A stretch of DNA of 39,571 nucleotides from the NCBI GenBank assembly GCA_900319275.1, contig ONNS01000010.1, positions 1-39,571 of the forward strand, written 5' to 3'. Under the pieces are notes generated by a model, which saw nothing but the letters and a program-made list of their open reading frames with translations, was not told the DNA's origin and did not search any database. Made by a program: the position numbers and the translations under genes. How positions within the stretch are numbered: position 1 is the first letter of the stretch; each line of letters opens with the position of its first letter. Positions 1-39,571 of this stretch are shown here, one piece after another. This DNA comes from an uncultured Eubacteriales bacterium (GTDB lineage Bacteria > Bacillota > Clostridia > Oscillospirales > Oscillospiraceae).

Positions 1-51
1 GTTGATAACCGACATCAACTGCTGCTCATCAAACCGCAGAAGCAGCTCCAA
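1..51 (-). CDS. Possible partial ORF at the window edge
   Basis: Downstream of the 73-residue gene an open frame begins with TTG at 51 and runs off the window, reading LELLLRFDEQQLMSVIN after the start codon. A GGAGG lies about 17 bases upstream, too far for a good ribosome site. Only 17 codons are visible, so neither coding status nor function can be judged. It would be the second gene of the unit driven by the promoter at 331-359. Confidence 0.2.
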   Translation of the reverse strand, partial: MELLLRFDEQQLMSVIN

Positions 52-65
52 ACGTTATCTTTTCT

Positions 66-287
66 TCATTCCTCCACCTCTCTGTCCTCGCACCATTCAG
101 CTTCCCACACTCCCGCGCCGTCGCGGAAGTAGAGCAAGTAGCACATATCAACCGCCATGTCATAGTTAGCGATTTTCGGGGTGTCCAAAACATCGCCATT
201 AGACGCGACAAGCTCTTTCTCTTCCTGATCGTACATGATCGTGAGCCTTTCGCCCTCGGCTCCGTTTATAGTGCAAATGTTTTTCAT
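66..287 (-). CDS. Small acidic protein, own promoter (moron-like)
   Basis: A 73-residue acidic, soluble protein beginning MKNICTINGAEGERLTIMYD, with no membrane segment; I do not recognise its family. It starts at ATG 287 with AAAGGAG about eight bases upstream. It lies beyond the terminator that ends the lysis genes and has its own consensus promoter, so it is transcribed separately from the late operon and is likely expressed in the lysogen. That is the usual layout of a moron gene, which often alters the host or blocks other phages; this function is inference only. Its AT-rich promoter region contrasts with the GC-rich phage genes around it. Confidence 0.75.
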   Translation of the reverse strand: MKNICTINGAEGERLTIMYDQEEKELVASNGDVLDTPKIANYDMAVDMCYLLYFRDGAGVWEAEWCEDREVEE

Positions 288-330
288 TACTGTGTCTCCT
301 TTCGGTTTCTATATTATCTCTTGCAAGTTC

Positions 331-359
331 ATTATATCATAGAGTTTATATAAAGTCAA
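331..359 (-). promoter_or_regulatory. Consensus sigma-A promoter for the 73-aa gene
   Basis: On the minus strand, TTGACT (359-354), a 17-base spacer and TATAAT (336-331) lie about 44 bases upstream of ATG 287. The match to housekeeping consensus is near perfect and no operator of the CI/Cro type is visible in it, so expression during lysogeny is expected. Confidence 0.8.
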
Positions 360-392
360 CATAAATGTATAGAAAACAATAAATAATATACA

Positions 393-419
393 ACAGCCAC
401 GGCGGTTTGCCGTGGCTGT
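393..419 (-). terminator. Terminator after the lysis genes
   Basis: Perfect 11-bp stem ACAGCCACGGC / GCCGTGGCTGT with a five-base loop, 17 bases after the holin stop codon. On the minus strand a T-rich stretch (TTGTATATTATTTATTG) follows. It ends the late operon and separates it from the 73-residue gene. Confidence 0.8.
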
Positions 420-435
420 GATTTTTGTATGTGTT

Positions 436-942
436 TTATTTGGTTTTGTCTGCACTGGTAGGTTCGCCGGTTTTGACGATCGGGGCGGCCTCTTCGGCTC
501 GGCCTTTGAGGACCCGCGCGCCGCTGATCAGCCAATCCGGGATAGGTGCACCCAATTTTTTAATATTTTCCAATACCGACCCGACCTCGGTAAAGAAATA
601 CCAGGTCGTCACAATGAGCGTTATGTAGTTACCGTATGGGATGTGTCCGTCAAAAATGGCGGCGGCCTCGGTGTGCAGGATGACCGCGATCGCGATGTCG
701 CAGAGGATCGCGACCAGCAGCGCGACGATCTCGCCGAGCTTATGCCATAAGCCCTCGCGGGCGAGCTTGCTTGTCCACTCCCCTGCCGCCTTGGCCGCGG
801 CGGTGCCGGTGACGTAATCGAGCGTGATCGTCACGATCAGCAGAAAAATTGCCCAGCCGACCCAGCCCCACAGCGCGGTCCCGAATGCGACGATCGCCGC
901 GAGCAATGTCTTGATTTCCTGTGCCTTCGATGGTTCATTCAT
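436..942 (-). CDS. Phage holin (holin_4 / Cph1 / TcdE type)
   Basis: 168-residue membrane protein with about three hydrophobic segments: residues 12-40 (LLAAIVAFGTALWGWVGWAI and following), 70-92 and 105-120, ending in a charged soluble tail. Segment order, length and the pattern around DYVTGTAAA match the Cph1/TcdE holin family, which opens the inner membrane at the end of the lytic cycle so that the endolysin reaches peptidoglycan. ATG 942 follows the endolysin stop by 13 bases and has an AGGAGG site. It is the last gene of the late operon. Confidence 0.9.
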   Translation of the reverse strand: MNEPSKAQEIKTLLAAIVAFGTALWGWVGWAIFLLIVTITLDYVTGTAAAKAAGEWTSKLAREGLWHKLGEIVALLVAILCDIAIAVILHTEAAAIFDGHIPYGNYITLIVTTWYFFTEVGSVLENIKKLGAPIPDWLISGARVLKGRAEEAAPIVKTGEPTSADKTK

Positions 943-955
943 GATTTTTTACCTC

Positions 956-1693
956 CTAATTTTTGTTGATCAGCTCCGCAAACGTCTGCGGATCGCAGAT
1001 GCCATCTGCCGGGAGACCGATTTTCCTTTTAAAACGGTTGAGCGCCTTCTTCGTTTCGTTCCCGAATTCTCCGTCAAATTTTCCGTCTTTCTTTTTGCTG
1101 TTTTCCGGCGGGAACCCCTTAAACCTCAGCAGATCCTGCAGCAGGCACACATAATAGCCGCGGTCGCCTTGCCGCAGCTCCGGTAACAGGCAGACTGTCG
1201 CGTAGATCGTGCCGTCGGCCAGCTGGTCAGGTTCCTGCGCAGCCGGTGCGTCCTCGCCCGTGTACCTCAGCACACAGTCCCAGCCGCTCGAATAGACGTA
1301 ATACGGCTGCACGCGGATCTCGTTCCCGGACTGGTCGCCCTGGATAGAGTTCCCCTCGCTGCTGCGTGCGTGCACGATGCGGCCGCCGCCGATGCACATC
1401 GCGGTGTGGTTGCGCTCATTAAGTAACACGTCGCCGCGCTGAATGCCCTCGCCGGTTACCAGGTTGACAGTGGCGGTCACGTCGGCAAAGCCGCAGGCGA
1501 GGAAGGCCGCCTTCATGTTGCCGGTATACGTCGCCCCCGCGTCGCGCACCGGCACGCCGGCCTGCTGCCAGGCTGATATCACCAGCGAGGAGCAGTCATA
1601 GTCCGGCCCCCAGCGGTTGGCCTGTGAATAGCCGTGCCGGTTGTCGTCCGCGATGCTGACAGCCCATTGCACAGCGTTTTCTATTACACTCAT
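956..1693 (-). CDS. Endolysin: NlpC/P60-like amidase/peptidase plus peptidoglycan-binding domain
   Basis: 245 residues in two parts. Residues 1-145 form a cysteine-peptidase domain of the phage peptidoglycan hydrolase (NlpC/P60, Amidase_5-like) type, with Cys34 in DYDCSSLV and His96 in NERNHTAMCIGGG. After a linker near 150-165, residues 172-243 form a PG_binding_1 domain (LRQGDRGYYVCLLQDLL, then DGKFDGEFGNETKKALNRF). It cuts the host wall peptide at the end of infection, after the holin opens the membrane. There is no signal peptide, consistent with holin-dependent release. The exact bond cut cannot be told from sequence. Confidence 0.92.
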   Translation of the reverse strand: MSVIENAVQWAVSIADDNRHGYSQANRWGPDYDCSSLVISAWQQAGVPVRDAGATYTGNMKAAFLACGFADVTATVNLVTGEGIQRGDVLLNERNHTAMCIGGGRIVHARSSEGNSIQGDQSGNEIRVQPYYVYSSGWDCVLRYTGEDAPAAQEPDQLADGTIYATVCLLPELRQGDRGYYVCLLQDLLRFKGFPPENSKKKDGKFDGEFGNETKKALNRFKRKIGLPADGICDPQTFAELINKN

Positions 1694-1698
1694 TTAAT

Positions 1699-1854
1699 CT
1701 AATCATCCTCCTCCAACAGTCCGGATCCGGCGCGCTCATCCTCGTCGACAGCCGCGCCAAGCTGCGCGAGGGCGGCGGCCTGCCGTTGGATAATGGCCGC
1801 CTGCCGCTCGACGATTTCCGTCAATTCCTCGACAGTCTGATATAGGTTGGTCAT
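1699..1854 (-). CDS. Tiny coiled-coil protein coupled to the DGR reverse transcriptase
   Basis: 51 residues. The RT stop codon TGA is followed by two bases and then ATG 1854, and the ribosome site (GGAAAGGAG) lies inside the last RT codons, so translation is coupled. Residues 4-35 carry a heptad pattern with repeated ERQAAIIQRQAAALAQL, predicting a short amphipathic coiled coil; the C-terminus is acidic (VDEDERAGSGLLEEDD). I recognise no family. Small coiled-coil genes are common just before phage lysis genes, but the position here also makes an RT accessory role conceivable. Too short for many gene callers. Confidence 0.7.
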   Translation of the reverse strand: MTNLYQTVEELTEIVERQAAIIQRQAAALAQLGAAVDEDERAGSGLLEEDD

Positions 1855-1856
1855 GA

Positions 1857-3149
1857 TCAGCTCCTTTCCGTCATTTTACGCTCAAACGCTTCACACCGCT
1901 TTATAGCCCTCTCCAGCCACGCCCGTCTCTTCCTGGACCGTTCCCGGCCCCAGTAGCTCGAGATCGCCCTTGCTATCCGAATGATCTGATCGACGTGGTA
2001 CTTCTCTTTGAACCGTTGGCTGCAGCTGCCTTTGATGCTGCCGTAGCGTGAAATCACTGAGCATACGCGCTGCCGCTGGATGGTTCCAGTCTCGCAGATC
2101 TCCCGCCAGGCCCGTGTCAGTGCACGGATCACGCGCTTGACCACCCGCGGCCGCATGGTGATATGTGTCCGGCTAACGCGGTAGCCTCCCATATCCAGAT
2201 ATGGGCAGCCACGCTGCGAGGGCCTCTCCATCGCTCTCCGATGCTTCTCCTCCTCTACAGTCAGGATACGGATGATGCCGGTGGTCGTCCGTATTCGGAT
2301 GCCATAAGTGGCGTCCATCCATTTTGCAAAGGCGGAGACGGCCTTACGGACGCCGGTTCTGGTCCGGCCCATAAAGCCGCAATCGTCCATGTAGGCTTCG
2401 ATCCTCGCGACGTAGGGCTTGAACCTGTCGCGCCTCGTCTGGCCCTGCCGGAGCGCAAATCTCAAACCGTAGCTCATGACGAGATTGAACAGCCAGGCGT
2501 CCAGATAGCCGCCTATAATCAGGCAGCCGCCAGGCGCGAGATTCCCGAGGTATTCAACGACTTTGATGATCCATACCGCCCGCGGGATCTCCTTTCTCAG
2601 GATCTTCACCACGGCAGAGTATTTCGTGGATGCATAGGCCTGTGTCGCGTCGGTCTTCTCAACGAATGAGATATCCAGGGCACCGGAGCGCAGATACCGG
2701 GCTGCCTGGTCTTTGAGCTTTGTCTGGCCATGGCCCGGAATGCTCGCGTGTTGAGTTGGTAAAATCTTTGCGTGAAACAGAGGTTCAAGGGCCAGCGCCG
2801 CGAGATGGCCGAGCAGCTGGTGTGGGATGCACAGGTTGGCGATGTTTCGCACCTTTCCCGTCATGCCGTCCGCCCTCATGGATGTCGTCACCGGGTCAAT
2901 ATAGTCCGGTTCTCTGCCGTTGAGGATGTCTTCCACCATGTCATCGATAATGCAGGCGACATTGTCCGCCGCCTCGAGCTTGACGTTTACATCCGACGTG
3001 AGCTCCGATTCGAAGATCTTCCGCCTCGGGATGCCGGCGAACTCCTCCAGATAGCGCAGGACGTCGTTTCGCTTCCATTTGCCGTCCAGAAATGAGTCTG
3101 CCGCTCTCCACGCCAGCTCGCGGCTGTACTCTTGATATCTCTGCTTCAT
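1857..3149 (-). CDS. DGR reverse transcriptase
   Basis: 430-residue reverse transcriptase, longer than most DGR RTs (about 300-400). Recognisable in order: IPGHGQTKLKDQAARYLRSG near 137-156 (DGR/retron-type block), EKTDATQAYAST near 164-175 with the first catalytic Asp, GGYLDAWLFNLVM near 213-225 (motif 4), and EAYMDD at 251-256 carrying the two catalytic Asp residues (Y253-M-D-D256). The C-terminal 150 residues are strongly basic, as expected for RNA binding. It copies the template RNA made from 3401-3546 and miscopies adenines, so that mutated cDNA replaces the variable repeat. Motif 4 lacks the SQ usual in DGR RTs. The TR lies 251 bases upstream on the same strand. Confidence 0.92.
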   Translation of the reverse strand: MKQRYQEYSRELAWRAADSFLDGKWKRNDVLRYLEEFAGIPRRKIFESELTSDVNVKLEAADNVACIIDDMVEDILNGREPDYIDPVTTSMRADGMTGKVRNIANLCIPHQLLGHLAALALEPLFHAKILPTQHASIPGHGQTKLKDQAARYLRSGALDISFVEKTDATQAYASTKYSAVVKILRKEIPRAVWIIKVVEYLGNLAPGGCLIIGGYLDAWLFNLVMSYGLRFALRQGQTRRDRFKPYVARIEAYMDDCGFMGRTRTGVRKAVSAFAKWMDATYGIRIRTTTGIIRILTVEEEKHRRAMERPSQRGCPYLDMGGYRVSRTHITMRPRVVKRVIRALTRAWREICETGTIQRQRVCSVISRYGSIKGSCSQRFKEKYHVDQIIRIARAISSYWGRERSRKRRAWLERAIKRCEAFERKMTERS

Positions 3150-3400
3150 GTTTCATCCCTCTTTCAGGGAAAGCGTTCTTTCTTTGCATGCAGCGGTCTT
3201 CGGTTAGACGGTCCCTTGAAGCAGGGCCAGCCGCTCTACTACCAACCGCGCCCCAGGCCCACGGCCTGGAGCCCCTACTTCGGGCGCCGGACCATTGCCG
3301 GCGGCCCTTTTGGCGGTGTCGGTATTGTGCGATTTTCTGATAGCGGAATTTGCGACGCAGTATCAGGAGACTCGTTCTCCCTTCGCTCAAAGGAGCGAAC
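3150..3400 (-). other. DGR spacer between TR and RT (likely part of template RNA)
   Basis: 251 bases without a convincing gene, lying between TR and the RT start. In characterised DGRs the RNA downstream of TR is needed to prime and hold the RT. The stretch contains a hairpin at 3253-3269 (CCAGGCC / GGCCTGG, three-base loop) and GC-rich complementary runs near 3280-3315. Frames that cross it are basic, low-complexity shadows. The assignment to template RNA is inference from DGR architecture. Confidence 0.6.
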
Positions 3401-3546
3401 AGAAAGCCGGGGGCGGCCATTCCAGTTCGCGTTCGACGGGGTATTGTTGCCATTCTCGCAGGCCAGGCCAGCATTGGCGCCATTGTTCAGGTTGCCATAC
3501 CGCCAGGGGCAACGGACACCGGCCGAGTTCGTGCCGTAGAAGGCGC
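3401..3546 (-). repeat. DGR template repeat (TR)
   Basis: 146 bases that align without gaps to 4129-4274 with an offset of 728. All 13 mismatches are T on the plus strand here, that is A on the transcribed minus strand: 3421, 3427, 3444, 3447, 3448, 3454, 3456, 3486, 3487, 3498, 3528, 3529 and 3532. Read in the frame of the target protein the template would give N-rich variable codons (AAC/AAT), the standard design of DGR templates because both adenines can be mutated without making stop codons. A GC-rich hairpin (3542-3559, GGCGCG / CGCGCC) marks its upstream edge. Confidence 0.95.
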
Positions 3547-3575
3547 GCAGTTTCGCGCCGCAAATCCCTTAATGA

Positions 3576-3722
3576 TTACTTGCCCAGCTCAGGCCGCGGG
3601 CCGCAGATCAGAACGGCTTCGGCCGCTGTGATCGTGCCGCTGTCGGCGTAGCCCCACACGTCCGCTGCTGTGATACGGTGCAGACGATACTGGGTTCGGA
3701 TCAGAAAAAATTTTGTAGACAT
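3576..3722 (-). CDS. XkdX-like small phage protein
   Basis: 48 residues, MSTKFFLIRTQYRLHRITAA at the start. The layout (a hydrophobic aromatic start, a helix with ADVWGYADSGTITAAEAVLI) matches XkdX, a short protein found after the tail fibre genes of Bacillus and clostridial phages; its role is unknown. ATG 3722 has a GGAGGG site and lies two bases after the upstream gene. A longer frame starting at 3818 exists but overlaps that gene, so the short start is preferred. It ends 30 bases before the TR. Confidence 0.7.
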   Translation of the reverse strand: MSTKFFLIRTQYRLHRITAADVWGYADSGTITAAEAVLICGPRPELGK

Positions 3723-3724
3723 GC

Positions 3725-4045
3725 TTATCCCTCCGTCATGCCAAGCAGCAGCTCTTCCATGTCGGACACCCGCTGCTCCAGTGTGATTTCCTCGACCGGT
3801 TGCTGGCCGAACGCCCACCAGGCGGCAAAGTTGGCCGTGACGCTCTGCACCGTTTCCTCTCGGTCCTCGGGCAGGTCGAAAACGACTTCGTCGTATTCGT
3901 AGACAGTCCCGTCGTCGTCGGTGCGCTCGGTCACATGGTCAGCCATTCTAACAACGCGCCTGCCGTCAGGGAAATTTTCGATTGTGACCGGCGCCGGTGC
4001 GCAGCTCGACTGTGTTTTTACATACAGCATTTGTCTATCCTCCAT
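3725..4045 (-). CDS. Small tail-region protein between variable protein and XkdX-like gene
   Basis: 106 residues, acidic, with a C-terminal helix ending ITLEQRVSDMEELLLG, typical of small clostridial phage proteins encoded just before XkdX. Residues 40-62 are rich in acid (TERTDDDGTVYEYDEVVFDL). It occupies the position where many DGRs encode Avd, but it is acidic and lacks the basic four-helix pattern of Avd, so I call it a tail-associated protein of unknown role. ATG 4045 has a GGAGG site. Confidence 0.7.
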   Translation of the reverse strand: MEDRQMLYVKTQSSCAPAPVTIENFPDGRRVVRMADHVTERTDDDGTVYEYDEVVFDLPEDREETVQSVTANFAAWWAFGQQPVEEITLEQRVSDMEELLLGMTEG

Positions 4046-4068
4046 GCAGATTTTGTCATGATTTTATT

Positions 4069-4085
4069 GAGGGGTCTTGCCCCTC
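4069..4085. promoter_or_regulatory. DGR target-site hairpin downstream of VR
   Basis: Six-bp stem GAGGGG / CCCCTC with a five-base loop, lying eight bases after the stop codon of the variable protein and 44 bases from the end of VR. No T-run follows on the minus strand, so it is not a standard terminator. Short GC-rich hairpins just past VR are known to raise homing in phage BPP-1 and related DGRs; assignment here is by position and form. Confidence 0.55.
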
Positions 4086-4092
4086 TGGTCGG

Positions 4093-5799
4093 CTACGCCG
4101 CCCATTCACCCCGCTTTTTACCCGAACCAGAAAGCCGGGGGCGGCCATACCAGTACGCGTTCGACGGGGTACTGCCGCCATCCCCGCAGGCCAGGCCAGC
4201 ATTGGCGCCATTGCGCAGGTTGCCAGACCGCCAGGGGCAACGGACACCGGCCGAGCCCGCGCCGTAGAAGGCGCTCTTGAAGAAAGTCGTGCTCGAACCG
4301 CCGATCTCAGCCGGGAACAGAGCAGCCTTGTCCGTATCAGCAAAGCGCTTGACGTACTGCCAGCCTTGCGGCATTTGTGCATAGGCGATGCCGGTGTCCT
4401 CGTAGTCTGCCGTGATGCTGCCGGACAGGTTCTCGCTGTCGCGGCACTCGAACACGGCGTAGTCGCCGTGGCCGTCGGCAAAGTTGGTGACGTTGTAGAG
4501 CGGATCGAGGCCGATGTCATACGCGCCGGACATCATCTCGACGCCCATGATGCGCAGCGGGTTTCGATCGGCGGTGAGGGAGTAGCAGGCGCCGTCCTTG
4601 TGTCCGGGCAGGCGCTCGGTGTTGCCGCTGTCCCAGGGCATCGTGATGATCTGCGTGGTCCCGGCCGTGACGTCAATACCGGCATCCAGGTCAAGGTTGA
4701 CAGCTACATACTCGGTGCTGTCCACCGTTACGGTCTCCATACTCAGGATGCGCACGCAGTCGCCGAGGCTGTAGCTGCTCGCAGCGCCGCGGTCCGCGCT
4801 CGCGTTGGTGCCAATGCTGACGTTAGAGCCGACCTGCAAATTGGCCGCCTGGGCCGCCGTGATCAGGACGCGCTTGACGCCGGTCTCGGTGACAGCGGCG
4901 GTGTAGCGGAAATCGTAACTCTGGCAGCCGTTGCAGATGTCCGAGTTCTCGAGGTCCCAGTGGCGCAGCTGCCACATGTCCAGTGCCCAGATCGCGTCGG
5001 CATCGTTCCAAAGGCCCTCGTAGGCCGTGACGGTGCGTGCGGACGCGATGCCCTGGTTGGCGCTACGGCGGATAAAAGGTTTCTGTCCGCGGCCGGAGCC
5101 GAGGCGGCCCTGACTGTCGTAGCCGCCGGGGAACGTCGGCCTCCAGGTCAGGTCGCGCTTGGTGTTGTCCGGGGCCACGTCGCCGGCGTAGGGGGTATAG
5201 CCGCCGGGATTGGTCAGGCTCCAGCTTTTGTAGATGTAACCGCCTTCCGTCCACTTGCGCCGCCAGAGCGCCGGGGCGAAGGTGTAAACGGGGGCCATGG
5301 CGCCGGTGATGTCAAAGGCGTCGTCTACTCCCTCGATCGCCAGCACGTTCATCGTGCCGTCGGCAAGGGACAAAGCATTTGCGCGGATGTACCAGCCGCC
5401 CAGCGGGTCCTCGTCGGTCCAGTCGGCCACGGGCGTCGTCGAATCGGTGCACAGCTGCGCCGCGCTGAGCTGCGCCAGATCACCGACCGGCGTCATGGCC
5501 GGCGCGCCGCTGGTGGCCGGATCGACGTATTTGAGCGTGTACACCTTGTCGCCCCAGGCGTTGCGCAGCATAGCGGCAAAGCGGCACAGCAGCGTGTAGC
5601 GGTTATCGGCGGGTGACGCGGCGCGGGCGCGTGTGTACCAGGTCCGAAAAACCTGCGTTGTGTTCGATCCGTTTAGGATCGCCCTGAAGATTGCGTCAAG
5701 AGCTTCCGGACTTGATGCACCGTTTGCGGCGATGGTTTCGAGCGCTCGGGCCACGCGCTCGCCTTGTTCAGCGTTTGGAAATACATTTTTGATGCTCAT
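4093..5799 (-). CDS. DGR-diversified tail tip/fibre protein with C-terminal lectin-like domain
   Basis: 568 residues. The N-terminal 150 look like a phage structural segment (MSIKNVFPNAEQGERVARAL). The rest is rich in W, G and aromatic residues (WQLRHWDLEN, MPWDSGNTERLPGH, GYDSQGRLG), as in the C-type-lectin fold of DGR targets. The VR encodes residues 510-557, ending NAYWYGRPRLS; 11 codons follow to the stop. Ten residues differ from the template-encoded version: A514, G515, S525, R529, G539, D540, G542, S543, Y549 and Y551. It likely contacts the host surface, so the DGR shifts receptor choice. ATG 5799 has a GAAAGGA site. The lectin fold is inferred from VR design and position, not shown directly. 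Confidence 0.9.
   Translation of the reverse strand: MSIKNVFPNAEQGERVARALETIAANGASSPEALDAIFRAILNGSNTTQVFRTWYTRARAASPADNRYTLLCRFAAMLRNAWGDKVYTLKYVDPATSGAPAMTPVGDLAQLSAAQLCTDSTTPVADWTDEDPLGGWYIRANALSLADGTMNVLAIEGVDDAFDITGAMAPVYTFAPALWRRKWTEGGYIYKSWSLTNPGGYTPYAGDVAPDNTKRDLTWRPTFPGGYDSQGRLGSGRGQKPFIRRSANQGIASARTVTAYEGLWNDADAIWALDMWQLRHWDLENSDICNGCQSYDFRYTAAVTETGVKRVLITAAQAANLQVGSNVSIGTNASADRGAASSYSLGDCVRILSMETVTVDSTEYVAVNLDLDAGIDVTAGTTQIITMPWDSGNTERLPGHKDGACYSLTADRNPLRIMGVEMMSGAYDIGLDPLYNVTNFADGHGDYAVFECRDSENLSGSITADYEDTGIAYAQMPQGWQYVKRFADTDKAALFPAEIGGSSTTFFKSAFYGAGSAGVRCPWRSGNLRNGANAGLACGDGGSTPSNAYWYGRPRLSGSGKKRGEWAA
4129..4274 (-). repeat. DGR variable repeat (VR)
   Basis: Partner of the TR at 3401-3546, inside the 3' end of the 568-residue tail protein. 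Relative to TR on the coding strand the changes are nine A to G, two A to C and two A to T; no change affects C, G or T of the template. The unchanged GC-rich end near 4129-4148 (GGCCGCCCCCGGCTTTCT on the coding strand) is the likely initiation-of-homing region. Just past it the two copies differ by one extra C in VR (CGAACC versus CGAAC, plus strand). Confidence 0.95.
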
Positions 5800-5803
5800 T
5801 TTC

Positions 5804-6511
5804 TTATGTCCTTTCTGTCAGCGTGAGAACAGGAAAGCCGTTCTCCACACTCCACGCCATGGCGTAGAGTTTATTTTCGTCATCTTTGTCCGTCAGGTTG
5901 ACGACGCTTGTCGCAAGTGCGGCGCTTGTCGCAGCTGCGGTCGAACTGACGGCGGCAGCCGAGGCAGCTCTCTGGGCTTCCGTTTTTGCGGTCTCTGCGT
6001 CGGTTTTGGCATTACCTGCCTCGGTGGCACTTTCGGCCGCAGCCGAGGCGGATCTCTCAGCCTCTGTCATTACAGCCTCTCCCGCGGTGTTAATGGCCTG
6101 GAGCTGCTGCGTTCCGGCCTCTGTTACGCTCTGGCGCTGCTGCGTGCCTTCGGTTGTGATTCTCTGCCGCTGCTCCGCACCGGCGGTGTTCACGTTCTGG
6201 ACCTGTGTTTCGCCGGTCGTTGTTACCTGCTGCACGGCAGCGGGCACGGTGATATTGACAAAGGCTTCGACTGCGGCTTTGATTTCCTGGGCAGTCGTGC
6301 CGAGGTTGGCCATCAGTTCGGCAAATTCATCCTCGGTGCCGACAAATCCCTTGCTGACGGCGTAGGCGTAGGCCGTGACCATGCCGATGTTCTGATCGAC
6401 GGCGCGCGGATCCTGATCGGCCTGCATCTGCTCCATCAGCTCCTCCATGGTGCCGGTGTAGCCGTTCGCGGTCAGGTTCTTATAGAGACTCAAATAATCG
6501 TTTGCATTCAT
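5804..6511 (-). CDS. Coiled-coil tail fibre / stalk protein
   Basis: 235 residues. Residues 1-75 are a compact start (MNANDYLSLYKNLTANGYTG, typical of clostridial tail fibre proteins). Residues 75-205 are a long alanine- and threonine-rich coiled-coil with repeats of T-x-G-x-Q-Q and of SASAAAESATEAGNAKTDAE type, as in fibre stalks. The last 30 residues form a small tip (YAMAWSVENGFPVLTLTERT). It overlaps the upstream gene by four bases and precedes the DGR target, suggesting a stalk or adaptor holding the variable tip protein. Confidence 0.75.
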   Translation of the reverse strand: MNANDYLSLYKNLTANGYTGTMEELMEQMQADQDPRAVDQNIGMVTAYAYAVSKGFVGTEDEFAELMANLGTTAQEIKAAVEAFVNITVPAAVQQVTTTGETQVQNVNTAGAEQRQRITTEGTQQRQSVTEAGTQQLQAINTAGEAVMTEAERSASAAAESATEAGNAKTDAETAKTEAQRAASAAAVSSTAAATSAALATSVVNLTDKDDENKLYAMAWSVENGFPVLTLTERT

Positions 6512-7170
6512 CCTGCATTTCCTCCTATGCTCGCATAGAGATAGCCGCCGCGGAGATAAAAGCTGATCTCCGTGTTCGGCGTTTTGACATAGTGCAGATA
6601 GCCCTGTTCGTCGATGTAAAAGCGGATCCAGCCGCCCTCTGATGCCTGCTGTTCGGCGAGCTTGGCGTAGTATTTCGCGTTGTCCTCATCCTCGCCCAGT
6701 CGTGTGCCGGTCCCGCCGGCCGCCCAGCTCTCCGATAGGATCGCGGCGTCCTCGGCCTGCTGGGCAGACTCGCGCGCCTGCTCTACGATCTGGGTGCCGA
6801 TATCGGCAGAGGGATCTGCCGGCTCGATGCCCGAGGCCTCGGCGCCCGGCACGACGCGGCCGACCGTGGCCCAGATGGTCGGGATGACGATATCGCCGTC
6901 GCCGTTTTTGCCGACGACGCCGACGTCAAAGGTCAGCGAGGGCCGCGCCAGCACTTCCCAGGGCACGACGGCCGGGCCGAAATCCTCGGACAGCAGCACG
7001 TCGCGCGTCGCTGTCTGCGACCGGAAAACCGCATAGACGACGAGCCCGGCATAGTCCTCGCTCAGCTCAAACTCGGTCACGATGCCGCGGCTGCCGGCGG
7101 TGACCGGCTGGCCGCTCGGCTCGACGGCCGCCGAGGCGCAGCGGCCGTTTGCCCGGAATATGATTTTCAC
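6508..7170 (-). CDS. Baseplate / upper tail-fibre protein (BppU-like N-terminus)
   Basis: 220 residues. The first 110 residues (MKIIFRANGRCASAAVEPSG, then FELSEDYAGLVVYAVFRSQT) resemble the beta-rich N-terminal domain of upper baseplate proteins in phages of Gram-positive hosts. A helical alanine-rich part follows (QARESAQQAEDAAILSESWA) and the C-terminus (YIDEQGYLHYVKTPNTEISF) looks like a small beta tip. It sits between the tail hub genes and the fibre genes. Family membership is inferred from pattern and position. Confidence 0.65.
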   Translation of the reverse strand: MKIIFRANGRCASAAVEPSGQPVTAGSRGIVTEFELSEDYAGLVVYAVFRSQTATRDVLLSEDFGPAVVPWEVLARPSLTFDVGVVGKNGDGDIVIPTIWATVGRVVPGAEASGIEPADPSADIGTQIVEQARESAQQAEDAAILSESWAAGGTGTRLGEDEDNAKYYAKLAEQQASEGGWIRFYIDEQGYLHYVKTPNTEISFYLRGGYLYASIGGNAG

Positions 7171-7185
7171 TTGCTCCTCTCCTCT

Positions 7186-7386
7186 CTACTTGAATTCGCC
7201 GAGCACGATATAGGTGCCCGACTGCTTCATGACGACGACGCGGGCGCCGGCCGCGAGCGTTTGGCCGGTCTGCAGCCGTTTATAGCCTTTCTGCGTCGGC
7301 GCCGTCTGGCCGTCAAGCGTAAAGTGTACGCCGTCCGAGGCGACGCTCGAGACCGTCGCCAGGAATAAGGCGGCGCTCCCGCTCAT
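7186..7386 (-). CDS. Small beta-rich tail-region protein
   Basis: 66 residues (MSGSAALFLATVSSVASDGV onward), with a predicted all-beta pattern and no membrane segment. Its fold pattern (QTLAAGARVVVMKQSGTYIV) suggests an OB- or SH3-like barrel, common in small tail hub or baseplate parts. A TTG start 12 bases upstream would overlap the previous gene; ATG 7386 is preferred. Role not known. Confidence 0.65.
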   Translation of the reverse strand: MSGSAALFLATVSSVASDGVHFTLDGQTAPTQKGYKRLQTGQTLAAGARVVVMKQSGTYIVLGEFK

Positions 7387-7390
7387 CTCG

Positions 7391-8479
7391 TTATCCAATG
7401 TTGACCACCACCCTCTCCAGCTCGTGATCCATAACGCCGCCGACTTTGAGATCCATTGTCCAGGCGTGCTCTATGCAGATCGCGTCGAGATCTCCATAGC
7501 GCAGGCCGACCACGTCGGCCACGCCGAATCCCGGCTGCAGCGCCGTCGAGACGCTGATCGTCTCGGCGCCGATCAAGCTGTCGTTGCGTTTCTGGTTCAC
7601 GATCTCCTGCAGCGCGGCCAGGTTTTCCACATTGTTTACGCGCTCGACGCTGACGATGCGGCGGCCGCGCCGGATGATCGACAGCGGGCTCTGCGGGTTA
7701 TTGTTTTCCGCGCGTGCGACCAGCGGCGCGTTTTTATCGGCATTGCTGCACACGCAGACAAAGACGTTCGGGGCCTGGTAGATATCCGTGGAGCGGCCGA
7801 TTTTCGGCAGCATGCGGACGATCGGCAGCGCGCCGTGCGCGAGATCGTCCGGCTGGTCGGACAGGATGTGCTCGATATTGGCGGCCGTCGGCACCGATGC
7901 CGGCTCGAGGATCGCGGCGCCCCGCGAGTCAAACCACAGCGGATTATAGCTGATTTCCTCGAGCAGCCCGTTGACGATCTCGAGATAGCTGGTGCCGATG
8001 TCCCAGTCCTCGCGGGCCTCGGCAAAGGTCTTGTCCGTCCGGGTCTCGACGACCAGGATGATGCCGCAGGCCGTCAGCAGCTGCTTGATCGCTGTGAGAT
8101 AGTTTGTGCCCGCCGCAAAATAGAGCAGGCTCTCTGTGTAGGTGTCTTTGACGCGCCAGCACCGGTCGTAAGCCTCGATCCTGATCGAGGCGACGCCGTT
8201 TTCCTCCTCCGGGTCGACCGTCGCCGGCATGAATGTGCCCAGCGGATGCTCGGCGCCGTCGATGATCAGGACCGGCTCGATCTCATCGGCGAGCCAGTCT
8301 GGCTCGAGCCTGTTTCCGTCCACGTCCAGGACGACCGGCGAGAAGGTCCCGGACAGGGAGGTTTTGATCTCGGCGCCGTCGTCCATGCGCAGCGAGCGCG
8401 AGCCCTTTTCCGGGGCCTGCAGGAGACCGTAAAAGGCGTTGTTCCGCAGGACACGGTACTCAAAATCAATCGTCCTCAA
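7391..8479 (-). CDS. Tail hub / baseplate protein
   Basis: 362 residues from a TTG start at 8479, which overlaps the end of the distal tail gene by 14 bases and has GGAGGG six bases upstream; a longer frame from 8614 reads into low-complexity basic sequence and is not used. The opening (RTIDFEYRVLRNNAFYGLLQ) and the block DPEEENGVASIRIEAYDRCW match a family of clostridial tail proteins placed after the distal tail gene, whose domains resemble the tail hub (gp27/Tal-like). It should form the end of the tail tube. No peptidase motif is visible. Confidence 0.7.
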   Translation of the reverse strand: MRTIDFEYRVLRNNAFYGLLQAPEKGSRSLRMDDGAEIKTSLSGTFSPVVLDVDGNRLEPDWLADEIEPVLIIDGAEHPLGTFMPATVDPEEENGVASIRIEAYDRCWRVKDTYTESLLYFAAGTNYLTAIKQLLTACGIILVVETRTDKTFAEAREDWDIGTSYLEIVNGLLEEISYNPLWFDSRGAAILEPASVPTAANIEHILSDQPDDLAHGALPIVRMLPKIGRSTDIYQAPNVFVCVCSNADKNAPLVARAENNNPQSPLSIIRRGRRIVSVERVNNVENLAALQEIVNQKRNDSLIGAETISVSTALQPGFGVADVVGLRYGDLDAICIEHAWTMDLKVGGVMDHELERVVVNIG

Positions 8480-10784
8480 CGTAGTCCCTCCAGTGGATCC
8501 GCCGCACCGTCGCCGAGTAGGCGCGGTAGAAGTGCACGACCTGTTTGCTCCATGCCTGCAGGAGGCCCACCAGCGTCTCGCCGCTCGGCGCCTTATAGAT
8601 GATCGGTTTCCCAATCAACGCCTCAAAGGCGGCGGCCTGGGCCCGCTCGGATAGATTCCAGGCGACTGCAAAGCTGGCCTGCATGGTTTTATAGGGCGCT
8701 GTCTCGAACTCCGGGTACTCCTGGCCCGCCAGGTTGAAAATTTCGACCGTCCGCGTGGCCGCATAATCCTCCATGCGTGACGGCGTCGCGGTTTTTTCGA
8801 GCTCGAGCCAGTCCCCGCCGGAGAGCAGCGCCAGTGCGAGCTGGTCGGTGCTGAGCTCGCCCTGCACGGTGTTCGATCGTCTGTAATAGCCGCCCGGCAG
8901 ACGGTTGATCACAACCCACTCGTGCTCGCCCTGCACGACGCGATCGGTAAAGGTCCGCGCGGTCGTGTGGCCGATCTGCACGCCGTCTCGATAAATCAGA
9001 TAGTCATTGGTCGGGCTCGGAGGGTCCCAGCTCAGCGCGGCGTCGACGCCGAAGTCGCCCTGCAGCGAGATCTGATCGCCCGGCTGATTTGTTACGGTAA
9101 ATGTATAGGATCCCGGCTCACTCCATAAACCGTACTGTCCCTGGACCTCGACGGTCACGGTGTGCTCTCCGTCGGCAAGATAGTCCGGCAAGGTGAAGTT
9201 CTTCTCCGTGCCGAAGTACGGGCCGTAGGCCTTGCCGTCTACGGTCGCGCGCCAGGCCTGCTGTCCGTCGACCTGCCAGCGGATCGTGGCAAACGGGACC
9301 GCGTCGGCGCTCACAGTGGGCGCGAGCGGCGCCGCGACGACGGTGAATGTCGCGTAGGCACTCCACGGTCCGGCCACGCCGTCGGCGTTATAGGCCCGTA
9401 CGCGCCAGTTTTTCGCCCCAGCTGTGAATGTGTTGGCCGGTGCTGTGTATGTCTTGGCCTGGCCGTCCACGTGGGCCAGATCCACCCAGGCATTGGTCAC
9501 CCAGCGCTGCAGGTCAGCGCCGGTTGGCGTGGATCCAGACGGGTTACTCGCTATCCAGCGGAAGATGATCGGCGCGCTGCCGTCCTCGACGGTCCCGCTC
9601 GGCGATTCCGGTGCCGCGCTGGTGTTACTGTCTGTTGTGCTAAATGTTGCGCCGCTGCTCCACGATCCGGCGACGCCGTCGGCGTTATAGGCCCGCACGC
9701 GCCACTGCACCGAGCCGACCGTAAATGTGTTGGCCGGTACCGTTAAGGTGTTGGCCGATCCGTCCACATGGCCCAGGTCGATCCAGTCGGTGCCGTTGTA
9801 GTACTGCAGATCGGCTCCCGTCGGCGTCGAGCCGGTGGGATTGCTGGTGGTCCAGGAAAATGTGATCGGCCCGCGCGGATTGCGATAGGACGAGACCGGT
9901 GTGAGCGGCGTGGCCGTGGTTTCGCGGTCTGTCGTCGCAAACACATAAATTATGCCAAAATTGTAAACTTGCCCATTTGTTGCAGTTACGTCGACCTTCC
10001 ATTGCAGATTGTCTGACACCGGAAATGTGTTCGCCGGGATCGTAACGCTGTTGTCAGTCGGATTTTCCGGCAGCACATTATTCCATGCTCCATCGTTGCC
10101 CACGCGCCAGCGAACAACTGCGCTTTCCTGCGTCAGCTCTCCGGTGCAGTATTCGCCCTCCTTCGGCTTAGCTGTCCACGACAATTTGCACGGTTTTGTC
10201 CTGTCAAAATATCGAAAATCGCGAGGCCCGTCGGCATACTGCACATCAAGCGGCACCAGGTAAGAGTCATCATACTCGACTGTCAGCGTCGGCCAGTTCC
10301 CTCCGGCGCCGCCATAGATCTGGAACACATCATCCGAATATAAAGTCATATTCGCGTTAATGACAAGCGCTCCGAAATTTCTGAGAATCTGCTGGGCGCC
10401 ATATTCGTCAGTCAGGCTCAGGCTTGCCATTTGCCACGCATTGCTCTCTCCTGCGGAGTATGTTCCGACCCAGTACCCGCTCGAATCATCCTGGAATGTT
10501 CTCCATGTTATTGTCGCAGCATCCACGCGCGGTCTGGTTCTGATCGACAAAAGCGCATCTGCTTTGATATCTGCAAACCTGAATGCATATCTCAAGCTCA
10601 GCAGTCGGTTGAATTGCAGCGAATTTGGGAAATCCGGGAAATTAAACAGCAGATATCGCGTGCCATAGACATCATTTACAACCTGCAGCTGATAGATCTT
10701 TGCACCGTTGTCATTGTAGTCCCACTCCTGCTGATTTATCATCGCCGCGCTGGTCGCGGTGATGGTTATTGATGCAGTCGCCAT
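8466..10784 (-). CDS. Distal tail protein with tandem fibronectin/Ig-like repeats
   Basis: 772 residues. The N-terminal 180 residues form a beta-rich carbohydrate-binding-like domain (MATASITITATSAAMINQQE). Residues 190-500 hold Fn3/Ig-like repeats of about 98 residues; two are close copies, with shared blocks NPxGSTPTGADLQ, ANTFT and WRVRAYNADGVAG, seen also as a 294-base periodicity in the DNA (near 9379 and 9673). The last 180 residues (FNLAGQEYPEFETAPYKTMQ) resemble the distal tail region. It follows the tape measure gene. Surface Ig-like repeats on tails are thought to hold weakly to mucus or wall sugars. Confidence 0.75.
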   Translation of the reverse strand: MATASITITATSAAMINQQEWDYNDNGAKIYQLQVVNDVYGTRYLLFNFPDFPNSLQFNRLLSLRYAFRFADIKADALLSIRTRPRVDAATITWRTFQDDSSGYWVGTYSAGESNAWQMASLSLTDEYGAQQILRNFGALVINANMTLYSDDVFQIYGGAGGNWPTLTVEYDDSYLVPLDVQYADGPRDFRYFDRTKPCKLSWTAKPKEGEYCTGELTQESAVVRWRVGNDGAWNNVLPENPTDNSVTIPANTFPVSDNLQWKVDVTATNGQVYNFGIIYVFATTDRETTATPLTPVSSYRNPRGPITFSWTTSNPTGSTPTGADLQYYNGTDWIDLGHVDGSANTLTVPANTFTVGSVQWRVRAYNADGVAGSWSSGATFSTTDSNTSAAPESPSGTVEDGSAPIIFRWIASNPSGSTPTGADLQRWVTNAWVDLAHVDGQAKTYTAPANTFTAGAKNWRVRAYNADGVAGPWSAYATFTVVAAPLAPTVSADAVPFATIRWQVDGQQAWRATVDGKAYGPYFGTEKNFTLPDYLADGEHTVTVEVQGQYGLWSEPGSYTFTVTNQPGDQISLQGDFGVDAALSWDPPSPTNDYLIYRDGVQIGHTTARTFTDRVVQGEHEWVVINRLPGGYYRRSNTVQGELSTDQLALALLSGGDWLELEKTATPSRMEDYAATRTVEIFNLAGQEYPEFETAPYKTMQASFAVAWNLSERAQAAAFEALIGKPIIYKAPSGETLVGLLQAWSKQVVHFYRAYSATVRRIHWRDYVEDD

Positions 10785-12575
10785 TTATCCCATCCTTTCC
10801 CGGATCCGCCGGCTCTGATACCATTCGATGATCTCGTCGAGCTCCTCGACGTTCTGAACGGTGATATTATAGACGGTATCGCCGCCGGCCATCAGCGCGC
10901 GGCTCTGTTCGTTGGAGTAGATCCGGCTGCCGCGCGGCAGCTGGACGTACTCGGGCCCGGCCTCGCCGACCCAGGTGCCGCCGCCCTGGAAAAAGTCTGT
11001 GCCGCCGGCATTGTATCTGACGTATTCCGAGCCGCTGTATTTCAGCTGCTGAAGGTTGGACATCTGGCCCCGGTCGATGTTCAGCCCGAGGGCGGTGCCC
11101 GCCTTGTTCCAGTCGAAGGTCACGATGCCCGTGATCAGGTTGACTGTATCGGCGACCGTGGCGGCCACGACGGACAGGCCGTACATGGCGTTTTTCACCT
11201 GCGTGATCGGGTTGATCCACGCCGGCAGTGAGTCGATTAATTTTGCACCGGCGCCCACCAGATCCATGACCGCATCGAACAGCCCCAGTCCTGTCTGCAC
11301 AAGCTTCGCGCCGTTTTCGATCAGCTTGGAGTCGATCAGCGCTTTCCCTGCGCCGTCCGTCAACTTTGCCAGGCTCTCATAGGCGGCCTGATTGGCCGGG
11401 GCCCACTGCACGGCGATCATGTTTTTATTTTTCTCGATCGTCTGTGTCAGTTTATTATGGGCGTCATCCACCGCACCCAGCCGCTCCAGATCCTGTTTGC
11501 TCATGACAAAGCCCTCTTCTCGGGCCTCGTTATACAGCCGCTGCGCCTCGTCGAGGTTCTGGATCAGCGGTGCGAGCTCTCTCGCGCCTTTGCCGAGGAG
11601 CTGCTGCGCCAGGGCGTCCCGCTCGGTCTCGTTGGTGACCTGGCTGAGCGCCTCGAGCACGTCCCAGAATATATCTTGATTGCTGCGCAGCTCGCCGTTG
11701 CTGTCGGTGACGGATACGCCCAGCTGCTGATAGGCCAGCGCGACGCCGCCGAGAGCCCCTTCGTATTCTTTTCCCTGCGCCGCGGCCTCGCGCGTTTTTT
11801 CGGCATGGTCGGCAAACTGCTGATTGGCCGTGTATGCGCTCTGCGTGATTTTTGCCATTGCCCCGGTTATTACCGACGCCTCGACGTCGATGTACGGTGC
11901 GGCATACTGGATCTGCTGCAGCATATCGGTGCTGAGGCCCGTGGTCACGCTCTGCGTCAGCAGGTCGTCGGCGCGGGTGGCGGCCTCGTCGGTGATCTGG
12001 TTTAACTGTTTGACGATCTCGATCACGGCAGTCGCGGCTGCCGTTATCATCCCGAGCTTGGCCACAGCACCGGCGGACAGACCGTCAAAACCGTCGAGCG
12101 CTTTTTTGGCGCCGTCCGGCAGCTGGATCCCGAGCTTTCCGGCCAGGTCACTCACCTGGTCGCCGAGCTTCACGCTCTGTTCCTTGCTGTCCTCCATGGC
12201 GTCGCCCACGTCCTCTACGCTGTCGGCGGCCTCCTCGCTCTGTTGGTGCATCTTGCCCAGCTGCTCCTCGGCTCCATAGAGGGCCTGCTTCCACTTCATG
12301 GTCGCCTCGGAGTTTTCGCCGGTGGCAGCCGTGGCTTTGTCGACCATGTCGCGCAGCAGATCCACGCGCTTTTGCGCCGTCTCGGTCTGCTTGGCAAGGA
12401 TCTCGCTTGTCTTGGCCGCCTTTTCCTCGGCGGTCGTGTTTTTATCAAATGAGGCTGTAACGGCCGCCATCTGGGCGTCCAGCGTTTTCGCCTGCTCGAT
12501 GATCTGTTTTATCTCAGCCCGGTACTGCTCCTCACCGTCTACCATCAGCCGAGGGCCGATACTCGCTTTCGCCAT
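10785..12575 (-). CDS. Tail tape measure protein
   Basis: 596 residues, the longest helical protein in the tail module, placed after the tail chaperone gene. Coiled coil covers about 15-150 (EQYRAEIKQIIEQAKTLDAQ and following). Hydrophobic alanine-rich stretches occur near 165-190 and 410-470, and a C-terminal GGGTWVGEAGPEYVQLPRGS motif (near 535) is widely shared among clostridial tape measure proteins. It sets tail length and may help DNA pass the membrane. At about 600 residues it predicts a fairly short tail. ATG 12575 overlaps the stop of the frameshifted chaperone. Confidence 0.9.
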   Translation of the reverse strand: MAKASIGPRLMVDGEEQYRAEIKQIIEQAKTLDAQMAAVTASFDKNTTAEEKAAKTSEILAKQTETAQKRVDLLRDMVDKATAATGENSEATMKWKQALYGAEEQLGKMHQQSEEAADSVEDVGDAMEDSKEQSVKLGDQVSDLAGKLGIQLPDGAKKALDGFDGLSAGAVAKLGMITAAATAVIEIVKQLNQITDEAATRADDLLTQSVTTGLSTDMLQQIQYAAPYIDVEASVITGAMAKITQSAYTANQQFADHAEKTREAAAQGKEYEGALGGVALAYQQLGVSVTDSNGELRSNQDIFWDVLEALSQVTNETERDALAQQLLGKGARELAPLIQNLDEAQRLYNEAREEGFVMSKQDLERLGAVDDAHNKLTQTIEKNKNMIAVQWAPANQAAYESLAKLTDGAGKALIDSKLIENGAKLVQTGLGLFDAVMDLVGAGAKLIDSLPAWINPITQVKNAMYGLSVVAATVADTVNLITGIVTFDWNKAGTALGLNIDRGQMSNLQQLKYSGSEYVRYNAGGTDFFQGGGTWVGEAGPEYVQLPRGSRIYSNEQSRALMAGGDTVYNITVQNVEELDEIIEWYQSRRIRERMG

Positions 12576-13134
12576 CAAATCACATCCATCTGTTCAATAA
12601 ACGACAGGTTTTTCTGTTTCTGTTTCGGCAGCGCGCCGCCGTTGTAGATAGCCAGACAGGAGATCATGTCGCGCATCTCTCCGATTTTCGTTACCATGAT
12701 CTCCTGTTTACTCATATTCATCCTGCGCCCGTAAAACAGGCACCAGGCGAGCGTCAGCTCGTGCTCGCCGCCTCCGGATCCTCTTTTTTTTTGCGGTTTT
12801 TGTCGGGCTCCTCGGTCTCGACCGTGGCCTGCCGGTCTCGAAACATGACGTCGACGGCCTCAGCCATCATCTCGTTAAAGTCCTGCACCGGTACAAAGTC
12901 CAGCAGCTCGGCCTGCAGGGGCTGCTCGGTGTACTCGCGGCCCTCCAGCCGCGCCTGCATCGCCTCGGCCTTTTCGTACCAGCGGGACATGATGCAAAGC
13001 ATCTTTTTCCCGCCGTCCGGAGTGTTCAGCAGCTCGCCGAGCTTATTGAGATCCTTGTCCGGACAGGTCTCTTTCAGCTCGCCCATCGCGCCGACGGAAT
13101 AGAGCAGGCCGTATTCCTTGCCGAATACTTTCAT
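12575..13134 (-). CDS. Tail assembly chaperone GT fusion, -1 frameshift product
   Basis: A run of nine A on the minus strand (12792-12784) in the 3' part of the G gene allows a -1 slip. The shifted frame stays open for 69 codons: RGSGGGEHELTLAWCLFYGR, then SKQEIMVTKIGEMRDMISCL, stopping at 12575-12577. The blocks W-C-L, SK-E and GEM-DMISC-AIYNG are typical T extensions of phage tail chaperones. The fusion would be about 186 residues. In lambda-type tails both G and GT are needed to load the tape measure protein. The slip rate cannot be judged from sequence. Confidence 0.85.
12754..13134 (-). CDS. Tail assembly chaperone G (unshifted product)
   Basis: 126 residues (MKVFGKEYGLLYSVGAMGEL), acidic and helical, between the major tail protein and tape measure genes, as expected for gpG-like chaperones. 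It coats the tape measure protein during tail assembly. The C-terminus is charged (EEPDKNRKKKEDPEAASTS) and the lysine triplet is encoded by the slippery A9 run, from which the GT form arises. Confidence 0.85.
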   Translation of the reverse strand: MKVFGKEYGLLYSVGAMGELKETCPDKDLNKLGELLNTPDGGKKMLCIMSRWYEKAEAMQARLEGREYTEQPLQAELLDFVPVQDFNEMMAEAVDVMFRDRQATVETEEPDKNRKKKEDPEAASTS

Positions 13135-13146
13135 CCGCGCGCCTCC

Positions 13147-13803
13147 TTACGCCGCCGGCAGCGCCTCGGCGGCCGTCATGCCCAGCACCGCGCGGGCGGC
13201 GTTGTAGGTCTCGAGCTCGGTCTCCAGCGGGTCGGAAAACCATTTCCAGCTCCTCTTCGCGGTGTCGTCGCGCATGATCCGCGCCGAGAGCGACTGCGTC
13301 TGCCAGTTGATTTCCTCGCCTTCTGTGGCCGCCGGCACATCGAACTGCGAGAAAATCAGCTTGCGGTAGACAAAGGCGCGGAAAAACTCGATGCCGTTGG
13401 ACTGGAAGCGCACAGCACAGCCGAGACCTACAAACGGGATCTTCTGTGCCTTGCCGTAGGTGTTGAAATTCACGGTGCTCTGCCCGACCGTTACGCTCTC
13501 GGTGCTGCCCGTGCCGAGGCCCATGATCATTTTCTCGGATGCTGTCAGCAGACCGTCGACCGTGAGTGCGAGGGTGCCGGTGCGGAAACGGCGCTGTCCC
13601 TCTTCTGCAGCCTGGTTGTCGGCGTAGAGCGTGTTATTATCGTTCGCGACCTCGATCGAGGGCGTGATATTGATGCCGCGGGCCAGATCGCGGCCGTTGG
13701 AGTAAGTCACCTCGCCGGCAGCGGCCGCATAGAGCGCCACGACCGGATAGCTGTATCCGGTCACGACTGCGCCGCGCGCGAGTTCGGCTTCATTGATCGC
13801 CAT
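13147..13803 (-). CDS. Major tail (tube) protein
   Basis: 218 residues, starting MAINEAELARGAVVTGYSYP, beta-rich, with NDNNTLYADNQAAEEGQRRF near 53-72 and SLSARIMRDDTAKRSWKWFS near 172-191, the usual pattern of phi13-type major tail proteins in Gram-positive phages. It builds the tail tube by hexamer stacking. Start ATG 13803 has an AGGAGG site; the gene lies between the gp10-like protein and the tail chaperone. Confidence 0.88.
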   Translation of the reverse strand: MAINEAELARGAVVTGYSYPVVALYAAAAGEVTYSNGRDLARGINITPSIEVANDNNTLYADNQAAEEGQRRFRTGTLALTVDGLLTASEKMIMGLGTGSTESVTVGQSTVNFNTYGKAQKIPFVGLGCAVRFQSNGIEFFRAFVYRKLIFSQFDVPAATEGEEINWQTQSLSARIMRDDTAKRSWKWFSDPLETELETYNAARAVLGMTAAEALPAA

Positions 13804-13804
13804 T

Positions 13805-14305
13805 TTATTCTCCTCCTGTGATTTCGTTGAGTTTTTTGTTTGCCGCGGCGTCCATAGCGTCATAGACGGCCGATTTCAGCCGCTTTTCCGTCGGGCGGAT
13901 AAAGGGCTGTTTAATCATGCCTGTCGATCCCGACTCGCAGGCTCTCGCAATCAGCGCATTCGGCTGGCCGTTCGGCCAGTGCTTGGTTTTGATATCGTTG
14001 TAGCCGTCAAAGCCGATTTTCACGTCGTACTGACCATATTTGTCGCGGATCGGCGTGACGCCCATACTTTCAACCAGCCCGATTTTTTGGCTGACTGAGA
14101 TCTTGCATGGCTTGCCCGCTTTCCAGTCGGCCATAGCCTGCGCGTCAGTGACGCGATCAAGAGAGCGGATCGCTTCTTTGATCCCGTCGGCCAGCACATC
14201 GGCGCCGGCGTAGAGCGCGGCCTTGCAGACCTCATCCGTGCCTTTTTCGAGCTTGTTGAGCTGGTCGATGTAGGCCCGGATGCCCTCGAACTTGAACTTA
14301 GCCAT
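13805..14305 (-). CDS. HK97 gp10-like head-tail protein
   Basis: 166 residues (MAKFKFEGIRAYIDQLNKLE). The pattern of an N-terminal helix pair (LNKLEKGTDEVCKAALYAGA) followed by a beta part and a final helix matches HK97 gp10, a tail completion protein placed just before the major tail gene. ATG 14305 overlaps the preceding stop by eight bases. A longer frame from 14356 lies inside the upstream gene and is not used. Confidence 0.8.
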   Translation of the reverse strand: MAKFKFEGIRAYIDQLNKLEKGTDEVCKAALYAGADVLADGIKEAIRSLDRVTDAQAMADWKAGKPCKISVSQKIGLVESMGVTPIRDKYGQYDVKIGFDGYNDIKTKHWPNGQPNALIARACESGSTGMIKQPFIRPTEKRLKSAVYDAMDAAANKKLNEITGGE

Positions 14306-14618
14306 AGCGCACGCCCCACAGCCATTCCCAATGCCAGAAGCCGGTATCCTCCTCAAACTGGACGCTGTTGAGGCTCCAGGCGATGCCGGAGCGGTTCAGC
14401 GCGGCCTCGAAGGCCTCGCGCCAGGGGTCAAACTCCTGTTTGGAAAACAGGTCGGTCGTGCCGGTCATGGCCCGCTCGACGTGGCGGCCGTTGGTCACTA
14501 AGTCCTCGGCGCCATCTTCTTGCCACACAAAGTAGCGGTCGGAGTTCAGCCGCTGGCCGTGGCTGACGGCGTCGGTGACGGCCGTATGTACGGCGATGAT
14601 TTTTTCATACCAGCTCAT
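14298..14618 (-). CDS. Minor head-tail joining / tail terminator-like protein
   Basis: 106 residues (MSWYEKIIAVHTAVTDAVSH), mixed alpha/beta, rich in W near the C-terminus (FWHWEWLWGVRYG). Position between the head closure and gp10-like genes is where siphophages encode connector or tail-completion parts. Similarity is not strong enough to name the family. Confidence 0.65.
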   Translation of the reverse strand: MSWYEKIIAVHTAVTDAVSHGQRLNSDRYFVWQEDGAEDLVTNGRHVERAMTGTTDLFSKQEFDPWREAFEAALNRSGIAWSLNSVQFEEDTGFWHWEWLWGVRYG

Positions 14619-14989
14619 AAGGGCGCCCCCTGTCTGTAGGCGACCAGCGTCAGGTCATCGGAGGGCGGGTAGACGTCCGGCACAAACTGTATGAGGTCGA
14701 TCCTGTACTCGTGCCCGTCCTCCGTGACCGCCTTATTCTGCGGGGTGATCTCCGTCGCTGTGTGCTGCACGCGCAGCACCCGGCTGACCGTCGTCTGCGC
14801 CTGTTTGGCGTCATAGTAGCGCTGCACGCCGACGCGGCGGTTTTCATAATTGAGCGTGACAAGCTTGGTCGGCTGCTCCTTCGGCTGATAGCCTGGGGCC
14901 GCGGCGTCGTCGATGTGGTAGATCGTAACGACGCCGTCGTTATAGCTCTGAGAGATCTTGTGGTCGGGTCTATGTGCAGCTTTCCACAA
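14615..14989 (-). CDS. Head closure protein
   Basis: 124 residues from a TTG start at 14989, the only start in frame that keeps the core; it overlaps the previous gene by 20 bases. The beta-rich core (DGVVTIYHIDDAAAPGYQPK, VTLNYENRRVGVQRYYDAKQ) fits the head-closure (gp16 of SPP1-like) type that seals the connector after packaging. Assignment rests on position and size rather than on a clear motif. Confidence 0.65.
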   Translation of the reverse strand: MWKAAHRPDHKISQSYNDGVVTIYHIDDAAAPGYQPKEQPTKLVTLNYENRRVGVQRYYDAKQAQTTVSRVLRVQHTATEITPQNKAVTEDGHEYRIDLIQFVPDVYPPSDDLTLVAYRQGAPL

Positions 14990-15284
14990 AATTCATCACG
15001 CCCCTGTCTGCCTGCATGGCCAGGATCAGGCTTTGATAGTTATTCTCAAACACGTCGAGAGCCGCGTCCCGGGCATAGCGGACATATTCTTTCAGCAGTG
15101 TCCGGGGATAGCCGGGGCTCTGATAGTCCCCGACCTCCCCGAGTTTATCGTCGAGATAGGCCATGCCGTCCTCGATCAGACCTGTGATCCGCCGGTTCGT
15201 CTGCTCGTCATCCCAGGTGATGTCGAGATAGGTCTTGATGTCGTCCAGCAGGCCCTCCGGCAGCTCACGCATGGCCCCGCTCAT
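14970..15284 (-). CDS. Head-tail connector (gp6-like)
   Basis: 104 residues, mostly helical: LLDDIKTYLDITWDDEQTNR, then LIEDGMAYLDDKLG and LLKEYVRYARDAALDVFENN. This is the usual helix pattern of gp6/gp15-type connector proteins, which form the ring between portal and tail. ATG 15284 overlaps the capsid stop codon (TGATGA). A second in-frame ATG is at 15272. Confidence 0.8.
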   Translation of the reverse strand: MSGAMRELPEGLLDDIKTYLDITWDDEQTNRRITGLIEDGMAYLDDKLGEVGDYQSPGYPRTLLKEYVRYARDAALDVFENNYQSLILAMQADRGVMNFVESCT

Positions 15285-16771
15285 CAGGACTTGGTGACGG
15301 TGACCGTGTAGGTCTTGGTGGTCGTGCCGTCCTCGGCGGTGACCTTGACGGTGACGGTGTTCTCACCGGCCGCCCAGGTGGCCGCGCTGCCGTTGGAGAC
15401 GATCTCTGTACCCACCGTGATCTCGACCGTCGCGCCGGCGGTGGCCGGGACCGCAGTGATCGTGTTGGTGGCGTCAGTCGTGGCGGCGGTGTAGGTGACC
15501 GTTGCCGGGGCAAAGGCCGGGGTCAGCGCCTTGCTGCCGATGCGCAGGCTGCCGAGGGTGGCGTCGGTGGAGGGCTCGCGGCTCTCGATCATCTCGACCT
15601 TGTAGGCGATGGGCTTGAGCGCGGAGATGTCCAGAAACAGAAACGCATTGTTGTCGAGCGGCAGGCCGTTGGCGTACCCCTTGATCAGGTACACGCGATT
15701 GTCCTGCAGGAACTGATAATGATCGGAGTAGTCGATGCGGCCCTCCGCCTCGGAGCCGATCAGGCCGAGGTAGCGATAGCCGATGCCGAGCGCGGCCTCG
15801 CCGGGATTGGCCGCTGCGGACTGGATGATCTCGATCGGATAGGGCAGCACGTTATTGCGGAACGTGCCGTCCGGCGCCATGACAGTCGTGGCCGGCATGA
15901 TCTTGGTGAAATAGTCATGCGGATTCACGACCATGATCAGGTCGCGCACCTGGCGGGGCTTGCCGTTGGCGTCCACGGCCAGCAGGCCGAGCAGGCCGCC
16001 GAGCGTCTCGGTGGAGAGGTCGTTGAGCTTGATCTTGGCCTTGCGGGGATAGACGCCGTCGGTGACGGTGACGCCGGTGCCGACCTGGCGGGTCATGCCG
16101 ATCGGCTGATCCTTGCCGGTGCCGTCGTAAAATCCGGCCTCGGCGCCGTTGGCGTAGGCCTCATACAGCGTCTGGCGGATGAAATTGTCGAGCCATTCCG
16201 GACCGAGGTCCAGCATGGCTTTGCAGACCGGCAGGAAGGCGCTGAGCTTGAAGAGCGTGGTGTTGACCACGGCAAAGCCCGCGAGGGTCTCCTTGACGAT
16301 GTCGTCGCACAGCTCGCCCCAGACGGCGCGCTGATAGCCGGTCGTGTTGGTGATGATCTTGGCCGCGGCGCCGGAGGGCATGAAGTTGATCCGGGAGAGC
16401 AGCGGGTGCGCGCTCTGCAGCTCCTCAAAAACGCGGTCGATCACGGTGTCCGGCATGATCAGATTCGCATTGGTGATGGCCTGCTTCGGGTCCTTGGCGC
16501 GGATGCAGTCGCCGAACTTCTCGTAGAACTTGCGCTCCTCGCTGGTCAGAAGGTTTGCGCCGCGGGCCTGCAGGACCTTGTTGTCCATGGTCTGCTGCAG
16601 CTCCTGCAGCTTGCCGTCGTACTCCTCGCGGAGGTCGGCGCCGATGCGCTCCATCAGCTCGTCGAAGGCCTTGGTGTAGCCCTCGGCGTCGTTATCCTTG
16701 AGAGCCTGGTGCATCGACTCGCTGATCTGCTCGCGCGTGCGGAGCTCTTTCTTGAGGTCATTGGAAAGCAT
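15284..16771 (-). CDS. Major capsid protein, HK97 fold, with C-terminal cadherin/Ig-like domain
   Basis: 495 residues. Residues 1-105 form a helical scaffold (delta) region, MLSNDLKKELRTREQISESM and onward. Residues 106-395 form the HK97 capsid core (NFMPSGAAAKIITNTTGYQR, LTPEW-like LDLGPEWLDNFIRQTLYEAY, GTGKDQPIGM). The last 95 residues are a separate beta-sandwich with the pattern SLRIGSKALTPAFAPATVTY then WAAGENTVTVKVTAEDGTTT, as in cadherin-like/Big domains, probably displayed on the capsid surface. The scaffold would be removed by the ClpP-like protease encoded upstream. Confidence 0.92.
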   Translation of the reverse strand: MLSNDLKKELRTREQISESMHQALKDNDAEGYTKAFDELMERIGADLREEYDGKLQELQQTMDNKVLQARGANLLTSEERKFYEKFGDCIRAKDPKQAITNANLIMPDTVIDRVFEELQSAHPLLSRINFMPSGAAAKIITNTTGYQRAVWGELCDDIVKETLAGFAVVNTTLFKLSAFLPVCKAMLDLGPEWLDNFIRQTLYEAYANGAEAGFYDGTGKDQPIGMTRQVGTGVTVTDGVYPRKAKIKLNDLSTETLGGLLGLLAVDANGKPRQVRDLIMVVNPHDYFTKIMPATTVMAPDGTFRNNVLPYPIEIIQSAAANPGEAALGIGYRYLGLIGSEAEGRIDYSDHYQFLQDNRVYLIKGYANGLPLDNNAFLFLDISALKPIAYKVEMIESREPSTDATLGSLRIGSKALTPAFAPATVTYTAATTDATNTITAVPATAGATVEITVGTEIVSNGSAATWAAGENTVTVKVTAEDGTTTKTYTVTVTKS

Positions 16772-16788
16772 GATTCTTTTTCTCCTTT

Positions 16789-17592
16789 TCAGATTTTGAT
16801 TTTTTCCAGCATCTGCATGAGGCTGGGCTTGGTTTCGGCCTCCGGCTCGCGCTGGGCGGGCTGAGGCGGCTTTTTCTGGGTGCAGCGTGCTGCGATAGCT
16901 TTATCGGCGCTCAGCGCGTGGGCGGCCATTCTCGCGGCCCCTGCGCGCTGGGTGTCCTTCTGCATCATGTCGTCGACCATGGCGCTCAGGTCGGCGTCCT
17001 GCTCGGCGATTCGGTCGGCCAGGCCCAGCTCCACGCAGTCCTGCGCGGTCAGCCATGTCTCGGCGTCCATCAGCTCGGCGAGCTTTTCCTCGCTGAGCTT
17101 GTCCCCGGCCTTCTGCAGGTAGGCCTGGCGCCCGGCGGCGTTGATCACGTCCAGGTCGTCGGCGGCCTTGCGCAGCTGCTCGGCATTGCCGACGGCGCCC
17201 ATCCACATGTTGTGAATAAACATCATCGTGTTCGCCGGCATAATGATCTCGTCGCCGGCCATGGCGATCACCGATGCTATGGAGCAGGCAAATCCGTCAA
17301 CATAGACGGTTTTGTGCGCCGGGTGGCGGCGGAGCTGGTTATAGATCGCGGTGCCCTCGAACACCTCGCCGCCGTAGGAGTTGATATAGATCTCGATTTC
17401 CGCGACGTCGGGGTACCGGTTCAGCTCCTGGCGGAAATAGTCGGCGCTGGTCTGGGATTCATGCTCCTCGCCGCCCCACCAGTCGCGCCAGTTTCCCTCG
17501 ACGTCGCCGTAGATGTAGAGCTGCAGCACACCGTCGCGGTTCAGTGCCTGCCGTAGCTCCCAGAACGGGCGCTTTGCGGTTTTACTGTCCAT
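16789..17592 (-). CDS. ClpP-like prohead protease
   Basis: 267 residues with a ClpP fold: YINSYGGEVFEGTAIYNQLR near 72-91, catalytic serine in ACSIASVIAMAG near 105, and histidine in MMFIHNMWMGAVGNA near 130. The final 60 residues are a basic, proline-rich tail. It cuts the scaffold part of the capsid during head maturation. ATG 17592 overlaps the portal stop region by 11 bases; RBS is GGAG in the portal end. Confidence 0.9.
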   Translation of the reverse strand: MDSKTAKRPFWELRQALNRDGVLQLYIYGDVEGNWRDWWGGEEHESQTSADYFRQELNRYPDVAEIEIYINSYGGEVFEGTAIYNQLRRHPAHKTVYVDGFACSIASVIAMAGDEIIMPANTMMFIHNMWMGAVGNAEQLRKAADDLDVINAAGRQAYLQKAGDKLSEEKLAELMDAETWLTAQDCVELGLADRIAEQDADLSAMVDDMMQKDTQRAGAARMAAHALSADKAIAARCTQKKPPQPAQREPEAETKPSLMQMLEKIKI

Positions 17593-18775
17593 TCGCGTTT
17601 TCTCCTTTCTGAGCTGCGAGCATCGCGCTGGCAAGCTCGAAATTTTTGGTCATAAAGTGCTCGTCGGCCCAGGCCTCGGGGATCGGCTCCTCGCCGGCCG
17701 CGCGGCGGATGCTGTTGACACTCCATCCGGACCCGACCAGCTTTTCAATGTTGGCGGCCATGGCGAACAGGTCGAAGTGCTCGATGGTCGACGAGTCCAT
17801 GCGGGCGTAGGTCCCGCGGCTCCACTGCTCGAAGCCGTAGCGCTTGCGGACGATCTCCTCGCCGATCTGATCGCACAGCGGGTCGATCGCCGTCGTCAGC
17901 ACGCGGCGGGCCGCGTCGCCGATCGCCTCGACCTCGCCCCGGATCAGCACGTCCGGGATCCCGAAGGCCCGGCAGGTGAAGGACAGGATATCCTCGATCA
18001 TGGCCTTGATATCGCGGGTGTCTTTCGCAGCGGCGTTTTTCCCGCCGAGGTTTGCGAAATCATAGCCGTCAAACTCCGGCAGGATCGCCGAGCCGGAATT
18101 GATAAAGGGCTTGATCTGTTTCTCGAGCATCTGTTGGAAGGTATCCAGCCAGCCGTCCTTCCCGCTCGTTATCTGATTGACGTGTACTTTCCAGTGCTGC
18201 CCGTTGTCCCAGCCGTAAGCTTTCATGGCGGTCTGCACCAGGTTCATGTAGCTGCCGGTGATCCCGTTGATCACGGGCCGGAGGTTGGTGTGGTGCAGCT
18301 TCAGATGGATCACTTCCGCCTCGCGGAATGTTTTGGTGTACTGCATATCCCCGACGGCGACGCCGGTGTATTCGTTTTGCTTTGTGGGGAATTCCTCGCC
18401 GTCCACCCAGCTGTCCGCGACGACGAGCGCCTCGGTGCCGTCGCGCTTTTTGGTCGAGATGATCAGCGCCTCGTTTTCTTCATAGAGCTTGGCGATGACC
18501 TTGTGCCAAAAGGCGCTGCTCGACTGGTTGGTGTTCGGCTCGACGTTCCAGAGGTAATACTCGCGCCCCCGCGTCTCGGCGCCCTCGACATAGGTCCGCA
18601 CCTCGCAGCGGCCGATGGCGTTGGCGATGTAGTTCGCGCAGCACCAGAAGCAGAGCTCGCGGATCTGGAAATCGAGCGCTGCGTCGCTGACGGCGTCGCA
18701 CACGACGTCGGTCACGTCCTGCATCTGCTCCCGGCCGTTCGCCTGGCGCTTGGTTTTAAAAATCTTCAGACCCAT
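17582..18775 (-). CDS. Portal protein (HK97 family)
   Basis: 397 residues (MGLKIFKTKRQANGREQMQD). The order of TDVVCDAVSDAALDFQIREL, SSAFWHKVIAKLYEENEALI, TFREAEVIHLKLHHTNLRPV and LSFTCRAFGIPDVLIRGEVE matches phage portal proteins, which form the ring through which DNA is packaged. ATG 18775 has a GAGGAGA site. The gene is separated from terL by a strong terminator-like hairpin. Confidence 0.92.
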   Translation of the reverse strand: MGLKIFKTKRQANGREQMQDVTDVVCDAVSDAALDFQIRELCFWCCANYIANAIGRCEVRTYVEGAETRGREYYLWNVEPNTNQSSSAFWHKVIAKLYEENEALIISTKKRDGTEALVVADSWVDGEEFPTKQNEYTGVAVGDMQYTKTFREAEVIHLKLHHTNLRPVINGITGSYMNLVQTAMKAYGWDNGQHWKVHVNQITSGKDGWLDTFQQMLEKQIKPFINSGSAILPEFDGYDFANLGGKNAAAKDTRDIKAMIEDILSFTCRAFGIPDVLIRGEVEAIGDAARRVLTTAIDPLCDQIGEEIVRKRYGFEQWSRGTYARMDSSTIEHFDLFAMAANIEKLVGSGWSVNSIRRAAGEEPIPEAWADEHFMTKNFELASAMLAAQKGENANGQ

Positions 18776-18799
18776 CGGCCTGTCTCCTCTCTGCAAATC

Positions 18800-18846
18800 A
18801 AAAAAGCGCCGACCTGACACAAGCGTTTTTGTGTCAAATCGGCGCT
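18800..18846 (-). terminator. Terminator between terL and portal
   Basis: Minus strand: stem AGCGCCGA / TCGGCGCT (8 bp), a three-base internal loop on each side, then GACACAA / TTGTGTC (7 bp) around a six-base loop, followed by six T. It lies 26 bases after the terL stop codon and 25 before the portal start, in the direction of late transcription, so read-through or antitermination is needed for head genes to be made from upstream promoters. Confidence 0.8.
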
Positions 18847-18871
18847 GGCCTCAAATAGGCGCGGGCTCTTG

Positions 18872-20539
18872 CTATATTGTGATCGCCCCGATTACCGGCG
18901 GCTGCAGCGGCTCGCCGGTGCCGAGGATCTCCTCGGCAGTCACGGCCGCGACATAGGCCATAAATGGGTCGGTCTTTCTCGATTTCGCTTCTATTTTTCC
19001 GTAGTAAAAGTTTCCCGTGTCGGTGCCCTGCTTTTTTCCGCTGCGAATGCGCTTGGTGTTGTTCACGGCCCAGCGGAGACACGGGTTGTCGCCCCAGTGG
19101 TTCAGTCCTCGGTTGAAGCACTCCTGGATCTTGCCGTCGGCGATCATGATGTCCGATGGCCGGACCAGCTTCACCCGCTCTTTATCTTTGGCGTCAAAGC
19201 CGATTTCGCGCATCGCGTCGGCCACAACCGTCCAGCGAAAGTTGTCCATACACAGGATCTTGATGTTATACAGCGTTCCCTGCTCTCGGATGTACTCGGC
19301 GAGCAGCCGCGGGTGGATGCTCACGTCGTCGACCAGGGTGCAGATCCCGGCCTTCACCCAGTCCGGCCAGGGCACCTTCACGCGGTGCAGTGTTTTCGAC
19401 GTGGCGCAGATCCAGGTGTGGTTGATATCAAAGCGGTCGTCGCCGCGGCGGAAATGGAGATCTACGCTCGCAAAGTCTGATAGCTCGGCGAAGTCGACGC
19501 CGACGGTGCAGCTCCAGCCGGTCAGATCCGGCAGCGGCTGATTCGTCGCCTTGACGTTTTCGTAGTCGGTGACCGTGATCTCCTGGAAGCCCTTTCGGAT
19601 CCCGAAGCGCTTGGTCAGAAAATCGCCGTGCTCCTCGGGCCGGTCCTTCCATTCGATGTACTCGTCGCGTATCTCCTGCAGCAGCGTCGGTCGGTATTGC
19701 AGACTTGGATTCGCCATCGGCCAGTTTTCCTCGTCGTGCACCATCTCCTCTTTCGGGAGGCGGCACACGAAGGGGAGAAAACCGTTGTCCGGCTCACCGC
19801 CGAAGAGGATCCGCAGCGCCCGCTCGAGCATATCGTCGAGGGGCCCGTCGGAGACGTCGCCGTTGGAGGTAAAGGCGCCCTCGCGCGGTTCGTCTTTTTT
19901 GCCGAGGCCCGTCCGAAAAACCTTGATGTTGTCGTAATTGACGTAGGCGTGGACCTCGTTAAAAACGATCATCCCGGAGCGCATGCCGTCGCGGTGCTGC
20001 GGGCTGTTGGTGCGGCCCTTGATGACGCCGCGGTTTTTCCGGCCCTGGATCAGCTCCTTCGTGTGGTAGAAGTGCTTTTTCAGCTTGGCCAGCAGCTTCG
20101 GGCTGTCGAGCACGTCAAGCACGTCCTTGACCGGGCGCATGGCCTGCTCTTCGTCGTTCGCGCAGATATCGACGTCGTAGCCCTTGGCCGGGTTATAGGG
20201 GCTCACCATGCAAAAGCTGATAAAGGCGATTAAGCCGTCCTTGCCGGCGCCGCGGCCGACCATGCAAAAGAGCGTTTTCCATCTCGGCAGGCCCGGCGCC
20301 TTATAGGTGCACAGCCAGAGCGCGATCAGGAATTCCTCCCAGGGGAAAAGCTCAAAGGGGAAATACCGCTGCAGGCTGATGTATTTCTCGAAGCGCTCGG
20401 TCTCGAAGATCAGCTGCTCGCTGTCGAAGACGCTGCGGATGTAGGCGGCGAGGGCCGTCTGCTCGGGACACACGCGGGGCGTTCCGGATTCCACCTGGCG
20501 GAGGTAGGTTTCTACCGCCCGGGGGATCTCAGAGCTCAT
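18872..20539 (-). CDS. Terminase large subunit
   Basis: 555 residues from ATG 20539 (MSSEIPRAVETYLRQVESGT), overlapping the terS stop. Walker A is GRGAGKD (residues 95-101), Walker B is MIVFNEVHAY (190-199, with Asn where Asp is common), and the RNase H-like nuclease begins VGVDFAELSDFASVDLHFRR. Family: HK97/P27-type Terminase_1. It is the ATP motor and nuclease that packages and cuts DNA. A longer frame from 20689 reads within terS and is not used. Confidence 0.95.
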   Translation of the reverse strand: MSSEIPRAVETYLRQVESGTPRVCPEQTALAAYIRSVFDSEQLIFETERFEKYISLQRYFPFELFPWEEFLIALWLCTYKAPGLPRWKTLFCMVGRGAGKDGLIAFISFCMVSPYNPAKGYDVDICANDEEQAMRPVKDVLDVLDSPKLLAKLKKHFYHTKELIQGRKNRGVIKGRTNSPQHRDGMRSGMIVFNEVHAYVNYDNIKVFRTGLGKKDEPREGAFTSNGDVSDGPLDDMLERALRILFGGEPDNGFLPFVCRLPKEEMVHDEENWPMANPSLQYRPTLLQEIRDEYIEWKDRPEEHGDFLTKRFGIRKGFQEITVTDYENVKATNQPLPDLTGWSCTVGVDFAELSDFASVDLHFRRGDDRFDINHTWICATSKTLHRVKVPWPDWVKAGICTLVDDVSIHPRLLAEYIREQGTLYNIKILCMDNFRWTVVADAMREIGFDAKDKERVKLVRPSDIMIADGKIQECFNRGLNHWGDNPCLRWAVNNTKRIRSGKKQGTDTGNFYYGKIEAKSRKTDPFMAYVAAVTAEEILGTGEPLQPPVIGAITI

Positions 20540-20879
20540 CGTCTTCGAGCGGTGCGCTCGGCCGGACACCGGATCGCGGCGCGCTGATATCTCTAAAGCC
20601 CAGCGCCGCGTAGATGTCGAGCATCTTGTTCGAGGTCTGGTGCCGGATCGTGAGGCTCCGGTTTTCCACAAGCATCCCGCGCTTCTCATCCATGACGACG
20701 ACGCCCCGCTCGTTGATGTCGTCGGTCAGATGCTGGTACTCGCACCATAGGTCAAGATAGCGGCTGAGCATCTCGGTGTACACGGGCTCGATCAGACCGC
20801 GCGCCTGCAGGCTGTCCTCGAGACTGGCCTTCAGCTCGCGGAAGGCTTTCGTCGCCCGTATATTTTTCGCACTCGCCAC
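20529..20879 (-). CDS. Terminase small subunit, P27 family
   Basis: 116 residues from a GTG start at 20879 with GGGAGGTG seven bases upstream; the longer frame from 20963 begins in non-coding GC-rich sequence. The helices ASAKNIRATKAFRELKASLE and ARGLIEPVYTEMLSRYLDLW and the end VENRSLTIRHQTSNKMLDIY match P27-type small terminases, which recognise the DNA end and regulate TerL. Its stop overlaps the terL start. Confidence 0.88.
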   Translation of the reverse strand: MASAKNIRATKAFRELKASLEDSLQARGLIEPVYTEMLSRYLDLWCEYQHLTDDINERGVVVMDEKRGMLVENRSLTIRHQTSNKMLDIYAALGFRDISAPRSGVRPSAPLEDDEL

Positions 20880-21068
20880 GGTCTCACACCTCCCTGCAGT
20901 TTTGCCGCCGATCCGATCACTGCTCACCCGATCCGGCCGCCGTTTAATTGTACCCGCGCGCACGGCGGCAGCGCGCGCATGGCAAAATCTCCAAAATGTT
21001 TGGGACCCTGCCGATTTATGCCCGGCGAGGACGCGGTCGTTTTTTCGACCGGGGGGTGTCCGGAAATT
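20880..21068. other. Non-coding gap HNH-terS, possible cos region
   Basis: 189 bases without a gene. In HNH-terS-terL phages of this kind the cohesive-end (cos) site usually lies here. Seen: a GC-rich alternating stretch near 20955-20980 (CCCGCGCGCACGG and GCGCGCGC), and GGTCG / CGACC around a T-run at 21036-21051 next to a run of G. Which bases form the cut site cannot be told from sequence. Confidence 0.35.
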
Positions 21069-21437
21069 TTAATCCCAGCGCTCCGGCGTCAGCGGCGGTT
21101 TCGGCGCCGCCGTCTGCCGCAGGCTCTCGGGGTGCTCGGCCTCGTGACAGGCCTTGCACACGGTGATCAGTTGCCGCTCGCCGGTGTCGGGATCGTAAAG
21201 GCTGAGCGCCAGATCCGGCCGGTCGCGCAGGTGCTTGACGTGGTGGACGATCGTCCCGCGTCTGAACCTCCCGCGCGCCTTGCACAGCTGGCACTCGCGC
21301 CTGTCAAGCTTGAGGACTTCCTGGCGCATGCCGTGCTTGCCGTTCCACTCGCCCCAATGGTAAAAGAGATCCTCGTTCCCGGTGGAAATTAGCGCACGCA
21401 GCTGCTCGAGCCGCGACGGTGATATCCTGTCCTGCAT
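21069..21437 (-). CDS. HNH endonuclease of the packaging module
   Basis: 122 residues. Zinc/HNH core: CQLCKARG near 56-63, IVHHVKHLRDRPDLAL near 74-89 and LITVCKACHEAEHP near 101-114, giving the first HH, the N/D and the final H of a beta-beta-alpha-metal nuclease plus two CxxC. HNH genes next to terS are usual in cos phages, where the enzyme assists TerL at the DNA end. ATG 21437 has a GGAGGG site. Confidence 0.9.
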   Translation of the reverse strand: MQDRISPSRLEQLRALISTGNEDLFYHWGEWNGKHGMRQEVLKLDRRECQLCKARGRFRRGTIVHHVKHLRDRPDLALSLYDPDTGERQLITVCKACHEAEHPESLRQTAAPKPPLTPERWD

Positions 21438-21459
21438 CTGTTTTTCCCTCCGGAAACGG

Positions 21460-21509
21460 AAAAAGCCCGAGCCGCCGGCAGTCTTCTGGAACTGTCAACG
21501 GCGCGGGCT
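21460..21509 (-). terminator. Terminator between com-like gene and HNH
   Basis: Minus strand: AGCCCG / CGGGCT, a one-base mismatch, GCCG / CGGC, an internal loop, then CAGT / ACTG around an eight-base loop, followed by five T. It overlaps the last codons of the com-like gene and ends 23 bases before the HNH start codon, so transcripts from the early region and from the promoter at 21670-21697 meet a terminator before the packaging genes. Confidence 0.75.
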
Positions 21510-21713
21510 CTCATACGTAGCGCTGGCCTGGTCGATATAGGCGATGATCTCCGCCCCGCAGTCGCGGCACTTGATGCTGACGCCCAGCATCACGCCGCCT
21601 GGCGGGATCCGCACGCCGCGGATCTTGCGGCGGCAGGTCGGGCAGAGGATCGCGCTGTTTCGCAATTCCAGTATATCAAACTTTCGCGCGCTGTCAAGCG
21701 CTGCATTTTTCAC
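21495..21713 (-). CDS. Com-like zinc-finger protein
   Basis: 72 residues with CPTCRRK near 24-30 and IKCRDCGAEII near 46-56, the two-CxxC knuckle of Mu Com-like translational activators, common in clostridial phages before the packaging genes. It could bind mRNA or DNA. The N-terminal 20 codons coincide with a good promoter (21670-21697), so the real start may lie downstream, near the LRNSAILCPTC segment; a clear ribosome site was not found for that. Confidence 0.7.
   Translation of the reverse strand: MKNAALDSARKFDILELRNSAILCPTCRRKIRGVRIPPGGVMLGVSIKCRDCGAEIIAYIDQASATYESPRR
21670..21697 (-). promoter_or_regulatory. Promoter ahead of the packaging genes
   Basis: Minus strand TTGACA (21697-21692), a 16-base spacer and TATACT (21675-21670). 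It overlaps the start of the com-like gene and is directed at HNH, terS and terL. It is the only consensus-like promoter I see near the start of the late genes, but the terminator at 21460-21509 follows it. Confidence 0.55.
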
Positions 21714-22498
21714 GCCGTACCGCCTCCCGTCTTATGCCCGCCTCTCTGGGCCCCAGGCTTGCAGATCTTCCCGCCGCGGACGTAGGGCCGATACGGCAGC
21801 AGGCAGCGCAGGTATGTACTCGTCACGCGGCCCTCCTCGTCTGTGCTCTTTTCGTGCGCCTTGATCACGGCTCCCTTCTCGGGCTGCACGTCCTCGATAT
21901 CAGCAACCGGCTCGGGCTCGGTCACGATCGGGCGCGCGGCGTTGCGCGTCGTGTGCCAACTGTGTTTCCCGGGCTGGTTGCGGACGTTGGCGATCATGTA
22001 GGCCGCGAGGTCGGTGTGATCGCCGCGGCCGTCGAGCGTTTCAAGGCTGAATCCTCCCCCGAGCCACAGGCGGCGCGCGAGCTCATAGATCGCAGCCGGT
22101 ACAACCACATGGTGGTGCAGCCGGGCCGGACAGTCCCGCCGCGGCGACCAGTTGGCCGTCACCCAGGATATGACCGGCATGGCGAGGCCGCGCTTCCTGA
22201 GCTCATAGCGCAGCCGGGCGAAGTATCTCTTCAGATCGACCTCGGCCTCCTCATAGCTCCCCGGCAGGTGCTCGTCGTCATACTTGAGCACAACGTGCAG
22301 GTCGCCCGCCCGATAGTTCGTGTTGAGGATCCGGGCGAACTGCCGGACGCTCTCCTGTTCATTGGCCGCGATCTTCCGGGCCGAGGTATTCCCGGCGACC
22401 TTCTTGGCCCGTCCCTTCGGCGGCTGGGTGGTATCGCGAGCTGACAGATAGCTCCGCCGAGTCTCGACGACATTGCCGGATATGATCTTGTACTCCAT
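21710..22498 (-). CDS. HUH-type replication initiator (rolling-circle Rep-like)
   Basis: 262 residues from ATG 22498; another ATG is at 22510, closer to AAAGGAG. The metal-binding HUH motif is PARLHHHVVVPA (His128-130), and a tyrosine motif AAYMIANVRNQPGKHSWHTT (Tyr167) follows, in the order used by phage Rep / gpII-like endonucleases. It nicks an origin and starts replication on one strand; no helicase, primase or SSB gene is visible, so host enzymes would be used. The gene sits just downstream of a long palindrome that may be its origin. It overlaps the com-like start by four bases. Confidence 0.78.
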   Translation of the reverse strand: MEYKIISGNVVETRRSYLSARDTTQPPKGRAKKVAGNTSARKIAANEQESVRQFARILNTNYRAGDLHVVLKYDDEHLPGSYEEAEVDLKRYFARLRYELRKRGLAMPVISWVTANWSPRRDCPARLHHHVVVPAAIYELARRLWLGGGFSLETLDGRGDHTDLAAYMIANVRNQPGKHSWHTTRNAARPIVTEPEPVADIEDVQPEKGAVIKAHEKSTDEEGRVTSTYLRCLLPYRPYVRGGKICKPGAQRGGHKTGGGTA

Positions 22499-22510
22499 GA
22501 TCTGCCGCAT

Positions 22511-22700
22511 CTCCTTTGTCCTTCCTCCTAATGATAGCCGCTAAAGAGCCGTCGAAAGAACGCACGCACGTGCGCGCGCGTTCTTTCTCGCCCTGCGGTC
22601 TATCCGGTTTACAATGTACAAATATTTGAAGTGTTCTCATAAAGCCCTCGGCCCGCTCGGCCGGGAGCTTTATCAAAACACCGGGGATCGCTCCAGGGCC
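22511..22700. other. Non-coding, structured stretch upstream of rep
   Basis: 190 bases between the rep start and the previous gene. It holds a 34-base palindrome (22554-22587), a hairpin at 22649-22663 (CGGCC / GGCCG) and half of a 10-bp hairpin that encloses the upstream stop codon (22690-22713, GCTCCAGGGC / GCCCTGGAGC). An AT-rich patch (22613-22631) separates the structures. No gene frame is convincing. Confidence 0.6.
22554..22587. repeat. Long inverted repeat, candidate replication origin
   Basis: Arms GAAAGAACGC and GCGTTCTTTC enclose an alternating purine-pyrimidine centre (ACGCACGTGCGCGC), so the whole 34 bases are nearly self-complementary. No T-run follows on either strand, so it is not a usual terminator. 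It lies 56 bases upstream of the HUH Rep start; Rep proteins of this class nick near hairpins. Function is inferred. Confidence 0.5.
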
Positions 22701-22934
22701 TCAGCCCTGGAGCTTTGCGATCGGTTTCGGATCCTCGTCGGGACTGCTGCCCGGCACGATCATCCGGATCAGCCCGTCCGAAAACAGGAAGAACGGCAAG
22801 CGCCGGCGCCGTGCGGCCTCGCGGTGATCAAAGCCGCAGCTCTCGCATGTGAATGGTCCCTTGCAGCCGCCGATGCTGCAGTGCGGATGATATTCTGCTT
22901 TGATGACTACACGGATGGATTTATTTTCCGCCAT
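22701..22934 (-). CDS. Small cysteine-containing early protein
   Basis: 77 residues from ATG 22934 with GGAAGG eight bases upstream. A putative zinc site CSIGGCKGPFTCESCGFDH spans about 20-38; the rest is basic then acidic (REAARRRRLPFFLFSDG). Family not recognised. It is the last of a run of short overlapping early genes and ends within a stable hairpin. Confidence 0.65.
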   Translation of the reverse strand: MAENKSIRVVIKAEYHPHCSIGGCKGPFTCESCGFDHREAARRRRLPFFLFSDGLIRMIVPGSSPDEDPKPIAKLQG

Positions 22935-23142
22935 TTCTTTCACCTTCCTTTCCCGGACACCAGGCCGGGCGTATGATTTTAATAAGGCCGCGCGGGCCGG
23001 TCGTGCTGATCGTCAGCACACGGTGCGCGCCGAGCCAGGGCGCTTTTCGCCGGCTCTCGCAGATCGCCGCGGCCGACGGGCGCGGCACCCAGCTCTCGAT
23101 GTGCAGGGCGGCGCAGCCGTCGCAATAGTCGCAGCTGCTCAT
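22921..23142 (-). CDS. Small cysteine-rich early protein
   Basis: 73 residues from ATG 23142, which overlaps the upstream stop as ATGA. The start, MSSCDYCDGCAALHIESW, has three closely spaced Cys; the rest is basic with no clear domain (RRKAPWLGAHRVLTISTTGP). Function unknown; short Cys-motif proteins of this type are frequent in clostridial phage early regions. Confidence 0.65.
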   Translation of the reverse strand: MSSCDYCDGCAALHIESWVPRPSAAAICESRRKAPWLGAHRVLTISTTGPRGLIKIIRPAWCPGKEGERNGGK

Positions 23143-23378
23143 TCGCGCCGCCGCCCCTTTCCCTTCGGCCGATAGCACGGGCAGCCCTCGCGCTCGAGGA
23201 TCTCCGGGACGCGCTGCGCGGCCTCCTCATAGGGGATATGATAGATATCGCACGCAGTTTTTGTCACCGTCTCGCGTCCGGCGCTGCTGTCGGCATAGAT
23301 GCAGGCGCTTACAGCGTGCTCATAGCCGCCGATCTTACTGTGCCAGGCGCAGCCCTTGCACTGCTCCGATCGTGTCAC
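23139..23378 (-). CDS. Small cysteine-containing early protein
   Basis: 79 residues (MTRSEQCKGCAWHSKIGGYE). Cys at 7, 10, 26, 43, 70 and 72 with His residues suggest metal binding; the order CKGCAWH ... CIYADSSAGRE ... CDIYHI ... GCPCYRPKG resembles small DNA- or RNA-binding phage proteins often next to genes like these. It overlaps both neighbours by four bases. Confidence 0.65.
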   Translation of the reverse strand: MTRSEQCKGCAWHSKIGGYEHAVSACIYADSSAGRETVTKTACDIYHIPYEEAAQRVPEILEREGCPCYRPKGKGRRRE

Positions 23379-23695
23379 GGCTCGGCCTCCTCGGTCTCCG
23401 GCGCCGTGATCAGCTCGAGCATGCGCAGGCAGGCGGCGCGGCTGGCGTGCTGCAGGATCTCAGCCCCGTCGACCGCGAGCGTCCAGTATTCACCCTCCTG
23501 CAATATCTCTATGTAGCGCGTGCGCAGCGGCAGCGGCTTATCGTGCGGCAGCATCGGTACCTCCGGGCCGGACAGGATCCGCGGCGTCGGCGTCTGTGGG
23601 CCGTCCTGGCCGCGCAGGAGCTCGAAACCGTGTGCCAGCAGGTCCTGCACCCGTCTGGCGTTATCGCCGGCGCGCGTGCGGTTAAAAATCCTCAT
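23375..23695 (-). CDS. Hypothetical early protein
   Basis: 106 residues from ATG 23695 with GGAGGAG nine bases upstream. No recognised domain; start MRIFNRTRAGDNARRVQDLL, then a middle segment with VPMLPHDKPLPLRTRYIEIL and a C-terminal helix AACLRMLELIT. A longer frame from 23902 reads through the small-RNA locus and is not used. It overlaps the small membrane gene upstream by 14 bases. Confidence 0.65.
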   Translation of the reverse strand: MRIFNRTRAGDNARRVQDLLAHGFELLRGQDGPQTPTPRILSGPEVPMLPHDKPLPLRTRYIEILQEGEYWTLAVDGAEILQHASRAACLRMLELITAPETEEAEP

Positions 23696-23831
23696 GGCGG
23701 CGCTCCTCCATTTCCTGCTCCTTGCTGCGGAAAAACCAAACGGCCGCAGCGATCGAGAGCAGCAGCAGAATAAAATAGGCGGCGGGCTCGTCGCCGGAAT
23801 AGACGGCGGCCGCAGTGTAAATGATAGACAT
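23682..23831 (-). CDS. Tiny single-span membrane protein
   Basis: 49 residues. A hydrophobic span (YFILLLLSIAAAVWFF, about 19-34) is followed by a charged tail (RSKEQEMEERRHEDF). ATG 23831 has a GAGGAAAAGG site. Its start codon overlaps the -35 box of the opposite-strand small-RNA promoter, so the two transcripts may interfere. Function unknown. Confidence 0.65.
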   Translation of the reverse strand: MSIIYTAAAVYSGDEPAAYFILLLLSIAAAVWFFRSKEQEMEERRHEDF

Positions 23832-23859
23832 TGACCTTTTCCTCCCCGTTTGATATAAT
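23831..23859 (+). promoter_or_regulatory. Promoter of small RNA 1
   Basis: Plus strand TTGACC (23831-23836), a 17-base spacer and TATAAT (23854-23859), with TG one base before the -10 (extended -10). It points against the early operon and has no reading frame after it. Confidence 0.7.
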
Positions 23860-23865
23860 TCGACT

Positions 23866-23924
23866 GTACTCCTTTGTCTTTGGCTGCTTTGCAGGGCTCC
23901 ACCCCTGCGGGCAGCCGCTTTTTT
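23866..23924 (+). ncRNA. Candidate small RNA 1
   Basis: About 59 bases from a purine seven bases after the -10 to the end of a T-run. The 3' half folds as GGCTGC then GCAGGG around a six-base loop with CCCTGC and CAGCC, followed by six T: an intrinsic terminator on this strand only. The 5' part, GTACTCCTTTGTC, includes CTCCTTT, complementary to AAAGGAG ribosome sites. Its layout (promoter at the start of the next minus-strand gene, T-run over the stop of the previous one) is repeated at 30231-30335. Expression is inferred. Confidence 0.6.
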
Positions 23925-24105
23925 ATGCCTCGATGTCTGAATCGTCCGTCTCATCCAATAGTTTCTGAATCTCCCATAGTGCGCGATAGCATTCTCGCCG
24001 TGTTGTCCCTTTTCTCGGTATCGGGTTTAAGCCGTCCATAGGGACAAGCAGAAGCCTTCGCATAATTACACGGATTTTTTTAAGCGTTTCTCTGTCGCGC
24101 ATCAT
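23923..24105 (-). CDS. Hypothetical basic early protein
   Basis: 60 residues (MMRDRETLKKIRVIMRRLLL), basic and helical, with RKGTTRRECYRALWEIQKLL. No family recognised. ATG 24105 overlaps the stop of the upstream gene; AGAGGTG lies upstream. Its stop codon overlaps the T-run of small RNA 1 on the other strand. Confidence 0.65.
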   Translation of the reverse strand: MMRDRETLKKIRVIMRRLLLVPMDGLNPIPRKGTTRRECYRALWEIQKLLDETDDSDIEA

Positions 24106-24473
24106 TTGCCCACCTCTTCCGGTGCGTCCGACTGCCGGCGGCGGTAGATCTCGGCTTGGTCGTTCAGCCACTCGATCGTATTGTCCCGCTCGGCGAGCTC
24201 GGTCTCGAGCTCGCACACGCGCAGCCTGGCCTGCTCCAGCTCCCGCTCGGCCTTTTTGGCCCGGTCGAGGAGTTTTTTCTTTTCCTGGTCGAGCGCGCGG
24301 GCGGCCTTCCAGTAGGTCCGCCCCTTTTTGGCGATGGCGGCGCTGCAGGCCAGGCTTGTCTCGAGCTTGGCGCCCACGGCCAGGTTGGCCCGGCGCGCCT
24401 GCAGCAGCTGCTCGTGCAGATCGTTGACCTCGGTTTCCCACCACTGCATTTGTCTGTCTGTCAAAACGTGCAT
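24102..24473 (-). CDS. Coiled-coil early protein
   Basis: 123 residues from ATG 24473 with AAGGAG upstream; the longer frame from 24662 is not supported. Nearly the whole length is a heptad-type coiled coil (VNDLHEQLLQARRANLAVGA, LDRAKKAERELEQARLRVCE), ending RRRQSDAPEEVGK. Function not known; similar rod proteins are common in phage early regions. Confidence 0.7.
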   Translation of the reverse strand: MHVLTDRQMQWWETEVNDLHEQLLQARRANLAVGAKLETSLACSAAIAKKGRTYWKAARALDQEKKKLLDRAKKAERELEQARLRVCELETELAERDNTIEWLNDQAEIYRRRQSDAPEEVGK

Positions 24474-24513
24474 GGTATTCTCTCCTTTTTCTCGGTTGCT
24501 GAGAGACAGCGCG

Positions 24514-24744
24514 TCACTCCTCGTCTCTCCAGCGGCCCTTATATCTCGCGCGCCGGTCCTTCGGCGGCGGCCCGCTCGGCGCGGACTTATAGATCCGGCG
24601 CTTTTTCGTGACCTCGTACTGCGTGACGCGCTCCTCTGATCTGTTACACATGGCACATGCACCCGAGCGCGGCGCGGTGACGGGGTCGGTTGAATATTCG
24701 GCCCTCAGCTTTGCCGCGCATGACGGGCACATGGTTATCAACAT
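24514..24744 (-). CDS. Small zinc-binding-like early protein
   Basis: 76 residues. CPSCAAKL near 6-13 and CAMCNRSE near 30-37 form a two-CxxC zinc ribbon; the C-terminal third is strongly basic (KKRRIYKSAPSGPPPKDRRA), consistent with nucleic-acid binding. No closer family is recognised. Confidence 0.65.
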   Translation of the reverse strand: MLITMCPSCAAKLRAEYSTDPVTAPRSGACAMCNRSEERVTQYEVTKKRRIYKSAPSGPPPKDRRARYKGRWRDEE

Positions 24745-24753
24745 GGTATCTCC

Positions 24754-24963
24754 TTATTCTGCGGTCTCCGGCTGGATCGGCTCGACTTCCGAGGCGTGGA
24801 CGATGGTCACGCTGTGATCGCAGCGGTCGCGCAGCTCGGCCGTGATATGGATCTCCCCGCGGTAGGCGCGGTAGATGATCGCACTGACGCAGCTGTAGCG
24901 CGTCCCCAGCCGCTGCACAGGTTCCCCGGACAGCAGGGCCTTCTTCAGCTCGGCGTTATTCAT
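24754..24963 (-). CDS. Hypothetical early protein
   Basis: 69 residues (MNNAELKKALLSGEPVQRLG), with a short helix then a beta-rich part (YSCVSAIIYRAYRGEIHITA) that looks like a small barrel. It overlaps the upstream gene by four bases (ATGA). Function not recognised; proteins with this start are frequent in clostridial prophages. Confidence 0.65.
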   Translation of the reverse strand: MNNAELKKALLSGEPVQRLGTRYSCVSAIIYRAYRGEIHITAELRDRCDHSVTIVHASEVEPIQPETAE

Positions 24964-25373
24964 GCCTCTACCATCCTTTTTTCGGCCCTTGCGCAGAAAA
25001 AATACTTCTCAGTTACAAGGCCCAGGATCGGACAAAAGTGGTTTTCAATTAGCCCTCCCGGTTCCCAATCGGTTTCCCAGTTCTCGCAGTCCCTGCAGCA
25101 GACGACCGTCCTCCACTTTTCCTTAAACGCTTTCACGTCCGCCTCATAGTCAGATCTGCCGGTGTCCCCGCTGCGGTACCAGTCGAAACTGTGCAGCAGG
25201 CAAAAGACGTCATACGTGATTTCTGAGATGTCCCTGTCCTCGAGCTTGTTGAGGATCCGCACGGCCTTGGCCATGTCATGCTGCTCTTCGCCGTTCATAT
25301 CGAGCTGGGGATATGCCCCGGTGATCGTGTCGCACAGCGAGTCGTTGATGTAATCAAAATGTCCGCCGCTCAT
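24960..25373 (-). CDS. Hypothetical early protein (MSGGHFDY family)
   Basis: 137 residues starting MSGGHFDYINDSLCDTITGA, a signature start seen in many clostridial phage proteins of unknown role. A helical middle (HDMAKAVRILNKLEDRDISE) is followed by YRSGDTGRSDYEADVKAFKE and a Cys cluster (VVCCRDCENWE) near 110. It lies in the coupled string of early genes. Confidence 0.7.
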   Translation of the reverse strand: MSGGHFDYINDSLCDTITGAYPQLDMNGEEQHDMAKAVRILNKLEDRDISEITYDVFCLLHSFDWYRSGDTGRSDYEADVKAFKEKWRTVVCCRDCENWETDWEPGGLIENHFCPILGLVTEKYFFCARAEKRMVEA

Positions 25374-25768
25374 GCCTCACACTCCCACTCAATTCTGTCG
25401 TGCTGCTCCGGGTTGCACGGACAGGTCTGGCAGCGACCCGGACGCTCCTCCGGCCAGTCGCAGATTATGACTCTGTTATAGCGGCAGAGGTTGTATTTTT
25501 TAGCTTTTACTGCAGCTTGTTTTATGTTGCAGCATTCACATCGCTCCGGATAGTCTGTCCAGTGGTCACAGATCACCCGCTCGTTATAGCAGCACCTCGT
25601 CAGCTTTGGTTTACTATCGAGTACCAGCTGCAGCAGCATGCGGATGGCCCCAGCTGCGGCCAGCTTGAGCTCATAGATGCAGCCGCTTCTTTCGGGCGCG
25701 TTCGGGCAGCCGCGGCAATCCATCCTCGCGCAGCAGCACAGCGCGTCTGCAATCTCTCGGTTTGTCAA
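25370..25768 (-). CDS. Cysteine-rich early protein with an internal repeat
   Basis: 132 residues with many Cys residues. Two similar blocks of about 22 residues occur: CCYNERVICD ... PERCECC near 59-80 and CRYNRVIICD ... PGRCQTC near 94-115. Such Cys pairing suggests metal-binding knuckles. An N-terminal block CCCARMDCRGCPNAPERSGC adds a third Cys cluster. Function is not known; binding to nucleic acid or protein is possible. It overlaps both neighbours by four bases. Confidence 0.65.
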   Translation of the reverse strand: MTNREIADALCCCARMDCRGCPNAPERSGCIYELKLAAAGAIRMLLQLVLDSKPKLTRCCYNERVICDHWTDYPERCECCNIKQAAVKAKKYNLCRYNRVIICDWPEERPGRCQTCPCNPEQHDRIEWECEA

Positions 25769-26367
25769 GTAATCACCTCCCCAGTGTCGGCGTCGACGTG
25801 AAACTGCTCGGCGTCCTCGGCGGCCGTCTGATAGTGCAGCGTGGTCTCCAACTCATCCGCAAGTCTCCTAAGCCGACCGGCCAGCACTTCCGGCTCCGGC
25901 AGCTTGGGCATGATGATCGCCTGCAGCATGAAGCCCGTCTTTATTGCAAAGTAGATCTTTCCGTCCTTATCTTTTCGCTCGTAGATCTCGAAACCGTCCA
26001 GATCATTCAGCGGTTCGAGATACTTTGGATTGAAAAACCAGAGGCCGCGGCTTGTTCTTGCCGGTATGATTTTCATGTTTCGAAACACGATACCGATATC
26101 CATCTCCGGCAGCATCCGCTCATTGTCGTCGTCATCGTTGAAATTCAGATTCGTCGGCAGTTTCGTAGATCGCACGCGGAATTCTCCGCGCTTATCTCCC
26201 GGCACGTCCAGCACGGCAAGGATCGTTTTTTCGTCCATGCGCGGCATATCATACAGGGGATATACCGCGTAACCGTCGGTGATCCACTGGATACCGTTCT
26301 CCTCGTCGTCGAACAGCGTGACGCCTTTGACGCTCTTACATAGCGCCGCAATCTTTTTGATGATCAT
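25765..26367 (-). CDS. Hypothetical early protein
   Basis: 200 residues from ATG 26367 with an AGGAGG site ten bases upstream. It starts MIIKKIAALCKSVKGVTLFD and includes DGYAVYPLYDMPRMDEKTIL; a similar start is seen in many clostridial phage early proteins. A helical C-terminus (LAGRLRRLADELETTLHYQT) ends FHVDADTGEVIT. It may be a clamp- or RecT-like replacement, but no motif supports a function. Confidence 0.65.
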   Translation of the reverse strand: MIIKKIAALCKSVKGVTLFDDEENGIQWITDGYAVYPLYDMPRMDEKTILAVLDVPGDKRGEFRVRSTKLPTNLNFNDDDDNERMLPEMDIGIVFRNMKIIPARTSRGLWFFNPKYLEPLNDLDGFEIYERKDKDGKIYFAIKTGFMLQAIIMPKLPEPEVLAGRLRRLADELETTLHYQTAAEDAEQFHVDADTGEVIT

Positions 26368-26573
26368 GTGCTCTTGTCCTCCTTTTCCCTGGCCAGCTTC
26401 TTCTTGGCCTTGCCGAGCAGCCACAGCTTGATGCAGCGCGCACAGTCCCGCTCACTGACATGGCCGAGCCGACGGCACTTGTCATATGAGCTATACCGGC
26501 ACTGGCCCGCGCGGACCATGATCACGGCGGCGATTTCGACCGCCCTTTTCTCAACAGTCGGTGCGTTTTTCAT
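26364..26573 (-). CDS. Small basic cysteine-containing protein
   Basis: 69 residues from ATG 26573, which overlaps the upstream stop (ATGA). Cys at 25, 33, 44 and 47 (CRYSSYDKCRRLGHVSERDC, CARC) may hold a metal; the C-terminus is basic (AKKKLAREKEDKST). Function unknown. Confidence 0.65.
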   Translation of the reverse strand: MKNAPTVEKRAVEIAAVIMVRAGQCRYSSYDKCRRLGHVSERDCARCIKLWLLGKAKKKLAREKEDKST

Positions 26574-26734
26574 GACTCGTCTACCTTCCCGATGAAATCC
26601 CAAAATCTGAACAGCACGCCCCTGAACTTGCGCTTTTTCTTGTACCAGATGTTATGCATCTCTGCGGCATACCAGATTGCAAAATCGAGATACGCAAGAC
26701 CAACCAACAGCATAACAATTTGAGCGGTTTTCAC
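26570..26734 (-). CDS. Small membrane protein
   Basis: 54 residues from a GTG start at 26734 with GGAGG seven bases upstream. A hydrophobic segment (AQIVMLLVGLAYLDFAIWYA, 4-23) is followed by a basic tail (NIWYKKKRKFRGVLFRFW), so it is probably a single-span membrane protein with its charged end inside. It is translated in a coupled string: GTGA overlap upstream, ATGA overlap downstream. It is below the size limit of many gene callers. Confidence 0.65.
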   Translation of the reverse strand: MKTAQIVMLLVGLAYLDFAIWYAAEMHNIWYKKKRKFRGVLFRFWDFIGKVDES

Positions 26735-27033
26735 GGCTGCGCCTCCTCTGCCGGAATGATGGATACTTGCTCCTGTAGGAATTTGACAGCTGCATCCGCT
26801 TCGACGTTAGACGACCAAAAATCATAGGCTCGCTCGTTTGCGTCAACGATCGCTTCGGTTCGGTCTATCAGATCTCCGTGCGGCTGGACAGGGACGGCTT
26901 TCCACGGAATACAATCTTTCCCGTTCCCCCACAGTCTTTCTCCGTGGTTTTCGTAAACACGACCGTCCGGGAATAATGTGAGCGTTATTTTCTTTTCTTT
27001 CGGCAGCTCCATGCCCTGGATATAGATCCCCAC
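26731..27033 (-). CDS. Hypothetical early protein
   Basis: 100 residues (MGIYIQGMELPKEKKITLTL). The motif PHGDLIDRTEAIV near 51-63 is common in clostridial phage proteins of unknown role, usually after an N-terminal beta part like this one. The C-terminal helix runs NVEADAAVKFLQEQVSIIPA. Confidence 0.7.
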   Translation of the reverse strand: MGIYIQGMELPKEKKITLTLFPDGRVYENHGERLWGNGKDCIPWKAVPVQPHGDLIDRTEAIVDANERAYDFWSSNVEADAAVKFLQEQVSIIPAEEAQP

Positions 27034-27036
27034 AAT

Positions 27037-28131
27037 TCAGCCCTCCTTTTTCGCCGGGATGCGATCGAGGGTCTGCTGCAGGATGACGCGCACGCCGGTG
27101 CAGAGCTTGTCCGCAGTCTCCGGATCGTGCTCCCGGATTTCCCGGACGATCTCCATCATGCTGTTGATATTCTCCTGGACAGCACGGAAATAGACGCCGA
27201 ATCTCGCCGCTTCCGCGGTTGAGGCCTTCAGCTGCTTCCGGGCTGCTTCCAGCTCCTGGCGCGCGTCTGCGGCGGCCCGCTCGGCCGCGGCGATCTTATC
27301 GGCGGCGCCGCTCTCGGCCTTGCCGGCGGCGTCCTTCAGCTTGTCTCGCTCCCGCTCGGCCTTGTCCAGTTTCTTCTGGATGGCGTTGATCTTCTCCGCG
27401 GCCTCTGCTTCGGCTTTGGCCTTGGCCAGACGCGCGGCCTCCTCGATCGCCGCCTCGTCGCGCTCTTTGACCGTGGCGATCGGCCTCGACTCCAGTTCCT
27501 TCACCTGCTCGCGCAGCCTGGCGGCAAGCTGCTCGGCCTCCTCGGCCCGCGTCTTGTAGGGGCCGACGCCCTCGGCGTCCTGTGCCGCCTTTTGTAGCGC
27601 ATCCCTGAGCCCTTCCTGCGCCGTTTCCAGCTTTTCCTCCAGCTCGGCAATGGCCAGCCCCTGGCCCTCCTCGGCCTCGTGCAGGGCACGCTCGGCGTCC
27701 GCGGCACGCTGCTCCGCCGCCTTGCGCGCGGCGATCGCCTCCTCGAGTTCGCGGGTGCTTATGCCCTCTGCGTTGACATCCGCGGCAAATTCCTCGCGCT
27801 CACTTTCCGGCACAGAAAGGAGCAGTAATGCTTTGGAAATCGGCAAATCCGCAAACGTCTGCGTATTTGTCTCCGGCCCAAAAAGGCCCAGCTGCGCCGC
27901 TCCGTATTCGTTGAAGATCTTCATATAGTTCTGTGCACTGCGCTCGGAGAATTCCGTCTCCCTCTTCAGCCAAGGCAGCCACTCGCCGTGACTCAACAGC
28001 TCCTTGGCCTCCACCAGGCGCCGCCCGATCTCAATGGCGCAGAGCGTCGTCACGCGCCGCCCGGCGTCCACATACATGCGTATCTCCGCGCCGATGACCT
28101 CCGGCGTCCGGACTTTTTCTATTTCGTTCAT
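27037..28131 (-). CDS. DUF3102-type phage protein with long coiled coil
   Basis: 364 residues. Residues 1-110 form a DUF3102-like domain (GRRVTTLCAIEIGRRLVEAK, SERSAQNYMKIFNEYG), seen in clostridial phages and conjugative elements, probably DNA binding. Residues 125-310 are a continuous charged coiled coil (EAIAARKAAEQRAADAERAL and similar). A C-terminal helical cap has AVQENINSMMEIVREIREHD. It overlaps the pcfJ-like stop as ATGA. The exact role is unknown. Confidence 0.8.
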   Translation of the reverse strand: MNEIEKVRTPEVIGAEIRMYVDAGRRVTTLCAIEIGRRLVEAKELLSHGEWLPWLKRETEFSERSAQNYMKIFNEYGAAQLGLFGPETNTQTFADLPISKALLLLSVPESEREEFAADVNAEGISTRELEEAIAARKAAEQRAADAERALHEAEEGQGLAIAELEEKLETAQEGLRDALQKAAQDAEGVGPYKTRAEEAEQLAARLREQVKELESRPIATVKERDEAAIEEAARLAKAKAEAEAAEKINAIQKKLDKAERERDKLKDAAGKAESGAADKIAAAERAAADARQELEAARKQLKASTAEAARFGVYFRAVQENINSMMEIVREIREHDPETADKLCTGVRVILQQTLDRIPAKKEG

Positions 28132-29853
28132 GCGGTTTTAACCTCCTCTGTCTGTTTTTTCACCGGCAGCACCGGCGCGCCGTCCTTGTCCCGCTCGCTA
28201 CCGCGGTTCACCCAGTCGAGCCACGCATCGAGAAACCAGGCAAACTTCTTACGCGGTGAGACCGCGTGCTTATATCCCTCGTTCCGGTATCCGTGGATCT
28301 GCTGGATCTCGACCCTGCCTTTGCTCTCCCGCAGCTCGATCGTCAGGAAGGACCGGCCCGGCGTCTTTTGCTTGCGCAGAAAGAGAATCGTGGTCTGTCC
28401 CTCAATATGCCGGGCGGCATAGCCGCCGACGCAGTGGTGCAGCGTCTTTCCTTCCTGCACGATCTCGGCGCTGCATGTCGGGATCAGCACGCAATAGCCG
28501 CCCATGGAAAAGGCATACTTCTTTTCCAGCTTGCGGCGGCGGTATTTGTATTTCTTCATTTCCGCCGCGGTGCTGTTGACGCGGATGATGGCCGCCGCGG
28601 CGTCGTGCCGCTCCTGCAGGTCCTTCGGCATGGCCACGGTCTCCTCGCGGAGGTCATAGCCGAGCTTCTCGGCCATACTGAGATAGTCGTTCCACATCTC
28701 CAGGATCTGCGCCGGCGTCGCCGTGGCATATCGGCCGCAGCACGGGACGAGCCGCCGCACATAGTGCGCGGCCTTGGTCATATCCACGCCGGCCGCCTTG
28801 GCGCAGCTGCGCAGTGTCGGCAGATTGGCCTTGCCGACCTGGTTGACGAGTGCGCGGTACTGTTTCAGCGTCAGGTCCTTGCAGTTCTCGCGCCAGATCT
28901 TCAGCTCCTCAAAATCGCTGCCCTGCGTGAGGAAGTCCCTCGGCGTCCTGTTTCCCCATCCGCAGAAAAGCGGGCGGGTTCGTCGCGTCCCAGTCGATGA
29001 GCCGCGCGTTTTTCTTTCCGTTCTCGATCAGATCGCGCACGGCCTCGGTAAAGCCGAATTTCACGGCCATCTCGATCTGCGGGTGCAGTGCGTACCAGGC
29101 CAGGTATTTCACGATCCATCTGGCCGTATCTCCGCCCGCCAGATCCGCAGCGTATTCGTAATGATAGAAGTCCTCGATCTGACAGAATTTCCAATCCTTG
29201 CTGTTGAAGATCTCGCCGTAGCCTATCAGGGCATAGTCTCCGTAGTAATCGTTATAGCCCATCAGGTTCGGCGGGAACGGATCGACCACGGTTTTCGTCG
29301 GCGCCCAGTCGTGGCCGACCGGATTGCCGCCCTCCCAGATTGTTTGGCGTTTCCATTCCTGCACAGTGCCGCGTTTGAAGTAATAGCGGACCGTCGGGCT
29401 CCAGCCGATGTCCCCGTCGAGCTCATCCCAGGTGAAGCTTCGCGCGGCGTTCCCGGCCTCGATCAGCAGGGCGCCGTCCGGCAGCAGGCGCGCGACCGCG
29501 ACTTTCGCCCAGCTTGTCAGGCTGTGCATATCGTAGCGGAATTTATAGACCGCGAGTCCCTCCATCTCCACCCCGCACTGCGGGCAGTTCAGCCGCTCGT
29601 GGTGCATCTTCCCGCGGGCGTAGTTGCCGCGGACCGCCTCAAAGGTCTCGTGGCAGTTCGTGCAGTGGCAGATGCGCACGGGTTTGCTCGAGCTGTCGAG
29701 TCCGCTGTCGTCAAAGTCCTCCGCCATGTGGAAAAACAGATACTGCGGAAACAGCCCGCGGATCCTGTCCTCCTCTTCGGCGTCGAGGTAGGCCGGAAAC
29801 TGCGCCAGCACGGCCTCGTGCTCGCTTTCCGGCAGATTGCATTTTGCTCCCAT
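28128..29853 (-). pseudogene. pcfJ: PcfJ-like protein, split by a one-base frameshift
   Basis: Two open frames together make one PcfJ-like protein of about 574 residues. The upstream part (start ATG 29853) has a zinc-ribbon ICHCTNCHETF and CPQCGVEM; the downstream part carries the PcfJ core GKTLHHCVGGYAARHIEGQT and FLRKQKTPGRSFLTIELRES. The frame breaks near 28937-28939: one extra base in a run of three G on the coding strand. Removing it joins RMGKQDAE to DFLTQGSDFEELKIW. The break could be a real mutation, a recording slip or a rare +1 recoding. PcfJ occurs with PcfK on conjugative plasmids and phages; its function is not known. Confidence 0.8.
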
Positions 29854-29863
29854 CCCGCTCACC

Positions 29864-30220
29864 TCACAGAAACTGCGTGATGTCTAGGATCATCGGCCCC
29901 ATGGTCTGCGGCTTCTCGGCCGCTGCGGCGCCGATCAGGTCGATGGTCATCTGCATGCGGATCTCGGCGCCCGGGAAATAGAACTGCACGGCCTTTCGGT
30001 AGGCGTCGAGATCGCTGATGCTGTTCCCGACACCCTTGGCCACCTTCTTCATACAGTCGCCGAAGCTGCCACCCTGGGCGACGGCCTGGGCAAATTCTTC
30101 GTCCTGTCGGCAGAAGTCTTCCAGCGTCTTGCGCACGGCGTGCTTCATGGCGTCCTCTTTCTGGCCGAAAGAGCCGTTCTGATTCAGCTTTTCAAGGGCC
30201 TGTTTCAGGTATTCGCTCAC
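29864..30220 (-). CDS. pcfK: PcfK / AcrIIA9-like protein
   Basis: 118 residues from GTG 30220 with AAGGAGG six bases upstream. The C-terminal half (GGSFGDCMKKVAKGVGNSIS then AYRKAVQFYFPGAEIRMQM) matches PcfK-like proteins, the family that includes the Cas9 inhibitor AcrIIA9. It lies next to a PcfJ-like gene, as in pCF10. Anti-Cas9 activity is possible but cannot be told from sequence, since most family members are untested. It is an early gene, as inhibitors need to be, and its ribosome site overlaps the -35 of the opposite-strand small-RNA promoter. Confidence 0.75.
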   Translation of the reverse strand: MSEYLKQALEKLNQNGSFGQKEDAMKHAVRKTLEDFCRQDEEFAQAVAQGGSFGDCMKKVAKGVGNSISDLDAYRKAVQFYFPGAEIRMQMTIDLIGAAAAEKPQTMGPMILDITQFL

Positions 30221-30230
30221 GTTTTCCTCC

Positions 30231-30259
30231 TTGTCTTTTCCGGCCCTGTTTGCTACAAT
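30231..30259 (+). promoter_or_regulatory. Promoter of small RNA 2
   Basis: Plus strand TTGTCT (30231-30236), a 17-base spacer and TACAAT (30254-30259) with TG one base before it. Flanking bases CCC..TTTG are shared with the promoter at 23831-23859. Confidence 0.6.
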
Positions 30260-30265
30260 AGCAAT

Positions 30266-30335
30266 ACAGGTACTTTCCTTTTGTGCTCTCCGTTATCTGG
30301 GCCGTCCGTGTTGGTAGCGCGGGCGGTCTTTTTTT
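30266..30335 (+). ncRNA. Candidate small RNA 2
   Basis: About 66-70 bases. Its 5' part, GTACTTTCCTTTTGTG, resembles GTACTCCTTTGTC of candidate 1. The end folds as GGCCGTCCG / CGGGCGGTC (nine bp with two G-U) around an 11-base loop and is followed by seven T. The run of T overlaps the stop codon of the 83-residue gene on the other strand, as in candidate 1. No ORF is present. Expression and role are inferred. Confidence 0.55.
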
Positions 30336-30585
30336 AGCTGAGCGACTCGCTCAGGTCCGGCAGCCTGGCGTATTCGTCGGGGTGCTGGGTGTAATAGTCG
30401 CTCATGACCTGGGTCAGGCGCTTGGTGGCATTCTCGTGGAAGCGGTTCCGCTGCTCATCGGTCGTCTCTTCCCATGGCACGCTTGTGCCGTCCTCCAGGA
30501 TCAGGTAACAGACAAACGTAAGATCGTCTTTTCTCGTTTTTCTCGGTTTCCGTTCGGCCATGCGCCCGCCTCCCCTTGCTGCCAT
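30334..30585 (-). CDS. Hypothetical early protein
   Basis: 83 residues from ATG 30585 with GAGGAGG ten bases upstream (second ATG at 30561). Basic start (RKPRKTRKDDLTFVCYLILE), then EDGTSVPWEETTDEQRNRFH and a helical end. Similar short proteins beginning like this are common in clostridial prophages near the repressor; function unknown. Confidence 0.65.
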   Translation of the reverse strand: MAARGGGRMAERKPRKTRKDDLTFVCYLILEDGTSVPWEETTDEQRNRFHENATKRLTQVMSDYYTQHPDEYARLPDLSESLS

Positions 30586-30610
30586 CTACAAATCACCTCC
30601 TCCAAGCCTA

Positions 30611-30639
30611 TGCGCTGACGGCTTGGGCACTTGCCCTCA
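30611..30639 (-). repeat. 29-bp repeat after HTH gene, copy A
   Basis: Matches 31290-31318 at 26 of 29 positions. On the minus strand it reads GGGCAAGTGCCCAAGC and then TCAGCGCA, immediately after the stop of the 206-residue HTH gene. The core GGGCA / TGCCC is a palindrome with a two-base centre, as for a dimeric repressor site. Confidence 0.6.
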
Positions 30640-31257
30640 ATTTCGTTCCAGGAAGCTAAGCACTTCCGGAAGAACGGCCGTTTCCTGCGGCTGCACGTTC
30701 TCGCCCTTCAGGACGCGCAGTGCAAAATAAAAACAAGCCTGTTTCAACAGCTCAATATCATCCGCCGCCCTGTTGTTCTGCTCCTTTGGATCATGTTGCG
30801 TTATTTTTTCTGCCTGTTCTGTAAGACCTGTGTATTCACAAGCAGCTTGTAAAACTGCTGTTGTGGACTGTACATCTTTAATCCCAAGCAAGAAATCAGC
30901 AGAGACGTGATAGTATTCAGCAAGTGCTATAACTTTATCAATAGTTGGTAAAGTACTGCCGTCAATATATCCCGTTACTGATTGCCGGCTTTTAAGATTT
31001 AGTATTTCTGCAATTTTGGTCTGATTCGTATGATTTGCTTTCATCAAGTCTCGCAACATCGATGGAAAAGGATCAAAGTATCGCTCCTTTTTTGTTATAT
31101 CAGTCTTACGCGGCATGTTATTCTCCCTCTCGACTGCTTTCTTTGCCCAGCTTCGAGCAGTAGCAGCCTTTACACGCTCTTTGTTCTTGGCGCGATATTC
31201 CCGATAATAGCGGTTTCTCTCCTGTCTGGCCTTCTCCTTCAGTTCTTCCTCAGTCAT
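30637..31257 (-). CDS. HTH (XRE-type) regulatory protein
   Basis: 206 residues from ATG 31257 (GGAG eight bases upstream; an ATG six bases earlier lies too close to it). Residues 1-45 are a basic helix (ARQERNRYYREYRAKNKERV) of a type seen as a separate small phage protein. Residues 60-125 are a helix-turn-helix: FPSMLRDLMKANHTNQTKIA, SVTGYIDGSTLPTIDKVIAL. The C-terminal part is helical. The composite layout suggests fusion of two small phage proteins. It probably acts as a second early regulator. Confidence 0.78.
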   Translation of the reverse strand: MTEEELKEKARQERNRYYREYRAKNKERVKAATARSWAKKAVERENNMPRKTDITKKERYFDPFPSMLRDLMKANHTNQTKIAEILNLKSRQSVTGYIDGSTLPTIDKVIALAEYYHVSADFLLGIKDVQSTTAVLQAACEYTGLTEQAEKITQHDPKEQNNRAADDIELLKQACFYFALRVLKGENVQPQETAVLPEVLSFLERN

Positions 31258-31289
31258 GGTCATCTCTCCATATTCCCTTATTCATGGCA

Positions 31290-31318
31290 TGCGCTGATAG
31301 CTTGGGCACTTGCCCTGA
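31290..31318 (-). repeat. 29-bp repeat after Cro-like gene, copy B
   Basis: Second copy of the repeat at 30611-30639, differing at three positions, again directly after a stop codon, here of the Cro-like gene. Shared core GGGCAAGTGCCC. Both copies lie between an HTH gene and the next early gene. Confidence 0.6.
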
Positions 31319-31516
31319 TCAAGCTATATTTCTTCCGAGAAGATAGTCCATCGAGCAGCCAAACAGCTCCGCCATCTTCTCGACTGCCCACTGCGGAATA
31401 TTTCCGCTGTGCTCCCAGTTGTAAACAGTCTTTCGCGTGACACCCAAATGCTGCGCGAGCTTTTCAAGGCTCATTCTTCTCTTAGCTCTCTCAGCTGCGA
31501 TATTCGGATAAAGCAT
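31319..31516 (-). CDS. Cro-like HTH repressor
   Basis: 65 residues (MLYPNIAAERAKRRMSLEKL). An XRE-type helix-turn-helix spans AQHLGVTRKTVYNWEHSGNI (21-40), ending FGCSMDYLLGRNI. It is the first gene of the leftward early operon, opposite the CI-like repressor, as in classical lytic/lysogenic switches. ATG 31516 has an AGGAGG site. It would turn down the CI promoter early in infection; the similar size and position support this, the operator choice does not. Confidence 0.85.
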   Translation of the reverse strand: MLYPNIAAERAKRRMSLEKLAQHLGVTRKTVYNWEHSGNIPQWAVEKMAELFGCSMDYLLGRNIA

Positions 31517-31535
31517 ATTTACACCTCCTTGAATC

Positions 31536-31677
31536 TACTCATTTCGGGTACATTCTGCAATATATACTCATTTCGGGTAATTGTCAAGTATAAAAAATAC
31601 CCAAATTGGGAGCGCACAACTTATGCACATTTCCCAATTTGGGGAAATTTATATTGACTTATTACCCGCTTTGTGTA
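31536..31677. promoter_or_regulatory. Operator array of the lysis/lysogeny switch
   Basis: Five related 14-15-base sites: two identical TACCCGAAATGAGTA sites (31536-31550 and 31565-31579, minus strand), TACCCAAATTGGGA (31598-31611), TTCCCAATTTGGGGA (31631-31645) and TACCCGCTTTGTGTA (31663-31677). The consensus is close to TACCCRAATTGGGTA. Two of them lie between the -35 and -10 boxes of the two opposing promoters, so binding would block both. These are presumably CI/Cro sites. Confidence 0.75.
31559..31587 (-). promoter_or_regulatory. Leftward early promoter
   Basis: Minus strand TTGACA (31587-31582), 17-base spacer, TATATT (31564-31559). The spacer is filled by one operator copy. It drives the Cro-like gene and the early operon. 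A second operator copy (31536-31550) lies just downstream. Confidence 0.8.
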
Positions 31678-31682
31678 ATACT
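31654..31682 (+). promoter_or_regulatory. Repressor promoter
   Basis: Plus strand TTGACT (31654-31659), 17-base spacer, AATACT (31677-31682); the spacer holds the weakest operator copy. It drives the CI-like repressor (start 31713). The weak match of this site to the operator consensus would let the repressor be made while the lytic promoter is shut. Confidence 0.65.
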
Positions 31683-31712
31683 CTAATTAATCTATAGATA
31701 GGGGTTTGTCTT

Positions 31713-32336
31713 ATGAACAGGATTAAAGAATTGCGAGAATCTAAAGGCATTTCTATGCGTCAAGCTGCTCTTGACCTCGGTATGCCGTATACCACATATG
31801 TCAATTACGAAAAAGGAGCACGTGAGCCTAACTCTGAAACTCTTATACTCCTCGCAGATTATTATAATACCAGCATCGACTACATGCTCGGTAAAAGTGA
31901 TTCCGCATTTGATGCTAATAACATTACTCATACTACCATTATCCCGATTCCGAAAATGGAATCTGTCCCTCTGATCGGTACGATCGCCTGCGGCGAGCCG
32001 ATCCTGGCCGTGGAGAATATCGAGGCCATGGTCGACATGCCGGAGCACGTCAAGGCCGACTTTGCCCTCCGCTGCAAAGGTGACAGCATGATTAACGCCC
32101 GGATCTATGACGGCGATATCGTTTATATCCGGCAGCAGTCCACCGTCGACGACGGACAGATCGCCGCCGTGCTGATCGGCGACGAGGCCACGCTCAAGCG
32201 CGTCCACTTTTTCCCCGACCACGTTGTGCTCGAGCCGGAGAATCCCCAATTTCGCCCGCTCGTCTACTGGGAAAATGATATGAACAGCGTCCGCATCCTC
32301 GGCCTCGCGGTCGCGTTCACGTCGACGGTGAAATAG
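31713..32336 (+). CDS. CI-like repressor with S24 (LexA-like) peptidase domain
   Basis: 207 residues. An N-terminal HTH (SMRQAALDLGMPYTTYVNYE, 14-33) is followed by a linker and a LexA-like domain: cleavage site ACG (92-94), catalytic Ser125 in CKGDSMINAR and Lys162 in ATLKRVHF. All catalytic residues are present, so RecA-aided self-cleavage under DNA damage should induce the prophage. The 5' part uses AT-rich codons and the S24 part GC-rich codons, a marked break near 31975 that points to domain swapping. The gene has its own operator-bearing promoter. Confidence 0.92.
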   Translation: MNRIKELRESKGISMRQAALDLGMPYTTYVNYEKGAREPNSETLILLADYYNTSIDYMLGKSDSAFDANNITHTTIIPIPKMESVPLIGTIACGEPILAVENIEAMVDMPEHVKADFALRCKGDSMINARIYDGDIVYIRQQSTVDDGQIAAVLIGDEATLKRVHFFPDHVVLEPENPQFRPLVYWENDMNSVRILGLAVAFTSTVK

Positions 32337-32348
32337 GAGGGCACGCAG

Positions 32349-33131
32349 ATGAAAAAGCTTTTCCGCATTTTCCTGATTCTCTGCCTTGTCGTGGCCGTTT
32401 CCAATTATCTCTCCACGCGGGCTTTCGAGAGCTCCGCGCAGCGATATCGAGTAGAAAGCACGTTTTCCCCGCGTGCTGCTTTATCCGCCGAGGTTTCAGT
32501 TTCTCCCGCTCCGCAGGAATCGCTGGACGATCTTCTCAACCGCTGCGCCGAGCAGTTTATCGCCGAGTATCCCGATCACAGCCGCGCCGAATATAATCCT
32601 GATACAAGGGTGTTTCTCCTCTCTTTTTGGCAAGATGACATTGAGGATGTAGTCAGGCAGTCTATTCTTGGCCTAAATCCTTCTCTTGCGGCTTGGTCTG
32701 ATATTTGTGCTTCCGTAGAAGAGTTAAGTCTATCTGTCCAGCGTGAATTTGAAAATGCCGGTTATAGATCTGTCAACGTCGAAATTCAAATGTTAAACCC
32801 TGATAACAAAAGGCTGTCCTTACTTCACGCGACACATGGTTATCTTATTTATGATGTTGTTGCATCTTCCGCCGATTCTGCCGGCAGCTCTGAATTGTCT
32901 TTCGCTTCCCTTGGTTCTTCGATCCTCGGTGACGCAGAGCCCACCTTTGTGCCTGCTCCAGCTGAAACTGTCGTTCACTTCTACGTGCTCAATACCAACT
33001 CTAAAAAATTTCATTTGCCGAGCTGCAGCAGCGCTGCTGAAATATCCGCGACAAACTATAGCACTTATAGTGGTACGCGCGATAGTTTGATCAAAATGGG
33101 CTATCAGCCGTGCAAGATCTGCAACCCCTAA
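32349..33131 (+). CDS. Exported or membrane-anchored protein, lysogenic cargo
   Basis: 260 residues. An N-terminal hydrophobic helix (MKKLFRIFLILCLVVAVSNY) serves as signal or anchor. Residues 55-165 are a mixed domain without a recognised family. Residues 210-260 carry HLPSCSSAAEISATN and MGYQPCKICNP, a small Cys-His domain often found at the C-terminus of secreted Gram-positive proteins. It lies between repressor and recombinase, so it is likely expressed from the lysogen, perhaps for surface or phage-exclusion effects (inference). Confidence 0.7.
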   Translation: MKKLFRIFLILCLVVAVSNYLSTRAFESSAQRYRVESTFSPRAALSAEVSVSPAPQESLDDLLNRCAEQFIAEYPDHSRAEYNPDTRVFLLSFWQDDIEDVVRQSILGLNPSLAAWSDICASVEELSLSVQREFENAGYRSVNVEIQMLNPDNKRLSLLHATHGYLIYDVVASSADSAGSSELSFASLGSSILGDAEPTFVPAPAETVVHFYVLNTNSKKFHLPSCSSAAEISATNYSTYSGTRDSLIKMGYQPCKICNP

Positions 33132-33156
33132 ATGATTTCATCCTGGAGGCCGTGAA

Positions 33157-33351
33157 ATGATCGCTTTACTATTTGTTGCCCTGGTCATGCTTATGATGGG
33201 CTTTGCCGTCTGGCTTGTGGCAAACACGCCGACATATACAGATTTCACCGTTTTCTTCAGCATCGTTCTCGCGGCGGTGCTGATCACATTCGGGATCCTG
33301 GTCTTTATGTATCTGTTCAGCGATGACGAGGGCGAGGATAAGAAGAAATGA
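33157..33351 (+). CDS. Small two-span membrane protein
   Basis: 64 residues: two hydrophobic helices (LLFVALVMLMMGFAVWLVAN, 4-23, and FFSIVLAAVLITFGILVFMY, 33-52), then a charged tail (SDDEGEDKKK). ATG 33157 has TGGAGG upstream and its stop overlaps the recombinase start (ATGA). Small membrane proteins next to integrases often act in superinfection exclusion; not shown here. Confidence 0.7.
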   Translation: MIALLFVALVMLMMGFAVWLVANTPTYTDFTVFFSIVLAAVLITFGILVFMYLFSDDEGEDKKK

Positions 33352-34787
33352 AAACCGCCGCCGCCTATGTCCGTGTCTCGACCGAGAGACAGGACGAATA
33401 CAGCCTCGACTCCCAGCTCAAGCTGATCCGGGACTATGGCGCTAAAAATGATTATGTTGTACCGGATGAATTCGTATTTATAGACGATGGCATCTCCGGT
33501 CGCACGGCGGCCAAACGTCCGGAGTTTCGCCGCATGATCGCGCTGGCCAAGGAGAAGGAACACCCATTCGAGACGATTCTTGTCTGGAAATTCAGCCGCT
33601 TTGCCCGAAATCAGGAGGAGAGCATCGTCTATAAATCCATGCTCGCCCGCTCGGGCGTCGACGTTGTCAGCATCTCCGAGCCGCTCGCGGAGGGGCCCTT
33701 CGGCAGTCTGATCGAGCGCATTCTGGAATGGATGGATGAATTTTATTCGATCCGCCTCTCCGGCGAGGTCAAGCGCGGCATGGCCGAAAAGGTCAGCCGC
33801 GGCGAGGTCGTGACTATCCCCTCCTTCGGCTATGATATCGACGGGAAGAGCTACGTCCCGAACGGCGACGCCGACACCGTGCGCCGGATCTACCGGGAAT
33901 ATCTGGCTGGTAAAGGCATGCAGGCGATCGCCCGGCAGCTCGGTCTTGAAGGCGTCCGCACGCGCCGCGGGAATCCCCCGGAAAACCGCTGGGTCGAATA
34001 CATCTTGACCAACCCTGTGTATATCGGGAAGATACGCTGGTCAAAAGACGGCAAGTCCAATTACCAGCGCGGCGGCGACGCTTCCGGCAGCTATCTGACC
34101 GACGGCCATTTTGAGCCGTTGATCCCGCTCGAGGAGTGGGACGCCGTACAGGCGAAGATCGCGGCATCCAAAGCCGGGCGCAGTAAGTACGAGCGCCGGG
34201 AGCAGACCGTGGAGTGGATGCTGAAAGGGCTGTGCCGCTGCTCTGCCTGCAACTCCACGCTGGTGTATACCGCCCCGTCCTGCCCGTCCATGCAGTGCTA
34301 CAAATACGCCCATGGAAATTGTCAGACCTCGCACTCGCTCTCGATCGCCAAAGCGAACCGCCAGACGATTGCCGCTCTTGAATTCGCGTCTGCAAATTAC
34401 GTTTTTCCGCTCGCTCCGCACACGGTGAAGCTCGACGCCGCAGCGCCGGACTATGAGCACCTGATCGCCGTCGAGCGTTTGAAGATCCGCCGGATCCAAG
34501 AGGCCTATGAGGCCGAGATCTACACGCTGCAGGAATATGCCCAGCGCAAGAAAGAGATCTCCAAAAAGATCGAGGAGCTGGAGCAGCAGGCAGAACAGAA
34601 ACGATCCGAAGCCCGAGCCCAGGCGCTCGACCCTGTCGCGTTTGCGAAAAAGGTGCAGGACGTGCTTCGGATCCTAAAGGATCCCATGCAGAGCGAGAGC
34701 GCCAAAAACGCCGCGCTGAAAACCGTCGTTTCCTATATCGTATACGAAAAGCCCGCTAAACGCCTGGCTGTTTATTTTTACGTCTGA
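33348..34787 (+). CDS. Large serine recombinase (phage integrase)
   Basis: 479 residues. Catalytic domain AAYVRVSTERQDEYSLDSQ with Ser11, then DGISGRTAAKRPEFRRMIAL and WKFSRFARNQEESIVYKSML. The recombinase domain follows (VSRGEVVTIPSFGYDIDGKS). A zinc-ribbon has CRCSAC and CPSMQC, and a coiled coil occupies about 380-425 (EEISKK-type, EELEQQAEQKRSEARA). Large serine recombinases of this class join attP and attB with a two-base core and need a directionality factor to excise. It faces the chromosome and lies about 100 bases from the right att site. Confidence 0.95.
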   Translation: MKTAAAYVRVSTERQDEYSLDSQLKLIRDYGAKNDYVVPDEFVFIDDGISGRTAAKRPEFRRMIALAKEKEHPFETILVWKFSRFARNQEESIVYKSMLARSGVDVVSISEPLAEGPFGSLIERILEWMDEFYSIRLSGEVKRGMAEKVSRGEVVTIPSFGYDIDGKSYVPNGDADTVRRIYREYLAGKGMQAIARQLGLEGVRTRRGNPPENRWVEYILTNPVYIGKIRWSKDGKSNYQRGGDASGSYLTDGHFEPLIPLEEWDAVQAKIAASKAGRSKYERREQTVEWMLKGLCRCSACNSTLVYTAPSCPSMQCYKYAHGNCQTSHSLSIAKANRQTIAALEFASANYVFPLAPHTVKLDAAAPDYEHLIAVERLKIRRIQEAYEAEIYTLQEYAQRKKEISKKIEELEQQAEQKRSEARAQALDPVAFAKKVQDVLRILKDPMQSESAKNAALKTVVSYIVYEKPAKRLAVYFYV

Positions 34788-34835
34788 GAATTATCTGTTT
34801 CTGCAATTCGGCCGGCTTATCGAGATCTAACACTA

Positions 34836-34863
34836 AAAAAAGCCGCTGATTCAGCGGCTTTTT
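34836..34863 (+). terminator. Terminator after the recombinase gene
   Basis: Stem AGCCGCTG / CAGCGGCT with a three-base loop, flanked by a run of A and followed by five T, 49 bases after the recombinase stop codon. Confidence 0.75.
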
Positions 34864-34900
34864 GCTATACTATATGGTTTTGCAATAGGGAGGCCCGGAC
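34864..34900. other. Right attachment site (attR) region
   Basis: CotJC homology begins at GGA of GGAGGCCCGGAC (34889). The codons before it read ATG GTT TTG CAA then TAG, so the phage side supplies the stop. The likely core contains the GG or GGAGG shared by both halves (expected native sequence CAG/CAA-TAT-GGA-GGC...). The exact two-base core cannot be set without the empty site or the left junction. Confidence 0.65.
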
Positions 34901-35401
34901 GGCGAACTCGGCGCCTCGATGCGCTATCTCAGCCAGCGCTACTCCATGCCCTATCCCGAACTGAAAGGGCTGCTGACCGATATTGGCACCGAGGAACTGG
35001 GGCATCTCGAGATGGTCGGCGCGCTGGTGCATCAGCTGACACGCGAGATGACGCCGGAGCAGATCAAAAAAGCAGGCTTTGACGTCTATTTTGTGGACCA
35101 TACCGCCGGTGTCTACCCGACGGCCGCTTCTGGCTTCCCGTGGAGCGCGGCGTCCATTGGCGTCAAAGGCGACGTGATCACCGATCTCAGCGAAGATATG
35201 GGCGCCGAGCAGAAGGCGCGCACGACCTATGACAATATCCTGCGCCTGAGCGACGACCCGGATGTGAATAACGTCATCCGTTTCCTGCGCGAGCGCGAGG
35301 TCGTCCACTTCCAGCGCTTTGGCGAGGCATTGCGCCTGGCCATGGACAGGATGGACGAGAAAAACTTCTACGCCGTCAACCCTGCTTTCGACAGAAGCTG
35401 A
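34889..35401 (+). pseudogene. cotJC: Spore coat protein CotJC, 3' part, interrupted by prophage
   Basis: 170 codons ending at TGA 35401, with GGPDGELGASMRYLSQRYSM at the broken end and LLTDIGTEELGHLEMVGALV as the metal-binding ferritin-like helix of manganese catalase/CotJC proteins; metal ligands (E in GTEE, H in HLEM, later EREVVHFQRFGEA) are present. Intact CotJC is about 190 residues; the first 25-30 codons, including the start, are missing and must lie beyond the left end of the prophage. The rest shows no decay, so precise excision could restore the gene. Confidence 0.9.
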
Positions 35402-35450
35402 AAAAAGCCCCTGTACGAGCAATAAAACTCGCACAGGGGCCATAGTTTTT
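35401..35450. terminator. Bidirectional terminator between cotJC and next gene
   Basis: Stem of 13 positions with one mismatch (GCCCCTGTACGAG / CTCGCACAGGGGC) and an eight-base loop. A run of A on one side and TTTTT on the other let it end the converging cotJC and F420 ligase-like transcripts. Confidence 0.85.
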
Positions 35451-36648
35451 ACTCCATGGTGTAGTTATCGAAATAACCCTGGATGTATACGATCGGGGTG
35501 CCCTTGTCGCCGCTGCCGGAGGTCAGGTCACAGAGCGAGCCGATCAAGTCGGTCAGACGGCGGGGCGTGGTGCCCTCGGATACCATCTGACCCTTGAGGT
35601 CAGCGTCCTTCTGCTGAATGCGCGCCTTGATGGCATCGCGCAGCGCCTCACCGGTCAGGCCGGCAAAGTCGTTATCCGCGAGGTACTTGAGCTTCAGTTC
35701 ATTCGGCGTGCCTTCAAGTCCGGCCGTGTGGAACGGAGAGACAACCGGATCGGCCAGCTCCCAGATCTTGCCGACGGGGTCCTTGAACGCGCCGTCGCCA
35801 TAGACCATGACTTCGACATGCTTGCCGGTGGCCTTCAGGATATCCTCCTGAATTCCCTCGACCAGCCCCTGAGCGTCACGCGGGAACAGCTTTACCGTAT
35901 CTTCCGTGGCCTTGTTGGTGCCGAGCAGGCCGTAGTTTTCGTTATAGCCGCTGCCGTTGATGGGGGCCGTGAGCAGCTCGTCGAGGCCGAAAACCTTTTC
36001 GGCACCGGCGGCCTTCAGCAGGCGCTTGGTGCGCGCACGGGTGTGGATGTCACAGGGGATAACATTCTTTGTATAGCTGAGGATCGCACGCGGGTCATTG
36101 GCAAAGACAAATACTGGCTCGGCGCCGCACTCGCGAATCAGATCGCCGTACAGCTCGACATAGTCCATACCGGTGAAAGGATGCTTCACATAGCCGAAGA
36201 GCTCGCGGTACTTTTCAAGGCTCAGCACGTCGTTGTAGGGATCAACGCCCTTGAGTTCCATGGTATCCTCGTCAAAAAGATGATTGCCCACCTCGTCCGA
36301 GGGATAGGACAGCAACACAACGACTTTTTCAGAGCCCTTTGCGATGCCGCGCAGGCAGATCGAAAAGCGGTTGCGGCTCAGGATCGGGAAAACGATGCCG
36401 ACGTCCTTGCCGCCAAACTTAGCTTTGACATCAGCGGCGATATCGTCCACGCTGGCATAGTTGCCCTGGGCCCTGGCCACAATGGCCTCGGTCATGCAGA
36501 TGATATCCCGGTCGCGGATAGTAAAGCCATCCTCTTCCTGACGGGCAGCTTCCAGAACACAGTCGGTAACGATTTTGCGCAGATCGTCGCCCTCGCGGAT
36601 GATGGGGGCGCGAATGCCGCGGGAAACGGTTCCTACCATACGGCTCAT
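35449..36648 (-). CDS. Coenzyme F420-0:L-glutamate ligase-like protein
   Basis: 399 residues from ATG 36648 (MSRMVGTVSRGIRAPIIREG), with GAGGTG eight bases upstream; longer frames reach into the promoter. The regions IIREGDDLRKIVTDCVLEAA, FAND PRAILSY-type blocks and NGSGYNENYGLLGTNKATED fit the CofE-like family found in many Clostridia that make no F420, so the true substrate is unknown. It is a host housekeeping gene next to the cotJC site and has a clear promoter. Confidence 0.75.
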   Translation of the reverse strand: MSRMVGTVSRGIRAPIIREGDDLRKIVTDCVLEAARQEEDGFTIRDRDIICMTEAIVARAQGNYASVDDIAADVKAKFGGKDVGIVFPILSRNRFSICLRGIAKGSEKVVVLLSYPSDEVGNHLFDEDTMELKGVDPYNDVLSLEKYRELFGYVKHPFTGMDYVELYGDLIRECGAEPVFVFANDPRAILSYTKNVIPCDIHTRARTKRLLKAAGAEKVFGLDELLTAPINGSGYNENYGLLGTNKATEDTVKLFPRDAQGLVEGIQEDILKATGKHVEVMVYGDGAFKDPVGKIWELADPVVSPFHTAGLEGTPNELKLKYLADNDFAGLTGEALRDAIKARIQQKDADLKGQMVSEGTTPRRLTDLIGSLCDLTSGSGDKGTPIVYIQGYFDNYTME

Positions 36649-36685
36649 GTGTAAAACACCTCTGTCTAAAAAAATTTTACACTGA

Positions 36686-36714
36686 ATTATACACCTGTCA
36701 TACGGCGATGACAA
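36686..36714 (-). promoter_or_regulatory. Promoter of the F420 ligase-like gene
   Basis: Minus strand TTGTCA (36714-36709), a 17-base spacer and TATAAT (36691-36686), 38 bases upstream of the start codon. Confidence 0.75.
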
Positions 36715-36772
36715 TGATTTTTTTGATAATTTTTCGTTTGGCGCTGCGCACTGAATTCGGTGAAAGCAGCAG

Positions 36773-38029
36773 TTACAGCACATCCATCATGGCGCTGACG
36801 GCCATCATGATGCCGAGCTTACCCGATTCATAGGTCAGTCCGCCCTGCATATAGACGATATACGGTTCACGCATCGGGCCATCGGCCGACAATTCGATCG
36901 ATGAGCCTTGAATGAATGCCCCGGCGGCCATGATCACTTCGTCGTCATAACCGGGCATAGCCCAGGGCTCCGGCGTTACATAGGAGTCCACCGGCGCGCC
37001 GGCCTGGATACCGAGACAAAACCGCTTCATCAGCTCGGGTTTTCCCAGCTTTACCATCTGGATGATATCCGAACGCTTTTCCTCCACGGACGGTGAAGAC
37101 GGAAGTCCGAGCTCGTCCATCATGGCTGCGCAGAAGACAGCGGTCTTCAGCGCCTGGGCGACTGTGTGCGGGGCAAGGAAAAGCCCCTGGAAAAGCAGCC
37201 GATTGGCACCGAGAGACGAGCCGCACTCTCCGCCGATGCCGGGCGTCGTCAGGCGCAGGGCTGCACGCTCTACAAGCTCCTTCTTCCCTGCCACATAACC
37301 GCCGGTCGGGGCCACGCCGCCGCCTGGATTTTTGATGAGAGAGCCCGCGATGATATCCGCACCAACTTGTGTAGGCTCGACGGTATCGGTGAACTCGCCA
37401 TAGCAGTTGTCCACCATTACATGGACGGCGGGATTGATTTCTTTTACGCACTGGCAGATCCTGCCGATCTCCTGCACCGTCAGGGCTTTTCTGTCGGCAT
37501 AACCGCGGGAGCGCTGGATCATAACGGCCGTAACGCTCGTATCGGTGAGCGCCGCGCGAATACCCGCGTAGTCGACCTCCCCTTCCGGCGTCAGATCCAC
37601 CTGAGCATAGTTGACGCCGTAGAACTTCAGCGAACCAAAACCGTCTCCGGCTGTGCCGATGGCGCTGCGCAGTGTATCATAAGGTTCACCTGTGACAGCG
37701 AGGATCGTATCTCCGGGCTTTACCAAGGCGAACATGGCAGCCGTCAGCGCGTGCGTACCGTTGACAAACTGTACACGCACCAGCGCGGCCTCGGTGCCGA
37801 AGATCTGGGCGTAGATCTTATCAAGCGTATCTCGACCGAGATCATCGTAGCCGTAGCCGGTCGTCCCGGCAAAGCAGCTTTCAGAGACGCGATGATCCTG
37901 AAAAGCCTCCATAACCTTGCGGGTATTCTGCTCGGCCACACGGTCGATCTCATCAAGCTGGGGGCGAATGCGTGCCTGGGCTCTTGCAGCCATGTCCCAG
38001 ACAGCGGGTTTGATATCACTGATTTTCAT
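36773..38029 (-). CDS. Methionine gamma-lyase / aluminium-resistance-like PLP enzyme
   Basis: 418 residues from ATG 38029; GGAG lies upstream inside murD, which it overlaps by 14 bases. A type I PLP fold is indicated by Asp207 in VMVDNCYGEF and Lys233 in AGSLIKNPGGGVAPTGGYVA. The family (Met_gamma_lyase, formerly aluminium resistance protein) is common in Clostridia; it probably acts on sulphur amino acids, though substrates are poorly known. It seems to be in one operon with murD. Confidence 0.88.
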   Translation of the reverse strand: MKISDIKPAVWDMAARAQARIRPQLDEIDRVAEQNTRKVMEAFQDHRVSESCFAGTTGYGYDDLGRDTLDKIYAQIFGTEAALVRVQFVNGTHALTAAMFALVKPGDTILAVTGEPYDTLRSAIGTAGDGFGSLKFYGVNYAQVDLTPEGEVDYAGIRAALTDTSVTAVMIQRSRGYADRKALTVQEIGRICQCVKEINPAVHVMVDNCYGEFTDTVEPTQVGADIIAGSLIKNPGGGVAPTGGYVAGKKELVERAALRLTTPGIGGECGSSLGANRLLFQGLFLAPHTVAQALKTAVFCAAMMDELGLPSSPSVEEKRSDIIQMVKLGKPELMKRFCLGIQAGAPVDSYVTPEPWAMPGYDDEVIMAAGAFIQGSSIELSADGPMREPYIVYMQGGLTYESGKLGIMMAVSAMMDVL

Positions 38030-39413
38030 GATCTTCCAACTCCATGACCAGTTGTTTAAAAAAGCGTCCACGCTCAGCAAAGTTTTTGAACTTATCAAAT
38101 GCGGCGCAGGCGGGACTCAGCAACACGATATCTCCGGGCTTGGCCGCCTTGGCGGCAGCCAGCACCGTCTCGCGAAAATCCTCGATCCGGTGGACACGCA
38201 GGCCGCTGCCGGCATAATAGGAAGAATCCAGAATTGCGCGATGAATGAGCTCTGCGGTTGCACCGGTCAGATAGACTTCTTTGGACAACTGACACAGCGC
38301 GTCGCCGAGAGAGTCAAAGGGGATGTGCTTGTCATATCCGCCGCAGATGATGATGGGCTTGGTCTTCATGGCGTTCAGTCCGGCGATCGTGCGAGCGGGA
38401 CTGGTGCCGATCGAATCGTTGATATAGGTGACGCCGCCCAAAATCCGCACTTGCTCGAGACGGTGTTCGACGCCGGCAAATTCCATAGCGACCTTGCGGC
38501 AGACTTCATCCGGTACATATCCATCGGTTGCAGCGAAAGCGGCCAGATAGTTCTGTACATTGTGTTCGCCGGGCAGTTTGATTTCGTCCACAGACATGAC
38601 ACGCCGACGCACACCGCCGTTTACACGAAAGATCTCTCCGTTTTCGACAAAGCAGCCGTTCTCCACGCTCTTTTTATCTGAAAACCAGCAGACCTGAGAA
38701 CGGGCAAAGCTCTCGTAATACGAGCTGTGCTCGTCGCCGAGGTTGAGCACCAGTTTGTCGTTTGTATCCTGTTCAAGATAAATCTGGCGCTTGGCGTCGA
38801 TATAGTCCTGGAAATCCTTGTGTTTGTCCAGATGGTTTGGCGTCAGGTTGGTGATGACGGCCACATGGGGTTTGCCGTGCATGCTGTGGAGTTGAAACGA
38901 GCTCAGCTCAAGCACGGCAATATCATCACTCTGCATCGAATCGACCTCGCACAGCAAAGGGTTGCCGATATTGCCGCCGAGATGAACAGTCCGTCCGGCA
39001 GCCTTCAGCAGCTCTGAAATAATAGTTGTGGTGGTCGTCTTGCCGTCAGAGCCTGTAATGGCGATGATACGGCAGGGACAGAGCGCAAAGAAAACCTCCA
39101 TCTCCGAGGTAACAGTACTCCCCTGCTCGGCGGCGCGCGTAAGATGCTCGTCAAACGGCATCAAACCGGGGGTACGGAATATGATGTCCTGGTCGAGTCC
39201 CTCCAGATAGTCTTCACCGAGTTTCAGCTCAGCGCCGAGCGCGAGCAGCTCTTCACCGGTCTCCCCCATCTGTTCCAGGCTGCGGCGGTCACAGGCCGTG
39301 ACGTGGCAGCCGTTTTCCAGAAGCTTTTTGATCCACGGTGTATTGCTGACACCGATGCCGATGACGGCGATTCGCCTAGAGCGGATCGAATCGATATATT
39401 GAGAAAGGGTCAA
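38016..39413 (-). CDS. murD: UDP-N-acetylmuramoyl-L-alanine--D-glutamate ligase
   Basis: 465 residues from TTG 39413, chosen because the protein then starts at the usual MurD point (TLSQYIDSIRSRRIAVIGIG) with AGG nine bases upstream; an ATG at 39437 is possible. The P-loop ITGSDGKTTTTT (119-130) binds ATP, and LGGNIGNPLL, ELSSFQL and NHLDKHKDFQDY are typical Mur ligase blocks, as are the C-terminal DSIGTSPA and ICGGYDKHIPF. It adds D-glutamate to the wall precursor in the cytoplasm. The end fits MurD normally (LSPACAAFDKFKNFAERGRF). Confidence 0.95.
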   Translation of the reverse strand: MTLSQYIDSIRSRRIAVIGIGVSNTPWIKKLLENGCHVTACDRRSLEQMGETGEELLALGAELKLGEDYLEGLDQDIIFRTPGLMPFDEHLTRAAEQGSTVTSEMEVFFALCPCRIIAITGSDGKTTTTTIISELLKAAGRTVHLGGNIGNPLLCEVDSMQSDDIAVLELSSFQLHSMHGKPHVAVITNLTPNHLDKHKDFQDYIDAKRQIYLEQDTNDKLVLNLGDEHSSYYESFARSQVCWFSDKKSVENGCFVENGEIFRVNGGVRRRVMSVDEIKLPGEHNVQNYLAAFAATDGYVPDEVCRKVAMEFAGVEHRLEQVRILGGVTYINDSIGTSPARTIAGLNAMKTKPIIICGGYDKHIPFDSLGDALCQLSKEVYLTGATAELIHRAILDSSYYAGSGLRVHRIEDFRETVLAAAKAAKPGDIVLLSPACAAFDKFKNFAERGRFFKQLVMELEDHENQ

Positions 39414-39461
39414 TGGATTTCGCCTCACGTATTTCATATTTTCGTTTTGCAAGCGGGAAAT

Positions 39462-39491
39462 ATTATACTTCACGTGAATTCCCAAAGTAAA
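39462..39491 (-). promoter_or_regulatory. Likely murD promoter
   Basis: Minus strand TATAAT (39467-39462) with TTTACT 18 bases upstream (39491-39486). The -35 match is weak. A 10-base palindrome TTCACGTGAA (39469-39478) lies between the boxes and may bind a regulator. Confidence 0.45.
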
Positions 39492-39521
39492 TTCCACCGT
39501 AAGGAGGGTGTGGAAATAAGC

Positions 39522-39571
39522 GTGGGAATCAGTGGAAGTAAGCATGGGAAAAGACGAGAAAACGGAAAAAA
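39522..39571 (+). CDS. Possible start of a divergent gene, cut by the window end
   Basis: AAGGAGGG (39500-39507) is followed by GTG 39522 and, in another frame, ATG 39544 (MGKDEKTEK, with GGAAG just upstream). One of them may begin a gene on the plus strand; too little is visible to choose or name it. Confidence 0.25.
   Translation, partial: MGISGSKHGKRRENGK

What the first reader, a model, noticed from the sequence alone, without database searches (positions are those of the whole stretch)
3401..4274. Active-looking DGR: 13 of 13 TR/VR differences are at template adenines
TR 3401-3546 and VR 4129-4274 align without a gap. Every mismatch is A in the template on the coding strand and ten codons change (Thr/Asn to Ala/Gly, Tyr to Ser, Asn to Arg, Glu to Gly, Asn to Asp, Gly, Ser, Tyr, Tyr). 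Mutations at A only are the signature of DGR retrohoming, here on a tail protein, so this phage can vary its host contact. The lack of any non-A difference suggests recent activity.
Basis: partly seen in the sequence, partly recalled or inferred. Interest (0 to 1): 0.8.

Follow-up and report, generated by a model that had tools for sequence, protein, structure and literature searches.

The report
Phage gene-diversifying retroelement, unusual enzyme
A virus lying dormant in a bacterium carries a cassette that rewrites the tip of one of its tail proteins by miscopying adenines, and it does so with an enzyme that lacks the short motif long thought to be the hallmark of such enzymes and with no usual helper protein gene beside it.

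Summary
Confirmed: a diversity-generating retroelement (DGR). TR 3401-3546 and VR 4129-4274 align without a gap and differ at 13 positions, all template adenines (chance about 2e-11). It sits in a temperate siphophage-like prophage; target is a tail-type protein, reverse transcriptase (RT) at 1857-3149, minus. A 91%-identical prophage has a near-identical TR, another VR (18/18 at A), and VR follows TR at both TR changes, the mark of retrohoming. In a sister lineage ten loci on nine contigs share one 140-nt TR; nine VRs are all distinct: 122 differences at A, 1 elsewhere. No Avd gene beside it. A spacer RNA between TR and RT folds with strong covariation (71 double changes, 23 in shuffles), is not in Rfam, and its 3' end pairs with the TR end in a covarying helix, probably the cDNA primer. 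Known kind of system, new variant.

The parts
4093..5799 (-). DGR target gene, 568 aa, tail-type protein; VR at its C-terminus
   Evidence: PHROG 17147 (7e-119, unknown function) and tail family phrog_5302 (1.8e-17, best stretch residues 441-552)
4129..4274 (-). VR, variable repeat
4129..4146 (-). adenine-free 3' end of VR (IMH-like position)
   Evidence: sequence
4086..4104 (-). hairpin downstream of VR holding the target's stop codon in its loop; stem of 8 positions with one G.A mismatch here, 8 perfect bp with GTAA loop in relatives such as L022 and L027
4069..4085 (-). second conserved hairpin (GAGGGG...CCCCTC)
3725..4045 (-). small ORF, 106 aa, no family match
3576..3722 (-). small ORF, 48 aa, no family match
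3401..3546 (-). TR, template repeat
3401..3406 (-). TR 3' end strand (CTTTCT) of the proposed priming helix
3183..3340 (-). structured core of the spacer RNA between TR and RT (five helices)
3178..3183 (-). spacer strand (AGAAAG) of the proposed priming helix
1857..3149 (-). DGR reverse transcriptase, 430 aa, YMDD active site, no Pfam match
2484..2519 (-). RT region 4, residues 211-222 IIGGYLDAWLFN, where canonical DGR RTs have (I/V/L)GxxxSQ

Best explanation
It is a DGR of a temperate tailed phage. The RNA that holds TR and the spacer folds so that the spacer's 3' segment pairs with the end of TR; the RT uses this duplex to start cDNA synthesis and copies TR, misreading adenines; the mutated cDNA replaces VR in the tail-protein gene, aided by the adenine-free VR end and the hairpin behind it. 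Shown here: A-only TR/VR differences, TR-to-VR overwriting by comparison, many VR alleles over one TR in a sister lineage, covarying spacer structure and covarying TR/spacer helix. Inferred: that this helix is the primer, that the RNA and RT suffice without Avd, and that the varied face binds the host. The RT does this with D-A in place of S-Q, so the SQ pair is not what makes these enzymes adenine-specific.
For: 13/13 at A; L003: TR 144/146 identical, VR 18/18 at A, VR follows TR at positions 5 and 105; 15 loci: 234 A, 7 non-A; ten loci on nine contigs, one TR, nine distinct VRs, 122 A to 1 non-A; 26 of 26 A columns and 1 of 114 others vary; best solved match is the BPP-1 RT; R101 and I212 invariant in 14 RTs; search with RT residues 1-200 only: 25 of 26 loci readable at the motif, 25 of 25 have D-A; the 16 D-A rows stand together on one side of a branch, 100/99; bAvd not found on the window's contig nor in the 35 virus and phage records searched; 69 (covariation), 63 and 123 (model finds spacers it was not built from), 113 (own TR/spacer pairs better than swapped, 1 of 20000; three control windows flat).
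Against: No reads of this strain were available. bAvd genes exist elsewhere in the own genome (C47, in a second DGR; C70) and in L003's genome, so help in trans is not excluded for these two, though G216 (96% complete) has a D-A DGR and no bAvd match. HMMER and hhalign place A-W, not D-A, opposite BPP-1's S-Q, a one-residue shift; the ungapped series L013 - G487 - window favours D-A. In the window the TR/spacer helix is only 6 bp, and in L012 the best-scoring pairing is elsewhere; in BPP-1 the pairing next to the priming site is only the second-best hit. The window's downstream hairpin has a mismatch. 7 of 241 TR/VR differences were not at A, and 4 of 10 in L069/L071. PADLOC's best RT hit is a short match to RT_UG4 (2.5e-5, 29 residues).
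Confidence: 0.88

Rival explanations
1. A fossil DGR: the TR/VR pair is real but the RT lost its hallmark motif and no longer works.
For: An earlier survey read SQ variants as probable inactivation or sequencing errors, another raised errors or recent mutation (PMC4244168, PMC3521204, passages). Some clade members are broken: L034 RT frame break, L025 VR/TR collapse.
Against: D-A is kept in 25 of 25 readable RTs found without the motif in the query; the sister lineage shows nine VRs over one TR; the window's RT frame is intact; VR follows TR after divergence from L003.
Confidence: 0.05
2. The DGR works but needs Avd supplied in trans from another DGR in the same cell, such as the one on contig C47.
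For: Own genome and L003's genome each carry a bAvd gene beside another TR/VR pair.
Against: No bAvd match in G216 (96% complete) or G487, nor in the 35 virus and phage records searched (most are fragments and hosts are unknown, so absence there is weak).
Confidence: 0.12
3. The spacer RNA is a cis-regulator of RT translation or a transcription attenuator rather than a priming scaffold.
For: It lies just upstream of the RT start codon.
Against: The segment behind its core covaries with the TR end, which regulation of RT would not require; the same kind of scan in BPP-1 returns, as second-best hit, TR ATCACCT with spacer AGGTGGT, next to the priming adenine A56 as I recall it.
Confidence: 0.1

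Closest known systems
BPP-1 DGR of Bordetella phage (bRT, Avd, Mtd; NC_005357)
   Same: Target with C-terminal VR, TR, spacer between TR and RT, A-only mutagenesis and a hairpin after VR (the last two from papers), order target - TR - RT; RT alignable (E 6e-10); positions of Arg74 and Ile181 kept (R101, I212).
   Different: No Avd found; RT region 4 has D-A for S-Q; our spacer model does not match BPP-1 (best 3.5 bits); target not alignable to Mtd.
SQ-type phage DGRs from human gut without a bAvd match (MT835477, MT835469, MT835485; MT836575 with S-C; MT839517 has a related RT but no TR/VR was found in its 8 kb)
   Same: Compact cassette, no bAvd match in the record, RT 24-26% identical; weak matches of the spacer model at the right place in MT836575 (22.7 bits) and MT835477 (17.4), and in L013 of genome G129 (24.2).
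   Different: RT motif IGSxLSQ or IGSYLSC; targets only distantly similar (25-28%).
Second DGR of the same genome (contig C47, L038)
   Same: Prophage-type DGR; 10 of 10 mismatches at A; lysin- and holin-like genes beside it (by eye).
   Different: Has Avd, RT motif VGSLISQ, no match to the spacer model at its spacer.

Membership tests
Diversity-generating retroelement | TR/VR pair with mismatches confined to template A | tested here: met
   13/13; clade 234 of 241 over 15 loci
Diversity-generating retroelement | Adjacent RT gene with catalytic YxDD | tested here: met
   430 aa, YMDD
Diversity-generating retroelement | RT related to DGR RTs | tested here: met
   Best solved match 8ub7_A E 2.3e-9; next, retron-type and group II intron RTs, 0.08 or worse. 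The tree held DGR-type RTs only, so it does not test this
Diversity-generating retroelement | (I/V/L)GxxxSQ motif in RT region 4 (characteristic, kept in 90% of DGRs in PMC3521204; not strictly defining) | tested here: not met
   IGGYLDAW
Diversity-generating retroelement | Avd accessory protein (frequent, 62% in PMC8934634; not defining) | tested here: not met
   PF22296 not on the window's contig; 0 of 20 virus and phage records; 0 of 16 (15 viral contigs and genome G487)
Diversity-generating retroelement | Inverted repeat or hairpin 4-34 bp after VR (Guo 2011, PMC3240598) | tested here: met
   24 bases after VR; 8-position stem with one mismatch here; loop GTA or GTAA, not the reported GRNA
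Diversity-generating retroelement | TR transferred into VR (retrohoming) | tested here: met
   By comparison only: VR follows both TR changes in L003; nine VRs over one TR in a sister lineage
Diversity-generating retroelement | Target with C-type lectin fold (usual, not defining) | tested here: inconclusive
   Structure prediction switched off; no profile match
Diversity-generating retroelement | VR turnover in reads of this strain | not testable with these tools
   No reads available

The most novel reading that the evidence does not exclude
A lineage of phage DGRs in which the RT region-4 pair S-Q has been replaced for good by D/E-A/S and Avd is absent, its role being taken by a dedicated structured spacer RNA that carries its own primer strand: an RNA-plus-RT minimal DGR that keeps full adenine specificity, showing that neither SQ nor Avd is needed for adenine mutagenesis.
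Probability: 0.5. Interest if true: 0.65.

Novelty: new variant of a known kind. Interest (0 to 1): 0.48.

Why it matters
The SQ pair has been proposed to define the fidelity of DGR RTs (PMC3521204, passage). A whole clade without it that mutates adenines with like specificity and spectrum separates that motif from the activity and points to other residues. A compact RT-plus-RNA cassette with no Avd gene beside it and a readable priming helix makes the question of what is minimally needed for adenine mutagenesis directly testable in the test tube. The window's RT also has no Pfam match at E 0.1, so annotation that starts from Pfam's RT model would overlook it.

Tried and rejected
Chance repeat or ordinary duplication: rejected. 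Further TR or VR copies in the genome: none found. Avd among the two small ORFs between target and TR: no library match (PADLOC was given only the larger one). Known RNA family: none in Rfam. BPP-1-like spacer: no. In the 250 genomes the third hit of the spacer model, G028 at 27.3 bits, has no RT in its 3.1-kb locus and is taken as false (the longer stretch L051 was fetched but not examined). C-type lectin fold by profile: no result. Other strains' VRs by DNA pattern in viral contigs: only the window itself. The first TR/VR finder forbade non-A mismatches by construction and was replaced by a neutral one, which still started from its places. The first wide search for clade members had GGYLDAW among its seeds, so its motif count is biased; one search used only RT residues 1-200. 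The first test of the TR/spacer helix used windows overlapping a core helix and gave 541 of 20000; the corrected windows gave 1, 0 and 6 of 20000 in three sizes. In one search one row (L019) was translated in a wrong frame; the tree was rebuilt without it. Rows left out of counts: L021, L025, L033 of 18 D-A loci (no TR/VR found in the held DNA) and L008, L013, L014 among relatives; L091 (second copy on L090's contig). The 'SQ' group wrongly held L010, which reads S-C; recounted without it. L063 gave no TR/VR, no RT match and no spacer match; L075 no spacer match.

Full report
What is there. TR (3401-3546) and VR (4129-4274) align over 146 bases without a gap; 13 mismatches, all at A of the coding (minus) strand. 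With 27 A among 146 bases the chance is 1.6e-11. No TR adenine lies in a third codon position, so nearly every misreading changes the protein. The own genome (3.04 Mb, 161 contigs) shows only these two copies.

Setting. The window is itself held as IMG/VR record 2799112583_000004. By PHROG and Pfam it carries terminase, portal, capsid, major tail and tape-measure proteins, then the target, the RT, an NlpC/P60-type lysin and a holin, with a serine integrase at 33348-34787 and bacterial-type genes (F420 ligase family, Mur ligase) beyond it: a temperate siphophage-like prophage (inference). The target (568 aa) matches a PHROG tail family in its C-terminal part.

Activity. L003, from a Ruminococcaceae MAG, is 91% identical over 5.7 kb. 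Its TR differs from the window's at 2 of 146 bases, its VR from its own TR at 18 positions, 18 of 18 at A; and at both positions where the two TRs differ, each VR carries its own TR's base. That is what overwriting of VR by TR predicts. After dropping L091, the second copy on L090's contig, the nine VRs are all different: 122 mismatches at A, 1 elsewhere; 26 of 26 A columns vary and 1 of 114 other columns. L087's VR lacks three bases inside an AAC repeat; indels in AAC repeats are mentioned in PMC12875486 (passage). L086's VR is cut by its contig end (104 of 140 bases).

The RT. It has YMDD and matches PHROG RT family 1423 (2.7e-22) but no Pfam family at E 0.1; PADLOC gives only a short RT_UG4 match (2.5e-5). 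A profile of 14 clade RTs finds the RT of 8ub7 (BPP-1) as best solved match (2.3e-9; next 0.08). DGR RTs are described by (I/V/L)GxxxSQ in region 4; DiGReF found it in 90% and listed SP, SH, NQ, PA, AQ, VQ as variants with adenine exchanges (PMC3521204, passages), and another survey took variants as probable inactivation or errors (PMC4244168, passages). Here the motif is IGGYLDAW. Because the first wide clade search used GGYLDAW as a seed, I searched again with residues 1-200 only: of 26 loci (16 clusters at 90% identity, the window included) 25 are readable at the motif and all 25 have D-A: IGGYLDA, IGGYIDA or IGGYSDA. A search by the target protein added E-A (L066) and E-S (L069, L071). The nearest outgroup, G487, has IGGYLSTWLFN but YADD and a contig too short to show TR/VR; L013 has IIGSLLSQFLCN: an ungapped series from S-Q through S-T to D-A. 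HMMER and hhalign instead put A-W opposite BPP-1's S-Q; either way S-Q is gone. The 16 D-A rows of the tree stand together (100/99) among SQ-type DGR RTs; the root is arbitrary and no non-DGR RT was in it.

Does it matter? A neutral count over 15 D-A loci gives 234 TR/VR differences at A and 7 elsewhere, 59% of TR adenines changed, A to G:T:C of 124:64:46. Four SQ relatives give 56 and 0, 55%, 28:18:10; the spectra do not differ (p 0.77), nor the fractions (p 0.50). With L010 (S-C) included the figures are 70 and 0, 54%, 37:19:14, p 0.998 and 0.31. Two C-Q relatives give 26 and 0 with spectrum 19:6:1 (p 0.08). These are coding sequences under selection and small samples, so this is a field comparison, not enzymology. 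Two bRT residues that I recall as promoters of adenine mutagenesis, Arg74 and Ile181 (Handa 2021; paper not held; seen only in a reference list), correspond to R101 and I212, invariant in all 14 RTs.

Avd. The bAvd model (PF22296) finds the gene on contig C47 of the same genome, so it works as a positive control, but not on the window's contig. It finds none in the 14 viral contigs and 6 phage records, none in the 15 viral contigs and genome G487, and none in genomes G216 and G129; L003's genome has one, on another contig. Many of these records are fragments. DGRs without Avd are not new: 62% co-occur with an Avd-like domain in PMC8934634 (passage).

The spacer RNA. Thirteen TR-to-RT spacers (window and L003 near-identical) align and fold into five helices, 26 pairs, 20 with at least one double change. 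87.8% of cells pair; 71 cells are changed on both sides against 23.0 in shuffles (0 of 500 as high) and at most 21 in slid versions. A covariance model from 12 of them finds spacers it was not built from: L034 68.7 bits, L027 59.0, the collapsed L025 38.7, and 15 of 17 further loci, ten of them one lineage. Weaker matches lie at the same place before other RTs (L013 24.2, L010 22.7, L006 17.4). Nothing in Rfam matches, nor does BPP-1. In 250 genomes of the family, under strict filters, it rings in 3: the own genome, G216 next to its D-A RT, and one judged false. [quoted passage not shown]

The primer helix. The last bases of TR can pair with a segment just after the core: CTTTCT/AGAAAG here (3401-3406 with 3178-3183), CTTACTGAT/ATCAGTAAG in L029, TTACTGATTTTAT/ATAAAATCAGTAA in L030, TCTTAGTGA/TCACTAAGA in L032, TTTATGT/ACATAAA in L005. 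Over 14 loci own pairs score 17.1 against 12.6 for swapped pairs (1 of 20000 permutations as high; 0 and 6 with two other window sizes); three control windows show nothing. L012's best hit was elsewhere. The same kind of scan in BPP-1 gives ATCACCT/AGGTGGT at spacer bases 48-54 as its second-best hit, just before the known priming adenine A56 (recalled; PMC12875486 says that an internal adenine of the spacer primes, passage). So I read this helix as the cDNA primer. The general plan is known for BPP-1; I found no description of this spacer family or of D-A RTs (searches, open-licence library only; the 2025 Nature paper on the BPP-1 RNA is not held).

Behind VR. A stem of 8 positions follows 24 bases after VR, with the stop codon in its loop; seven of eight pair in the window, and relatives such as L022 and L027 have perfect stems with a GTAA loop. 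This fits the hairpin or cruciform of Guo 2011 (PMC3240598, passages) except for the loop sequence.

Verdict. Ordinary as a DGR; unusual in its RT motif and in a compact plan without Avd and with its own structured RNA. A new variant of a known kind.

Noticed in passing
L038 6029-9079 (contig C47 of the same genome): A second, canonical DGR in the same genome: target, Avd, TR 7672-7785 with VR 6983-7096 (10 of 10 mismatches at A), RT with VGSLISQ; lysin- and holin-like genes follow (by eye).
   Followed up: partly
L025 5640-6010: VR and TR seem to have recombined: the target's end is unmutated TR-like sequence running into the TR 3' flank; the target's normal tail and part of the spacer core are missing. 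A natural collapse of a DGR.
   Followed up: partly
L034 around 6669: RT reading frame is broken just after IIGGYLDAWLF although its TR/VR differences are 16 of 16 at A.
   Followed up: no
L090 and L091 (IMGVR_UViG_3300031853_000021): One 78.7-kb record holds two copies of the same DGR with identical TR and VR, about 39 kb apart; an assembly duplication or tandem copy. The RT frame of L091 ends earlier (404 against 459 residues).
   Followed up: no
window 3576-4045: Two small ORFs lie between target and TR: 546 bases from stop to TR here and in L003, against 56-130 printed for 11 other loci (L005 and L022 left out, wrong frame chosen there).
   Followed up: no
L069/L071 6492-6892: TR/VR differ at 10 positions, 6 at A and 4 at G or T: a less A-pure pair in the E-S branch, perhaps ageing.
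   Followed up: no
L039 3218-3601 (contig C70): A bAvd-model match (41.4 bits, just over the cut-off) between two genes that look like ABC transporters; no A-biased repeat found in the 12 kb fetched.
   Followed up: no
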